Of a DNA stretch of 60,235 nucleotides, positions 1 to 60,235 are shown in pieces. Source of the stretch: Methylomonas sp. (GTDB taxonomy: Bacteria > Pseudomonadota > Gammaproteobacteria > Methylococcales > Methylomonadaceae); the NCBI GenBank assembly GCA_026989395.1, contig JALSJK010000105.1, positions 1 through 60,235 of the forward strand, given 5' to 3'. The translations under genes and the position numbers were made by a program. Each line of letters starts with the position of its first letter. The first letter of the stretch is position 1. The notes below the pieces were generated by a model, which was not told the origin of the DNA, made no database searches, and saw only the letters and a program-made list of their open reading frames with translations.

Positions 1-124
1 AACAGGCTTGTACAAACTTCTTCGACAACCTCGATGAGCATCATGCTCCTTTGCGTGCATTGTTGAATGAAAAGTTTCAGATTATTGAGGGCAAAGCCGG
101 GTATTCTTGATCGTGGATAGTATA
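1..124 (+). mobile_element. 3' end of an insertion sequence (transposase C-terminus), left copy
   Basis: This stretch is identical, base for base, to the reverse complement of 60110-60233. Frame 3-110 reads through 35 residues ending in KFQIIEGKAGYS and a TGA stop, with the tail NFFDNLDEHHAPLRALL typical in style of an IS transposase C-terminus. The two copies diverge right after a shared TATA, which fits an element that inserts at and duplicates TA, as IS630/Tc1-type elements do. The family assignment is inference; only about 36 codons are visible. Confidence 0.75.
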
Positions 125-898
125 ATAGTGCTAAGCATCATTCTTCTAACAACTGTCATGGCCGGTTTTTTGATAGCTAAACCCCGCACAAGCAAGGACT
201 TTAAAGCGCAAACTTACCATTCGCCACAAGGTGGCACCCTTCCTTATCAGATATATATTCCTGAAAACCCAGGAAGCAACGAATTATATCCGTTAGTCAT
301 TTTTTTGCATGGCTCGGGTCAAAGAGGAAATGATAATGCTAATCAATTATTACTTGGAGTGAGAGACATTCGCTTATTCTCAATTCAACAGAGTAAGCCG
401 GCTATTATTATTGCGCCGCAAATTCCACATCATGATCAATGGGTTAATATTTCTGCAAATTCTCATCCCACTGATAACTCTGGTCTACCAACAGTCTCTA
501 TGAAACTTACAATTGATTTAATGAACCATATCATTAAAACATTACCGATTGATAAAAACAGAATCTATGTGACAGGATTATCCATAGGAGGATTTGGAAC
601 CTGGGATTTGATTCAAAGGTTTCCCGATACTTTTGCAGCAGCAATACCTGTTTGCGGCGGCGGCAATAAAAATAAGGCTGAACAAATCAAACATATCCCG
701 ATTTGGGCCTTTCATGGAGATAAAGACAGGATAGTCGACCCAAACCGATCTCGGGAAATGATATCAGCCATCAAAAAAGCCGGGGGGAATCCAAATTACA
801 CTGAATATAAAAATGTTGCGCATGATACCTGGACGGCAACTTATTCAGATGAAAATGTATTGAAGTGGTTTTTCTCACAAAAAAAATCAACATACTGA
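107..898 (+). CDS. alpha/beta hydrolase (esterase / prolyl-oligopeptidase-like), 5' end uncertain
   Basis: Probable secreted or membrane-anchored esterase of the PHB-depolymerase/prolyl-oligopeptidase-like group. An oxyanion-loop HGSGQRG lies near residues 68-74, the nucleophile elbow GLSIGG gives Ser about 159, and HGDKD (about 203-207) and NVAHD (His about 239) supply the acid and base of the triad. A hydrophobic stretch at residues 6-23 looks like a signal peptide or anchor. The open frame starts at a TTG inside the left IS copy. A GTG at 128 and an ATG at 158 are the first host starts, so the IS may have removed the original start. No operon partner is visible. Substrate unknown. Confidence 0.75.
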   Translation: MIVDSIIVLSIILLTTVMAGFLIAKPRTSKDFKAQTYHSPQGGTLPYQIYIPENPGSNELYPLVIFLHGSGQRGNDNANQLLLGVRDIRLFSIQQSKPAIIIAPQIPHHDQWVNISANSHPTDNSGLPTVSMKLTIDLMNHIIKTLPIDKNRIYVTGLSIGGFGTWDLIQRFPDTFAAAIPVCGGGNKNKAEQIKHIPIWAFHGDKDRIVDPNRSREMISAIKKAGGNPNYTEYKNVAHDTWTATYSDENVLKWFFSQKKSTY

Positions 899-1040
899 AT
901 TATATTGGTTTTTTATTCTGTTTTTATCATTAATGCCGTATTCCTCAAGATTCTTGAACAAATTCTAAAGCTTTTTTTGCAACATTCTTATCTCACTTTA
1001 GTCTATTGGAAATTAGGCCATTGAAAACCGAGCATAATCC

Positions 1041-1937
1041 ATGAATATCTTAATAACTGGTGGAACTGGATTTATTGGCAGAAAACTATGTCAGTCTTTG
1101 ATAAGCAAAGGACATAATTTAACCGTACTCAGCAGAAAACCAGAAAAAGTTCCTGCTCTATGTGGCAATCAAGTTCAAGCTCTTGGTGATCTAAACAACC
1201 TCAGTGAGAAAAGCCACTTTGACAGCATTATTAATTTAGCAGGTGAAGGCATTGTCGATGCACGATGGAGTAAAAAAAGAAAACAAATCCTGATTGATAG
1301 TAGAATTAAAGTAACAGAGCAATTAATTGCTTTTATCAACAAAGCACAGCAAAAACCTTCGGTATTAATCAGTAGCTCAGCAGTAGGTTATTATGGCAAT
1401 CAAGGCCCAAAAATTCTGACAGAAAATTCTATGGCAATAAATGATAATTTTGCCCACCAACTTTGTACTTTGTGGGAAGAAAGTGCAATAAAAGCAGAAG
1501 ATTTTGGTCTTCGAGTTTGTATTTTGAGAACTGGACTGGTAATTGGCAATGACGGTGGTTTTTTGGCAAAAATGCTGCCCTTCTTTAAACTCGGTCTCGG
1601 AGGAAAAATAGCTAATGGCCAACAATGGATGTCATGGATACACCGTGCAGATTTAATCGAAATTATCACCAAGATGTTGGATTCGCCAGATATGAAAGGT
1701 ATTTATAATAGTACCGCACCTAACCCAGTCAGCAATCAGGAATTCACCGACTGCCTTGCAAAAAAACTTCATCGCCCAGCTATCTTCTCTGTCCCAGCAT
1801 TTATCCTAAAACCCATGCTGGGTGAAATGGCCGATTTGTTACTCGGCGGTCAACGAGTTATTCCTGCCCGTCTTCAAGAGATTAATTTTCAATTTCAATT
1901 TAACACACTTGATGAGGCGCTTAATGATGTCTTATGA
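1041..1937 (+). CDS. TIGR01777 family NAD(P)-binding epimerase-like protein (YfcH type)
   Basis: An extended short-chain dehydrogenase-like protein of 298 residues, the usual length of the family. The Rossmann motif GGTGFIG is at residues 7-13, SSSAVGYYG near 110-118 is the family signature, and the C-terminus (GEMADLLLGGQRVIPARL) is the DUF1731 domain characteristic of TIGR01777 proteins. The family has no firmly assigned substrate; E. coli YfcH is the relative. The ATG at 1041 is well placed. The 3' end overlaps the start of the next gene by about 14 bp, so the two are probably co-transcribed. Confidence 0.88.
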   Translation: MNILITGGTGFIGRKLCQSLISKGHNLTVLSRKPEKVPALCGNQVQALGDLNNLSEKSHFDSIINLAGEGIVDARWSKKRKQILIDSRIKVTEQLIAFINKAQQKPSVLISSSAVGYYGNQGPKILTENSMAINDNFAHQLCTLWEESAIKAEDFGLRVCILRTGLVIGNDGGFLAKMLPFFKLGLGGKIANGQQWMSWIHRADLIEIITKMLDSPDMKGIYNSTAPNPVSNQEFTDCLAKKLHRPAIFSVPAFILKPMLGEMADLLLGGQRVIPARLQEINFQFQFNTLDEALNDVL

Positions 1938-2349
1938 ATTACCTATTACTGGTGGATGTCTGTGCAGCCAGGTACGCTACCGCATTACAGCCAAACCGAT
2001 TGGATCAGGAAATTGCCATTGCAGAACTTGTCAGAAATCTTCTGGATCCGCTTATCTACCGGTATTATTTGTGCTTTCAAATGCCTTGGAAATTGAAGGT
2101 CTATACAAAGAATTCCCATCGGTTGCAGCCAGTGGTAACACAGTTTATCGTGGCTTTTGTCCGAACTGTGGCGCCGCTTTATTTGGCAGAAATATCGGCC
2201 ATCCTGAACTCCGCCCGGTATCAGCTGCCTCACTTGATGATCCCTCTGTCTATGAGCCTCATGTTGATTTTTGGGTCTGCGATGCCCAGCCTTGGGATTA
2301 CATGAATCCTGAGCTGGAAAAATTTCAACAAAATGCCGAGCACTTTTAA
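1924..2349 (+). CDS. GFA family (glutathione-dependent formaldehyde-activating-like) zinc protein
   Basis: A small (141-residue) GFA/CENP-V domain protein. The zinc ligand pattern is complete: GGCLC near residue 11-14, CHCRTC near 36-41 and CPNCG near 91-95. The family is named after an enzyme said to speed the glutathione-formaldehyde adduct reaction, but most members have unknown function, so formaldehyde handling here is only a possibility. Start chosen at the ATG-ATG doublet at 1924/1927, which overlaps the stop of the upstream epimerase-like gene. A longer open frame reaching back to 1822 lies inside that gene and is not credible. Confidence 0.85.
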   Translation: MMSYELPITGGCLCSQVRYRITAKPIGSGNCHCRTCQKSSGSAYLPVLFVLSNALEIEGLYKEFPSVAASGNTVYRGFCPNCGAALFGRNIGHPELRPVSAASLDDPSVYEPHVDFWVCDAQPWDYMNPELEKFQQNAEHF

Positions 2350-2410
2350 CTAAAACTTGAACCCGTGATTTCAATGCGGATAACAGGGGGCAAGAGATTG
2401 GTTTAGGAAC

Positions 2411-2447
2411 GAGCACAGGATTTGAAAAAATCTTGCCGCCTGTGCCG
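2411..2447. terminator. hairpin between convergent genes, possible bidirectional terminator
   Basis: GCACAGG (2413-2419) pairs with CCTGTGC (2439-2445), and inside it GATTT pairs with AAATC around a GAAA loop. It lies between the convergent GFA and ubiB genes. There is no long T-tract, so termination is inferred mainly from position. Confidence 0.35.
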
Positions 2448-2462
2448 CAATGAAATTCCCGA

Positions 2463-4010
2463 TCAGGTAAAAATCACTGCAAAACTGATCATTGCTGCGC
2501 TGGCTAGAATTGCCAGAATGGTATTTTTATGATTCTGCTTCATTTGTTCACGCATTAATTGCAATTCCTGATTATGAATTTGCATCTGCTCTTTAGCATG
2601 AGAAGCATCATTGAGTACGCGAAAAACCAATGCTGGCGCTTCCGGTATTTGTTCAGCCAGCTCAGGAAATTGCTTGATAAATTTTTCAATTTTCGCTTTT
2701 GGCCCGACCCGCTCCTTAAACCAGTTTTCCAAGAAAGGTTTGGCTGTTTGCCACAAATCCAGATCTGGATAAAGCTGGCGTCCCAGACCTTCAATATTCA
2801 GCAAGGTTTTTTGCAATAAAACCAGTTGTGGTTGTACAGTCATATCAAAACGCCGCGCGGTCTGAAACAAGCGTAACAACAAATGGCCAAAGGAAATGTC
2901 CTTCAACGGTTTTTCAAAAATTGGCTCACAAACACTGCGAATGGCGGATTCAAATTCTTCAACCCGAGTGGAACTCGGCACCCAACCTGATTCCACATGC
3001 ATTTCTGCAACCCGGCGATAATCCCGATTAAAAAATGCCATGAAATTTTCAGCCAGATAATGTTGATCCGAAGGCGACAAAGTGCCGACAATACCAAAAT
3101 CCACAGCCAAATATTTTGCTGGCAGTTCGACAAAAATATTACCTGGATGCATATCAGCATGGAAAAAATTATCCCTGAAAACCTGGGTAAAGAAAATTTC
3201 CACCCCACGTTCAGCCAACAACTTGAAATCGGCATTTCCTTCACGCAGTTGATCAATTTCACCTATGGGTATCCCATAAATTCTTTCCATAACCATGACT
3301 TTTTTTCGGGTCAATGGCCAATGAACTTCGGGAATATAAATCGATTCGGAATCTTCAAAATTACGCCGTAATTTATTGGCGTTGGCAGCCTCCCTGACTA
3401 AATCAAGTTCATCCATCAATGTTTTTTCAAACTCAGCAACTACTTCAATGGCGCGCAGCCTTTTGGCATCATCCCAAAATCTTTCTGCCAATCTTGCCAG
3501 TTCATAAAGCAAACCGACATCTGACAAAATACGTTTTTCAACATCAGGCCGTAATACCTTAACAATGACATTCTCACCATTATGCAATACGGCTGAATGA
3601 ACCTGCGCAATCGAAGCGGATGCCAACGGATCACTATCAAATTGAGAAAAAGCCTCTGTTAAAGACTGGGCCAATTCAGACTCAATAATCGCTTTGGCTT
3701 CTTCATTAGGGAACGGTGGAACCTTGTCCTGAAGTTTGACTAGCTCATCGGCTATATCCTCGGGCAATAAATCTTTCCGGGTTGACAAAGCCTGACCAAA
3801 TTTAACAAAAATAGGACCCAGGTCTTCCAAAGCCTTGCGGATTCGAATTGCTCGGGATTCAGGCTGCTTCGTTGCCCAATAATAAGGAGAAAAAACCACG
3901 AGAAAGCGGATAGGACGAAACAAATGCGTTTTGAGTACAATTTCATCCAATCCATGAAACATCAAAATCCAATTGATTCTGATTAAACGCAATAATAGCT
4001 TCGGGTGCAT
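2463..4010 (-). CDS. ubiB: UbiB, ABC1/ADCK-type atypical kinase for ubiquinone biosynthesis
   Basis: Membrane-associated ATPase of the UbiB/Coq8 family that supports the ubiquinone biosynthesis complex. Family hallmarks seen: KFGQ near residue 70 (the KxGQ motif), ASASIAQVH (the Ala-rich loop region), [10 protein letters not shown] (catalytic loop) and VDFGIVG (metal-binding DFG). Two hydrophobic C-terminal segments fit the usual membrane anchor. Length 515 is slightly shorter than the E. coli protein. It is the third gene of the minus-strand run ubiE-ubiJ-ubiB, the conserved gammaproteobacterial order, 57 bp after ubiJ. Confidence 0.93.
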
Positions 4011-4067
4011 TAATTATTACCTGAAAAATGGTTATGCGGAATGTGTAACTATTCCACCAGTTAATTA

Positions 4068-4709
4068 TTATTTCTGAAGTTCAAGAGGAAGCATTGTTTC
4101 GGAATAAGTAGTTTTTAATCGCTCCACTCTTTGAGCTAAGCGGTCAAAATCAGACCTGATTTCATCAACCTGCCGATAAAAAATTTCAAGCTCAGGCCCT
4201 ACGGGGGAATCTTTAGCTTCATCCTGAATATACTCAGTAATATTCAGCTTCAATGTTTCCAGAGCATCATCAGTCCAGCGCTTTCCACCACGAAAAAACT
4301 GGCCGATTTTATGTGCGACAATGTCACCAGTGAAATGGGATAATTTCTCTTCAAGGTCAATATCTAATTGCTCAAATAATGCCTGAAATTTTCTGCCGGT
4401 TCTTGTATCTCCTTCAATTTTAACTTCTCCGGAAAACACTGAACGCATCGGTTTTGAGCTGACTCCCATCATTCCCAATGCAAACAAAGAGCCGGTTATT
4501 CTGGTATCTGGCTCGTCAAGAAACTGCTCCAGCACCTGAATACGAGTTTCAGTTGGACATAAATAAAGTGTCGCATCAAAAGGCTCAATAGTTATAGCGA
4601 CGACCTTCCCCGCCAAAGGTTCTAAAAACAATTCAACATCTTCATCCAGTGCCAAATATTGATTTAATGCAGTTTCCAAGGCACTGGCCAATAAAGCTTT
4701 AATCAACAT
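4068..4709 (-). CDS. ubiJ: UbiJ, SCP2-domain ubiquinone biosynthesis accessory factor
   Basis: A 213-residue SCP2-like lipid-binding protein; UbiJ with UbiK organises the soluble complex that carries hydrophobic ubiquinone intermediates. The N-terminal SCP2 fold is visible (LEPLAGKVVAITIEPFDATL, then the glycine-rich GSLFALGMMG and FSGEVKIEGD), followed by a charged helical tail ending in a probable coiled coil (REVDEIRSDFDRLAQRVERL-like heptads). Its place exactly between ubiE and ubiB, 3 bp from ubiE, is the canonical arrangement and decides the identification. Confidence 0.9.
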   Translation of the reverse strand: MLIKALLASALETALNQYLALDEDVELFLEPLAGKVVAITIEPFDATLYLCPTETRIQVLEQFLDEPDTRITGSLFALGMMGVSSKPMRSVFSGEVKIEGDTRTGRKFQALFEQLDIDLEEKLSHFTGDIVAHKIGQFFRGGKRWTDDALETLKLNITEYIQDEAKDSPVGPELEIFYRQVDEIRSDFDRLAQRVERLKTTYSETMLPLELQK

Positions 4710-4712
4710 CAG

Positions 4713-5465
4713 TTAAAATTTATAACCTCGATGAACTGCGACAATTCCATTGGTCAAATTAAAATATTCACAACGTTCAAGACCGGCATTTTCCATCATT
4801 GTTTTTAATTCGTCCTGCTTGGGATGCATACGAATTGATTCAGCCAAATAACGATAACTGTTCGCATCTTTAGCAACAATTTCGCCTACTCTGGGCAGCA
4901 CATTAAATGAATAAAAGTCATAAACTTTTTCTGTAATTTTATCTGTAGGATGGGAAAATTCCAGTACTATCACTCGTCCGCCCGGTTTTAATACCCGAGC
5001 CATCGAACGTAATGCGGCATCTTTATCGGTAACATTTCTCAACCCAAAAGCAATACATACACAATCAAAACTGTTATCTTCAAAAGGCAAACATTCCGCA
5101 TTAACCTGGGCATAACTGACATTGCCAAGCAAGCCGTTGTCAATCAACCGATCACGACCTGCTGTCAGCATTGAAGCGTTAATATCCGCCAACACAATTC
5201 GTCCAGTTTTACCCGTACGCTTGGAAAACAAGGTTGTTAAATCGCCGGTACCTCCAGCCAGATCCAAAACAGCATCACCTTCTCTGACATTGCTTAACTG
5301 TACAGCGATCCGTTTCCAGATTCGATGAATGCCAAGCGACATTAGGTCATTCATCACATCATATTTATTAGCAACTGAATCAAAAACATCTCGAACCAGT
5401 TCAACTTTTTGTTCCTTTGGTACTTCTTTAAACCCAAAATGGGTGGTATTTGTATTTTCTGTCAT
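4713..5465 (-). CDS. ubiE: UbiE, demethylmenaquinone/2-octaprenyl-benzoquinol C-methyltransferase
   Basis: Class I SAM-dependent methyltransferase of 250 residues carrying out the C-methylation step of ubiquinone (and, where present, menaquinone) synthesis. The N-terminus [13 protein letters not shown] and the SAM-binding motif [12 protein letters not shown] are diagnostic, as are [13 protein letters not shown] and LEFSHPTD. The C-terminus [11 protein letters not shown] matches the family. It is the first of the ubiE-ubiJ-ubiB run and follows the DUF971 gene by 14 bp, so it may be read together with the hslVU genes upstream. Confidence 0.95.
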
Positions 5466-5479
5466 TATGTTTGAAATGG

Positions 5480-5869
5480 CTAAATGTTTGTCGTTGTTTT
5501 ACGCTGATGGCCTGACAGCTCCAAACGAAGCAAATAGTCAGTCCATAAAGATTGATAATCTTTCCCCAGCATGTATAACAAGTCCCAAGTATAAATACCG
5601 GTTTCATGACCATCACTGAATTTTGGGGCAATACCATAATTACCTACTGGTTTGATGGTTTCTATCAAAACATCTTCCTTGCCTATCTGCAAAACCTCTT
5701 GGCCAGGCGCATGTCCCAATGCTTCGGCAGAAGGGGTAAAAACACGCAAATATTCGTAAGGAAGTTGGAAAACAGCCCCATCATCAAAACTGATTTCCAA
5801 AAATCTGGAAACCTGATGTAATTTGATTTCTGTCGGAACTGAACCAATGGCAGGCGGTTTTAAACGCAT
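5480..5869 (-). CDS. DUF971 family protein (gamma-butyrobetaine hydroxylase N-terminal-like)
   Basis: A 129-residue single-domain protein of the DUF971 family, which is found alone in proteobacteria and as the N-terminal domain of gamma-butyrobetaine hydroxylases. Recognised by [38 protein letters not shown] and the closing WDLLYMLG pattern. Stand-alone members have been linked to iron-sulfur or metal handling, but the role is not settled. It sits between hslU (5 bp gap) and ubiE (14 bp gap), a neighbourhood common in gammaproteobacteria. Confidence 0.88.
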
Positions 5870-5874
5870 AAAAA

Positions 5875-7200
5875 CTATAAAATGTACCGACTCAAATCTT
5901 CATCTTCTGCAAATTCTGTCAGATTTTCATCTACATATTTTGCATCGATGATGACATTTTTAGTTTCCAGATCAGGCGCTTCAAAAGAAATGCCTTCCAG
6001 CAATCGTTCTAAAATAGTATGCAACCTCCTGGCTCCGATATTCTCGGTGGTTTCGTTAACCTGAAAACCTAACTCGGCAATACGTTGAATGCCATTATCT
6101 GTAAAACTCAGGTTGACCCCTTCCGTTGCCAGTAATGCCATATATTGTTCAGTCAATGAAGCATCGGGTTCAGTCAGAATTTGCACAAAATCATCAGCAG
6201 AAAGCGCTTCCAGTTCTACCCGAATCGGGAAACGACCCTGAAGTTCCGGAATTAAATCAGAAGGCTTAGTTAAATGAAAAGCGCCGGAGGCAATAAACAA
6301 AATATGATCGGTCTTAATCATACCGTACTTGGTACTGACTGTACTGCCTTCCACCAGTGGCAGCAAATCTCGCTGGACGCCTTCCCGTGATACTTCGCCA
6401 CCACCGCCTCCCAGATCAGAACGCTTGCAAACCTTATCAATTTCATCCAGAAACACAATACCATTTTGCTCAACAGCCGTTACCGCATTGTGCTTAATTT
6501 CATCCTCATTAACCAGTTTCAAAGCTTCTTCTTCCTGCAAAACCTTCATGGCTTCCTTGATTTTTAATTTGCGGGTCTTGGTTTTCTGGCTACCAATATT
6601 CTGAAACATTCCTTGTAACTGGCTGGTCATTTCTTCCATCCCCGGGGGGGCCATAATTTCAACACCAATAGACGGTGCTCTGACATCTACTTCAATTTCC
6701 TTATCATCAAAACTCCCTTCCCTTAATTTTTTGCGCATTTTTTGCCGGGTATTTTGTTCAGATTCAGATAGCATACCGCCATTGGCGCTGGGTAATAATA
6801 TATCCAGCACTCTTTCTTCCGCCGCATCCAAAGCCCTGTTCTGAACTTTTTCCATTTCCATTTCCCGAGTCATTTTGACCGCAGTATCAACCAAATCACG
6901 AATAATGGATTCAACATCACGACCGACATAACCCACTTCAGTAAATTTTGTCGCTTCAATTTTAATGAAAGGCGCATTTGCTAATCGTGCCAGGCGCCTC
7001 GCAATCTCAGTTTTACCGACACCAGTCGGTCCAATCATTAAAATATTCTTAGGAGTGATTTCATCACGCAAATCAGGACTTACCTGGGCACGTCGCCAGC
7101 GATTCCTTAAGGCGATAGCAACAGCGCGTTTGGCATTCGACTGGCCAATAATATGTTTGTCCAGTTCATGAACGATTTCTTTGGGAGTCATTTGTGTCAT
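5875..7200 (-). CDS. hslU: HslU, ATPase subunit of the HslVU protease
   Basis: AAA+ unfoldase that feeds substrates into the HslV peptidase. Visible are the N-terminal [16 protein letters not shown], Walker [10 protein letters not shown] at about 57-65, the GYVGRD pore loop, Walker [10 protein letters not shown], sensor region FIASGAFH and the conserved C-terminal SRYIL that docks into HslV. Length 441 equals the family norm. It lies 8 bp downstream of hslV in one operon. Confidence 0.97.
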
Positions 7201-7208
7201 ATTCTGTT

Positions 7209-7757
7209 TTACTCTTGCGGTTCCGCGTCTAATTCTTCAATTCTGAGATTGTGATTGGTATAAATACAAATATCACCAGCAATATTCAAAGCTTTCTCAA
7301 CAATATCTCGGGCGCTCATTTCTGTATTTTCCAACAAAGCCCTGGCAGCTGATTGCGCAAAAGGACCACCTGAACCAATAGCAATCAAATTTTGTTCCGG
7401 CTCGATCACATCGCCAGTCCCGGAAATAATCAATGACGTTTTAACATCGGCGATCGCCAGTAATGCTTCCAGCCGTCTTAATGCACGATCAGTTCGCCAA
7501 TCTTTGGCCATTTCAACAGCAGCACGAGTTAAATTGCCCCGGTGTTTTTCCAATTTGCCTTCAAAATGTTCGAATAATGTAAAAGCATCAGCTGTCGCCC
7601 CTGCAAAGCCAGCAATTACCTTATCGTGATAGAGACGCCGCACTTTTCGCGCATTGCCTTTCATGACGGTATTACCTAGGGTTACTTGTCCATCACCACC
7701 TATAACAACTTTATTGCCACGGCGCACAGAAAGAATAGTTGTTCCTCTAAATTCCAC
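7209..7757 (-). CDS. hslV: HslV, threonine peptidase subunit of HslVU
   Basis: Proteasome-beta-like peptidase of 182 residues. The catalytic N-terminal pair TT follows a short leader MEFRG, so a five-residue propeptide must be removed to expose the active Thr; many gammaproteobacterial HslV proteins instead begin MTT. Other signatures: [20 protein letters not shown] and [16 protein letters not shown]. The start is a GTG at 7757; no later start could give MTT. First gene of hslV-hslU-DUF971(-ubiEJB). Confidence 0.96.
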
Positions 7758-8432
7758 GTTTTAAACCTGAATGATTGGGTGAGAAAATCTGTTAATTTTA
7801 CATGTTTTATGTGTGGGTGAATAGGAAAAGCCTTCTCTAAAAACGAAATGAGTCTGAAAGAACCCTTTATTTCTAACCTGAATCCGTAACTTCAACAGTA
7901 AGTGTTAATGGCCAATTAAACTGAGCTAAAACTGGCCAACAATTTTGAGCCACTTTTTCAGACTTTTTTTATTGAAAATAATCTGACAAACTTTCTGAAT
8001 TTATTCAGGGAGTGTCATGAAGGAGTGGAGTGATTCATCAAATCAAAGCGTTATATAATCAAGGTCAAGGCTTATCAATACGTAAGGTAGCCGGCCAACT
8101 GGAGATTTCCAGAAATACCGTCAGCAAGTATCTAAAGCTTGATGAAACAGGGATTGCCTTACAACAAAGGGGACCAAAAAAACGATGTCTTGGGTATTAA
8201 ATCTGACATCACTGGAAAATATAAAACGATTATTGATAATAAAAAATATGTAGTGCCAACTGAAGCAAAATAAACATTTTAACTGATTGAAATATTAGGA
8301 AATTAACAATAAAAGCCGCGAAGACGGGCTAATACTGGCCCTCGCAATTATCTCATAAGTTTTTGTTTTTTCAATATTTTATATGCGCTCTCCCTGATAC
8401 TCCCAATTAAATCACTTTTTTAAATGGAAAAA
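7758..8432. other. 675-bp intergenic region with decayed IS21 remnant
   Basis: Between hslV and galU. It holds an IS21-type istA fragment (8017-8200) preceded at 7903-7951 by two similar segments (ATGGCCAATTAAACTGAGC and CTGGCCAACAATTTTGAGC) resembling the repeated ends of IS21 elements. Codons 8184-8272 form a short open tail that I do not recognise. No convincing full gene and no clear heat-shock promoter for hslV were seen. Confidence 0.6.
8017..8200 (+). pseudogene. istA fragment: N-terminal helix-turn-helix of an IS21-family transposase
   Basis: From 8030 the frame reads VIHQIKALYNQGQGLSIRKV, continuing through ISRNTVSKYL, the classic N-terminal HTH of IS21-family IstA, and stops at 8198-8200 after KKRCLGY. 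Five codons upstream in another frame (ATG at 8017: MKEWS) look like the true start, separated by what appears to be a 2-bp loss. Full-length IstA is several hundred residues, so this is a small relic. No istB follows. Confidence 0.7.
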
Positions 8433-9308
8433 TTATAAGGATAACTTTTTCAGATAGGCTTTGAACTCTTTCTTTAATTCTTTATGGATTAAAGCATGTT
8501 CTACAGTAGCAATAAGATAACCAAGCTTTGAACCACAATCATATCTGGAACCCGAAAATTCGTATGCCAAAACCGGCTCATCCTGTAATAGTGCTGAAAT
8601 GGCATCCGTTAACTGAATTTCTCCACCTGCACCTTTCCCGGTTTTTTCGATTTTGTCAAAAATAGCAGGGGTTAATATGTATCTCCCCACCACACCAAGA
8701 TTTGAAGGGGCATCTGCAGGATCTGGTTTTTCTACGATTGTTTCAATTCGGCCTAATGTCTTGGATATTTCAGTTGTTGCTACAATTCCATAACTTTTGG
8801 TTTCAGAAGGATCAACGCGTTCAACACCCAAAATACTGTTTTGTTCCTTCCTAAATAATTCGGTCATCTGCGCCATACACCCTTGGACAGGATTCTCAAT
8901 TAGATCATCAGCAAGAATAACGGCAAAAGGTTCATTATTTACCAGAGTTTTTGCACATAGTACCGCATGACCCAAACCCAATGCTTCTGCCTGTCGAATA
9001 AAAACACAGGAAATATTGGAAGGAACAATTTCTTGCACTAATTTAAGGGTTGCCGCTTTGCCTCGCTCCTCCAACTCTTTTTCCAATTCATAAGCTTTAT
9101 CGAAATGATCTGGAATAGCATTTTTGTTACGTCCAGTTACAAAAATCATTGTGTCAATGCCTGCTGCAACAGCTTCTTCGACTGCATATTGAATTAGCGG
9201 CTTATCAACAACAGGCAACATTTCTTTTGGACTAGCCTTGGTTGCAGGTAAAAATCTGGTTCCCAAACCTGCTACAGGAAAAACTGCTTTTTTAACAATT
9301 TGCTTCAT
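8433..9308 (-). CDS. galU: GalU, UTP--glucose-1-phosphate uridylyltransferase
   Basis: Makes UDP-glucose, the precursor for galactose interconversion and surface polysaccharides. The 291-residue sequence has the nucleotidyltransferase signature [35 protein letters not shown], the VILADDLI metal-binding strand and IVEKP. It is the last gene of a minus-strand set with the mannose-1-phosphate guanylyltransferase (67 bp gap) and galE, so it probably serves the same exopolysaccharide pathway. Confidence 0.95.
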
Positions 9309-9375
9309 GCTTAACCTTATTTATTGCTTGATATCTAAAAGTTTTTATAACAGGTTAGAGTACATTAATGGCGAA

Positions 9376-10782
9376 TTATTCCTTTAGCCTGCCATATTTA
9401 TCTTCGTAACGAACTATGTCATCTTCACCTAAATAACTGCCCGATTGAACCTCAACCATTTCTAATGGAATAACGCCAGGATTTTCTAGACAGTGAACAG
9501 TACCTAAAGGAATATAAATCGATTCATTTTCAGATAACAAAATCTGCTCGTCATTTTTTGTCACCAGCGCTGTGCCTTTAACTATTATCCAGTGTTCCGC
9601 ACGATGATGATGTTTTTGTACTGACAATTTAGCCCCTGGTTTCACTACTATACGTTTGGTTTGATGCCGTTCCCCTTCATCAACGGAATCATAATGCCCC
9701 CACGGGCGATATACTTTTCTGTGCCATGCCGCTTCTTTTCTTTGTGCCGATTTCAATTGATCAACAATGGCTTTAACTTCCTGAACACGCTCTTTTGGTG
9801 CCACCATAACTGCATCATCAGTTTCAACAACCACCAAATCCTGCACCCCGATTGTTACCACCAGCCGCCCCTCAGCATGCACAAATGAATTTTTGGTATC
9901 AATCGTTAATACATCGCCATGTATAGCATTTTCATCTTGATCTTTTTGGGTAACCTCCCATAACGCTGACCATGAACCCACATCATTCCAGCCAACATCA
10001 ATCGGAATGACTACAGCCTGATCAGTTTTCTCCATCACTGCGTAGTCAATGGAATCGGCTGGACAAGCGGAAAAAAGCTCTTTATCCAAACGGGTAAAAT
10101 CTAAATCTCTAGTTGCAGCTTCATATGCCTTCTTGCAGCTTGACAACATCTCCGGATTAAATTTTTCCAGCTCTTCCAAATACCGGCCTGCTTTAAAAGC
10201 GAACATACCGCTGTTCCAGAAATAATCGCCAGAACGAACATATTCTTTTGCGGTTTCAATACTTGGCTTTTCGACAAATGACGCGACAGCAAACGATCCT
10301 TCCATAACTTGCTCTCCCCCCTTGATATAACCATATCCTGTTTCAGGACCAGTCGGTATTATGCCAAAAGTAACTAATAAACCTTGCTCAGCCAATTTCT
10401 TGGCCTGTTCAACAGATTGTTGGAATGCTTTTTTATTTTCAATCACATGATCGGCCGGTAAAACCAACAGCACATCATCTTTGGAAGAGGCTGCAAGAGC
10501 AGCCATTGCCACTGCAGGTGCTGTATTTTTACCTACGGGTTCCAAAATAATTGCAGAAGGCTTACAACCTATTTCCCATAGTTGTTCAGCCATCATAAAC
10601 CGATGCTCTTCATTGCATACGGCAATAGGTGGCTTTAACCCAATTACACCATCAAGTCGATTTAAAGTTTCCTGAATCATGGTTTTTTCAGAAACCAAAG
10701 GCAGAAACTGTTTTGGGTGATGACCTCGTGAAAGCGGCCAAAGTCGTGTGCCAGACCCGCCAGATAATATTACCGGTATCAT
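9376..10782 (-). CDS. manC: mannose-1-phosphate guanylyltransferase / mannose-6-phosphate isomerase
   Basis: Bifunctional type II enzyme (ManC/AlgA/XanB group, 468 residues, full length) providing GDP-mannose. N-terminal GMP domain: ILSGGSGTRLWPLSRGHHPK, LVLPADHVI and FVEKP. C-terminal cupin isomerase domain: QKHHHRAEHWIIVKGTALV and SIYIPLGTVHCLENPG. Located between galE and galU, it completes a nucleotide-sugar supply set for polysaccharide made by the genes upstream. Which paralog symbol applies (manC, algA, xanB) cannot be told from sequence alone. Confidence 0.93.
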   Translation of the reverse strand: MIPVILSGGSGTRLWPLSRGHHPKQFLPLVSEKTMIQETLNRLDGVIGLKPPIAVCNEEHRFMMAEQLWEIGCKPSAIILEPVGKNTAPAVAMAALAASSKDDVLLVLPADHVIENKKAFQQSVEQAKKLAEQGLLVTFGIIPTGPETGYGYIKGGEQVMEGSFAVASFVEKPSIETAKEYVRSGDYFWNSGMFAFKAGRYLEELEKFNPEMLSSCKKAYEAATRDLDFTRLDKELFSACPADSIDYAVMEKTDQAVVIPIDVGWNDVGSWSALWEVTQKDQDENAIHGDVLTIDTKNSFVHAEGRLVVTIGVQDLVVVETDDAVMVAPKERVQEVKAIVDQLKSAQRKEAAWHRKVYRPWGHYDSVDEGERHQTKRIVVKPGAKLSVQKHHHRAEHWIIVKGTALVTKNDEQILLSENESIYIPLGTVHCLENPGVIPLEMVEVQSGSYLGEDDIVRYEDKYGRLKE

Positions 10783-10864
10783 TATCTAAAATTCCTCAGA
10801 AATAAAAAATGCGACCTATCTTTATAAGGTCTGAAAACAAGCGAGCAGATGAACAAACAAAATA

Positions 10865-11917
10865 TTATTGAAATCCTGATGGATTATTTTCCTGCCACCG
10901 CCAGGCATCACTAACCATATCCTGCAAAGTTTTTTCAGTTTGCCATTGTAATTCCTGCTGTGCTTTTCCAGGGTCAGCAAAACACTGGGCAATATCACCT
11001 GGCCTGCGGGAAACAATTTGATACTCAACTTTCTTACCCGTCACTTTTGAAAATGTATCGACCATTTCTAATACGCTATAACCGTTCCCGGTTCCCAAAT
11101 TATAGGCTTCACAACCGCCTTGGGAAAACTTTTCACCCTGTAAGGTTTGCAATGCTTTTAAATGCCCTTTTGCCAAATCAACCACATGAATATAATCTCG
11201 AACCCCTGTTCCATCAGGAGTTGGATAATCATTCCCAAAAACAGAAAGTTGTTGTAATTTACCCACGGCAACCTGGGAAATATATGGCATCAAATTATTT
11301 GGTATTCCATTAGGGTCTTCACCTATCAAACCACTGGGATGAGCCCCGACAGGATTAAAATAACGTAATAGTGCTATTCGCCAGGGGTTTTCATTTGCTG
11401 ATAATTTATCAGATATTGAAATATCTCTCAGTATCTCTTCAATCATCAGTTTTGATCGGCCATAAGGGTTAGTTGCCGACAATGGAAAATCTTCAGTGAT
11501 TGGGACAGTATGTGGATCACCATAAACAGTAGCAGACGAACTAAATACTAGTTCTCTTACTCCCGCGTCGGCCATTACTTCAGTTAATACCAAAGTACCG
11601 TTAACATTGTTATCATAATAATTTAAAGGCTGCTGACATGATTCGCCAACTGCCTTTAGCCCGGCAAAATGAATTACCGCTTGAAAATTATTTTCAGAAA
11701 AAGCTTTTTTCAGTGCATCTCGGTCACGAATATCAATTTTCAGAAAATTCAAACTTCTTCCGGTAATTTTTTCTACCCGCTTCAGTGACTCAGGATGACT
11801 ATTAATCAGGTTATCAACTACGACAACATCATAACCAGACTCTAACAGTTCAATACAAGTGTGACTACCAATATATCCTGCGCCGCCAGTAACCAGGATT
11901 TTTCTTTTTGTATCCAT
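10865..11917 (-). CDS. galE: GalE, UDP-glucose 4-epimerase
   Basis: NAD-dependent epimerase converting UDP-glucose and UDP-galactose. [10 protein letters not shown] at residues 11-20 binds [11 protein letters not shown] and YGRSK carry the catalytic Ser/Thr and Tyr-Lys; [22 protein letters not shown] and [19 protein letters not shown] are GalE signatures. Length 350 is slightly above the usual 338. It follows prsT with a 44-bp gap on the same strand. Confidence 0.95.
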
Positions 11918-11961
11918 TTAAAACAAACTCCAACTTAATTTTGATAAACTCTAAATCACCC

Positions 11962-14337
11962 TTAATTCAATTTTTCTAAAGCCTGTTTTGCTTTTTCCAG
12001 ACCTGAGTATTTTTGCTGGCTATCAACTGCCTGCTCCAAATGTCGCTTAGCTTTAATGTCATCCCCTTTTTCTAGATAAACCATTGCTAAATGATAATGC
12101 ATCTCTGGCGTACTATCTTTCTTCCGTATCGCTGATTCCAAAGCAGTTTCCGCCTCATCCAGATTGCCATTCAAAAAATTCACCCACCCATAGGTATCAA
12201 GAAATGCAGAATGCTCAGAATCTTTCAGGGTAGAAACTAACTCCAAAGCCTGTTTTTTATTTTGATCGTCCTGATTTTCTTCCATTAACAATGCCGCAAG
12301 ATTATTAGTCGCTAATTTATTTCCAGAATTTATGGCTAATATTTTTTTGTACGCATCAATTGCAATATCATTTTTCTTTGCCGCTGTAGCTAAAGTTGCC
12401 AATTTCATCAATAATCCGACATTTTCTGGCGACACTTCTAAACCTTGTTGATAGGCTGCTATAGCTTTATCAACCGATTTTTGTAACAGATATACTGTTG
12501 CTAATTTTTCATAGGCCACCCCAAATTCAGGTTTTAACTGAATAACCTTTCTATAAGTCTGTTCTGCCTTCTTGAGTTGATTTTGCTGTCTATATAATTC
12601 ACCCCGCATAGTTAACAAAGCGATATTTTCTTTGTTTTCAGCAAGCCTCTTGTCCAGATACTTTTCCGCCTCGTCTGCTTTACCCAAAACCAGGTAACTA
12701 TTCATCAGACCTGATAAGGCATCAATTGCCATCGGTTTTTTGGCAAGCACCTTCTTAAATTCCTCAACCGCATCTTGATGCTTGTTTTGGGCCAGATAAA
12801 TTTGAGCTAATTTATAATGGCCGATTTCACTTTTCTCAGCATTTTTAGCTAAATTTTTAGCAATTTCAGCCGCTTTAGACCATTCCTGACGTTTGCCATA
12901 CAAATCAATCAGCATAACTGACACATCTGTATCGTCCTTGTAAAACCCATGAGTTTTTTCAAGCAACGCTAAAGCACTTTCTTCATCCTTCTTTTTGACC
13001 ATCATCCTGGCCAGATCTTTTGCTGCACTCAGATTTTTAGGATTAACCATTAAAACTTTTTCCAGCGCTTCCTGCGCCAAATCCACATTTCCATTTTGTA
13101 ATTGGGCAATTGCCAACAACATTAGAGCTTTCTCTGACTCCGGCTCGTCTCTCAAAATAGTTCTAACATCAGCAATTGCTCCATCAAAGTCCTTTGCTTT
13201 AATCAAAAATCCGGCCCTTAACATCAAAGCTTTTGCATTCCTTGGGTCAATCTCAATGACTTCTTCGATTAATTTTCTGGCATCTTCAGGTTGACCTTGA
13301 GACATCGCTAAAGCAGCCAAACGATTTCGCGCATCAATACCCGAAGTACCGAGAGGATCCTCTTTAACGATTTTTTCTAAAATACTCTTAATGGCTTTTG
13401 GGTCATCTCTATGGAGCTTTAACTGGGCAAACTTAAGAGCAAAATTATCCGGATTGTCATTAATCAACTTATTAAGTCTGTTTTCAGCGATTTCAGAACT
13501 TCGCTGGCTAATCAGAAAATCCACATAGGCCAACTTAGGCTGATCATCTTCAGGTAATTGATCGATTAATTTTTTTAGAACTTGTTCCGCCTTATCCAGT
13601 TTCTTTTCCGAAACATAAAATTTCGCCAGATTATATTGAAGATTCTGATTTTCAGGATAACGCTCCGCTAAAGATAAATATAATTTCTCTGCCTGATCCT
13701 TTTTCCCTTGAGCCATTAAAATATTCACTTTAACCAGAGATAACTTGATAACGTCCGGATTTTTTTCCAGCGCTTTATCAATCACCTGCATCGCTTCGTC
13801 CAATTTCTTTTCCGAACCTAAAAACCGAACCATCAGTAATGCCGCGTCAACATGGCCAGGATCAATATCCAACACCTGTTCCAGCAACTCTTTTGCCTGC
13901 TGCTTTTTATTTTGGGTCAATAATATGGTTGCTTTTAGCGCCAAAGCATCTGGATTTTGAGGGTGTTTTGCAAGAACCAGTTCTACTTTTTCTTTTGCCT
14001 TATCAACATCCTTACTAAATAAAAATAATTTACCCAGCTTTAATTGGGCATCCACATGATCTGGGTTTTCTTCGATGACAGCTAATAAATTGCCGTACAT
14101 TTTTCGCCAATCCATATCCTTTTCTGCAAGTAAAGCAAAAAGATACCGGGCATCTGTGTTTTTAGGATTGATTTGTAAAACATTTTTTAATTCGACACGA
14201 ACCTTGTCATAGTTACCTTCATCAAAATAAGTTTGTGCTTTCTGCAAATATTTTGCTTCCCTTTCTTCAGAACTACCGCATCCACTCACAGCAACAATGC
14301 AAACTATCAATAGCAAAAATCTAATGCTTTTTTTCAT
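11962..14337 (-). CDS. prsT: PrsT-type TPR lipoprotein of the exosortase system
   Basis: A lipoprotein: hydrophobic signal followed by the lipobox VSGC near residue 20, then almost continuous tetratricopeptide repeats (for example YLQKAQTYFDEGNYDKVRVE, AYEKLATVYLLQKSVDKAI) to the C-terminus, about 20 repeats. Size and position beside an exosortase match the PEP-CTERM system TPR-repeat lipoprotein PrsT, thought to act in export or assembly of the associated exopolysaccharide. Start set at the ATG at 14337 (MKKSIRF), preceded by AGGTGA; a GTG four codons upstream is the alternative. About 791 residues, a little shorter than many PrsT proteins. Confidence 0.85.
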   Translation of the reverse strand: MKKSIRFLLLIVCIVAVSGCGSSEEREAKYLQKAQTYFDEGNYDKVRVELKNVLQINPKNTDARYLFALLAEKDMDWRKMYGNLLAVIEENPDHVDAQLKLGKLFLFSKDVDKAKEKVELVLAKHPQNPDALALKATILLTQNKKQQAKELLEQVLDIDPGHVDAALLMVRFLGSEKKLDEAMQVIDKALEKNPDVIKLSLVKVNILMAQGKKDQAEKLYLSLAERYPENQNLQYNLAKFYVSEKKLDKAEQVLKKLIDQLPEDDQPKLAYVDFLISQRSSEIAENRLNKLINDNPDNFALKFAQLKLHRDDPKAIKSILEKIVKEDPLGTSGIDARNRLAALAMSQGQPEDARKLIEEVIEIDPRNAKALMLRAGFLIKAKDFDGAIADVRTILRDEPESEKALMLLAIAQLQNGNVDLAQEALEKVLMVNPKNLSAAKDLARMMVKKKDEESALALLEKTHGFYKDDTDVSVMLIDLYGKRQEWSKAAEIAKNLAKNAEKSEIGHYKLAQIYLAQNKHQDAVEEFKKVLAKKPMAIDALSGLMNSYLVLGKADEAEKYLDKRLAENKENIALLTMRGELYRQQNQLKKAEQTYRKVIQLKPEFGVAYEKLATVYLLQKSVDKAIAAYQQGLEVSPENVGLLMKLATLATAAKKNDIAIDAYKKILAINSGNKLATNNLAALLMEENQDDQNKKQALELVSTLKDSEHSAFLDTYGWVNFLNGNLDEAETALESAIRKKDSTPEMHYHLAMVYLEKGDDIKAKRHLEQAVDSQQKYSGLEKAKQALEKLN

Positions 14338-14397
14338 TTTCTCAATCACCTAATTAATAAATTCCTTTCATAAAACAGTCCCAAGCCCCCACTACTT

Positions 14398-16017
14398 TTA
14401 ATAAAGTGTCGGCAAGACAATCACAATAATTAACACACCGGCCGTAATAGCAGTAAACCTTAAAGGTGGAAACAATTTAAAATTTCTGTTTAATAAATAT
14501 TCCAGGGCATAAGCCAAACAAAACAATCTGAACAGTACGTGTCCAACATATTCAATATCGACCAAAACAATGGTCGCTAAAATAAATAATGCAACCAAAA
14601 CATCCTGTGTAGTTAATCTGAAATCTGTTTTTCTCGTTATCCGAATGGCAACAGAAACAATAAATATCAAAATGCTCAAAAACAAATTGAATGTCCAGTT
14701 TGAAATAATCTGCATTCCAGGATTAACGTCTGCTAACAGAAATGATAGCACGGCAGAAAAATAGATACTGACTCTAACTAATAACTCCTGTAAAAAACTG
14801 GGGGCAAGTTTATATATTAACAGAGACACCCCTACAATTGCAGCTAGCTGCATATATTGGGTATGTAATTGCCAATACAACAAGCCAATAAAAACCAACA
14901 AAAACAATGTGATTGAATATTCAATATACACCCTGGTAAATCGAAATAGTCGTTGACTTCGCCATATTGGCCAACCCCTTCTTCTATCTACAAGCGCTTG
15001 CGTACCATGTAATTGCCAGTGGTAATGTTCAGCAAAATGCAAGAAAAATAGTATCGATGCACAAATTACTAAATAAACGCCAGCAACTGTCAAGTCAGAT
15101 GCATAGCGAAACACAAAGGCAGCCAATAAAAAAATTCCTTGGACCAGGTAAATGGTTCCTACAGCTTCGGCGTGAGTAAAGCCTAAATTCAATAAACGAT
15201 GGTGAATATGGCGCTTGTCTGGGGCAAATGGAGACTGTCCGCTTCTCAGTCGCAATAGCATAACAGACATCGTATCAAGTACAGGCAAACCTAATAATAA
15301 TAAAGGCAGTAAAGGATTGAGTGTTTTAAAAACTTCCTGTGTTAAATAAATACTTAGGAATGCCGCCATAAAGCCAATAAACTGACTTCCCGTGTCTCCC
15401 ATAAAAACAACGGCAGGATGGGTGTTAAACCATAAAAAACCAACTATTCCACCTGCAATTGCCAGTGACAGAATAACAACTTCATCGCCTTTCCCGAGTA
15501 ACCCCAAAAAGGCAATAGCCGAAATGGTCAACAACATAACCCCTGCGGCCAAACCATCCAAACCATCAGACATGTTTACTGCGTTTGTGACCCCAATAAC
15601 GAATAGCAGCGTCAAAGGCAAGGTCAAAAAAAGCGGAGCCGGTTCCAAACCCATAAAAGGCAAATACTTGAAAGTTAATCCGCCAGCCATTACAACGACT
15701 ACGGCTAAAATCTGCCCAAAAAACTTCCATTTATAGCTTAGGTTAATTTGATCATCAATTACGCCAAATAGAATAATAATAGCTCCTCCGGCTATTAAAC
15801 TCATAAAGATATTATTACTAAATGGGATAAACAGTAAAAATGCCGCAATTACCCCGCTGGCAATACCAAGCCCACCGCACCGGGGTATCGGAAGCGCATG
15901 AACTTTTCTTTCCCCCGGTTCATCCATCATGTTAAGCACACCTGCCGCCCGAATTAAAACCGGGATTAAGGCTATACTTACTAATACGGCAGTAAAAAAA
16001 CTCAAAAAAAAGTCCAT
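14398..16017 (-). CDS. WecA/MraY-type undecaprenyl-phosphate sugar-1-phosphate transferase with extra C-terminal membrane domain
   Basis: Multi-pass membrane enzyme that would start glycan assembly on undecaprenyl phosphate. Seen: the catalytic FGVIDDQINLSYKWKF, NMSDGLDGLAAG, VVFMGDTGSQFIGF and the WecA-group loop HIHHRLLNLGFTHAEAV. The family core ends near residue 330; about 200 further residues add four to six hydrophobic helices, so this is the long variant (539 residues) often seen in exosortase-linked loci. It lies 48 bp upstream of prsT, consistent with one transcription unit. Confidence 0.88.
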   Translation of the reverse strand: MDFFLSFFTAVLVSIALIPVLIRAAGVLNMMDEPGERKVHALPIPRCGGLGIASGVIAAFLLFIPFSNNIFMSLIAGGAIIILFGVIDDQINLSYKWKFFGQILAVVVVMAGGLTFKYLPFMGLEPAPLFLTLPLTLLFVIGVTNAVNMSDGLDGLAAGVMLLTISAIAFLGLLGKGDEVVILSLAIAGGIVGFLWFNTHPAVVFMGDTGSQFIGFMAAFLSIYLTQEVFKTLNPLLPLLLLGLPVLDTMSVMLLRLRSGQSPFAPDKRHIHHRLLNLGFTHAEAVGTIYLVQGIFLLAAFVFRYASDLTVAGVYLVICASILFFLHFAEHYHWQLHGTQALVDRRRGWPIWRSQRLFRFTRVYIEYSITLFLLVFIGLLYWQLHTQYMQLAAIVGVSLLIYKLAPSFLQELLVRVSIYFSAVLSFLLADVNPGMQIISNWTFNLFLSILIFIVSVAIRITRKTDFRLTTQDVLVALFILATIVLVDIEYVGHVLFRLFCLAYALEYLLNRNFKLFPPLRFTAITAGVLIIVIVLPTLY

Positions 16018-16156
16018 TTGGATTTATGTATTAGGGTTGATTTGGCCCAATCATTAAAAAATTGGCCACCTTAGGTTTCTAGCGCCATAGTGCAGTTTAA
16101 TCTTTAATTATTAAAAAATATTTAAGACTTTTCTTAATTAAATAAGGAAGATGAAA

Positions 16157-17752
16157 TTAATCAGGCACATAGGTTTTTAATAAAGGAAAAATATCTTGCA
16201 GAAATTCTGCTAGTTTCTGATCTCCTTGAGATTCATCCATACCATCTGGTAAAGCAATAACAAGACGAACCAAAGCGCCATCTGTACGTTTTTTGGTTAA
16301 AGCATCCCAGAATAAAAACCACTTAACCAAATATTCATTTGTAATAATACGACCCCGCTGCTGGAACCAATAATAAACCAGTTGTTTATTCTTACCCTTA
16401 CTGATTACCGCCCGATTAACTCTTAGAGGCTCTCCATTTGCCGATGTAACGCCATCAATTGCACGTTGATTAAAATCAGCAATCCGCCATCCATCTCCCG
16501 GTATACAAGATTTGGGTGAATGTGCCGATGCTCCTTTTCTCTGGGAAGCATAATAGGCGACATAAAAATTAACCGGCACACGATCGTCCTTTTTAGTGTA
16601 ATTACCGATGATATAATCATCAAATTTAAGGGTATCAATATATTCCTGTCCCATCCCGACTTCTACCCCGTGCCAATCATCTATTGATAATGGGAAATTT
16701 GTAAACCGGGACCGGTCTGGAGTCAGCTCCTGACGATCACCGATAAATGCAGCTGCAGGAAGCATCAACAACAATGCAAAGCAAGCTGCCACAAATGTTT
16801 TTGGCATATGAATCGGCTCAGCTTGCTCTTGATTTTGATTCTGCTCTGAATCCGGAACAGGGGAAAAAAAGGCATCAACAACAAATACCTTCGAAAAATC
16901 CTTTTCCTTAATAAACAGTTTTGCCAGAATTCTCATTTCAATATATAAAATACCCAAACAACCGACAAAAATGATCCAGCCCTCAAAATCATGCAAAAAC
17001 CCTTCGGCTTGTTCAATTCCCCAGTATTCAACCAGTACTCCAATAACACCGATCCGAAAACTGTTCATCAAAACAGTGATAGGAATAGTGGACAGAAAAA
17101 GAACAACCCGCATCCAGAATTTTCCCTTGAATAAATAGGCGCATAAATACCCAAAACTCATCAGAGGAAACAAATATCGTAAACCACTACAAGCCTCAAC
17201 GACCTGTAATTGATACACGCCTAAATCAATGACGTTCCCTTGTAAATTAACACTGATATCAAAAGCTCTGATGACCAGTACGCCTAACCAGGAAGAAATC
17301 AGCTGTAGCTGTGAAGATAGATTATTGTAAATAAAATTAGGCAATGGAATCATAAAAAACAGATATGTCAATGGAAACCAAAGCCATCGCATCCCTTGCC
17401 AACCTACAAACGACAATGCCAATCCAAATAACGTCACAAGAAAGGCATATTGAGTGATAATAAACAGGGTTGCCAGCTCTCCAACAAACCCTAGAAGCAA
17501 CCCAAATAATACAATGGCAAAGCCAATCCAGCTACCACCTTGCCTTGAAGCTTCTAATAATTGTTTTCTACTTTGCCAAATAAACCAGAATGAAATAAGC
17601 GGGATCAAATAGCCATGGCTATATTCCTCTCTATTCCACGCCTTCTCCATGGCAATTAAACCATCACTAAAAACGAATCCCAGTGACAGCGTAACAGCCA
17701 AGATTGAGAGTACAAACCAAATATTCTTCTTCAAAACCGAAATTACATCCAT
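16157..17752 (-). CDS. exosortase-EpsI fusion, probably VPxPA-CTERM specific (XrtD-like)
   Basis: Membrane transpeptidase that would cut and sort C-terminally tagged secreted proteins. The N-terminal about 290 residues have many membrane helices and the exosortase triad: Cys in VVEACSGLRYL (about 190), Arg in MNSFRIGV (about 235) and His in GFLHDFEGW (about 256). From about residue 325 comes a second part with TM, then an EpsI/DUF3485 domain including SCIPGDGWRI and YYWFQQRGR. Fused EpsI and a VPVPA-tagged protein elsewhere in the window (42405-43241) suggest the XrtD group rather than XrtA; that subgroup call is inference. Start set at the ATG at 17752; a TTG at 17764 is possible. Confidence 0.85.
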   Translation of the reverse strand: MDVISVLKKNIWFVLSILAVTLSLGFVFSDGLIAMEKAWNREEYSHGYLIPLISFWFIWQSRKQLLEASRQGGSWIGFAIVLFGLLLGFVGELATLFIITQYAFLVTLFGLALSFVGWQGMRWLWFPLTYLFFMIPLPNFIYNNLSSQLQLISSWLGVLVIRAFDISVNLQGNVIDLGVYQLQVVEACSGLRYLFPLMSFGYLCAYLFKGKFWMRVVLFLSTIPITVLMNSFRIGVIGVLVEYWGIEQAEGFLHDFEGWIIFVGCLGILYIEMRILAKLFIKEKDFSKVFVVDAFFSPVPDSEQNQNQEQAEPIHMPKTFVAACFALLLMLPAAAFIGDRQELTPDRSRFTNFPLSIDDWHGVEVGMGQEYIDTLKFDDYIIGNYTKKDDRVPVNFYVAYYASQRKGASAHSPKSCIPGDGWRIADFNQRAIDGVTSANGEPLRVNRAVISKGKNKQLVYYWFQQRGRIITNEYLVKWFLFWDALTKKRTDGALVRLVIALPDGMDESQGDQKLAEFLQDIFPLLKTYVPD

Positions 17753-17792
17753 AACATCACACAATCCAGATTAAATAGGGATATCTAAATCC

Positions 17793-17823
17793 CCAAAAAA
17801 TTACAGCCTATAATTTCAGGCTG
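17793..17823 (-). terminator. Rho-independent terminator after the BatD-type gene
   Basis: On the minus strand CAGCCT (17818-17823) pairs with AGGCTG (17804-17809) around an 8-nt loop and is followed by TAATTTTTT. It sits about 80 bp downstream of the BatD stop, so it probably ends the MoxR-BatD operon and separates it from the exosortase gene. Confidence 0.6.
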
Positions 17824-17901
17824 ACAAATAGAAAAAAAATAATTTTACTGACTATAACCATCATAATTAATATTATAGTTTGTTTAAAGGTAAGAAACTA
17901 T

Positions 17902-19722
17902 TTACAAACGAAATAGCGGCTCTAATCCGTCATTTTCCTGTTTGTTAGTGTCAAAATCAGCCATTTGCTGATTAAAAGCCTGCCATAATCGTTCTCCATC
18001 CCATTCGGTATCTTTCTTTCCGTATAGCAGCTGATTTAAATCCAATATTTCATTTCTTAAATGATCGTGGCAAAAAGAGGCAATTTGACCAAGACTGGAA
18101 GCACCAAAATGCTGCCTCCCCCACTGAATCAATGCATTTTTTGCAGCAATTTTATCATTTTCCTTACAGGCTTTTTTTAAAGCTTTAACTCCGTCATCCA
18201 TTGGTCTTTTTGAATTACCCGACTCTTGATTGACATTATTCTTTTTCAATTTTTTATAAAAATAGAAAACTGACGAAAGCCACCCCAAAGCCAAAAATCC
18301 AGAAATCCCTAGCCACAATTTGTCCACACCTAGTTGAACAGAACTCTTTGGAAGAAGCTGAGTTTCTGCATCGGAAACATTCAAATTTGACTCTTTAGGT
18401 GGAGTGGTTTTTGTAACTTCAGTTACAGCAATAGCCTGAATGGCTTTTGCTGGAATTTTCGCAACTTCCATTCGGTCTTTTTGGACATTCCACCATGGAA
18501 TTTCGATTGCCGGAAGATGATAGGTGCCTGCTTGTGATGGAATCAGCGCCAGCTTTTCTTCTCTAAAAGCCAGCATACTGCCTCCTTCAGGCCGATCTTT
18601 CAGAACAGGCTGGTCAGGATAAACTTTTAATACTTCACCTGAAGCAGATTTAATCGACTTGTCATTAGAAGATAATTTGGGCAATTGGCCAACTGTCGCT
18701 CCTTTAGCCAGCAATGTTAAGGTACGCGTCAAAGGCTCCCCCACTTTTACCTGTAGATTATCACGACTCCATTGGTCTTTAAGGTATAGTTGCTCTACAG
18801 GCAACCAATGCTTACCGGTAAAACCTTTCGGGATCGGCTTGACATTAAGCTCAATTGCGTCTGAAACCACTCTTTTGGTTCGGGTAATCGGCCGACTAAA
18901 AAAACCTCCAAAACGACGCTGGGTATCAACCACTACAGATGCAGTTAAGGAAAGCGGCTTAATTGTCATAACACCACTTTTTTGTGGAAAAATTGCATAT
19001 TTTCGCTCTGTTACTGAATAATTTTCCCCTTGAAACAAAGTATTAAAATCCATGTCCTCACCCAAACGCTCAATAACCGCATCATCCAAGGCAGGTTCAG
19101 TCAAACTTGCCTGCGCGAGACTGACTTTTCTATATAAGCGCATCGTATAAACCACTTGCTGCTGCACATAAGGGTTGCTGGAAGATACTTCAACAAGAAG
19201 GAACAGGTCTTCACCTGGCTGTACATCCGCATCAATATTTTCTACCTCTTTGACAAGAATACGGGTTGCAGAACTTCGATCCCTACCAAACCTGATTGCC
19301 GGTATCTCAAGTATTCCGGATTTTTTTGGCATCACATCAACAATCCATTTGACCATTTTGGTAAAACTACCATTAACCCAAGAGGCTTGACTACTATGAC
19401 TCTGATTTAAAATCTCGAAGTCTTTTGATAAAGGACTGAAATCCGGCTCACCATCCAGATCTTCGGCTGCTGAAAAAATAATTTGAAATGACTCATTCAT
19501 ATTGACAGGATTGCGATCCGTCGATACATGAACTTCTGCAGACAGTCCTGATATGGAGTAGCCAACCAACAAGCAAACCCAAAAGACCATAAATATACTG
19601 TTTACGCTGAAAAATACACTTTTGGAATTCTGTAACATACTGAATGTAAATCGATTATTATGGATGCAGTGAGGTATTTTTGACCGTAAAAAGTATAACT
19701 TTCCCAACTTCGTTTTTATCAT
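17902..19722 (-). CDS. BatD-like protein
   Basis: Periplasmic/membrane protein of the BatD ('oxygen tolerance') family, 606 residues. After a hydrophobic segment ending in GYSISGLSAEVHV it has several beta-rich repeats (DRNPVNMNESFQI, VGEPLTRTLTLLAKG, FREEKLALIPSQAGTYHLP), then a single membrane helix (KLWLGISGFLALGWLSSVFYF) and a cytoplasmic helical tail. The ATG at 19720-19722 directly follows the TAA of the preceding gene; an internal Met at 19638 would give a more standard signal peptide. Last gene of the MoxR/Bat operon. Precise function of the family is unclear. Confidence 0.85.
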   Translation of the reverse strand: MIKTKLGKLYFLRSKIPHCIHNNRFTFSMLQNSKSVFFSVNSIFMVFWVCLLVGYSISGLSAEVHVSTDRNPVNMNESFQIIFSAAEDLDGEPDFSPLSKDFEILNQSHSSQASWVNGSFTKMVKWIVDVMPKKSGILEIPAIRFGRDRSSATRILVKEVENIDADVQPGEDLFLLVEVSSSNPYVQQQVVYTMRLYRKVSLAQASLTEPALDDAVIERLGEDMDFNTLFQGENYSVTERKYAIFPQKSGVMTIKPLSLTASVVVDTQRRFGGFFSRPITRTKRVVSDAIELNVKPIPKGFTGKHWLPVEQLYLKDQWSRDNLQVKVGEPLTRTLTLLAKGATVGQLPKLSSNDKSIKSASGEVLKVYPDQPVLKDRPEGGSMLAFREEKLALIPSQAGTYHLPAIEIPWWNVQKDRMEVAKIPAKAIQAIAVTEVTKTTPPKESNLNVSDAETQLLPKSSVQLGVDKLWLGISGFLALGWLSSVFYFYKKLKKNNVNQESGNSKRPMDDGVKALKKACKENDKIAAKNALIQWGRQHFGASSLGQIASFCHDHLRNEILDLNQLLYGKKDTEWDGERLWQAFNQQMADFDTNKQENDGLEPLFRL

Positions 19723-21540
19723 TTACCAGGCCTCAGAATTTTCTGATCTGTTCTTCCGTTTACCATACTGATATAAAAATTTTCTTCTTAACAAACCCGA
19801 TGGGTCATCAGGTATCCGTTGCAACCACTGTTCATCAGCCTGTTGCTGTTCATTCTGTGATTCGTCCTGATTAACCGGCATCTGCGCATTATTTTCATGG
19901 TTCTCGTCTTGCTCTTGCCGCTGAGATTTATCTTGTTGCTGCTCTGCGTTGTTGGTGTCGGTTGATTCCTGTTTTTTTTGCTGATCCTGAGACTGTTGCT
20001 GTTGTTTTTCTTGTTGCTGGCCATCAGATTCTTGATCTTGTTCTGCTTGCTGGTCTTCATTTTGCTGGGAAGATTGCTTATCCTTTTTTTGCTTATCTTG
20101 TTGTTCCTGACCTTGCTGTTCTTTGTCTTGCTTATCTTTTTGTGAGGATTGTTTATTCGGTTGCTGTTTATTTTGTTGTTTTTGCTTTTCCAGCTCTTTT
20201 TCAACCAGTTTTTTATTATATAAAGCATCCTCATGCTTTGGATTAATCTTCAAAGCTTGCTGATACGCCTTCAATGCCTCCTGTAATTTTCCCATTTTCG
20301 CCAGAGCATTAGCCTTATTGTAAAAAGCATCACTGGTTTTAATTTTTTCCAGTGACTTTAAAGATTTTTCATATTCACCTGCCTTGTAATAAGCTGAAGC
20401 TTTCCACTCAGGGTTTCTGAAATTTTCTGCCGCCTCTTTATAGCGCTGCTGCTCAAATTGCAGTTGCGCCTGCTGATCCTTGGTTTGAAAAAAATTTTGC
20501 CAATCAAAAGCATAACTTGGCTGAGGCGTTTGCAACAAAAAAAACAAAGCCAAAGATAAAATGCCACGCCTGAAGTTTAAAGCCGCTAACGGCACCACCA
20601 GCAAAAGTAGCCATGGCCCTCTGTCTAACCATAAATCCAGCAATAAATTATTTGTCTCAGCCTGCTGCTTAACCTGCGAATCAAAAACAGCTAACAAAGT
20701 TTCAATATCGCTGTCATCAGGACTTATAGTCCGAAAAACACCGCCCCCCGCTTCCGCCAGCTTTTGTAATTGCTGAGATTTTATTTTGGAAATAACCATA
20801 TTGCCAACAACATCCTTTAAAAAACCACCATCAGAAGTTTTAATCGGTGCGCCTTGTTCTGTTCCAACCCCCAAAATTGACAACTTATATTGTTTCAAAG
20901 AACGAACAACAGGCAAAGTGTCTTCCAAAGTCACGCCATCAGTAACCAGCAAAATTTCGCCACTGGTTAATCCGGCCTGTTTAAATAAATCCACTGCTTT
21001 CTCAATAGCCAGCGCTGTATTACTTCCTTGTGCCGGCATGATTTCAGTCGTTAATGCCGATAATTGACTATTGATGGTTTCAGTATCTTCAGTTAATGGC
21101 GTTACCGTAAAAACATCGCCTGCATAAACAATCAGCGCTGTCTGGCCATCCTTTCTTCGCCTTAAAATATCTGCGATTTTATAGCGAGCACGAATCAATC
21201 GACTCGGTGTAATGTCCGCAGCATCCATTGACCTCGATAAATCCAAAGCAATCACCAAACCCGCTGCATTTCTGAATACCGGTGAAGGTAATCGTTCCCA
21301 ACTTGGTCCGGCCAAAGCGAAAATGGTAAGAAAAGCTGCCACAGATGAACTCAACAGTGGCCACCGGCTTTGTTCAACTGCCTTATCCTGCAAAATATGG
21401 GGAAGCAATTCGGGATCGCAAACCTGGTTCCAATTACCCTGCATCAGCTTGTTTTTCCAGCCGATGAATAATAATACAGCGTAAGGAATCAAGGCCAGCA
21501 GCCAAAAAGGACGAATAAAATGAAAGTCAGTGAAATTCAT
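19723..21540 (-). CDS. VWA and TPR domain membrane protein (BatB/BatC-like fusion)
   Basis: Two N-terminal membrane helices, then a von Willebrand A domain with MIDAS DLSRSMDAAD near residue 96 and LLVTDGVTLED, a membrane helix near 300-325, TPR repeats (EALKAYQQALKINPKHEDAL), and a long tail very rich in Gln, Lys, Glu and Asp (about residues 450-580). It combines what are separate BatB and BatC genes in some bacteria. It overlaps the upstream VWA gene by 4 bp (ATGA), so the two are translationally coupled. Confidence 0.88.
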   Translation of the reverse strand: MNFTDFHFIRPFWLLALIPYAVLLFIGWKNKLMQGNWNQVCDPELLPHILQDKAVEQSRWPLLSSSVAAFLTIFALAGPSWERLPSPVFRNAAGLVIALDLSRSMDAADITPSRLIRARYKIADILRRRKDGQTALIVYAGDVFTVTPLTEDTETINSQLSALTTEIMPAQGSNTALAIEKAVDLFKQAGLTSGEILLVTDGVTLEDTLPVVRSLKQYKLSILGVGTEQGAPIKTSDGGFLKDVVGNMVISKIKSQQLQKLAEAGGGVFRTISPDDSDIETLLAVFDSQVKQQAETNNLLLDLWLDRGPWLLLLVVPLAALNFRRGILSLALFFLLQTPQPSYAFDWQNFFQTKDQQAQLQFEQQRYKEAAENFRNPEWKASAYYKAGEYEKSLKSLEKIKTSDAFYNKANALAKMGKLQEALKAYQQALKINPKHEDALYNKKLVEKELEKQKQQNKQQPNKQSSQKDKQDKEQQGQEQQDKQKKDKQSSQQNEDQQAEQDQESDGQQQEKQQQQSQDQQKKQESTDTNNAEQQQDKSQRQEQDENHENNAQMPVNQDESQNEQQQADEQWLQRIPDDPSGLLRRKFLYQYGKRKNRSENSEAW

Positions 21541-22517
21541 ATCCGCCTCAAATTAGATAAACTGATGACTGCTGACAAAATTAAGGCAACAGCCAATGGC
21601 CAATGGAAAAGCTCAGTTCTGGGCCGAAAAAACTGCTGATCTTTTTCTACAGGTTCTAACTGATCAAGGATTTTATAAATCTCCTCCAATTGTTCAGTAT
21701 TTCGGGCACGAAAATATTTTCCTCCGGTTTTTTCTGCAATAGCCCTCAATGTTTTTTCGTCAAGATCTCTGGACGGGTTAACTTTTCTGACCCCGAATAA
21801 ACTGCGCACCAACATTTCATCCGCCCCCACGCCAATGGTATAGATTTTAAGCCCTTCTTTTGCAGCCAGTTCCGCAGCTTTTAAAGGCGATATTTCCCCG
21901 GCAGTATTAGCGCCATCGGTTAATAAAATCAGAACCCGGCTATTTGCTGATTGTTTCCGTAGCCTTTTAACCGCCAAACCTATTGCATCACCAATTGCGG
22001 TATTCTTTCCTGCCAGCCCTATTGCCGACTCATTAAGCAAGGTCAATACTGTTTTACGGTCAAAAGTTAACGGAGCCTGTAAATAGGCTTTGCTGCCAAA
22101 CAAAATCAAGCCAATTCGGTCGCCCACTCGACGACTGATAAATTCACCTGCTACGATTTTAGTGGCGGTCAAACGATCAACCTGCTCGCCATTGATGACA
22201 AAATCCTGCTCTTCCATACTCCCTGATAAATCTACAGCTAACATCAAATCTCTGCCAGTTACTGCTTGCTCGATTGGTTCACCCAGCCATTGTGGGCGCA
22301 TACTGGCAATAATCAGAAAAAACCAGGCAATAACGGCCAACCAAATAGGCCATCTTTTTCTCTTAACAAAATATTGACTTTGCAGTTCGCCGAAATCCTC
22401 CAGAAATGGCACTTTTAACGCCGCCTGCTCGACAGGATTAACCGGAGGCATTAGCCATCGTATTAATAAAGGTAGTGGCAAACAAAGAAGCAGCCAAGGC
22501 CATTCGAAATGAATCAT
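21537..22517 (-). CDS. VWA domain membrane protein (BatA-like)
   Basis: A 326-residue protein with N-terminal membrane helices (PWLLLCLPLPLLIRWL and WLAVIAWFFLIIASM), a VWA domain with intact MIDAS residues (DLSGSMEEQD, then TAIGDAIGLAV and LLTDGANTAGE), and a C-terminal helix. This is the BatA architecture. Starts overlap the neighbours at both ends by 4 bp, showing a tightly coupled operon. VWA proteins in MoxR operons are thought to act with the MoxR ATPase in metal insertion or complex assembly. Confidence 0.9.
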   Translation of the reverse strand: MIHFEWPWLLLCLPLPLLIRWLMPPVNPVEQAALKVPFLEDFGELQSQYFVKRKRWPIWLAVIAWFFLIIASMRPQWLGEPIEQAVTGRDLMLAVDLSGSMEEQDFVINGEQVDRLTATKIVAGEFISRRVGDRIGLILFGSKAYLQAPLTFDRKTVLTLLNESAIGLAGKNTAIGDAIGLAVKRLRKQSANSRVLILLTDGANTAGEISPLKAAELAAKEGLKIYTIGVGADEMLVRSLFGVRKVNPSRDLDEKTLRAIAEKTGGKYFRARNTEQLEEIYKILDQLEPVEKDQQFFRPRTELFHWPLAVALILSAVISLSNLRRI

Positions 22518-22981
22518 TTACGTTTTTTCAAAACCTTTAGCCAATCTTCACAAAGTGCGATAAGAGCTGCTATATCTACTTGAGACTTGTCTTTCCTGTA
22601 TCTGGCGTCTGTCAATACTTTGCCTTTTTCAGAAAATCGTAGTTCGCCTAATGTTTCATCCAGAAATTCCAGCCATCGCTTTCCAGTCAATCCTGCCACA
22701 TCTTTCCTCGGAAACAGACTAATGGCAACCCGTCTGATTAGTGCAGAAAGTTCAGCCAGTTTCTGCTCCTCACTCAAGCCTGTATCCTGCCTGATGTCTT
22801 GCAATATTTTTATGGCTGTTTTGATGGCTGTCCTTCGGGTTATCCTTTTATAAAGCCAATAAGAAAAAAACACCAATGCCACAATCAATATCAACAAAAT
22901 CCACCAACCCATCGCTGGCGGCCACCAACTGACAGGCTCTGGCAAATGAATATCTTTTAAAGGGAGCTGACTAGGTTCCAT
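22514..22981 (-). CDS. DUF4381 domain membrane protein
   Basis: A 155-residue protein with one membrane helix (GWWILLILIVALVFFSYWLY) after a short periplasmic N-terminus containing LPEPVSWWPPAMGWW, followed by a cytoplasmic helical part (SALIRRVAISLFPRKDVAGL, LGELRFSEKG). The pattern and the place between DUF58 and VWA genes are typical for DUF4381. Its function is not known beyond association with MoxR operons. Confidence 0.85.
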   Translation of the reverse strand: MEPSQLPLKDIHLPEPVSWWPPAMGWWILLILIVALVFFSYWLYKRITRRTAIKTAIKILQDIRQDTGLSEEQKLAELSALIRRVAISLFPRKDVAGLTGKRWLEFLDETLGELRFSEKGKVLTDARYRKDKSQVDIAALIALCEDWLKVLKKRK

Positions 22982-22984
22982 TTT

Positions 22985-23899
22985 TTACCGTAAAATTTGC
23001 ACTGGATCATCCCTGGTGCTGCATAGCAAAAATTCAAGATTCAATTTTCTGGACAGATTTTGCAAATCCAGTTTTCGTTGAATAAATTTATGTTGATACT
23101 GTGAGACACGTTGAGTATCGCCGGTATCGACCAATATGTCTTTTTGCCCATTTGTAAAACGATAATTACCATTTTCCGGCAAATGAACTTCCAATGGATC
23201 GTAAATCATAATCAAAACCACATCACAATGCCTGGACAGGCGGGTTAAATGATTTCTGCATTTAAGATTCAGTCCCCGAAAATCACTAATAATATAGACC
23301 AGACTGCCCGGCCTGGCATGCTGAGTCAAACGAGATAAAACATGTTCCAGGGAAAATTCCTGCTGTTCCTGATCAAAAAAATTCACCAAGGAACTAAAAA
23401 AACGTAACACGGCATGTTTACCATTTTGCGGCTTTAATTCAAAACAGCTCCTGTCAGAAAAAATTTGTCCTCCAACCCGGTCTCCATTATTTTGCCCAAT
23501 CCAAGCTAATAAACCTGCAAGTTTTGCTGCTTGAACAAATTTAAATACACCACGAGTTGCAAATTTCATGGCATTTCGATAATCGACAGAAATAAAAACC
23601 GGTCTTTCCCGTTCCTCACGATACAATTTGGTGTGTGGTTTGCCCGTTCTTGCAGTCACACGCCAGTCAATACTGCGAACATCATCACCTGGCTGATAAA
23701 GCCTGGTTTCATCAAACTCCATACCACGTCCTTTAAAACGCGAAACATAACCTCCGCTTTGTTGCGCTCGCATTCCAGATCGATACAGGCTCAGACTTGC
23801 TGCCGGTCTTGCAAGGCGCAGCAAGGTTTTCAGGGTGATTTCCACCCTGTCATTAGACGCCTCATCTGAAACTGGTTTTTTTGGTAACGCAACCATCAT
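22985..23899 (-). CDS. DUF58 domain protein
   Basis: A 304-residue soluble DUF58 protein. Diagnostic are SRFKGRGMEFDETRLYQPGD, VRSIDWRVTARTGKPHTKLY and EERERPVFISVD; the C-terminal half has a degenerate VWA-like fold (PGSLVYIISDFRGL). DUF58 proteins almost always accompany MoxR ATPases, as here, 33 bp downstream of moxR and 3 bp before DUF4381. Confidence 0.92.
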   Translation of the reverse strand: MMVALPKKPVSDEASNDRVEITLKTLLRLARPAASLSLYRSGMRAQQSGGYVSRFKGRGMEFDETRLYQPGDDVRSIDWRVTARTGKPHTKLYREERERPVFISVDYRNAMKFATRGVFKFVQAAKLAGLLAWIGQNNGDRVGGQIFSDRSCFELKPQNGKHAVLRFFSSLVNFFDQEQQEFSLEHVLSRLTQHARPGSLVYIISDFRGLNLKCRNHLTRLSRHCDVVLIMIYDPLEVHLPENGNYRFTNGQKDILVDTGDTQRVSQYQHKFIQRKLDLQNLSRKLNLEFLLCSTRDDPVQILR

Positions 23900-23932
23900 A
23901 AAAATTCCCTGCCGTTTGGGTTCACGACGATT

Positions 23933-24925
23933 CTAGGGAACAGCAATTCTGGAAATTAATTCGCGAATAAAATGATCTGGAGTCACGCCTTCAGCTTCAG
24001 CCTCATAGGAAAGAATGATACGATGGCGCAAGATATCAAAAGCCATGTCCTGAATATCTTCAGGTCCGACAAAATCACGCCCATCCAACCAGGCTTTAGC
24101 GCGGGAACAACGATCCAGTGCAATACTCGCTCTCGGGCTTGCGCCATATTGCGACCAGCCAGCCAGATCACTTCCGTAAGCACCAGGATCGCGGGTAGCT
24201 AATACAATTTGCAACAAATATTCTTCCAGCGCATTATCCATATACATATCAAGAACCTGGTTTCGTGCAGCAAACAGAGTTTGCTGACTCACTGGCTTGA
24301 TCGTTGCCTGACTGCCAATAGTTCCATTGCGGGCCTCCGCTCTGGCAAGATGCAAAATTTTCTGTTCATGCTGTGGCTGCGGATAATCAATTTTCACATG
24401 CAGCAAGAATCTGTCCAATTGCGCTTCTGGCAACGGATAAGTACCTTCCTGCTCAATTGGATTCTGGGTTGCCATCACCAAAAATAACGCAGGGAGCGGA
24501 TAAGTAGCACCACCCACTGTAATTTGTCTTTCGGCCATCGCTTCCAACAATGCAGCCTGGACCTTTGCCGGCGAACGGTTGATTTCATCGGCCAGGATCA
24601 AATTATGGAATAATGGGCCTCGTTGAAACTCAAAAACACCTTGTTGGGGACGATAAATTTCAGTGCCGGTTAAATCCGCCGGCAATAAATCCGGTGTGAA
24701 CTGAACTCGGTGAAAATCGCCCTCGATACCTTTACTTAAAACATTAATCGCCCTGGTTTTTGCCAATCCCGGCGCACCTTCCACCAAAATATGGCCATCA
24801 GCCAACAAGGCAATCAGCATTCTTTCTACCAGAACTTCCTGGCCAATAATCTGGGAGCTAATAAAATCTTTTAGTGCAACTAACTCTTGTTGACAAGCGT
24901 CAACTTCTAGATTCGTTTCAACCAT
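23933..24925 (-). CDS. moxR: MoxR family AAA+ ATPase
   Basis: A 330-residue AAA+ chaperone-like ATPase. Walker A is the MoxR form GAPGLAKTRA (about 55-64), Walker B is LILADEINRSPAK, sensor 1 VMATQNPIEQEGTYPLPEAQ, and the arginine region and C-terminal lid (YGASPRASIAL) are present. First gene of the six-gene moxR-DUF58-DUF4381-VWA-VWA/TPR-BatD operon. The operon's target is unknown; in methylotrophs a relative supports methanol dehydrogenase activation, but this set is the general type found widely. Confidence 0.94.
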   Translation of the reverse strand: MVETNLEVDACQQELVALKDFISSQIIGQEVLVERMLIALLADGHILVEGAPGLAKTRAINVLSKGIEGDFHRVQFTPDLLPADLTGTEIYRPQQGVFEFQRGPLFHNLILADEINRSPAKVQAALLEAMAERQITVGGATYPLPALFLVMATQNPIEQEGTYPLPEAQLDRFLLHVKIDYPQPQHEQKILHLARAEARNGTIGSQATIKPVSQQTLFAARNQVLDMYMDNALEEYLLQIVLATRDPGAYGSDLAGWSQYGASPRASIALDRCSRAKAWLDGRDFVGPEDIQDMAFDILRHRIILSYEAEAEGVTPDHFIRELISRIAVP

Positions 24926-25000
24926 AAATTAAATCAATCCTTTTTCCATTTTCTAATGTGCGTTTCAGACGGGTATATTACTATAAAGTTCCTGAATGGC

Positions 25001-26302
25001 TTAAATCATGCTAAAGAAAAAATAGCTGACAGAACAAAAAATCAATGCGCCTAGCCCCAGCCAGCACCAAAGCAACATTTTTCTGCCAGGCTTATGTTGT
25101 TCAGGCACGTCACGACCATACATCGCCAACATATTCAAACACGCCAAAACCGGCGCGGCTACAAAAGCCAGAACCGTTGCAATTTTGACCATTTCCCGCA
25201 TTGAGGTTAAAAAGAAAAACAAAATAACCAAAGTGCCACTGACTGTCAGTAACAACCACAGCAAATACTGTATTCTTCTTTTTTCATGCTTAAAATGATT
25301 TGGAAAAAGCAATTCCAGCACCGCTGTTTGGGTTCTGGGAAAAGCATCCAGGCAGGTTAAGGTGGTGCTAAACATTGTTGTCAATGCAGCTATCGCAACA
25401 ATTGGATATGCCCAGCTTCCCAATGCTTGTTGATACATATCCAGCAATTGTCCGGCAAAGGCGGCGCCTCCAGATTTAAATTGTTCGCCACTGCCGTACA
25501 TCACCAAAGCCCCAAGCAACAGGAAGGAAACCGCTAAAAATGCTGTGCCAATATAGCCAATTCTGAAATCCAGCAAGGCATCTTTTATACTGACTTCCCC
25601 CCCCTGGTTTTCATTTTTGCTTTCTGACCAGATTGAATGCCAAACTGAAATATCCATTGGTGCCGGCATCCAGCCCAAAAAAGCAGCTAGAAAAATCAGA
25701 TGCGTAGTATCAGTGAAATTGAATTGAGTGTTCGCAGATTTATAATATCCAGGGTTATCAAGCGCCAACATAATAACCGCCCCTATTGAAGTCACCGTTA
25801 AAATCAGAATAATCACTTTGATTAATTTGTCCAATAGTGAATATCGGCCGCTTGCCAACAAAACAAAACAGATTGAAAGTAAAGCAGCGCTGATGACTGC
25901 AGCAACTTGCTGCGGACCAAGACCAGCAACCCCCTGAAAGTGAAAAATATAAACGGCAAGACCTGCAGTTACAACCGTGACAGCGGATTGAATAATAAAC
26001 ATCGAGCCCAACGTCATTAACAAATACGTCCACAGCGCCCAATTTCCAAGCCTTTTGTATCCGTGAAGTATATTTCTTCCAGTTGCCGCAGTGTAACGAG
26101 GGCCGAATTCAAAAAAAGGATATTTAATAAAATGAATAATAATAATTGCAGGGATTAAATAAAAACCAAACATGCCACCGGCACGTGTTGACTGCACTAA
26201 ATGTGAAACGCCCACTGCCGCGCCCGCATACAAAAGTCCCGGCCCCAGTCTGGATATTAACGAAGTTTTTTGTTGTTCTTGTAGTTTTGTTATTGAATCC
26301 AT
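25001..26302 (-). CDS. Nramp-related transporter lacking the canonical metal-site residues
   Basis: About eleven hydrophobic helices over 433 residues. The opening LGPGLLYAGAAVGVSHLVQS aligns with Nramp helix 1, and LGWMPAPMDISVW aligns with Nramp helix 6. In true Mn/Fe transporters these carry DPGN and MPH; here they read VSHL and MPAPM, so the metal-binding Asp, Asn and Met-His pattern is altered. It may move another cation such as magnesium, or something else. No operon partner; 19 bp downstream of the symporter gene on the same strand, so possibly co-transcribed with it. Confidence 0.75.
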   Translation of the reverse strand: MDSITKLQEQQKTSLISRLGPGLLYAGAAVGVSHLVQSTRAGGMFGFYLIPAIIIIHFIKYPFFEFGPRYTAATGRNILHGYKRLGNWALWTYLLMTLGSMFIIQSAVTVVTAGLAVYIFHFQGVAGLGPQQVAAVISAALLSICFVLLASGRYSLLDKLIKVIILILTVTSIGAVIMLALDNPGYYKSANTQFNFTDTTHLIFLAAFLGWMPAPMDISVWHSIWSESKNENQGGEVSIKDALLDFRIGYIGTAFLAVSFLLLGALVMYGSGEQFKSGGAAFAGQLLDMYQQALGSWAYPIVAIAALTTMFSTTLTCLDAFPRTQTAVLELLFPNHFKHEKRRIQYLLWLLLTVSGTLVILFFFLTSMREMVKIATVLAFVAAPVLACLNMLAMYGRDVPEQHKPGRKMLLWCWLGLGALIFCSVSYFFFSMI

Positions 26303-26321
26303 AATAATCTTTCCTGCCCAC

Positions 26322-27620
26322 TTAACCCCTATGCGGCAAAGCCACTTCTGTAATCACGCCCGCTTCAGGATCATTAAAAATTTCCCTGTCAATTTCATCT
26401 TCTCCGTGCGCAACAATACAAGTCACTGTGGCATCACCGGTAACATTAACAGCAGTGCGGACCATATCAAGCAAGCGATCGACACCCAGGATCAAACCAA
26501 TTCCCTCGACAGGCAAACCAACCTGATTAAAGACCATTGCCAACATAATCAATCCAACACCTGGCACTCCGGCTGTTCCAATTGATGCTAATACCGACAT
26601 GCCAATAATGGTCAAATACTGGCTTAAACCCAAATCTATTCCATACACATTGGCAATAAATACCGTCGCTACCCCTTGCATAATCGCCGTGCCATCCATA
26701 TTAATGGTGGCCCCAAAAGGAATGGTAAAGGAAGCGATCGAATTATGTACTCCCATGCGTTTTTCCACGGCTTGTAATGTTACGGGAATCGTTGCATTTG
26801 AACTGGCAGTACTGAATGCGAAAATCTGGGCAGGCCGCATTTTCCTCATAAAAGTAAAAGGATTTAAACGTGTCATTGAAGTTAACAGCAGGTTCAATGT
26901 TCCAAAAGCATGAATAAGCAGACAACCTACCACCACTGAAAAATAACCAATCATTGGCATAATCAGTCCAATACCCTGTTCCGAAAAGGTTTTCGCCATT
27001 AAGCAAAATACCCCAATGGGGGCAAAATCCATTACCAACGTAACAACTTTCATCATCACTTCATTCATTTTCTCAGCGCCCAGGGCCAAGTTTTTTCCTG
27101 CTTCACCAGCCATCAACATGGCGATAGCAAACAAAATCACAAAGAAAATAATCTGCAACATATCTCCATTTGCAAAAGCCTGTACCGGATTGCTGGGAAC
27201 AATATTGATAATCACATCTGTTAGAGGGGGCGCTTGCTTGGCACTAAAGCCGCCGGTTTCCAGTATTGGGGTGGAATCATTTTTGCCAGGTCCAACCAAA
27301 ATCGCTACGACCAAGGCAAGGCTTATTGCCATAGCCGTGGTCAACATATAAAACAAAAATGCTTTAAGACCGACTCTGCCTAACATACCAACATCGCCTA
27401 TCCCATTCACCCCACAAATCAGGGAAAAAGTCACCAGAGGAACCACCAGCATTTTCAAGGCATTAATAAACATCTTGCCAACTACATGAAAAAGCCCATT
27501 AACCAAATAAGTCTGAACAAAATCTATTTTTGAAGCAAAAGCATTCAGCAAGCTACCTAAAATCAGGCCAATACACATGGCAATAAGGATTTTTGTGGTG
27601 ATGGTCATTTTTCCCTTCAT
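26322..27620 (-). CDS. dicarboxylate/amino acid:cation symporter (DAACS, GltP/DctA family)
   Basis: Inner-membrane sodium- or proton-coupled symporter, 432 residues with about eight helices. Family motifs visible: FSTASSNATIPVTLQAVEKR (the serine-rich hairpin HP1), TINMDGTAIMQGVATVFIAN (the NMDGT helix 7), ASIGTAGVPGVG (HP2) and DRLLDMVRTAVNVTGDA. Substrate (glutamate, aspartate or C4-dicarboxylate) cannot be fixed from sequence alone. Two in-frame Met starts (27620 and 27608) are both possible. Confidence 0.9.
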   Translation of the reverse strand: MKGKMTITTKILIAMCIGLILGSLLNAFASKIDFVQTYLVNGLFHVVGKMFINALKMLVVPLVTFSLICGVNGIGDVGMLGRVGLKAFLFYMLTTAMAISLALVVAILVGPGKNDSTPILETGGFSAKQAPPLTDVIINIVPSNPVQAFANGDMLQIIFFVILFAIAMLMAGEAGKNLALGAEKMNEVMMKVVTLVMDFAPIGVFCLMAKTFSEQGIGLIMPMIGYFSVVVGCLLIHAFGTLNLLLTSMTRLNPFTFMRKMRPAQIFAFSTASSNATIPVTLQAVEKRMGVHNSIASFTIPFGATINMDGTAIMQGVATVFIANVYGIDLGLSQYLTIIGMSVLASIGTAGVPGVGLIMLAMVFNQVGLPVEGIGLILGVDRLLDMVRTAVNVTGDATVTCIVAHGEDEIDREIFNDPEAGVITEVALPHRG

Positions 27621-27662
27621 AACGCCCCCGGGGTCAATTTAGTTTCAGCAAGTGAACGATAA

Positions 27663-27682
27663 TACCTTGTTAAAAAACAAGG
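27663..27682. terminator. 8-bp perfect stem-loop after the Lon-like gene
   Basis: ACCTTGTT (27663-27670) and AACAAGGT (27675-27682) form a perfect stem with an AAAA/TTTT loop, about 70 bp downstream of the Lon-like stop on the minus strand. It could be a weak terminator or a protein-binding dyad upstream of the symporter. Confidence 0.35.
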
Positions 27683-27753
27683 TGACAGTGAAAGATGGGT
27701 AAATAGGTGGATTTCTATACTATCAGTGTCAGCCAAAACGACAAATGGAAGAA

Positions 27754-30180
27754 TCAAATGCCATGCTCTTTTTTGTCCTCTTCATCCTCATCTTCTTTTT
27801 CCGAAGTTAATTCCGAAATTTCTTTCAACCTGGAAATTGCCTTAAAGTTAATGCTGTCCTCTGGATAATTCCCTAGCTCATCAATTTTTCCAGCAATCTG
27901 GCCTGTCAGTAATTCCAATGTATCGTCAACATTGGTAACGGTATAAACGGCAAACAAATCCTTTTCAACTGCATCTATAACTTCCTCCTTTAACATCAAA
28001 TTACGTTTGTTGGCAGCAGGTATTATCACGGCATGATTCCCATCAAGCCCTCTGGCCTGACAAAGCCTGAAAAACCCTTCAATTTTTTCATTGACTCCCC
28101 CTATAGCTTGAACTTCGCCATACTGATTAATTGACCCGGTAATGGCAAAAGATTGTCTGATAGGAGTCCTGGTCAATGCAGAAATCAGGCAGCACAACTC
28201 CGCTAAAGAAGCGCTATCGCCATCAATATGCCCATAAGACTGTTCAATCGCAATACTCGCTGAAATAGCCAACGGAAAATGCTGGGCATAGCAATGTCCG
28301 AGATAACCGGTAAGAATTAAAACCCCTTTGGAATGAATTGATTGCCCCAATTCTGCCTCTCGCTCAATATCGACAATCCCTCGAGAGCCGGGATAAACGG
28401 TTGTGGTGATTCGTGCGGGGGCACCAAAGCTGCTTCCGCCTACTTCCATCACTGTCAGTCCATTGATTTTTCCAACCGCCGCCCCTTCGGTGTCAATCAA
28501 AATGGTATTATCAAGCATTTCTTCGAGAACATTAATTGAAATCCGGCCATTTCGCTGCTCTCTTAACGCCAAAGCTTTATCAATATGCTGACGGTCAATC
28601 CATTCGCTATCAGTTTGACTGCGAAGATATTCCGCCTCGCCAATAATTTCCAGCGAATCATTAATCCGGGCAGACAATCGCAGCTGGTTTTCTGCCAATC
28701 TGGAACTATGCTCAATCAAACATTCAATCGCGCCATGCGTTAAAGGTTTGGCTCCAGCATCTTTGGCTTGTCTCAGCATCAATGCCGCAAACTGAGACAT
28801 TGTTTCATTATTGCGCGGAATATGATTATCAAAATCAGACAGAATGCGAAACATTTCGTTAAATTCGCTATCCATTTCCTGCAGCAAATAGTAAATTTCC
28901 CTTGGGCCAACCAGAATAATCTTGATATTCAAAGGAATAACTTCAGGCTTCAGGGATACTGGGTTAATACCTAATTCTGAATAAGGTGATTCAATTTCTA
29001 TCCGCTCTGACTGCAATGCCCTTTTCAAACCTTCCCAAACATAGGGATAGGTGAGTAATTTTTCTGCATCCAGGATCAAATAACCGCCATTAGCCTTGTG
29101 CAAAGCACCCGCCCGAATTTGATGATAATTAGTTACCAGCGTCCCTTGTTCGCTAACATATTCAATACGTCCGAATAAATTGGAATAAATGGGATGTGGT
29201 TCGTAAATAACTGGCGCGCCACTTTCCTGCGAATAATCCACCAGAATATTGGGCATATACTGGTCACTCAACATTTTCCTCTTACAGGTATCAGAAGCCT
29301 CCATGATTTGCGGCTGAACTAGCAAATCAATTAAGGTATGATGAAGATCCTTTTTTATTTCGGCTAGATAAGTAACAACATCATCAATTTGACTGTATTT
29401 GTCGTTGAGTTCCTTGAATAAGGGATTAATCGCCTGGCGAATGGTAATGCTATCCAGTTGCTTGATTTTATCGACCATTTCACGACGCCATTGCGGCAAT
29501 TCGGAAAGAGTCTCCGCCAGAAATTCCTCAAGCTCTTGAACATGCTGATTATATTGCTCTCGCTCTTCCTGAGGAAGTTGGTTAAAGTCCTCTTCATTGA
29601 GAATTTTATTTTCGCGGAGCGGTGCGAACGAGACGGAATCGCTTTCACGAAATAATGCAACGTTCATTGATCGCGCCTTGTTTTCAACGATTTCCAATGC
29701 CTTGTTGTACCGCTGGTTAAAACTTAATTCAATTGAGGTCTTTTTTTGTTGATAGGTCGGACTTTCGAAAATCGCCGGAAATGTCGCTAACAGATTATCA
29801 ATCAGCTTCGAAATATCCTTACAAAAATCCTGCGCTGTTCCCGGGGACAAAGCAATCACCCAAGGCTCTCTGGAATTTTCGAAATTATCCACATACGCAT
29901 AGGATTGGGGCGTGTTTTGGGCATAAGCATGCAAATCCAAATGGGAAGTCACCATGGACAACCGGCCGGTTTCAGGTTCGCCCATAACAAAAATATTGTA
30001 GCCGGGGTTATGCATGGCAACACCAAACTCAAGAGCCGACTGGGCTCTGGATTGTCCAAGGATGTACTGATTTTTTTTTAATACCGAAGACGAAATATCA
30101 AGGCCATCCAGATTGGCTGTTAATTTAAGAGCATCGCTTGGGAGTTTTACTGAATTATTCAAAATATTTTCGCTGGTCAT
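27754..30180 (-). CDS. Lon-like AAA+ protease (LonB/YcbZ-type, S16)
   Basis: An 808-residue ATP-dependent protease of the AAA_32/Lon_C type. The nucleotide site reads VMGEPETGRLSM, with Arg in place of the Walker Lys, as is common in this group. Other parts: GGYLILDAEKLLTYP (Walker B-like) and the S16 protease domain with catalytic Ser in GDSASLAELCCLISALTR and Lys in GGVNEKIEGFF. It ends in an acidic tail. No N-terminal Lon substrate domain is present. Cytosolic protein turnover is the likely role; specific substrates are unknown. 72 bp downstream of greB on the same strand. Confidence 0.88.
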   Translation of the reverse strand: MTSENILNNSVKLPSDALKLTANLDGLDISSSVLKKNQYILGQSRAQSALEFGVAMHNPGYNIFVMGEPETGRLSMVTSHLDLHAYAQNTPQSYAYVDNFENSREPWVIALSPGTAQDFCKDISKLIDNLLATFPAIFESPTYQQKKTSIELSFNQRYNKALEIVENKARSMNVALFRESDSVSFAPLRENKILNEEDFNQLPQEEREQYNQHVQELEEFLAETLSELPQWRREMVDKIKQLDSITIRQAINPLFKELNDKYSQIDDVVTYLAEIKKDLHHTLIDLLVQPQIMEASDTCKRKMLSDQYMPNILVDYSQESGAPVIYEPHPIYSNLFGRIEYVSEQGTLVTNYHQIRAGALHKANGGYLILDAEKLLTYPYVWEGLKRALQSERIEIESPYSELGINPVSLKPEVIPLNIKIILVGPREIYYLLQEMDSEFNEMFRILSDFDNHIPRNNETMSQFAALMLRQAKDAGAKPLTHGAIECLIEHSSRLAENQLRLSARINDSLEIIGEAEYLRSQTDSEWIDRQHIDKALALREQRNGRISINVLEEMLDNTILIDTEGAAVGKINGLTVMEVGGSSFGAPARITTTVYPGSRGIVDIEREAELGQSIHSKGVLILTGYLGHCYAQHFPLAISASIAIEQSYGHIDGDSASLAELCCLISALTRTPIRQSFAITGSINQYGEVQAIGGVNEKIEGFFRLCQARGLDGNHAVIIPAANKRNLMLKEEVIDAVEKDLFAVYTVTNVDDTLELLTGQIAGKIDELGNYPEDSINFKAISRLKEISELTSEKEDEDEEDKKEHGI

Positions 30181-30252
30181 TTAATGGAAAGATTTGCGGA
30201 ACAGAGACAAGAGGCAGTGGCATCATCCTTAACCCGACAGCCTCCTAATAGT

Positions 30253-30741
30253 TTAATATTCAATATCCAGAATCAAAAAGTGACGCGTGCCAAATTCTGT
30301 TTTAATCGTCACTTCGTCATCAATGCTTTTCTTCAATAGCGCTCTGGCAAGCGGAGCATCCATACTGATGTAATTTTGCTTGCCAATTTCGTCAGGCCCC
30401 ACAATTCGGTACTGCACTTCCTCGCCCTGATCATTTTCCAGCGTCACCTTGGCGCCAAAAAAAATGCAATCCTGAGTCGCAGGTTTTTCATTAACCACCT
30501 TAAGATTCGGCAAACGTTTTTGTAAATAACGAATACGACGATCAATTTCACGAAGTTCTTTTTTACGATAGATATATTCAGCGTTTTCCGAGCGATCTCC
30601 TTCAGCAGCAGCTTCTGACAAAGCTTTGGTTACATGCTTTCGTCGTTCCCATAAAGCTTGCTGCTCATTTTGAAGCAGTTTAAAACCTTCTGCAGTTATG
30701 TAAGGCGAAGATTTTGGTGAAGGAGGCCGCCAACGTCCCAT
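30253..30741 (-). CDS. greB: GreB, transcript cleavage factor
   Basis: Gre-family factor that rescues backtracked RNA polymerase by stimulating transcript cleavage. The N-terminal coiled coil contains YITAEGFKLLQNEQQALWER, the acidic-tip region EAAAEGDRSENAEYIYRKKE, and the C-terminal globular domain VGPDEIGKQNYISMDAPLAR. The high Lys/Arg content and 162-residue length favour GreB over GreA. Confidence 0.93.
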   Translation of the reverse strand: MGRWRPPSPKSSPYITAEGFKLLQNEQQALWERRKHVTKALSEAAAEGDRSENAEYIYRKKELREIDRRIRYLQKRLPNLKVVNEKPATQDCIFFGAKVTLENDQGEEVQYRIVGPDEIGKQNYISMDAPLARALLKKSIDDEVTIKTEFGTRHFLILDIEY

Positions 30742-30788
30742 TCTAAAACATCTGAAGATTTAGGTTACTTTCCCTGCAATAAAATTGA

Positions 30789-31073
30789 TTATTCATCAAT
30801 CCATTCTTCAAGCGCAGCAATAATGCTTTTCGCCTGATCTTTGCTGGAAATATTAAATTTTGATTTTTGTTGATATTCGCCATTTCTTTTTTGGTAACGA
30901 CGAATGGTATATTTATCCGGGCCATACTCTTCCTTGCTCCGATTCCAGTCCTGATAACGATAGATCACAGTTGCCCATGCACCTTTGGTAAGAACTTTTT
31001 TATCCAATTCTTTTACCGTTTCAATGCCGCCATCTTCATAAGAAACAGTTAATTCATCTACAGTTTCAGCCAT
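30789..31073 (-). CDS. small conserved hypothetical protein (94 aa)
   Basis: A charged, soluble protein with no signal peptide or membrane segment. It has a beta-rich first half (ELTVSYEDGGIETVKEL, WATVIYRYQDWNRSKEEYGP, YTIRRYQKRNGEYQQKSKF) and a C-terminal helix (DQAKSIIAALEEWIDE). The shape resembles small single-domain proteins known in methanotroph genomes, but I do not recognise a named family. The ATG at 31073 follows an AGAAATTAT region with CCGGAGAAATT close by, giving a good ribosome-binding site. Probably a real gene. Confidence 0.65.
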   Translation of the reverse strand: MAETVDELTVSYEDGGIETVKELDKKVLTKGAWATVIYRYQDWNRSKEEYGPDKYTIRRYQKRNGEYQQKSKFNISSKDQAKSIIAALEEWIDE

Positions 31074-31210
31074 AATTTCTCCGGATATTAATATTTCAAG
31101 ATTTTAAAACCGTTAAATATACAACAATAAGAAACTTTTGCACGAACTTAAATCGTCCGAACTTGAGGAAATGCTATAAAAAGGGGAAGTCAATTCAAGC
31201 AAGTGCAGAA

Positions 31211-32188
31211 TCAGTGTGTAAAAAACTCTCCAAACCCACGGCTGCCATCTGCGACTGGAATAGTGGCAATAACTTTTAACTCCTTGCCATCAATAACTGA
31301 AACTGTGCCATCAAACCAGTTGGCAACATAGATTTGCCGATCGTCAGGATGTGTTGAAATACCTTCCGGTTTCTCACCCACTTCAATAACAGCAATTTCT
31401 TTTAAACTCAGAGTATCAATGACTGAAACCGTACCATCATCCTGATTGGTCACGAATAATCGAGTATCATTTTGCGCCAGTGAAACTGCGTAGGGTCGAC
31501 TTTTTACAGGAATAGAAACTGTCTGGGGCTGTCGTAAATCGCTAATATCAACAACGCTAACATCATCACTTTCGACATTAGCGGTATAAAGTTTTGTACC
31601 CGCAGAGTTAACTGTAATACCAAACGGATGTGTTCCGACATCTATGGTTCTGCGAACTTTCAAATTATCCAGATTAATCAATGAAACTGAATCACTGACT
31701 CGGTTAGCCACATACAGCCATTGGTTATCATGACTGACCACCATCCCTGAAGGTGACTTTCCAACCACAATAGTCTTTATTAATTGAAGATTTTCTGTGC
31801 CAAAAATGGCGATCTGATTTTCATACCAATCAGCAACAAAAACCCGTTCCCCAGTTCTATCAACTGCAATTCCCAATGCACCATTACTGGTTTTCACAGT
31901 CGTCAACGGGACTAGTTTTTTAGAATCCAGCACTGCAAACCCAGCTCCGTCAGGTGTACTGATATAAACCTGATGCTTGAGATTATTGACGGCCACCCCG
32001 ACCGGCTTACCCTCAACAGGTATGTTTTTCAGAACCTTCCGGGTTGAGGTATTTATAACCGAAACATTATTGTCAAGCTGATTGGTGATAAAGGCTAAAG
32101 GTTCGGCTAACAAATCAACCTGAAAAAAAATCGCTGCGGCCAGAACCACAGCGATTTTTTTCAATCTCAAATCAATTAAATGCGCCAC
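31211..32188 (-). CDS. YVTN/YncE-type beta-propeller protein, exported
   Basis: A 325-residue secreted beta-propeller. After a signal peptide (KIAVVLAAAIFFQVDLLAEP) there are about seven 40-residue repeats with the YVTN-like core (TNQLDNNVSVINTST, ANRVSDSVSLINLDNL, TNQDDGTVSVIDTLSL, ANWFDGTVSVIDGKEL). The GTG start at 32188 touches the stop of the upstream MxaD-like gene, so the two are co-translated. Repeat proteins of this type bind partners or cofactors in the periplasm; in methylotrophs they turn up near PQQ dehydrogenase genes, but no such gene is in this window. Confidence 0.85.
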   Translation of the reverse strand: MAHLIDLRLKKIAVVLAAAIFFQVDLLAEPLAFITNQLDNNVSVINTSTRKVLKNIPVEGKPVGVAVNNLKHQVYISTPDGAGFAVLDSKKLVPLTTVKTSNGALGIAVDRTGERVFVADWYENQIAIFGTENLQLIKTIVVGKSPSGMVVSHDNQWLYVANRVSDSVSLINLDNLKVRRTIDVGTHPFGITVNSAGTKLYTANVESDDVSVVDISDLRQPQTVSIPVKSRPYAVSLAQNDTRLFVTNQDDGTVSVIDTLSLKEIAVIEVGEKPEGISTHPDDRQIYVANWFDGTVSVIDGKELKVIATIPVADGSRGFGEFFTH

Positions 32189-32791
32189 TTATCTTTTTAT
32201 TTTAACTTTAACATCAGACTCGCTGACACTTGGATCAAATTTTTTGGCTAAACTAACCAAACCATTGGTCAATACAGTTTTAACGGCCTCATCTGCTGCA
32301 TCTTCATCCATTTCAGGCGGAGGGTTATTGTTTAAATAAGCGCGGTAATAGGTAGCAACCCATGTAACTTCAGCTTCATCGCCCTTATCTTTTACGGTAA
32401 TTGTTGCCTGATAGTTATTGACGGGTAAGACGGGTACATCTTCACTCTGTCCTGAGTGCTGAATGGTCTTTGCCGTACTCATATCAGTAATTTTGTATTT
32501 ATAGGATTTTTTATCTTCCTTATAAGCCTTCAACTCCTCAGTAATTTTGCCGCCACCCGCCAAAGTTAACACTCGCACAGCACCTTTTTTATTGGTTCCA
32601 TCACCCTCCACACTTTTAATATCAGGATGCCAGGACATATCATCAAAGTTTTTGATTACTTCCCAAACTTGATCCGCTGGCGCCTTAATCGTTATGGACA
32701 AAATCTGCTTTGCCCGAACAGGCCCGTGAGCATTAACGGCCGCAGTAAAAAAGAAAACCAGGGCTGAAACGAATATCGTTATTTTTTTCAT
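32189..32791 (-). CDS. mxaD: MxaD-like SRPBCC family periplasmic protein
   Basis: A 200-residue exported START/SRPBCC-fold protein. A signal peptide ends near NAHGPVRA. The body contains IKAPADQVWEVIKNFDDMSW, HPDIKSVEGDG, LAGGGKITEELKAY and YYRAYLNNNPPPEMDEDAA; the NNPPPE segment and the overall layout resemble MxaD, the periplasmic protein reported to assist methanol dehydrogenase-cytochrome interaction. MxaD assignment is by recollection of the family; a general polyketide-cyclase-like lipid-binding protein is the alternative. First gene of a two-gene operon with the beta-propeller. Confidence 0.68.
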   Translation of the reverse strand: MKKITIFVSALVFFFTAAVNAHGPVRAKQILSITIKAPADQVWEVIKNFDDMSWHPDIKSVEGDGTNKKGAVRVLTLAGGGKITEELKAYKEDKKSYKYKITDMSTAKTIQHSGQSEDVPVLPVNNYQATITVKDKGDEAEVTWVATYYRAYLNNNPPPEMDEDAADEAVKTVLTNGLVSLAKKFDPSVSESDVKVKIKR

Positions 32792-33179
32792 GAAAAATTC
32801 CTATTCAGGTCAATAAATAAATGAACTGCCAATTATATGACAAATTCGCTATCGCTAGAATCAGTTATCAGGATTTTTTGGAAAAACAAGAAAAATTCCT
32901 GCTGCTATACTTCACGCGGTCACGGATGCGGAATTTATAGCGCACTGATTTTTGTCGAGAGCAAGGCACTAAAACAGGCTCATAGCAAGCTACGCAACTG
33001 TTTTAGTAACACAGCTATCGGCAAAAACTCAGTCGTTAGAAATCCGTAGTCGTGATCGCGCGAAGTATAGATTAATATTATTTTTTCTGAGCTGAATTAA
33101 CTCTGAACAATTAATACATTAAAAAACGCTTCCATTCATTAATGTATTTCTCCATAAACCAACAAAATAAATTATGCTG
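32792..33179. other. 388-bp intergenic region dominated by a large palindromic repeat
   Basis: Between mxaD-like and sbcB genes. Nearly half is the 166-bp imperfect palindrome listed separately (32905-33070). The rest is AT-rich with no gene I can support. Confidence 0.6.
32905..33070. repeat. 166-bp imperfect palindrome, MITE-like
   Basis: The left arm starts CTATACTTCACGCGGTCACG and the right arm, read on the other strand, CTATACTTCGCGCGATCACG. Similarity continues inward (ACTGATTTTTGTCGAGAGC against ACTGAGTTTTTGCCGATAGC, then ACTAAAACAG in both) to a centre near 32985. There is no coding sequence. The form is that of a miniature inverted-repeat element or degenerate small transposon. Confidence 0.7.
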
Positions 33180-34652
33180 TTATTTTTGGCTATTAACAAA
33201 TCTTTCGCTTATTGACATCTTTTCCATTAAATTTTCACCATACTCAGTCAGAGCATCCAGGATCAATTTATTGCAATCCTTTTGTGCCTTTTTTTCTGAA
33301 ATCATTGCCCAATATTCAGAAAGACTCAAGCTTGCTCCGGCTTCCTTTCCAAGCAACAATTTATTCCGGCAAAAATCAAGCCATTGGGCTTGCTCTTCAT
33401 CATTCAAAGTATCCGGGAAATTTCTGGCCCGATATCGAAATAACATTTCCGGCAAGCGTGTATCGTCAAAATTCAAATTCAGATCCGATAATTGTTCAGG
33501 CTCAGAATTTCTTATTTTGACCATAGCAGCTTTATCACTGTAACTAAAAAATCCACCCGTATAAATCATCAAATCAGGATCGAATGGCTGTTGTTCGGAA
33601 GCAGAATAACTGAAAATTTCCGGCAACTTATTTTTCCAGTCATTGCTGGTTTTTATTTGCTCAAGATGTTTGTAACACAGGTCTAAATCTATTTTTAATC
33701 GTTCCGCATCCTGCTTGCGTAAAACGGAAATTGGCGCCAAAATTGGACACTTGTTTTTATGAACAGTTTTAATGGGTATTCTATCGACGCCTTGAGCTAA
33801 ATCTGTAGGTGCAGTAAAAATACGTTGCTGGATTTGTTCTACTGTTAACTCCAAAAACGGCTCAGGGTCAACTGACAAATCATAAACAAGCACTCCATTA
33901 CTGTTGCTTGGGTGCGATGCTAAAGGCAAAACCACTGCAATACAGTTTTTGCGAGCTGGGTACATCCCTGAAACATGAAGCAACGGCTTCATGGAAGCCA
34001 GTTGTAGCAATTTGGTTACTTCAGGCTTAAGCCGATGATTAAAAAAGAAAGCATATAACTTAGGCTGCACCTGTTTAATAAGCCCTGCAATTGCTATAGT
34101 CGCATAAACATCCGAAAGCGCCTCATGCGCAGATTGATGATGAATATCATTTGCCTTAGTCAGTAATTCAAGACGAAAACTAGTCTCACCTGATTCATTT
34201 TCAGGCCATTCGATTCCTTCAGGCCTTAACGCTCTTGTTGCCCTGACCACATCGATCAGATCCCAGCGGGAATTCCCATTTTGCCATTCCCGGGCATAAG
34301 GATCATAAAAATTCCGATAAAGTAAATTACGCGTAACTTCATCATCAAAACGCAGATTATTATAGCCAACGGTACAGGTCTCAGGTCTAGCCAACTGATT
34401 TTCAATTAACCGAATAAACTCCGCTTCGCAAACCCCTTTTCCTCTTGCTATTTGGGGTGTAATACCAGTTATCAAACAGGATTCTGGATTAGGTAAACAG
34501 TCAATAACGGGCTGGCAATAAATATTAACGGGTTTGTCAATAACGTTAAAATCCTGATCTGTTCTTATACCAGCAAACTGAACGGCACGATCTCTTTGAG
34601 GATCCACTCCAAAAGTCTCATAATCGTGCCAAAAAAAAGTTTGCTTGTTCAT
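33180..34652 (-). CDS. sbcB: SbcB, exodeoxyribonuclease I
   Basis: A 3'-5' single-strand DNA exonuclease (490 residues) acting in recombination and mismatch repair. The DEDD exonuclease motif I is FFWHDYETFGVDPQRDRAVQ near the N-terminus; VGYNNLRFDDEVTRNLLYRN is motif II and HQSAHEALSDVYATIAIAGL motif III. The C-terminal SH3-like and helical domains extend to the end. Monocistronic on the minus strand, divergent from glgX. Confidence 0.95.
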   Translation of the reverse strand: MNKQTFFWHDYETFGVDPQRDRAVQFAGIRTDQDFNVIDKPVNIYCQPVIDCLPNPESCLITGITPQIARGKGVCEAEFIRLIENQLARPETCTVGYNNLRFDDEVTRNLLYRNFYDPYAREWQNGNSRWDLIDVVRATRALRPEGIEWPENESGETSFRLELLTKANDIHHQSAHEALSDVYATIAIAGLIKQVQPKLYAFFFNHRLKPEVTKLLQLASMKPLLHVSGMYPARKNCIAVVLPLASHPSNSNGVLVYDLSVDPEPFLELTVEQIQQRIFTAPTDLAQGVDRIPIKTVHKNKCPILAPISVLRKQDAERLKIDLDLCYKHLEQIKTSNDWKNKLPEIFSYSASEQQPFDPDLMIYTGGFFSYSDKAAMVKIRNSEPEQLSDLNLNFDDTRLPEMLFRYRARNFPDTLNDEEQAQWLDFCRNKLLLGKEAGASLSLSEYWAMISEKKAQKDCNKLILDALTEYGENLMEKMSISERFVNSQK

Positions 34653-34879
34653 GAAAAATTTAACTTAACCATCGTATATTTCTATTGATTAGCATTTTAA
34701 ACCTTAAAGCATCTACACAAAAAATATAATTAATAAAATGATAAAAATTTGATACCTAAGGATCAATACTTTAAGTTTTAAGAATATGTATTAAACTAAA
34801 ATAATAAGTCTGCTCAGGTTAATCACCTATACTGGCTAGACTTAATTCAGTAGTTAAAGTTATTATAAAAAGCTTTGTG

Positions 34880-34912
34880 AATTTAGGACCGTTCAGAAAA
34901 CTGACCTAAATT
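34880..34912. promoter_or_regulatory. 14-bp dyad upstream of glgX, possible operator or hairpin
   Basis: AATTTAGGACCGTT (34880-34893) and AACTGACCTAAATT (34899-34912) are inverted repeats matching at 12 of 14 positions with a 5-bp spacer. They end 38 bp before the GTG start of glgX in the sbcB-glgX divergent gap. The ATTTAGG half-site also occurs in a hairpin upstream of the binding-protein gene (51867-51889). Confidence 0.4.
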
Positions 34913-34950
34913 GAATTTAAACACCACTAATTTTTAACAAATTCCAGTCT

Positions 34951-37062
34951 GTGACAATTTCATATTCTTCAAGCCACGGAAGCCCAAATCCTGCAGGAGC
35001 AGTAGCTGATGAAAATGGCGTTAATTTTTCTATATTCAGCCGCCATGCCACTTATGTGGAGCTTTTATTATTTGACAAAGCTGACAGCCCTGAACCTTTC
35101 CAAGTTTTTCCATTAAAACCAGATATTAACAGGTTGTTTTATTCCTGGCATATTTATGTTGAAGGTTTGCCATCTGGCGTTTGGTACACCTGGAGAATGG
35201 ATGGACCCAATAATACCGCAGACTCGGGTTTGCGTTTTGATAAAGACAAACACCTACTTGACCCAAGAGCCCAAGCCGTAAACGACAAACTTTGGCAAAG
35301 AGCACCAGCTTGCCTTCCTGGCAATAACGCCGCTACTGCAATGCGTGCCAAAGTCACCGACCTCGAATATGACTGGGAAGGCGACCAACCACTAAAAATT
35401 AATAGCGAAAACAGCATTATTTATGAAATGCATGTTGGCGGCTTCACCCGCCACCCTTCTTCAAAAACGAAAAACCCGGGCACTTTTTCTGCGCTAATAG
35501 AAAAAATCCCTTACTTACAGAAACTTGGCATTACCCATGTAGAACTGTTGCCCGTTATGGCTTTTGACGAACAACATGTCCCCTCCAGCACAGCAAAACT
35601 TGGTTTGAAGAACTACTGGGGCTATAGCACACATAGTTTTTTCAGCCCTCACCCGGGTTATTGCGTAAACCCCGATCAGGGTTGCAGCATTACAGAATTT
35701 AAAGATATGGTCAAAGCTTTACATCGTGCAGGCATTGGTGTAATTCTTGATGTGGTTTTTAACCATACCTCGGAAGCCGGCTCTGATGGTCCCTTTATCA
35801 ATTTCAAAGGCATCGACAATAGTGTTTATTATCATCTTGATTCTATTGATAAAAGAATTTATCTTGATTATACGGGCTGCGGCAACACCGTTAATGCCAA
35901 CCACCCAGTAGTTTCAAACTATATTATTGAATGCCTTGAATATTGGGTTCAACACATGCATGTTGACGGCTTTCGTTTTGATCTGGCCAGTGCCTTGGCA
36001 CGCGGAGAAGGGGGCAAAGTACTCCATGATCCCCCAGTTTTATGGGGAATTGAACTTTCTTCCCGACTGGCAGCTACGAAGTTAATTGCAGAGGCCTGGG
36101 ATGCTTCTGGCTTATATCAGGTAGGCAGTTTTCCTGGCTATCGTTGGTCTGAATGGAATGGGCGCTATAGGGATGTAATTCGCCGATTTATTCGTGGTGA
36201 AACTGGCTTGATCGGCGAACTGGCAACCCGCCTGACTGGAAGTAGTGACCTTTATCAAAATCAAGGCAGATTACCAATCAACAGCATCAATTTTGTCACT
36301 TGTCATGATGGTTTTACTTTATATGACTTGATGAGCTATGAACAAAAACACAACGAAGCTAATGGTGAAAATAATCGAGATGGAAGCAATGACAACCTCA
36401 GCTGCAACTATGGCGTAGAAGGTGAAACCACTGACCCAAAAATTATCACCCTAAGAAAACAACAGGCTAAAAATGTAATCGCCCTGCTCATGTTGAGCCA
36501 AGGAATTCCGATGATCTTAGCCGGCGATGAAGTACTTAACACGCAACGAGGTAATAATAACACCTATTGTCAGGACAATGAGCTTTCATGGTTCAATTGG
36601 AACCTGATCGAAACAAACCAAGAAATGTTACGTTTTGTCCAAATGATGATTGCACTTCGGAAATCTCATCCGGCATTAATGCGAAGTCGTTTTTTAACGG
36701 GTGAAGTCATCAATGATACAGGCCTTAAAGATATCACCTGGCATGGCAGAGAACTTGACACTCCACCCTGGGAAAACCAAGACTCATCAATCCTTGCTTT
36801 TACATTAAGTGCAATTGCTGTTGAAGAGTGTGATCTGCATGTTGTAATAAACATGTCGCAGGAAGATTTTCTAATTGAATTACCACGATTAGCAGGTCGA
36901 AAGTGGTTTCGAGCAGTAGATACGGCGAAAAAAACACCTGAAGATATTTGTGAACCCAAAAAGCAAAAACCAGTTCGCAAACATACTCATAAATCATTAG
37001 CGCGATCAATTAATGTTTTTGAAGGAAAAAAATCCAAACTAGAAACTTTTTTCCGCCGTTAA
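34951..37062 (+). CDS. glgX: GlgX, glycogen debranching enzyme (isoamylase type, GH13)
   Basis: Hydrolyses alpha-1,6 branches in glycogen or limit dextrins. N-terminal CBM48 domain (SHGSPNPAGAVADENGVNFS), then the GH13 barrel with DVVFNHTSEAG, DGFRFDLASALARGE (nucleophile Asp), LIAEAWDASG (acid Glu) and NFVTCHDGFTLYDLMSY. The stretch NGENNRDGSNDNLSCNYG is typical of GlgX/TreX enzymes. Length 703 is normal. GTG start. No other glycogen gene is adjacent. Confidence 0.93.
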   Translation: MTISYSSSHGSPNPAGAVADENGVNFSIFSRHATYVELLLFDKADSPEPFQVFPLKPDINRLFYSWHIYVEGLPSGVWYTWRMDGPNNTADSGLRFDKDKHLLDPRAQAVNDKLWQRAPACLPGNNAATAMRAKVTDLEYDWEGDQPLKINSENSIIYEMHVGGFTRHPSSKTKNPGTFSALIEKIPYLQKLGITHVELLPVMAFDEQHVPSSTAKLGLKNYWGYSTHSFFSPHPGYCVNPDQGCSITEFKDMVKALHRAGIGVILDVVFNHTSEAGSDGPFINFKGIDNSVYYHLDSIDKRIYLDYTGCGNTVNANHPVVSNYIIECLEYWVQHMHVDGFRFDLASALARGEGGKVLHDPPVLWGIELSSRLAATKLIAEAWDASGLYQVGSFPGYRWSEWNGRYRDVIRRFIRGETGLIGELATRLTGSSDLYQNQGRLPINSINFVTCHDGFTLYDLMSYEQKHNEANGENNRDGSNDNLSCNYGVEGETTDPKIITLRKQQAKNVIALLMLSQGIPMILAGDEVLNTQRGNNNTYCQDNELSWFNWNLIETNQEMLRFVQMMIALRKSHPALMRSRFLTGEVINDTGLKDITWHGRELDTPPWENQDSSILAFTLSAIAVEECDLHVVINMSQEDFLIELPRLAGRKWFRAVDTAKKTPEDICEPKKQKPVRKHTHKSLARSINVFEGKKSKLETFFRR

Positions 37063-37567
37063 CATTTATGCAAACAAGAGAGGAGTTTTGTAAATTTTCT
37101 AATGGGACACAAAAACTCTCCACAACATTTCAAAACTCTTAATTTCCTAATAATGGAAGCATCAACTAACTTGTAAAGATAAAAAGACACTGTTTATTTA
37201 AAAAACGACTAAACTTGTTTTCATTAAATCTGATTAAGGATGGGAATATATTTCAAAAAAATGCTACTTATATAGTCTTTTACTTACATTTAAGAGTATC
37301 TTAAGCTGACAATGCTGTGGAATTGTATAATACTCTTATTGCAGAAACTTATTTTTGAAACTCCCATCTTCTTAAAACGACAAAGAACATATTTTTTACA
37401 AAAACTCTTTTTTAATGATTCTTGTTTGAATTCTGAAACCTAAAGCAATAAGGCAAGAACATTTTCAGTTTTTAGAATTTTTCTTAAAATTTGATAACGT
37501 AATATGAAAATAAGTTAAATTTTTGACATGGCAATATTTATCAAAAGTTAGAAACAGGTAACAAAAA
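37063..37567. other. 505-bp AT-rich intergenic region
   Basis: Between glgX and the Wzz-like gene. Just after glgX, GAGGAGTTTTGT (about 37079-37093) and ACAAAAACTCTCC (about 37112-37124) could form an imperfect hairpin ending the glgX transcript. A TATAAT box is visible near 37326, but no matching -35 at good spacing. Nothing coding was seen. The long upstream region suggests complex control of the Wzz-like gene. Confidence 0.45.
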
Positions 37568-39547
37568 ATGAAAAGTAAAGACCTGAAACCATTAAAAGTT
37601 TCGCTACATGGCATGGATGAACGCATGCAAAAAATGATGGCGAACTATTTAAGACTCCCATGTAGAGGCACTGCTATTGTGGTCCTTGATGACGAGAAAG
37701 CTCATGCAGAAATTGTTGATGTCGATTTAGCCACATCTGAAACCATCCTAGAAGACCGGCTAAAAACAAGCGCCCCCAAGCCAATTATTGCTTTATCCCT
37801 GAACCCGATATCTAAAGCGGGCGTAATCTATGTTAAAAAACCAATTCAAGTCAAAGAAGTATTGGCTGCTTTTAATCGTGCAAGGAATACTATTCTTGGT
37901 AAAGAAACATTAGAATCACCTCTAGACTTCTCTGACACAAGCTTCCAATCTACACCTAAAAAAACCCCAGACAAAATTCAAAAACCTACTGATTTAAAAA
38001 TTCAGCAAAATAAGGATCCCGCTGATTTTATTGCCGAGGCGATAAAAAAATCACAGTCGCCACAAATGAAAAAAGCTGAACAACAAATTTCAGCTGAGAA
38101 AAAAAATAGAGCTCAAATCGAAAAAAAACTTCAGCCTTCTGAAATAAATCAAACCCCAGAAAACGCAGAAAATACCTCAATTACTCAAAAAAATTCAGTT
38201 GCTACAGAACCAGAAACACCTGAATTTCTTATTTCTGAGACGGCCAAAGAACCCTTTCCTCCCCTTTTACCAGAAGAAACCAGCAAAAACGAAATAACTC
38301 AAGAACCTAAACATACTATAAAGCCTGAGAAAAAAAAGACTAAACCAGTCCCTGCACCTCCAGTACATTTCTTAAAAAAGAACAAAAATAAAGGAAAAAA
38401 GACTGTTACAGAAAAACCAAATAAGCAGACAAAAGACATAACGCCCGAAACAGCAAAACCAGCCCCTCAGTTAAAACAAGAAACTACTAAACCTACCACT
38501 TCAACTTCAACTTCAACTTCAACTTCAACTTCAACTTCAACTTCAACTTCAAAAAGCCTATCAGATAATAAATTCCTAAGTAGTTTTTGGCAAAAAAAAG
38601 CAGTATTTTTGGGGGCTGCTGGTTTAATTCTGCTAATAGCTATCGTCCACTTTTTTCAGCAAACTCCATTATATGAAGCTAGAGCACGCATCCTGATTGG
38701 AAATGGAAACTTAAAAAATATTGATCTTACATCACCGCCAAAAACAATCCTGGAAAAAAGCGTTATTCAGAAAAAAACGGATGAGATCCTATCTAAAAAA
38801 CTAGCAAAACGTGTCATTTTGGGTTTGCAACTCGGCACTACGCCAGAATTTATTAAAGCCTCAGACATTCCCAATGAAAAAATAGAATCTGCTTCAAGAT
38901 TAAGGGAAGAAAGATTAGCGGCAGAACGCCTTTCTAATATGGTTGATTATTTTCTTAAAAATCTTAAAGTAACCCAATACAAAAACCATCCAATTATCAA
39001 CGTTACCTACCTCTCAGAAGAACCCGAATTGGCGAGCAAGATAGTTAATCGATTAATTGAAGAATATCTTGCCATTCAAGAGGACAAAAAAGCAGCGCAA
39101 ATGACTGAAATTGCAGCATGGGAAAATAACAAACTCCCATTGGCTAAAAATAAACTAAAGCAATCTCAAGATGCGCTAGCGCTATATATTGAAATGAACA
39201 AGTGGTCTCAATTTGAACAGCAATTTGCTGAAGATATGGGAGTGAATTCTGAAATTCGTAGTTTAGAAAAAAAGGTAAAAGCCGATCAATCCTTATACGA
39301 AATAATGCTTCAACGCTTTGAAAAACTAAAAAATAACTCCGATAGATACGAAGTAAAACTATTAAGTAGTGCCGAATTGCCCGTAGAACCCAGCTACCCA
39401 AATAAACCACGTTTCATATTTTGGTCAGTAATAATTGCCACTTTATTTGCAATCATCTTAACTGCAGGACTTACAGTACTCAGTTTATTAAAAAAAGAGA
39501 AACAGCCGCCAACACAATCAGATGAAGTGATGAAAAAAGCAGCTTAA
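37568..39547 (+). CDS. Wzz-like chain-length protein with receiver-like N-terminal domain and (TS)9 linker
   Basis: Three parts are visible. Residues 1-120 form an alpha/beta domain whose end (PIIALSLNPISKAGVIYVKK, then KEVLAAFNRAR) resembles a response-regulator receiver domain. Residues about 120-345 are a charged, Lys/Pro/Glu-rich low-complexity linker ending in nine Thr-Ser pairs. From about 346 comes a Wzz-type domain: TM1 (AVFLGAAGLILLIAIVHFF), LYEARARILIG, coiled coil, PSYPNKPRFIF and TM2. There is no C-terminal tyrosine kinase. It probably controls exopolysaccharide length or export. No polysaccharide genes are adjacent. The receiver resemblance is by eye. Confidence 0.75.
   Translation: MKSKDLKPLKVSLHGMDERMQKMMANYLRLPCRGTAIVVLDDEKAHAEIVDVDLATSETILEDRLKTSAPKPIIALSLNPISKAGVIYVKKPIQVKEVLAAFNRARNTILGKETLESPLDFSDTSFQSTPKKTPDKIQKPTDLKIQQNKDPADFIAEAIKKSQSPQMKKAEQQISAEKKNRAQIEKKLQPSEINQTPENAENTSITQKNSVATEPETPEFLISETAKEPFPPLLPEETSKNEITQEPKHTIKPEKKKTKPVPAPPVHFLKKNKNKGKKTVTEKPNKQTKDITPETAKPAPQLKQETTKPTTSTSTSTSTSTSTSTSTSKSLSDNKFLSSFWQKKAVFLGAAGLILLIAIVHFFQQTPLYEARARILIGNGNLKNIDLTSPPKTILEKSVIQKKTDEILSKKLAKRVILGLQLGTTPEFIKASDIPNEKIESASRLREERLAAERLSNMVDYFLKNLKVTQYKNHPIINVTYLSEEPELASKIVNRLIEEYLAIQEDKKAAQMTEIAAWENNKLPLAKNKLKQSQDALALYIEMNKWSQFEQQFAEDMGVNSEIRSLEKKVKADQSLYEIMLQRFEKLKNNSDRYEVKLLSSAELPVEPSYPNKPRFIFWSVIIATLFAIILTAGLTVLSLLKKEKQPPTQSDEVMKKAA
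38498..38551 (+). repeat. hexanucleotide tandem repeat (ACTTCA)9
   Basis: Nine perfect copies of ACTTCA inside the Wzz-like gene encode nine Thr-Ser dipeptides of the linker just before the first membrane helix. Because the unit is 6 bp, copy-number change alters linker length without breaking the frame. Confidence 0.95.
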
Positions 39548-39635
39548 GATTGATTTGAAGCTTGCGCTATTAAGTTGATTACTGAAATTGACAAAGCCAG
39601 TAAAAAATCCACGTCTGTTACGAATACTGATTCAA

Positions 39636-39680
39636 AAAAAAGCCGCCTATTCCCCTCAGGAAAATCAAGCGGCTTGTTTT
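39636..39680. terminator. Rho-independent terminator, probably bidirectional
   Basis: AAGCCGC (39640-39646) pairs with GCGGCTT (39669-39675); an A-run precedes and GTTTTA follows. It lies between the convergent Wzz-like and leuB-like genes and can serve both. Confidence 0.75.
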
Positions 39681-39759
39681 ACTATCTCCACTGATATTGT
39701 AGTAAAATACAATAAAAGTTTATACTGCCAATATCATTTAAAGAATATAAACATGTAGT

Positions 39760-40890
39760 TTATAAAACCCAATGTTTTTCTGACTCTCCAGCTGGCATTT
39801 TACTGAGTTCTTCAACCACCTTATCGCCAAACTGGTTGGTATTAATCATTTTAACACCACTTCCTGGTTTAGAAAGATCGGCAGTTGAATATCCTTCGCC
39901 GAAAACATTCTGCATAGCAGCCCATATATTTTTCGCCTCTTTATCCATTCCAAAACTGTTTTCCAACATCATTGCTACCGAACCAATCATTGAATACGGG
40001 TTGGCAATATTCTTGCCTGCAATATCGGGCGCTGATCCATGTGAGGGTTCAAAATAAGCTTTTTCATCTCCCAAACAAGCGGAAGGCATTAAGCCCAATG
40101 ATCCTAAAATCCCCCCCCCTTGATCGCTTAGGATATCGCCAAACATATTTTCCATGACCATCACATCAAATTGAGTTGGATTGAGGCAAAGCATGGTTGC
40201 CGCGGCATCAACTAAAAAGTTGATCACTTCAACTTCAGGGTATTCTTCGGCCACTTCATCCAAAATTTCATTCCATAGTACGCTGGACTTCAATACATTG
40301 CTCTTATGGATATTATGAAGAATTTTTTTTCGTTTCTGGGCCAACTTGAAACCTTCATGCAAAATACGGCGTATTTGCTGTTCATCATATTCCAGAGTTT
40401 CCTTTACATACCGCAGACCCTGTTCATTAATGCCTGTTTGTTTTTCGCCAAAATATAACCCGCCAACCAATTCACGAACCATAATCAAATCAATTCCATC
40501 GCCAATAATCTCTGCCTTCAATGGAGAAAAATGAGCTAACTCTTTAGGCAAATAAACTGGACGAAAATTTGCAAAAGTATTATATCGACGCCTTAGTGGC
40601 AATAATGCACCTCGTTCAGGTTGTTCATCAACAGGAATTTTTTTGGACTCCTCATGACTCAATCCAATCGGGCCTTTAAGAATAGCATCTGCCTGATCGC
40701 ATATATCCTTGGTTTGTTGTGGAAATGAGTGTCCAGTTTCAAAATAGGCACAACCACCAAAAGGAGCTGGTAGCAATTCAAAAGATATTTCATTCCGCTG
40801 TTCGACCAATTTCAATACCTTGATGGCTTCACGCGTTATTTCTGGCCCAATTCCATCACCTGCCAATACTGCAATTTTATACTTCTTCAT
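39760..40890 (-). CDS. isocitrate/isopropylmalate dehydrogenase family protein, LeuB-like
   Basis: NAD-dependent beta-decarboxylating dehydrogenase (376 residues). GDGIGPEI at the N-terminus, VRELVGGLYFGEKQ, NMFGDILSDQGGGILGSLGL and EPSHGSAPDIAGKNIANPYS are family motifs, and the last two with the ALLPLRRRYNTFANFRPVY segment favour 3-isopropylmalate dehydrogenase. The catalytic Lys area reads HNIHKSNVLKSS. It is not beside leuA/C/D, so it may be a LeuB relative acting on another malate derivative. The neighbour upstream is a thioredoxin-like gene. Confidence 0.78.
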   Translation of the reverse strand: MKKYKIAVLAGDGIGPEITREAIKVLKLVEQRNEISFELLPAPFGGCAYFETGHSFPQQTKDICDQADAILKGPIGLSHEESKKIPVDEQPERGALLPLRRRYNTFANFRPVYLPKELAHFSPLKAEIIGDGIDLIMVRELVGGLYFGEKQTGINEQGLRYVKETLEYDEQQIRRILHEGFKLAQKRKKILHNIHKSNVLKSSVLWNEILDEVAEEYPEVEVINFLVDAAATMLCLNPTQFDVMVMENMFGDILSDQGGGILGSLGLMPSACLGDEKAYFEPSHGSAPDIAGKNIANPYSMIGSVAMMLENSFGMDKEAKNIWAAMQNVFGEGYSTADLSKPGSGVKMINTNQFGDKVVEELSKMPAGESEKHWVL

Positions 40891-40933
40891 TATTTACCTT
40901 TATTTATTGAAAAAATTAATAGCTTAAAGTACT

Positions 40934-41497
40934 TTATTCTTCTTTCCATTTAATATTACAGCCAATGCTTGGGATCTGTTTTGGGTTAATTGGACGCCCC
41001 AGCAAAAGATTATCCAATGCATTTCGCAAATCGTTTCCAGTCAAAGGTTCATTATTTTTCGGGGTAGAACCATCCAATCGACCGCGATAAACGCATTTCA
41101 GATCAGAATCAAAAACAAAAAAATCGGGGGTGCAAGCTGCTTGGTATGCCTTTGCAACATTCTGGGTCTCATCATATAAATAGGCTGCAAATGGGTTTCC
41201 CCATTCCCCCATCAATTGCTTCATTTTATCAGGCGCATCTTGAGGATAGTTTTTTATATCATTAGCACTAATGGCGATAAAATGAATGCCTTTTCTTGAA
41301 TATTCCCCTGCAATATCAATTAATTGTTGCTTGACATGTAGAACATAAGGGCAATGATTACAAATAAACATAATCACTGTACCCTGTTCACCTTTAAGAT
41401 CTTGCAATGAATAATTCGCGCCTGTAATAGTATCGGGCAAATTAAAGTCAGGTGCTTTGGTACCTAACGGCATCATGACTGATTTTGTTGCTGCCAT
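40934..41497 (-). CDS. thioredoxin-like / AhpC-TSA family protein
   Basis: A 187-residue cytosolic redoxin with the fold opening APDFNLPDTITGANYSLQDL and the motif FICNHCPYVLHVKQQ, where CNHC is the redox pair position. YQAACTPDFFVFDSDLKC is the cis-proline region. This is the PRX-like group of single-domain thioredoxin-like proteins with unknown partners. Start set at the ATG at 41497, which has GGAGG four bases upstream; an in-frame TTG at 41521 lacks a site. 43 bp upstream of the leuB-like gene on the same strand. Confidence 0.85.
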   Translation of the reverse strand: MAATKSVMMPLGTKAPDFNLPDTITGANYSLQDLKGEQGTVIMFICNHCPYVLHVKQQLIDIAGEYSRKGIHFIAISANDIKNYPQDAPDKMKQLMGEWGNPFAAYLYDETQNVAKAYQAACTPDFFVFDSDLKCVYRGRLDGSTPKNNEPLTGNDLRNALDNLLLGRPINPKQIPSIGCNIKWKEE

Positions 41498-41667
41498 TTC
41501 CCCTCCGAAAGCTGATAACAAAAAACTATTAATTATAAATCCTAATGAGTTTTAAAACATCATTCTATTATTTTAGAAATTCCCACCTAAAAAACTGAGG
41601 TTTTATTTTAAGACCAGGTTATAAAAAAGATATAATGAATTATTTGTAAAACAATGAGGATAATGAA

Positions 41668-42339
41668 ATGAATGAAAACTGGATTGCGCCTTCTATCCTA
41701 TCTGCAGATTTTGCTCGTCTTGGGGAAGAAGTTGATAATGTTTTAGCTGCCGGTGCGGATGTTGTACATTTCGACGTCATGGACAATCACTTCGTTCCAA
41801 ACCTGACAATTGGCCCTTTAGTTTGCGATGCCCTAAGAAAACATGGGGTAACTGCTCCCATTGACGTCCACCTGATGATCGAGACAGTTGATCGTATTAT
41901 CCCTGACTTTGCCAAAGCGGGTGCCAGTTACATAACCTTCCATCCTGAGGGTTCAATTCATATTGATCGTACACTGCAATTAATTAAAGATTCAGGTTGT
42001 AAAGCCGGCTTAGTATTTAATCCTGGAACCCCCCTGGATCATCTTGATTATGTCATGGACAAATTGGACATGATTTTATTAATGTCTGTAAACCCTGGCT
42101 TTGGCGGTCAGTCCTTCATTCCAAGCGCATTAGACAAACTACAAGAAGTCAGAAAAAGAATCGATGAAAGCGGCTATAACATTCGCCTGGAAATTGATGG
42201 CGGAGTTAAGATTGATAATATCAGAGACATTAAAGCTGCAGGTGCCGATACGTTTGTCGCAGGATCTGCGATTTTCGGCAAAGGCGACTACAAAAAAATT
42301 ATTGATGAGATGCGGGCTGAGATGGCGAAAGCTGGCTAA
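41668..42339 (+). CDS. rpe: Rpe, ribulose-phosphate 3-epimerase
   Basis: Interconverts ribulose-5-phosphate and xylulose-5-phosphate in the pentose phosphate, and in methylotrophs the ribulose monophosphate, pathway. The 223-residue TIM barrel shows [54 protein letters not shown] and [10 protein letters not shown], including metal-binding His/Asp positions. Preceded by a GAGGAT site. It stands alone, with a strong hairpin downstream. Confidence 0.96.
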
Positions 42340-42352
42340 CCAACTGCAAATA

Positions 42353-42382
42353 ACATCCACCCAGCCTCATTAGGGTGGATGT
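42353..42382. terminator. 10-bp perfect stem-loop between convergent genes
   Basis: ACATCCACCC (42353-42362) and GGGTGGATGT (42373-42382) form a perfect 10-bp stem with a 10-nt loop, 14 bp after the rpe stop and 22 bp after the end of the convergent CTERM gene. The T-tract is poor on both strands, but strength and place fit a terminator. Confidence 0.6.
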
Positions 42383-42404
42383 ATTACAACAAGCTAAAGT
42401 CCGT

Positions 42405-43241
42405 TTAACTGTTACGTTTCCTTAAACCTGCAAACCCAAACAAGCCAGTAGCGAAAAACCACACTGCAGCTGGTACTGGAACTGGATTAGGGCTAACAAC
42501 TACAGTTCCTACTAACGGATCAGAAGCAGTCGGATTTAGAGGAGTATCAAACCATCCTTCAGATAAAATATTCAAGCTGCTATAACTGCCGTCATCATTC
42601 AATGCAACATCTGCCAAGAAAAAAGGATGGGCCCAGATTCCGACTGTTTCGCCATATTTCACACCCTTCCATTCGTCGCCAGCAAAAGAGCCATCGTAGT
42701 TATTAATATCAGTGGCATCGATATCAAAGCTATATGTCACTTTTCCGGAAACAGATGTATCGACCTGAAAAGCATCCGAAAAAGACTGAATAAACGAATC
42801 TTGCTGCTGATCAAGAAGATTTATTTCTGTCAATGGCGACTTATCTTCAGTAGGCCTATATACATAACTATTTACAGTTTTAGTTTCTTTATCTCCCATC
42901 AAAATAGTATATTGACGAGCAGAAGCAGTAGTTTGTGGGCCAGCCCCTTCGGTAAGCACCACCCAAAAACCGTCCCCTAACCCTTGTGGATCATATTCGG
43001 GACGATTATTAACCACACCTGATGGCAAAGCATCTGACAATGTCATCGACACACTTAATTGCTCTGTTACATCATTATACTGGGTAAAAAAACGATCCAC
43101 ATAGCCGGCTTGAGGTGAGTGCTTGTTTATATTCAAAACACCATCTTCCACAGGGTATCCTTGTAAATCAACTTGATAGGTAGTCGCCATAGCAGAACTC
43201 GCAAATGTTGCTGCCAAGCCTAAATAAATAATTTTTTTCAT
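42405..43241 (-). CDS. VPxPA/PEP-CTERM sorting-signal protein, exported
   Basis: A 278-residue secreted protein. The N-terminus (KKIIYLGLAATFASSAMA) is a signal peptide. The C-terminal signal runs VPVPAAVWFFATGLFGFAGL followed by RKR: short motif, membrane helix, basic tail, i.e. the tripartite exosortase substrate layout in its VPLPA-like form. The middle is beta-rich, with no recognised catalytic domain. This is the only clear substrate in the window for the exosortase-EpsI protein at 16157-17752, which lies about 26 kb away. Confidence 0.85.
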   Translation of the reverse strand: MKKIIYLGLAATFASSAMATTYQVDLQGYPVEDGVLNINKHSPQAGYVDRFFTQYNDVTEQLSVSMTLSDALPSGVVNNRPEYDPQGLGDGFWVVLTEGAGPQTTASARQYTILMGDKETKTVNSYVYRPTEDKSPLTEINLLDQQQDSFIQSFSDAFQVDTSVSGKVTYSFDIDATDINNYDGSFAGDEWKGVKYGETVGIWAHPFFLADVALNDDGSYSSLNILSEGWFDTPLNPTASDPLVGTVVVSPNPVPVPAAVWFFATGLFGFAGLRKRNS

Positions 43242-43321
43242 ATTAGTCCTCTTTTAATACATGTAATCATGGACCTACTAAAGTACAATAGAAGCCTAGT
43301 CAGTGTCAACACGAATAATAC

Positions 43322-44359
43322 TTAAATTGCTTCTTTAACAATAACTTGTTTGAAATTTTTCCCTAAAAATACCAGACAAATTTCCTCAAAGGTTACCCAG
43401 ACATCCCCATCTTGCTCTCCTTTTATTTGCCGGTCAGCTTCTGTGGCAAGCAATAAAATTTTTTCCAGCTCAAGCAGGGTAAGTCTTTGCAATGCCATAC
43501 TCACTAATTTCTGGCGACTTCCCCAGACCTGATTTTTTCTAAATAGCGCATCTCTTCTTTCGCCGATAGACAATGCACTTTTCATTTCAACCAAAGTTCT
43601 GGCCTCCCGGGAAAATGCCCATAAAACAACTGGCTCAGCAACTCCTTCAGCCTTTAAGCCATGCAATATCTTGATTGCGCGACGTGTCTGGGCAACCAAC
43701 AAACAATCGATCAGATTAAAAACATCATAACGGGAGCTGTCGACTACCGCATCTGATATATCTTGTTCTGTTAAATGCTTTTCGCCATAAAGCACATATA
43801 GTTTTTCAACTTCCTGGGCGGCCGCAAGCAAATTACCTTCAACACGAGACATTAATAGCTTCAGGACTGACTGATCAGCTTGCAACCCTTTGTTGAGCAT
43901 TCGTTGCTTCAACCATTGCAGAAAATCCCGCCCATTCAAAGGCCAAGTTTGCACAACGACACCAGTCTTATCTAACACTTGAAACCAGTTTGCTTTCTCT
44001 GATGTTTTATTTATCTTCCCTGCCGTAATAAGTAATAAGGTATCTGGTGGGGGAGCTTCACAGTATTTTACAAGGAATTTACTTCCTTCTGCGCCTGGTT
44101 TTGCCGAAGGCATACGCAAATCAATTATTTTTCGATCCGAAAAAATGGATAATGAACTTGCCGACTCTAACAGTTCTGTCCAGTTAAAATTAACATCCAC
44201 AGAAAATACTTCTCGATTTTCATAACCAGATTTCTTAGCTGCCAATCTCACTGCATCTGAGGCTTCTTGCAATTGCAGAGGTTCATCACCACTAATTAAA
44301 AAAACCGGCGCTAATTTTTTTTCTAAATGGGCTTGTAGTTGATTGGCTTTTAAACGCAT
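43322..44359 (-). CDS. holA: HolA, DNA polymerase III delta subunit
   Basis: Clamp-loader subunit that opens the sliding clamp. The N-terminal AAA-like domain reads LKANQLQAHLEKKLAPVF and LISGDEPLQLQEA, with DLRMPSAKPG and LLITAGKIN further on; the helical middle and collar domain (LLELEKILLLATEADRQIKG) follow. Start set at the ATG at 44359 (345 residues); an upstream TTG at 44380 is less likely. The usual upstream partner lptE is not adjacent. Confidence 0.92.
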   Translation of the reverse strand: MRLKANQLQAHLEKKLAPVFLISGDEPLQLQEASDAVRLAAKKSGYENREVFSVDVNFNWTELLESASSLSIFSDRKIIDLRMPSAKPGAEGSKFLVKYCEAPPPDTLLLITAGKINKTSEKANWFQVLDKTGVVVQTWPLNGRDFLQWLKQRMLNKGLQADQSVLKLLMSRVEGNLLAAAQEVEKLYVLYGEKHLTEQDISDAVVDSSRYDVFNLIDCLLVAQTRRAIKILHGLKAEGVAEPVVLWAFSREARTLVEMKSALSIGERRDALFRKNQVWGSRQKLVSMALQRLTLLELEKILLLATEADRQIKGEQDGDVWVTFEEICLVFLGKNFKQVIVKEAI

Positions 44360-44566
44360 TTTAAAAATCTGTCTTTTCAATAGGCAAATACTACAGGATT
44401 AAAAGAAAAAACAGAAAATAATGTTTTGACTTGTAATTAAAAAAAAAGACCTCAAATTGAAGAAACAAGTTAGAAAAAATCATGTCTATGCATGGTGCAC
44501 AAATTCCTTTCAATAACCAGAGTAACTGATCATGCAAAATAACAATCATTTAAAGGAGAATAACAA

Positions 44567-46054
44567 ATGAAAATTAATTTATTGGCGCGTTTAATATTAC
44601 TGTTCTGTTTTATTTCGCTTCCAGTACACGCGCTTGATAACGGCGTCGAAAGCCTGCGTAAAACCAGTAAGGCATTTGCTTCAGTCGCAAAAAAAGTTTC
44701 ACCATCAGTGGTTTTTATACAAGTTGAAGCCAAATTGCCAGCACAAGGAATTCCACAACTCCAACCCCCGTTTGGAAATCAACCACCTTTTGGTGATGAT
44801 TTTTTCAGGCGCTTTTTTGGCGACCAGTTTCCTGGCATGCCCCAGCTTCCCCAAGGACAACCTCCACAAATGCAGCCTCCCCAGGGCCAACATAGAGTTA
44901 TGGGACAAGGATCCGGGTTTGTCTTTTGGGTTAAAGACGGCATTCTTTCCGATAAAACTTACATCCTGACCAATAACCATGTCGTAGAAAATGCAGATAA
45001 AATTCGTGTCAAATTTAATAATGGACGCGAATATAACGCTAAAATTACCGGTCGTGACCCTAAGTCTGATGTCGCAGTTATTGAAATTAAGGCCAATGGA
45101 CTCCCTGCTATTCCATTGGGTGATTCTTCAAAGCTTGAAGTTGGAGAATGGGTGTTAGCACTTGGCAACCCATTCGGCTTAAGCCACACATTAACGGTTG
45201 GCGTTGTCAGTGCTAAAGGCAGAAGCACGCTGGGCATCAATGATTATGAAGATTTCATACAGACCGATGCCGCAATTAACCCCGGAAACTCCGGTGGACC
45301 ACTCGTCAACATTGATGGTGAAGTAGTTGGTATCAATACAGCTATTTTTAGTCGTAGCGGCGGTAACATGGGAATTGGTTTCGCGATTCCAATTAATTTA
45401 GCCAAAGCAATTGGCAGTCAATTAATTGAAAAAGGGGAAGTAACACGCGGTTATCTTGGCGTTGTGATCCAGCCTTTAACGCCTGATCTTGCAGATTCTT
45501 TTGGTATTGAACCAGGCCAAGGCATCCTTGTAGCGCAAGTAGCCGAAGGCTCACCAGCCCAACAAGCAGGCATCAAACAGGGTGATATTATTGTTGAATT
45601 TGAAGGTCACAAAGTTAGTAATGTTGGCCATTTCCGAAACCAGGTTTCAATTGTTCCTCCGGGTAGCCGCGTTGAAATCACGGTACTACGTGATGGAGAA
45701 CGGAAGAAGCTACATGTCACTATTGGAAAATTAGGAAAAAATTTACAAGTTGCTAAAGGACCGGCGCAAAGTTCTGCTGAAATTGGATTGACTGTGCAAA
45801 CCTTAACGCAAGAGTTAGCAGAACAATTCAACGCAAAACCAGGCGAAGGCGTCGTGGTTACAAACGTACGTCCTGGATCAATTGCTGCTTTAGCGGGCAT
45901 TCAGGTCGGTACAGTTATTCTGCAGGTCAATCGCAAAACGGTTAAGAATGCTGCAGATTTCAAACGTGAAATTGCAAAAAGTAAAGCAAAAAAACGAGTT
46001 TTATTATTGATCCGGAATGGCGATTTCCAACGTTATATTGCGTTGAGTTGGTAA
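44567..46054 (+). CDS. Do-family periplasmic serine protease (DegP/DegQ type)
   Basis: Envelope protein-quality-control protease/chaperone, 495 residues. After a signal peptide (ARLILLFCFISLPVHA) comes a trypsin-like domain with His in TNNHVVENADK, Asp in DPKSDVAVIEI and Ser in NPGNSGGPLVN, then two PDZ domains (from about 285 and 400). A Pro/Gln-rich insert (about residues 62-112) lies before the catalytic domain, in the region of the LA loop. RBS AAAGGAG precedes the ATG. Whether DegP or DegQ cannot be decided. Upstream of cbpA on the same strand, with a strong hairpin between. Confidence 0.93.
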   Translation: MKINLLARLILLFCFISLPVHALDNGVESLRKTSKAFASVAKKVSPSVVFIQVEAKLPAQGIPQLQPPFGNQPPFGDDFFRRFFGDQFPGMPQLPQGQPPQMQPPQGQHRVMGQGSGFVFWVKDGILSDKTYILTNNHVVENADKIRVKFNNGREYNAKITGRDPKSDVAVIEIKANGLPAIPLGDSSKLEVGEWVLALGNPFGLSHTLTVGVVSAKGRSTLGINDYEDFIQTDAAINPGNSGGPLVNIDGEVVGINTAIFSRSGGNMGIGFAIPINLAKAIGSQLIEKGEVTRGYLGVVIQPLTPDLADSFGIEPGQGILVAQVAEGSPAQQAGIKQGDIIVEFEGHKVSNVGHFRNQVSIVPPGSRVEITVLRDGERKKLHVTIGKLGKNLQVAKGPAQSSAEIGLTVQTLTQELAEQFNAKPGEGVVVTNVRPGSIAALAGIQVGTVILQVNRKTVKNAADFKREIAKSKAKKRVLLLIRNGDFQRYIALSW

Positions 46055-46067
46055 GCGACTGAGCCAG

Positions 46068-46096
46068 GGACACAAGGCTTTATAAGCCCTGTGTCC
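46068..46096 (+). terminator. 13-bp stem-loop after the Do protease gene
   Basis: GGACACAAGGCTT (46068-46080) and AAGCCCTGTGTCC (46084-46096) pair at 12 of 13 positions with a 3-nt loop, 13 bp after the stop. There is no T-run, so it may be an attenuator or mRNA-stabilising hairpin as well as a terminator. Confidence 0.5.
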
Positions 46097-46147
46097 AATT
46101 CAGGAAAATAGAGTATATTAATCACTCACTGATAAAAACAAATTGCA

Positions 46148-47101
46148 ATGGAATTTAAAGACTATTACGAAATAATGGGGGTCAAAAAAGACGCCACTCA
46201 GGATGAGATCAAGCGAGCTTATCGAAAGCTCGCAAGAAAATACCATCCTGATGTCAGCAAGGAACCAGATGCTGAAAAGCGCTTTAAAGAAGTCGGGGAA
46301 GCCTATGAGGTTCTCAAAGATCCCGAAAAACGAGCCGCATATGATCAACTTGGCACAAATTACAAAGCCGGTGAAGACTTCAGGCCTCCGCCTGGTTGGG
46401 ATCAAGGGTTCGAATTTCACGGTGGAGATTTCACTGGCGCCGACGCTTCTGGGTTCAGTGACTTCTTTGAACAGCTGTTTGGCAGAGGTTTTTCCTATAG
46501 CAGCGGAGCCTCTCGTGGTGGTGCTGAATATCATACCCGGGGAAACGATACTCATGCAAAAATTCTGATTGACCTTGAAGATGCTTATCATGGCGCCAAT
46601 AAAACCATGACCCTTAAGCATACCGAGCTGGGACCCGATGGCAGACCACAAGTCAAAGAGCGTACATTGAATGTCCGTATTCCCAAAGGTGTACGCCAGG
46701 GCCAGCATTTACGTTTGGCTAAACAGGGCGGAGCTGGAATCGGCAAAGGTGAAGCCGGAGACTTATTTCTTGAAATCCAGTTTAAGCCTCATCCTTATTA
46801 CCATATTGAGGGAAAGGATGTCTATTTAGATCTCCCTCTGGCACCTTGGGAAGCAGCATTAGGTGCTAAAATAAAAGCGCCCACACCCACCGGCCCGGTT
46901 GATTTAAAAATACCGCCAGGCTCTGCTGCTGGCCGCAAACTCAGACTCAAAGGCAAGGGAATTCCTGGAAAACAGCCTGGAGACCTGTATGTCATCCTGC
47001 AAATCGCTTTACCGCCGGCAGATACAGAATCGGCAAAGCAAGCGTATCGAGAATTTGAAAAAGCCGTGCCGTTTAATCCGCGTGCGAGCTTGGGGGTATA
47101 A
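46148..47101 (+). CDS. cbpA: CbpA, DnaJ-like co-chaperone
   Basis: J-domain co-chaperone working with DnaK. The N-terminal J domain contains the essential HPD in [11 protein letters not shown]; a Gly/Phe-rich linker follows ([20 protein letters not shown]), then two C-terminal beta-barrel substrate domains ([39 protein letters not shown]). The zinc-finger of DnaJ is absent, which defines CbpA. Length 317. The modulator cbpM follows 6 bp downstream, as in E. coli. Confidence 0.95.
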
Positions 47102-47107
47102 TTCATT

Positions 47108-47428
47108 ATGACTAAACAAATGATGAGCTTGTTATCAGGTGATGTACTGGAAGATAACATGGAAATAACATTGGCAGAGCTATGTCGAATTTGCCGATTG
47201 CCTGCAGAGCGCGTTTTCGAGCTGGTCGAAGAAGGCATTGCAGAACCATTAGGACAAGATCCGCAATATTGGCGCTTCCAGGGTATCAGCGTGTTACGTG
47301 TTCGTTGCGCTTTACGGCTTGAACATGATCTTGGCATTAATACCGCAGGAGCAGCGCTGGTCCTTGATTTACTTGATGAAATTGAAACCATGCGCACGCG
47401 CCTGAACCGATTTGAAAATCTAGGATAA
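47108..47428 (+). CDS. cbpM: CbpM, chaperone modulator
   Basis: A 106-residue MerR-like single-domain protein that binds the J domain of CbpA and blocks it. Visible are the helix-turn-helix type segment LAELCRICRLPAERVFELVE, EGIAEPLGQDPQYWRF and the C-terminal helix LVLDLLDEIETMRTRLNRFE. Placement immediately after cbpA confirms the assignment. Followed 2 bp later by the HtpX-like gene. Confidence 0.9.
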   Translation: MTKQMMSLLSGDVLEDNMEITLAELCRICRLPAERVFELVEEGIAEPLGQDPQYWRFQGISVLRVRCALRLEHDLGINTAGAALVLDLLDEIETMRTRLNRFENLG

Positions 47429-47430
47429 CC

Positions 47431-48411
47431 ATGATGAGTAGCAATGAAATTGATGATAACGTCTGGTTACAACATGCAGGGTTAAATCTCCTACAATCAA
47501 TTCTACTATTAACCATAATGGGCGGTTTTTTTGCTTTGCTTGGCTGGATGTTCTGGGGACAGGACGGTGTTATTATGTTGCTGATTTTCGGTATCCTTGG
47601 GATTTTTATAAATTCTTTTATTGCCCCGCAAATGGTTATGAGCCTTTATGGGGCAACTCCGATCACCCCACAGCAAGCCCCAGAAATCTGGAAGGCAGTG
47701 AAAAAACTGTCCAAACGCGCCGGTTTACCCACCGTTCCAGAGCTATATTACATCCCCAGTCAAATGTTGAATGCTTTTTCCGTTGGCACCCGTAGCCATT
47801 CAGCGATTGCAATAACTGATGGATTAGCGCGGGAACTGGAATTATCCGAATTAATCGGTGTCATCGCCCATGAAATCAGTCATATTCGTAATAACGATTT
47901 GTGGGTAATGGGTCTGGCGGATATGTTTAGCCGCACAACCAGCATGATTTCCCTAATGGGACAGTTTTTATTGTTAATGAACCTGCCACTAATCATGATG
48001 TCTGGACAGCCAATAAACTGGTTTGCTATCCTGCTCATGATTTTCGCACCTAATTTGAGCGCTCTTGCGCAACTCGCGCTTTCACGCACCCGCGAATATG
48101 ATGCCGATCTTAATGCAGCCCGATTGACGGGAGACCCTGAAAGTCTGGCTAGTGCATTGTTAAAAATTGAAAAATCTCAGGGTGGCTGGATGGAACAAGT
48201 ATTCCTTCCTGGCCGCAATGTTCCTGTCCCTTCATTACTGCGTACTCACCCAGAAACAGAGGCTCGCATTAAACGACTGATGGAATTAAAACCGAACATT
48301 AGCGATGAAAATATCCTTTCTGATATTATTGCTAATGGTAATTTTCACTCTAAATTCAGTCAGCAAATTAACCGCCCGCCTCGCTGGCATATTAATGGTC
48401 TTTGGTATTGA
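47431..48411 (+). CDS. HtpX-like M48 zinc metalloprotease
   Basis: Inner-membrane metalloprotease of 326 residues. Two N-terminal membrane helices, the zinc motif HEISH in LIGVIAHEISHIRN, two more helices (about 170-215), and the third ligand region LSRTREYDADLNAARLTGD. The C-terminus matches RTHPETEARIKRLMEL of HtpX proteins. It lies 2 bp after cbpM, giving a Do-protease, CbpA, CbpM, HtpX stress set. HtpX family is certain; one-to-one orthology with HtpX is not. Confidence 0.88.
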   Translation: MMSSNEIDDNVWLQHAGLNLLQSILLLTIMGGFFALLGWMFWGQDGVIMLLIFGILGIFINSFIAPQMVMSLYGATPITPQQAPEIWKAVKKLSKRAGLPTVPELYYIPSQMLNAFSVGTRSHSAIAITDGLARELELSELIGVIAHEISHIRNNDLWVMGLADMFSRTTSMISLMGQFLLLMNLPLIMMSGQPINWFAILLMIFAPNLSALAQLALSRTREYDADLNAARLTGDPESLASALLKIEKSQGGWMEQVFLPGRNVPVPSLLRTHPETEARIKRLMELKPNISDENILSDIIANGNFHSKFSQQINRPPRWHINGLWY

Positions 48412-48458
48412 AAATGTTCTTGAGTATCGCAAAATTCACAATGGAATATTGCTTTTTA

Positions 48459-50792
48459 TCAGGAGTTTTTACCTGAAATTGTATCTCGAATTTTATTTGA
48501 TAGATCATCTAACGTATAAGGCTTGCTAAGCAAATTGGCATTAAACCGCGCTTGACCATTTTTTGCAATAGCGGTTTCTGTATATCCTGAGGTCAAAAGT
48601 ACTTTCAACCCAGGATACATTTTTACCGCCTTTTCAGCTAGTTCATACCCATTGAGTCCACCGGGCATCACAACATCGCTAAACAACAAATCGATTTCAG
48701 GATGTTGTTTAAGCTTTTCCAATGCTTCTCCTGCATTGTTAGCGGTAATAACTTTGTAACCCTGAAGTTTTAAGGTTTCTTCAACCAAATCTAGCAATTC
48801 CAACTCATCATCCACTACCAAAATATTCCCAACTCCCTTTGAAAGAGTTGCTTTAGCCAGCGGTGTTTGCCGGTCTGTTTTTTGTTGTTTTCCATCTGCC
48901 TTGGGTAAATAAAGACGAAAAGTGGTTCCAATACCTGGCTCGGAATAAACCTTAATATGGCCACCGGAACGCTTTACAAATCCAAATACCATTGATAATC
49001 CCAAACCAGTGCCTTTACCTGGCTCTTTGGTCGTAAAAAAAGGCTCAAAGATTCGTTCCTGCTGCTTACGTGGAATACCAGAGCCGGTATCACTAACTGT
49101 AATCTGCACATAATCACCCTCGACTACGCCTGGGTTGATGGAACAATATCCCGCATCAAGAGTACTATTATGGGTTTCAATGGTTAATTTACCTTGCCCA
49201 GCCATGGCATCACGCGCATTGAGAGTAAGATTAAGCAAGGCATCTTCAAATTCACCGGGATTAACGTCAGTTAACCACAATTTCTCAGCATACTGGTATT
49301 CCATTTCAACCTGGGGGGTTAGTGATTGAGTCAATAAATGGCTAATACGCTTAATCAGCTGATTTACATCAATCACTTCTGTCAAACAAGCCTGCCTGCT
49401 TGAAAAACCCAGTAATTGTCGCGTCAAATCCACTGCACGCTGAACAGTTTGGTTGATAACATCAATACGATGCCGGGCCTTAACTGCTAAATCATGCTCC
49501 AGTTCGAGAAGACTTAAATGCCCCGTGATAATACCAAGAATGTTATTAAAATCGTGCGCAATTCCGCCAGTAAGTTGGCCAATTGCGTCCATTTTCTGAG
49601 AGCGGCGCAATGCTTCTTCTATCTGTCTACGTTCTGTAATATCAGAAATCACGCTAATAAACCCTGAGATTTCACCCGCTTCATTCCGTTGATAATCCCA
49701 GATAATTTCCAGGAAAAGTTCTCGCCCATCCGCGCCTTTATTATAGGTAATAAAAGGAGTGGGTTTGGGTTGCTCTTCAAGCAGATATTTCAAATATTCC
49801 GCAAGAGCCGCCTTGTTCTCATCATCTGGTTGATAGTCCCAAATATATTGGCCAATCAATTTACCATTTTCAACGCCAAGCATTTGATGATGTGCAGCAT
49901 TACTAAAAATAATTAAGCCATTTATATCACTCTCCTGTACGCCATTAGGCAAAGTATTCAGAAGTTGGTCTTGCCAGCGTTCTTTATGGCGCAATTCAGT
50001 CATAGCCTCATCAAGCTGCTGTTCCCGTTTGCCGAGCTGCTGACTCATGTCATTTAACGCTTTGAATAATCGGGCAATCTCTCCGGCTCCGCTGATATTA
50101 CTGGATATATCATAATGGCCAGCGGCAATTTTCTCGGTATTAGCGACCAATTGATTAATGGGTTTGGTTACAAAAAACCTGATGAAAAAAAATAACAGCC
50201 CTAAAGCAGCAATTAGAATCAGCGCTATCAGCAAGCTGTTTTTTAGCAATTGATGCCAAATAGCCTGCATATCACGACTAATATCATAATCAAGAAAGAT
50301 CACTCCCACGCGTTGTGAGCGTAATTCATTTGACTGACGCTCCAATGTCACTGGAAAATAAGAAAAAAAACGACATTCATCTTCCGCCCAAATTACATTG
50401 GCATGCTTTCGACTTGTTACCTTGTTAAATTTTTGCTCATCAAATAACGGCAATACTTCGGTGACGGGTTTACCTTTATATGCTAATTTGGTACTAAAAC
50501 GAATACGCAGTTGATCATCAACCAAAACCAAGTCATTGTAATGGTTGTTTACCCCCCTTATGGTTACAGCTTGTTCTGCTTCATCATAATAGCCTTTGCG
50601 TATTTCTGATTGCAACTCATTTTGCAACAAAACCATATCATGTTGAATAAGTTGCCCACTATTCTTAATCAAATTAGCCTTAAGTAAGGTATATTCTTGC
50701 CAGGTCATAATTGCCCATAAAATACTCCCTATACTAATCACAAGGACTGGCAACCAGAATTGAAATGAGATAGAGCGGGCAGATTTGGTCAT
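48459..50792 (-). CDS. hybrid sensor histidine kinase (sensor-HAMP-PAS-HisKA-HATPase-REC)
   Basis: A 777-residue membrane kinase. Order: TM1 (about 12-30), periplasmic sensor part (about 35-180), TM2 (LLIALILIAALGLLFFFIRF), HAMP (KPINQLVANTEKIAAGHYDI), PAS (about 285-400), HisKA with phospho-His in GGIAHDFNNILGI, HATPase with NARDAM and DTGSGIPRKQ and FFTTKEPGKGTGLGLSM, and a C-terminal receiver with LLFSDVVMPGG. There is no output domain. It overlaps the binding-protein gene by 4 bp (ATGA), so the lipoprotein may feed it a ligand; that is inference. No downstream response regulator or phosphotransfer gene is seen. Confidence 0.92.
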   Translation of the reverse strand: MTKSARSISFQFWLPVLVISIGSILWAIMTWQEYTLLKANLIKNSGQLIQHDMVLLQNELQSEIRKGYYDEAEQAVTIRGVNNHYNDLVLVDDQLRIRFSTKLAYKGKPVTEVLPLFDEQKFNKVTSRKHANVIWAEDECRFFSYFPVTLERQSNELRSQRVGVIFLDYDISRDMQAIWHQLLKNSLLIALILIAALGLLFFFIRFFVTKPINQLVANTEKIAAGHYDISSNISGAGEIARLFKALNDMSQQLGKREQQLDEAMTELRHKERWQDQLLNTLPNGVQESDINGLIIFSNAAHHQMLGVENGKLIGQYIWDYQPDDENKAALAEYLKYLLEEQPKPTPFITYNKGADGRELFLEIIWDYQRNEAGEISGFISVISDITERRQIEEALRRSQKMDAIGQLTGGIAHDFNNILGIITGHLSLLELEHDLAVKARHRIDVINQTVQRAVDLTRQLLGFSSRQACLTEVIDVNQLIKRISHLLTQSLTPQVEMEYQYAEKLWLTDVNPGEFEDALLNLTLNARDAMAGQGKLTIETHNSTLDAGYCSINPGVVEGDYVQITVSDTGSGIPRKQQERIFEPFFTTKEPGKGTGLGLSMVFGFVKRSGGHIKVYSEPGIGTTFRLYLPKADGKQQKTDRQTPLAKATLSKGVGNILVVDDELELLDLVEETLKLQGYKVITANNAGEALEKLKQHPEIDLLFSDVVMPGGLNGYELAEKAVKMYPGLKVLLTSGYTETAIAKNGQARFNANLLSKPYTLDDLSNKIRDTISGKNS

Positions 50793-51769
50793 TGCACGCG
50801 ATCTGGTAAAAATGCACCATTGGCAATTTCACTAACATCGACAGCCTTTCGGAGTAGATTTTGTCGCAACATTAAATCCCTAAGCCTTGTGGTTATTTTC
50901 TCAATACCAGGAGCCTCGGCAGCAAGTAAGGCATGATTTTCTTCAAGCCCTAACAGATTGATACCGGCAAAGGTATTTATTACTTCCTCAGCAGTCAATG
51001 ACATTCGTGGCGCTATTAATTCTGCCGCTTTTTCTTGATTATCAAGATAATACTGCCGAGCCTTGAAATAACCTTGTAACAACTGTCGAAGAACACCCGG
51101 GTCAGCAGTCAAAACGTCCTCCAGAACAACCAGCACATCAATAATACGGTTTGGTATTTGACTGCTATCAAACAACTGTATTACTCCTTGCTTTAGCAAT
51201 TGTGTTTTTACCGGTTCAAAGGTTACGATAGCATCAGCATCTTTAAAACACATTTTATGCTCATTCAAAGTACAACTGACAATCTCTACATCAGCCACAC
51301 CCAAGTTGGCTGCTTGTAAAGCACCATCAAGCAAAACGGCACCTACTGCAGAATTTTCTACGGCAATTGTTTTGCCGCGCAACATTTCTAAAGATTTAAC
51401 GTGAGGCTTGCCCAATAACACATCAGCACCATCAGAAAAATCCATGACCAGGATGATTTTTAGTTTAAAACCATCCTGCAATAAAGTCAGTGCCTCATCC
51501 AGTGTCAGCGCTGCCGCTTCAAGCGAACCATTTCTCAGTGCGGTAATAACGTCTGATGCAGAATTAAATTCAACCAGTCTCAGTTGCGACTTTTCATAGA
51601 AACCAAGCTGTCGAGCAAGATATAATGGCTCATAACCCGACCAAACATTTGTACCAATACGGACTTGGGGTTCAGGCTCTGTGAATGAACTGCAGGAAGC
51701 TACAGCCAGTACTATCAATACAAAACTGACAATAACAATTATTTTATTTTTTGGACGATGTTGAAGCAT
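50789..51769 (-). CDS. ABC-type substrate-binding lipoprotein (NMT1/SsuA-like)
   Basis: A periplasmic binding protein of the nitrate/sulfonate/thiamine-precursor group. The signal ends in a lipobox VASC (about residue 26 of the 326). RIGTNVWSGYEPLYLARQLG and RNGSLEAAALTLDEALTLLQ and GKTIAVENSAVGAV are typical NMT1-type segments. The ATG at 51769 has AGAGGAT just upstream; a TTG at 51790 lies inside the dyad and is unlikely. No ABC permease or ATPase is adjacent; instead it is coupled to a hybrid kinase, so sensing is a reasonable guess. Confidence 0.85.
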   Translation of the reverse strand: MLQHRPKNKIIVIVSFVLIVLAVASCSSFTEPEPQVRIGTNVWSGYEPLYLARQLGFYEKSQLRLVEFNSASDVITALRNGSLEAAALTLDEALTLLQDGFKLKIILVMDFSDGADVLLGKPHVKSLEMLRGKTIAVENSAVGAVLLDGALQAANLGVADVEIVSCTLNEHKMCFKDADAIVTFEPVKTQLLKQGVIQLFDSSQIPNRIIDVLVVLEDVLTADPGVLRQLLQGYFKARQYYLDNQEKAAELIAPRMSLTAEEVINTFAGINLLGLEENHALLAAEAPGIEKITTRLRDLMLRQNLLRKAVDVSEIANGAFLPDRVQ

Positions 51770-51778
51770 ATCCTCTTG

Positions 51779-51806
51779 GAATCTGTTCAATATCTTGAAC
51801 AGATTC
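51779..51806. promoter_or_regulatory. perfect 12+12 dyad, probable operator or 5' leader hairpin
   Basis: GAATCTGTTCAA (51779-51790) and TTGAACAGATTC (51795-51806) are perfect inverted repeats around TATC, ending 9 bp before the ATG of the binding-protein gene. As a DNA site it fits a dimeric regulator; as RNA it would make a strong hairpin next to the ribosome-binding site. Confidence 0.6.
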
Positions 51807-51833
51807 GTTAGTTAATCCTTTCAATACAAATCA

Positions 51834-51889
51834 TCATTGAGTTTTTTGAAGCTCAATGAGCCTTACATTTAGGTTTTTTTCACCTAAAT
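51834..51889. promoter_or_regulatory. two adjacent hairpins upstream of the binding-protein/kinase operon
   Basis: TCATTGAG pairs with CTCAATGA (10-nt loop rich in T/A) and, 7 bp further, ATTTAGGT pairs with ACCTAAAT (7-nt loop). Both have perfect 8-bp stems and T- or A-rich loops. Function unknown. Confidence 0.4.
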
Positions 51890-52135
51890 ATCAGGAAAAA
51901 ACGTCACATTAGCCATTGGACAAGGATGAGCTTCTAAATTCAATGGTCTCACCTGCATGTTAACCCACTTTCCCTGCCAATGAAAACGATTTGAAAATTA
52001 ACATTAATTTATAAAGAGCTAATTAACCCTAATTCGAGTAGACAACACTGACAATAAAAGATTAGTTTAATGATATCGTGTTGTTAAAGGCTTAAGCTTA
52101 TGGCATGATTCCACTAAACCAAACGGTATAATCAA

Positions 52136-52823
52136 ATGAATAATTCTGTCAATATTGAGCAAGATAAAAAAAGCAATAATATTTTGCTCATTCTAGGCGT
52201 TGCTCATTCTAGGCGGGATTTTACTCACTATTTTGCTCTCTGTCGGCATCACCATCTGGATAATCAACTCTTATTTTTTTCCCAGCCAATTTCAGCCAGT
52301 TGAACTTAATCAACAAGAAAACCAGAAACTAAATCAAAAACTATCGCAATTTAGCTGGTTAACCGGCAATCCAGCTAATACAACAAAGCAAACCAAACTT
52401 GAACCTGAAAAATACTCAGAACAAGGTGCAACAAGAGAAATCAGTCTGACAGAGCGTGAACTTAATGCGCTTTTGGCCAAAAATACCGATCTGGCAGATA
52501 AACTGGCTATTGACCTGTCAGAAAATATGGCTAGCGGCAAACTGCTAATGCCTATGGATGAGGACTTTCCGGTTCTTGGCGGCAAAACTATCAAAATATC
52601 TGCAGGTATGGAGCTTGCATTCGCAAATAACAGACCCATTATAAAACTGAAGGGAGTCAGCATCATGGGAGTCCCAATTCCTAATGCCTGGTTAGGTGGA
52701 CTGAAAAATGTCGATCTTGTTAATGAGTTTGGCCAGGATGAAGGATTCTGGAAAGCTTTTGCTGATGGTGTCAAAGATGTAAATATTGCTGAAGGCAATT
52801 TAATTATCAAACTCAAGGAATAG
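52136..52823 (+). pseudogene. membrane-anchored protein gene frameshifted by a 16-bp tandem duplication
   Basis: The ATG at 52136 reads MNNSVNIEQDKKSNNI and then enters a 16-bp unit TTGCTCATTCTAGGCG that occurs twice (52184-52199, 52200-52215). The second copy shifts the frame to an early TGA. Removing one copy gives one uninterrupted protein of about 223 residues: short charged N-terminus, a membrane helix (LLILGGILLTILLSVGITIW) and an extracytoplasmic domain (SLTERELNALL, FPVLGGKTIKISAGMELAF, GVPIPNAWLGGL). As is, only a TTG at 52200 could start the long part. I do not recognise the family. Confidence 0.75.
52184..52215 (+). repeat. 16-bp tandem duplication, two perfect copies
   Basis: TTGCTCATTCTAGGCG is repeated head to tail without spacer. 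Sixteen is not a multiple of three, so it shifts the reading frame of the gene it lies in. Confidence 0.97.
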
Positions 52824-52893
52824 CTCTGCAAAAATGCCGGGCTAATCAATAATCTGCTGGTAACTACCAGCAATATAACAACCGGAGGAAATA

Positions 52894-53205
52894 ATGAGTA
52901 CAAAAAATGATTTATTAGCTAAAGTTCAGGAAACCATTGAAGAACAATCAGCCAAGCTGGAACAATTGAAAGAAAAAGCACTGGATGAATCCAGTGATGC
53001 TCTGGATGATATCAAGGAGTCCATCAGCGCTCTAGAGCCAAAACTGGAAGAAGCCAAAGCCAAGGCTATGGAAATAGCTGACGCGGCAGATGATAAATGG
53101 GATGATCTCAAAGATTCCATTGAAGAAGGCTGGGATGAAGTCAGCGCACAACTTGAAGATGGCTGGGACAATCTGACTGATAAAGTTAAAAATCTGTTTT
53201 CTTAA
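52894..53205 (+). CDS. small acidic helical protein (103 aa), unknown function
   Basis: Almost wholly alpha-helical and strongly charged, with amphipathic heptad-like repeats (VQETIEEQSAKLEQLKEKAL, ALEPKLEEAKAKAMEIADA) and a repeated tryptophan-bearing segment (KWDDLKDSIEEGW, GWDEVSAQLEDGW, GWDNLTDKVKNLF). No signal peptide. The layout resembles apolipoprotein-like or stress-related coiled-coil proteins but no family is recognised. The start has an excellent ribosome-binding site (CGGAGGAAATA). It is 70 bp downstream of the frameshifted membrane-protein gene on the same strand. Confidence 0.75.
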   Translation: MSTKNDLLAKVQETIEEQSAKLEQLKEKALDESSDALDDIKESISALEPKLEEAKAKAMEIADAADDKWDDLKDSIEEGWDEVSAQLEDGWDNLTDKVKNLFS

Positions 53206-53251
53206 TGAAAAAATAAATTAGCGCCTACTTAAGGGACAAACATAAAATAAC

Positions 53252-53370
53252 GTTGGCAACTGGCTTGTCTTTTTATCCGTCTTCTGCGTTATAAAAAAAG
53301 TTACATAGCTAGCTATGTAACTATTTCTACGCCTTGAATACGAATAACAATACGGCGCCAGTTGCCCAAC
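53252..53370. repeat. 119-bp imperfect inverted repeat, MITE-like, with 22-bp perfect palindrome at centre
   Basis: The outer arms GTTGGCAACTGGC and GCCAGTTGCCCAAC pair, with weaker pairing inside (TTATCCGTCTTCTGCG against TTATTCGTATTCAAGGCG). At the centre GTTACATAGCT/AGCTATGTAAC (53300-53321) is perfectly palindromic. Flanking AATAA and TTATT could be target-site sequence. No coding capacity. Confidence 0.65.
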
Positions 53371-53428
53371 TTATTCCGTGCTCGTTCCTAATCATTTTGC
53401 ACCTGACTCTTTCGTTAAAAATCGCCCA

Positions 53429-53881
53429 ATGAATATATGGATAGATGCGGACGCATGCCCGGTTGTTATTAAAGATATTTTATTCAGGGCCGCGGTTCGC
53501 ACCGGTGTGCAGCTAATATTAGTAGCCAACCGAGCAATTCATGTCCCACCGTTTCCCAACATCAAAATGCTTCAGGTCACAGCCGGTTTTGATGTTGCCG
53601 ACAATGAAATTATTAAAAGAATTACCGCTGGCGACCTTGTTATTACCAGCGATATCCCTTTAGCGGCTGAAGTCATCAACAAAGGTGGCTATGCCCTCGA
53701 TTCCCGCGGCGAACTATATACAACAGAAAATATCGGCGAACGACTTAATATGCGTGATTTTATGGCCACACTCCGAAATAGCGGCATAAATACCGGCGGT
53801 CCAGCGCAATTGAGCAACAGTGATCGACAATACTTTGCCAATCAACTGGATAAATTTCTCGCACAGCGTTCACAAAAATAA
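53429..53881 (+). CDS. YaiI/YqxD family protein (UPF0178, DUF188)
   Basis: A 150-residue soluble protein of the PIN-like UPF0178 family. Signatures are [20 protein letters not shown] at the N-terminus, [20 protein letters not shown] and [20 protein letters not shown]. The Asp residues in DADACP and TSDIPLA would form a nuclease-like metal site, but activity is unproven. The ATG at 53429 gives the family's normal start; an upstream GTG at 53378 lies in a repeat and is rejected. Confidence 0.92.
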
Positions 53882-53894
53882 GCGCTAATTAAGC

Positions 53895-54506
53895 TTATTG
53901 CTGAAATTGATTTTCTATCACAACCTCATCAAGATCCAGTTGCCCTGCTCTGGGCATCGCTTCCTGAACTGCTTTTCCAACAACAACAAACATAGCGATG
54001 ACATGATCATCGGGTAATTTAATAAGCTCACCGACTTTTTCAAAATCAAAACCATCCATCGGACAGGAATCGTAGCCCATTGCTTTTGCTGCCAGCATCA
54101 ATGTTTGCGCTGCAATTCCACAGGAGCGCATCGCCTCATCACGCTGCACCTGCTCCTTGTCTCGATAATAACTATCGATAGCCGGTAAAATAAATTCCTG
54201 AACTTCTTGAGGAGCATTTCTCCAATAACGCCCCGGCTGTTTTTCCCAGGATTTTAGATCAGCACATAATACAATCAATAGTGACGCATCAGTCACCTGG
54301 GCTTGATTCCAGGCCACTTCCCTTATTTTTTGGCGTTGTTCCTGGTCTTTTACCACCACAAATCGCCAATTCTGGATATTAAACGCAGTCGGAGAAAGTA
54401 CCGCCAGTGATAGTAATTCTTTTATTTCCCCATCAGTCATTTGGTGATTTGCATCAAAATGCTTGACTGAACGCCTTGCGCGAATGGCTTCTAAAGTGTT
54501 CATCAT
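53895..54506 (-). CDS. nitroreductase family protein
   Basis: An FMN-dependent NAD(P)H oxidoreductase-type protein of 203 residues. The motif IRARRSVKHFDANHQMTD near the N-terminus binds FMN; SPTAFNIQNWRFVVVKD and MLAAKAMGYDSCPMDGFDFE are also typical. The physiological substrate is not predictable from sequence. Convergent with the YaiI-type gene (13 bp gap), 15 bp downstream of ubiA on the same strand. Confidence 0.9.
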   Translation of the reverse strand: MMNTLEAIRARRSVKHFDANHQMTDGEIKELLSLAVLSPTAFNIQNWRFVVVKDQEQRQKIREVAWNQAQVTDASLLIVLCADLKSWEKQPGRYWRNAPQEVQEFILPAIDSYYRDKEQVQRDEAMRSCGIAAQTLMLAAKAMGYDSCPMDGFDFEKVGELIKLPDDHVIAMFVVVGKAVQEAMPRAGQLDLDEVVIENQFQQ

Positions 54507-54521
54507 TTTTTAATCTCTCTT

Positions 54522-55400
54522 TTAAACCAATAAATAATCCACGGCCAATCCACAAAAAACGGCCAACCCGAACCAGTTGCTATTCAAAAAAGCCTTAAAG
54601 CATTGATTTTTTTCCCGATTAAAAATCAGAATTTGCTGATAAATTGAAAGTCCTACTGCTACCAACACGCCAAAATAATAAGGCCAACTCAGATTTTCCA
54701 ACGTCCCTATGATAATTAACAAACCAATAATGATAATTTGTAAAACAGCCATGATATGACGATCTTTATCACCAAATAAAATCGCTGTGGATTTTACCCC
54801 AATTTTCAAATCATCATCCTTATCCACCATGGCATACATGGTATCGTAAACCAATGCCCATAAAACGGTTGCCAAATACATAACCCAGGCTACCGAAGGT
54901 ACCGAGCCTGTTTGAGCAGCAAAAGCCATAGGCACAGCCCAGCCAAAAGCAATCCCCAGATAAGCTTGGGGCAAGTGAGTATAGCGCTTCATGAAAGGAT
55001 AACTGGCCGCTAGAAACGCAGCGATAAAAGACAACAACACCGTTAGTCTGTTCATCAATAAAACCAATGAAAAGGCGATCAAACATAATATTACAAACAA
55101 TATCAATGCTTCTTTTGGCTTAACTCTTCCTGCTGCTATCGGGCGTTGCTTGGTCCGTTCCACATGAGGATCAAATTCCCGATCAGCATAATCGTTAATC
55201 ACACAGCCTGCGGCACGCATCAGAATGACACCTAACACAAAAACAGTAAAAACCAAAGGATCAGGTTTGCCATCTCCTGCGACCCAAAGCGCCCAAAGCG
55301 TTGGCCAAAGCAAAATCAGAATACCAATTGGCCGATCAAACCTGGCCAGCAACCAATACTGGTGCGCGCGATCTAAAATCAACGCCTTATTCACTGTCAT
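54522..55400 (-). CDS. ubiA: UbiA, 4-hydroxybenzoate polyprenyltransferase
   Basis: Integral membrane prenyltransferase that joins 4-hydroxybenzoate to the polyprenyl tail in ubiquinone synthesis. About nine helices; the two Asp-rich motifs are NDYADREFD and [32 protein letters not shown] is the N-terminal signature. Start placed at the ATG at 55400 (292 residues, preceded by a G-rich site), so it overlaps the end of hldE by 14 bp. Confidence 0.95.
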
Positions 55401-56817
55401 CCCCCTTGATTTTTTGAATGACATTAGTCGTGGAATGCCCTTCAATAAAACCAAGCAACTCAACTCTGCCGCCATTCGCCAAGACTTCTTTATGACCGGC
55501 AATTTCAGTAATATCAGTGTAATCGCCCCCCTTCACCAAAATATCAGGTAAGATTTTTCCAATCATCTGCTGCGGCGTGTCTTCTTGAAAAGCGACTACC
55601 CAATCGACACATTCCAGTGCCGCCAACATTTGCATCCGATAATCCAGATCGTGGATTGGCCGTTTGGGTCCTTTTAGACGTCTGACAGAATCATCACTGT
55701 TGACCAGTACAATTAAGCGATCACCCAAATTCCTGGCTTGCTGCAAGTAACTGATATGCCCGGGATGCAAAATATCAAAACAACCATTGGTCAAAACAAT
55801 TTTCTCGCCTTCCTGTCTTGCCGCCCGCATCGCGATTAATAATTCGTCCAGGCTAATAACACCTCGTTTGTGCGCTCTTTGACCGCTCAATGCATAACTG
55901 AATTCTTCGGCAGTAAAACTGGCTGTTCCCATTTTGCCAACCACTATACCCGCTCCAACATTTGCTAATGTCGTTGCTTCCTGAATCGATGCATTGGCAG
56001 CTAAACTGGCAGCTAATACTGAAATTACCGTATCTCCAGCCCCTGTCACATCAAAAACCTCTCTGGCATGGGTAGGTAAATGTAATGGCTGTTCATTTTT
56101 GCTCAACAAAGTCATTCCGTGCTCGCCACGGGTAACTAATAACGCCTTTAAATCAAGCTCCTGTAGTAATTTTTCACCCTTTGTCACTAACTGCGGCTGA
56201 TCCAGACAATCGCCGACAACCGCTTCAAACTCACTCAAATTTGGCGTGATGATTGAAGCATGCCGATATCTGCTAAAATCAGTACCCTTTGGATCAACCA
56301 AAACTGGCTTATTAGCCTTTTTGCACAGATCAATCAACTTTTCCACTTCACTCAATGTCCCTTTGCCATAATCCGACAACACCACAACATCAATGTGCTC
56401 AAGAATAGCCGTACAATCTGTCACTAACCGCCCGGTATCAACATCTTTAAAGCCACCTTCAAAATCCAGCCTGATCAACTGCTGATGACGACTCATAACA
56501 CGTAATTTAGTAATCGTGGGATGCCCCGACAATCTTAATAGCCGACAGTCAACACCTGCTTCTTCAAGAACTTTCTGTAAAGCATCTGCCGCCTCATCCT
56601 GACCGCAAAGTCCTGCCAAACAAACTTTCGCCCCTAAGGAGGCCATATTTAATGCCACGTTACCCGCGCCACCAGCTCGTTGCTCCTCATCCTGAACATG
56701 AACAACCGGAACCGGCGCTTCGGGAGAAATTCTTGATGTCGGACCATGCCAGTAACGGTCAAGCATCAGGTCACCAATGACCAGGATTCGAGCAGAACTA
56801 TAATCGGGTAATTGCAT
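55387..56817 (-). CDS. hldE: HldE, bifunctional heptose-7-phosphate kinase / heptose-1-phosphate adenylyltransferase
   Basis: Provides ADP-heptose for lipopolysaccharide core. N-terminal ribokinase-type kinase domain ([54 protein letters not shown]) and C-terminal cytidylyltransferase-like domain ([37 protein letters not shown]). Full-length fusion of 476 residues from the ATG at 56817. Transcribed ahead of and overlapping ubiA. Confidence 0.96.
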
Positions 56818-56921
56818 TGCTATTAAAATACCGTCAAAATGAAATTTAAACGCGCACACCAGTTCAAGCCGGAGCGCAAGATATAATATAATGGCTCAAA
56901 TGACACAAAGAGTGCAAACAA

Positions 56922-57272
56922 ATGAAGGTAAAAATTTATCACAACCCCCGCTGCAGTAAATCTAGAAATACCTTACAGTTATTACGTGACCGCGGTATTG
57001 AACCGGAAATCATCGAATATTTAAAAAATCCGCCAACTGCGGAAGAACTCGATGAAATTTTGCAAATGCTGGACATGGAACCCCGAGACCTGATGCGCAA
57101 AAGAGAACCTGAATACAAAGCCACAGGGATGGATGATGACTCTCTGGATCGCCAGGCCCTGATTAATGGCATGGTTGCCACACCTAAACTAATTGAACGC
57201 CCTATCGTGATAGCCAACGGAAAAGCAGCAATTGGCAGACCGCCAGAAAATGTAATGGCAATAATAGAGTAG
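56922..57272 (+). CDS. arsC: ArsC-family arsenate reductase (glutaredoxin-type)
   Basis: A 116-residue thioredoxin-fold protein. The catalytic Cys sits in YHNPRCSKSRNTL near residue 11; the segment ALINGMVATPKLIERPIVI contains the arsenate-site Arg, and GRPPENV closes the domain. No arsR, arsB or other ars gene is near, so a housekeeping role (YfgD-like) is as likely as arsenic resistance. First of a five-gene plus-strand run arsC-wrbA-DUF2069-hda-panE. Confidence 0.88.
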   Translation: MKVKIYHNPRCSKSRNTLQLLRDRGIEPEIIEYLKNPPTAEELDEILQMLDMEPRDLMRKREPEYKATGMDDDSLDRQALINGMVATPKLIERPIVIANGKAAIGRPPENVMAIIE

Positions 57273-57307
57273 TTTTTCAGGCAACTTTACAATAATCCGA
57301 TAATTAA

Positions 57308-58266
<959 letters not shown>

Positions 58267-58268
58267 AA

Positions 58269-58973
58269 ATGGCAATTCAACACCCGCTGCAATTTGATTA
58301 TGGTAATCACTATAATTTTTCTACATTTTATGCGGGCAACAATCAGGAACTCATCCAGCAATTACAAAAAAACGCATCGGGTAAAGGTGAACAACAAATA
58401 TTTTTTTGGGGGAGTCAAGGACTGGGTAAAAGTCATTTATTACAGGCATGCTGTTTTGAGGCCCATTTAAAACAACGCAGTAATTTTTATCTGTTATTGG
58501 AATCAGAAGCATTACCTGACCCCGATATTCTTCTGGGACTGGAAAAAACTCAGTTAGTTTGTATTGATAATATTGATAACATTACTGGTAACCAAGAGTG
58601 GGAGTATGCATTATTCAGGTTTTATAATCTGCATCAGGAACTGCAAAATCATTTAATCATCAGTTCTTCAAGTCCCGCAAACGCGCTTAACATCTCATTA
58701 CCAGATCTAAAAACCCGATTAGGCTGGGGCTTGAACATGAAGATCAATTCTTTAAATGATGAACAGCGTATAGCGGCATTAACAATGAAGGCACAAACCA
58801 TGGGACTTGAATTAACGCCAAGAACAGCCAATTATTTACTAACCCGTTGCGTTCGTGATTTACCCTTACTCTGGGAGTTTCTGAATAAAATAGACCATGC
58901 AACGCTGGCAGCCCAACGAAAACCAACTATTCCATTAATCAAAGAAATTCTGCAACAAAATCAAAGCTTATGA
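58269..58973 (+). CDS. hda: Hda, DnaA regulatory inactivator
   Basis: DnaA-like AAA+ protein that, with the sliding clamp, stimulates hydrolysis of DnaA-bound ATP. The N-terminus IQHPLQFDYG holds a clamp-binding-type motif, Walker A is WGSQGLGKSHLLQA, Walker B LVCIDNIDNI, and the lid region RTANYLLTRCVRDLPLLWEF is present. No DnaA-type DNA-binding domain. 234 residues, normal. 2 bp after DUF2069 and overlapping panE by 4 bp. Confidence 0.93.
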   Translation: MAIQHPLQFDYGNHYNFSTFYAGNNQELIQQLQKNASGKGEQQIFFWGSQGLGKSHLLQACCFEAHLKQRSNFYLLLESEALPDPDILLGLEKTQLVCIDNIDNITGNQEWEYALFRFYNLHQELQNHLIISSSSPANALNISLPDLKTRLGWGLNMKINSLNDEQRIAALTMKAQTMGLELTPRTANYLLTRCVRDLPLLWEFLNKIDHATLAAQRKPTIPLIKEILQQNQSL

Positions 58974-59911
58974 AAGTTCTCGTTATTGGCGCTGGCGCAA
59001 TTGGTGGATTTTACGGCGCATTGTTAGCAAAACAAGGGGCTGATGTTTCTGTGGTTTGTCGCTCCAATTACCAGCAAGTAAAGCAAGCTGGCCTGACCAT
59101 TGACAGCCACTGTTTAGGTCAATGGAATTTCAAACCCACACAGGTCTTACAACATGTTGCCGATTATCAAGGTACTGCTGATTATATTTTGCTCTGCACC
59201 AAGGTGGTTCCCGAACTAGACCGAGTCAAACTCATTAAAAATGCGGTTAAACCAGAAACCTCAATCGTTTTCATCCAAAATGGCGTAGAAATTGAGCAAG
59301 AATTACTGGCAACTTTTCCAGAAAACGAAATCGTCAGCGGCTTAGCGTTTATTTGCAGTAACAGGATAACAGCAAACACTATTTCTCATCTTGCTTATGG
59401 ACGGCTGACGCTTGGTAATGTGCCGGGGAGTGTCAGTAGTAAAACCCAAGAATTGGCTAATACCTTTAATCAATCTGGAATCAAATGTCAGACAACTGAA
59501 GATATTATTAAAGCACGTTGGCAAAAATGTGTCTGGAACGCACCTTTTAACCCGTTATCGGTATTGTCTGACGGCTTGTTCACCCTGGATATTTTGACTA
59601 GCCAGGAAGCTTATGTCAGAAAGATCATGCAGGAAGTCGTCAAAATAGCTGCTGCAACGAATCATCCTCTAGCGCCCGATATTATCGACATCAATGTATC
59701 CAGCACCTACGCCATGCCTCCTTACAAAACCAGTATGCTACTGGATTTTGAAGCAGGAAGACCCATGGAAACCGAAGCTATATTAGGCAATGCAGTTCGT
59801 GCCGGCCTTAGGGAAAACGTACCCTGCCCATACCTCGAATCAATTTATGCCATGATGCAATTAAAAGTTTTAGAACCACTTACCACGGCATCGGCATCCC
59901 GTCATACTTAA
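58970..59911 (+). CDS. panE: 2-dehydropantoate 2-reductase (ketopantoate reductase, PanE/ApbA)
   Basis: NADPH-dependent reductase for pantothenate synthesis. VIGAGAIGGFYGALLAKQGA at the start is the Rossmann motif; LLCTKVVPELD and the catalytic Lys in ARWQKCVWNAPFNPL are family features, and the C-terminal helical domain ends with PCPYLESIYAMM. 313 residues. The 3' end overlaps the truncated SDR gene on the other strand by 32 bp. Overlap ATGA with hda indicates coupling. Confidence 0.93.
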   Translation: MKVLVIGAGAIGGFYGALLAKQGADVSVVCRSNYQQVKQAGLTIDSHCLGQWNFKPTQVLQHVADYQGTADYILLCTKVVPELDRVKLIKNAVKPETSIVFIQNGVEIEQELLATFPENEIVSGLAFICSNRITANTISHLAYGRLTLGNVPGSVSSKTQELANTFNQSGIKCQTTEDIIKARWQKCVWNAPFNPLSVLSDGLFTLDILTSQEAYVRKIMQEVVKIAAATNHPLAPDIIDINVSSTYAMPPYKTSMLLDFEAGRPMETEAILGNAVRAGLRENVPCPYLESIYAMMQLKVLEPLTTASASRHT

Positions 59912-60113
59912 CAAAATCACCGGAAATTTCCAAGCGAAAATCATTAATAACCCGAATCATTCCCGATACGCTTTCATCAACGTCAATCAAGCCATTTGGA
60001 CCGCCCATATCAGTTCGCACCCAGCCTGGATGAAAAATTAACACACCAACTTGTTCCGGGAACAAATCAATAGCAAGCGTTTTCATGGCTGCATTCAACG
60101 CTGCCTTACTATA
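59880..60113 (-). pseudogene. short-chain dehydrogenase/reductase, 3' fragment cut by an IS
   Basis: The fragment reads YSKAALNAAMKTLAIDLFPE, then FHPGWVRTDMGG, the C-terminal part of a classical SDR of the carbonyl-reductase type starting exactly at the catalytic Tyr of YxxxK. The codon for this Tyr (60111-60113) contains the TA where the IS joins, and in the IS the frame meets TAG at once. The N-terminal Rossmann half is outside the window or on another contig. It overlaps the panE end by 32 bp on the opposite strand. Confidence 0.85.
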
Positions 60114-60233
60114 CTATCCACGATCAAGAATACCCGGCTTTGCCCTCAATAATCTGAAACTTTTCATTCAACAATGCACGCAAAGGAGCATGATGCTCAT
60201 CGAGGTTGTCGAAGAAGTTTGTACAAGCCTGTT
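60110..60233 (-). mobile_element. 3' end of an insertion sequence (transposase C-terminus), right copy
   Basis: Exact reverse complement of 1-124. The transposase tail is read on the minus strand from 60231 to 60124, entering the window from outside. The two copies point toward each other. The join with host sequence is at a TA inside the SDR gene. Confidence 0.8.
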
Positions 60234-60235
60234 TA

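Follow-up and report, generated by a model that had tools for sequence, protein, structure and literature searches.

A perfect 16-bp tandem duplication where the membrane helix begins in a conserved gammaproteobacterial gene

The closest precedent for the 16-bp duplication described here comes from the pneumococcal capsule, where duplications are called reversible in the available portion of one source (PMC4243769); an excerpt of another, which refers to the Waite papers, puts reversion at about 1e-5 or less when the insertion is no longer than nine bp (PMC4022640). Ready reversal is called into question by Xenorhabdus, where tandem duplications of 26-116 bp in lrp stand among loss-of-function mutations under a heading that, in the excerpted text, reads “diverse and not reversible” (PMC6786866), and PMC12817950 has as its subject phase-variable copy number of tandem repeats in M. 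tuberculosis. A frameshifting duplication of the 16-bp kind did not appear in titles among the matches listed for the literature on methanotrophs and tandem duplication; the passages searched in PMC11868660 make no mention of duplication, and those of PMC7694096 include one that is unrelated.

The duplication and the reading frames around it

The window, by which we mean the whole stretch of 60,235 nucleotides that was analysed, is one of the 182 contigs (contig 105) that make up a 3.27-Mb genome of Methylomonas sp. It carries the 16-mer TTGCTCATTCTAGGCG twice head to tail at 52184-52215 with zero mismatches, the sequence and coordinates being those reported in the initial annotation, and Tandem Repeats Finder gives this interval as period 16, 2.0 copies, 100%. 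An exact search of the assembled genome found the 16-mer at these two sites only, and a scan of the window returned the pair as its sole exact, non-composite tandem unit of 10-200 bp. Chance does not explain the duplication: the analytic expectation for exact units of at least 14 bp is about 0.0004 per window, and none of 100 simulated windows (first-order Markov) contained a tandem unit of period 14-60. The window also has a hexanucleotide array, ACTTCA, in 9.2 perfect copies at 38498-38552; this shorter unit sits within a 659-codon frame (37568-39544), and the length of the unit keeps that frame.

The features of the locus are as follows.

52136..52303, + strand: frame from the ortholog-supported ATG, 55 codons, comprising the native N-terminal tail (16 residues) and then frameshifted sequence (frames, ATG position in orthologs)
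52184..52199, + strand: 16-bp unit, copy 1 (sequence, Tandem Repeats Finder, tandem-unit scan)
52200..52215, + strand: 16-bp unit, copy 2, whose first bases are the internal TTG (sequence, Tandem Repeats Finder, tandem-unit scan)
52200..52823, + strand: open remainder, 207 codons, with membrane helix, linker and conserved C-terminal domain of about 131 residues (frames, ortholog alignment, selection)
52894..53205, + strand: downstream neighbour, an sll1863-family stress-response-like protein (7 of 15 ortholog loci, 4 distinct contigs)

The frame that opens at ATG 52136 reaches a stop at 52303 after 55 codons, and a second frame of 207 codons runs from TTG 52200 to 52823. The duplication lies within the true coding frame, and 16 is not divisible by three; the reading frame is thereby lost, and no normal protein would be made. 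The initial annotation had placed the break in the gene at the duplication, by its first membrane helix, and this holds: the frame from ATG 52136 ends early, and relatives do not have the extra 16 nt. Recoding by a frameshift on the run of seven A that precedes the duplication was considered and rejected, as the other frame stops at TAG 52194-52196 inside copy 1.

The gene is single-copy in the genome. An alignment of 12 orthologs opens with a variable tail, passes through the membrane helix and a linker, and ends in a domain of strong conservation; its last 131 residues are gap-free in 10 alignment rows. An sll1863-like gene stands beside the ortholog in 7 of the 15 loci examined (L004/L010, L005/L012, L006/L014 and L011), the paired names being the same contigs counted twice, so that four contigs are distinct; at 1e-6 it was not found in the other eight, L013 among them.

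We consider it probable that a recent, spontaneous 16-bp tandem duplication breaks the gene for a conserved membrane-anchored protein at the start of the membrane helix. The gene, conserved in Gammaproteobacteria, would encode a small protein with a short tail, one membrane helix and one conserved domain, which by the topology that we infer is probably periplasmic; the duplication would have arisen spontaneously where the helix begins, would presumably be carried by most cells and would abolish function. Slippage could presumably delete one of the copies at a low rate, as for any short direct repeat.

The array is exactly 2.00 copies long, and neither flanking base continues the repeat, which leaves no microhomology at the junction; with zero junction homology, the duplication departs from what slippage between repeats already in place would leave in the textbook case. 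Copy 1 shares its first seven bases with the 3' arm (52180-52190) of a short imperfect inverted repeat, and TATTTTGCTC is met again at 52229. A hairpin-driven origin was rejected, since the region folds no better than shuffled sequences (z -0.15).

Orthologs, ancestral state and selection

Orthologs were found in 5/100 other relatives, 7/300 other genomes of the order and 53/368 other genomes of the class, three samples that overlap; with its own genome included, the family is present in 54 of the 369 class genomes searched. The family is patchy, as the figures for the order and for the class illustrate, and loss or horizontal transfer is therefore likely in the methanotroph order. The named relatives closest to the gene come from metagenome assemblies labelled Methylococcaceae, Methylomonas and Methylococcales, and a short contig labelled Piscirickettsiaceae encodes a protein identical to that of the Methylococcaceae-labelled relative. 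On these labels the bacterium is very probably a gammaproteobacterium that oxidises methane.

Comparison with orthologs had been proposed in the initial annotation, and it supports a single copy and an upstream ATG as the state in relatives. The 5' ends were taken from 41 loci, of which 35 contain a Y-x-F-P motif; the six loci without it by the pattern used (L054, L058, L059, L063, L066 and L075) were excluded from the count. An ATG lies 38-50 codons ahead of the motif in 33/35 motif-bearing loci, the two exceptions being the window and the gapped scaffold L014. The latter entered the count as its second scaffold half, and its first half has an ATG 40 codons ahead of the motif (hand count); in the window, the distance from ATG to motif equals 40 codons plus one 16-nt unit (hand count). 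In the DNA alignment, four near relatives share one 16-nt gap at the duplication, with small gaps elsewhere in the variable tail. The internal stop is confined to the window, that is, to one of nine match rows in the order search and one of 58 in the class search; some of the 58 rows are partial (e.g. G322 and G376, with extra pieces in G590, G611 and G660), and further damaged or incomplete copies may be among them. Judged from the sequences, the duplication is derived and private to the window, because the relatives have a single copy, an upstream ATG and no internal stop.

The gene is under purifying selection. For the C-terminal domain, dN/dS is 0.04 between the window and L010 and 0.07 between the window and L014, while dS is saturated against both L012 and L013; over the last 86 codons the window and L014 differ by a dN of 0.025 and a dS of 1.27. 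By hand estimate, and on the assumption that every amino-acid change arose during the dead period, that period would occupy at most about 4% of the branch (last 86 codons, against L014), with whole-domain upper bounds of about 8% (L010) and about 13% (L014, a chimeric contig). These bounds are rough because the synonymous distances are near saturation; roughly, they agree with a recent event. The undecayed remainder of the frame had been read as a sign of a very recent event, and the dN/dS of the domain agrees with this reading provided that the duplication is real.

Alternative explanations

The biology proposed here is ordinary, a frameshift in a conserved gene, and its main rival is an assembly error or a mixed population: the duplication would be an artefact of assembly or library, or the allele of a minority strain taken into the consensus, and the living population would be single-copy. 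We hold this to be unlikely, though to be taken seriously. The genome is split over 182 contigs, the near relatives are metagenome assemblies, and zero microhomology at the junction is the trace expected of an unmerged end-to-end join; the nearest relative, L014, is moreover visibly mis-scaffolded in the same gene, where 10 N stand, the halves overlap and segments resemble different lineages. The site itself, however, contains no N and no other break, and at k above 16 a de Bruijn assembler requires reads across the junction, which counts against an artefact. The window is otherwise well assembled as far as frame coverage alone can tell, 52 frames of at least 100 codons covering 90% of it, and exact tandem units of at least 13 bp are not clearly commoner in this genome than in relatives. 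If both alleles were frequent in reads, the locus would offer a clean test of how fast uncultured bacteria gain short duplications and lose them again.

The ortholog of the nearest relative (L014, 3230-3830) lies on a gapped scaffold, the 10 N separating halves that overlap. In its second half the first 40 residues of the domain are closer to L007 than to the window, and the scaffold is probably a chimeric join. The gap and the overlapping halves fall in this same gene, and the locus can therefore assemble badly.

Translation from the internal TTG would make the duplication nearly neutral, the protein still being made from 52200 with only the 16-residue tail lost; we regard this as improbable. 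The duplication does supply a start codon exactly where the helix starts, this TTG shares its frame with all of the helix and the domain, and purifying selection on the remainder is strong. Against it, the nearest G-rich stretch, AGG, ends 2 nt before the TTG (by eye), too close for a normal Shine-Dalgarno site, and the protein would lose the lysine-bearing tail that precedes the helix; several orthologs likewise have no clear Shine-Dalgarno site at their ATG. The place of the internal TTG is fixed at codon 24 before the motif, and there 30/33 orthologs have neither ATG, GTG nor TTG. The idea that relatives normally start at this TTG, raised earlier as a way in which the gene might prove intact, is ruled out by the upstream ATG present in all 33 orthologs, and the TTG is a poor candidate for a rescue start. 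The gene should be annotated from ATG 52136 as disrupted, and not as a 207-residue protein from the TTG.

A maintained switch, in which one or two copies of the 16-mer turn the gene on or off through slipped-strand mispairing, is very improbable. Reversible duplications within the coding frame are described as a cause of capsule loss in pneumococcus, in the portions available of two sources (PMC4022640, PMC4243769). The present array, however, is exactly two copies with no long tract, as any single duplication would produce, and searches of Pfam, NCBIfam and PADLOC place the gene in no known family. The 33 ortholog genes have few exact tandem units of 6-100 bp, the longest being 9 bp and none resembling the 16-mer; four of them (6-9 bp, in L050, L055, L064 and L067) all lie in the variable 5' tail. 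A switching locus should keep its repeat in relatives, and since the 16-mer is absent there as a repeat, plain mutation is the better reading; we have set aside the phase switch as the main reading on this ground. Contingency loci are expected to have many short units, where this one has two copies of 16 bp, and to retain the repeat in related species, where 0/33 orthologs do so. Of the earlier suggestion that the break is reversible in principle, the part that stands is that a copy could be lost as from any short direct repeat; a selected switch is unsupported.

Duplications elsewhere were surveyed in 61 stretches of the same genome (775,167 bases, window included) and in a comparison set of 673,380 bases from three related genomes. 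The genome itself has three exact units of at least 13 bp (16, 14 and 19 bp), none a multiple of three, and by script two of the three split a frame; the 14-bp and 19-bp units are both on contig C154. The 19-bp unit (L037, 4902-4948) is present in 2.47 copies, with a 9-bp run-on, and splits the type I restriction gene hsdR into frames of 267 and 553 codons, cutting the ResIII domain between profile positions 85 and 88 over the two frames. The 14-bp unit (L037, 2628-2656) lies near the hsd genes, within a frame of 99 codons that stays open across it, and damage to this frame was judged by eye; the 99-codon protein has no match in a Pfam search, and we take it, by eye, to resemble a ParE-type toxin with a changed end. 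No plasmids were found. The related genomes have five units of at least 13 bp, all in one genome: three are near the starts of two contigs, in 2.1-3 copies; a 14-bp unit in ten copies at a contig start was scored as breaking up short frames (72 and 107 codons); and a 20-bp unit is present in three copies. Their two-copy frame-splitting units are of 10-12 bp only and are based on overlapping frames. There is no sign of an excess of tandem units of at least 13 bp in this genome over the three relatives, the numbers being too small to support a claim in either direction.

That reversible duplications of 14-19 bp flip genes off and on (the membrane protein, HsdR and the toxin-like protein) in a standing mixed population is scarcely credible; were it true, such frequent flipping would be a form of phase variation that does without long tracts of repeats, in a free-living methanotroph.

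The protein family and comparison with known systems

The family is that of an uncharacterised conserved membrane protein without a Pfam or NCBIfam name. The 207-residue protein has no Pfam, NCBIfam or PADLOC match at a threshold of 0.001; with a profile built from 12 orthologs, no solved structure was matched at E 1. Searched as sequence profiles only, the 12 members gave six weak Pfam families at E 1, PF09911 (DUF2140, YpmS) not among them, and PF09911 is present in 0/3 genomes searched by the same kind of profile. Two AlphaFold runs on shallow alignments gave models of low confidence (mean pLDDT 56.5 and 51.6; pTM 0.32 for the first). Foldseek with the first model returned nothing at 0.001 or better, the best match being CETP at E 1.4e-3. 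The low-confidence model of the C-terminal domain has as its best PDB matches CETP and YceB, an E. coli lipoprotein (both Z 5.5), and BPI (Z 5.2); Z values of at most 5.5 can reflect just a common arrangement. YceB and the BPI-CETP fold are of the TULIP superfamily, and the model hints weakly at a TULIP/YceB-like C-terminal domain. The likeness to this lipid-binding fold consists in these best, weak matches of the modelled domain; unlike its members, the protein has no sequence match to them, and Z stays at or below 5.5 with a mean pLDDT of 56.5. A membrane-anchored lipid-binding domain is a lead that the model suggests, short of a result.

Among known systems, the simple-sequence contingency loci (slipped-strand phase variation, for example in Neisseria; PMC5084427) resemble this locus in the out-of-frame copy number of a repeat near the 5' end of a gene; they differ in having many short units, whereas here there are two copies of one 16-mer that is not conserved in relatives. 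The Xenorhabdus lrp mutations, in the excerpt available (PMC6786866), likewise include tandem duplication among many spontaneous loss-of-function mutations, but with longer units (26-116 bp). In the pneumococcal capsule (type 3 locus; cap8E, tts; Waite et al., 2001, 2003), as far as the accessible text describes it, the phenotype was followed in culture, whereas here we have one assembled allele of a gene from an uncharacterised family, with no reversion seen; what the capsule genes have in common with the present locus is a short duplication within an open frame by which function is lost, and which in pneumococcus is described as reversible.
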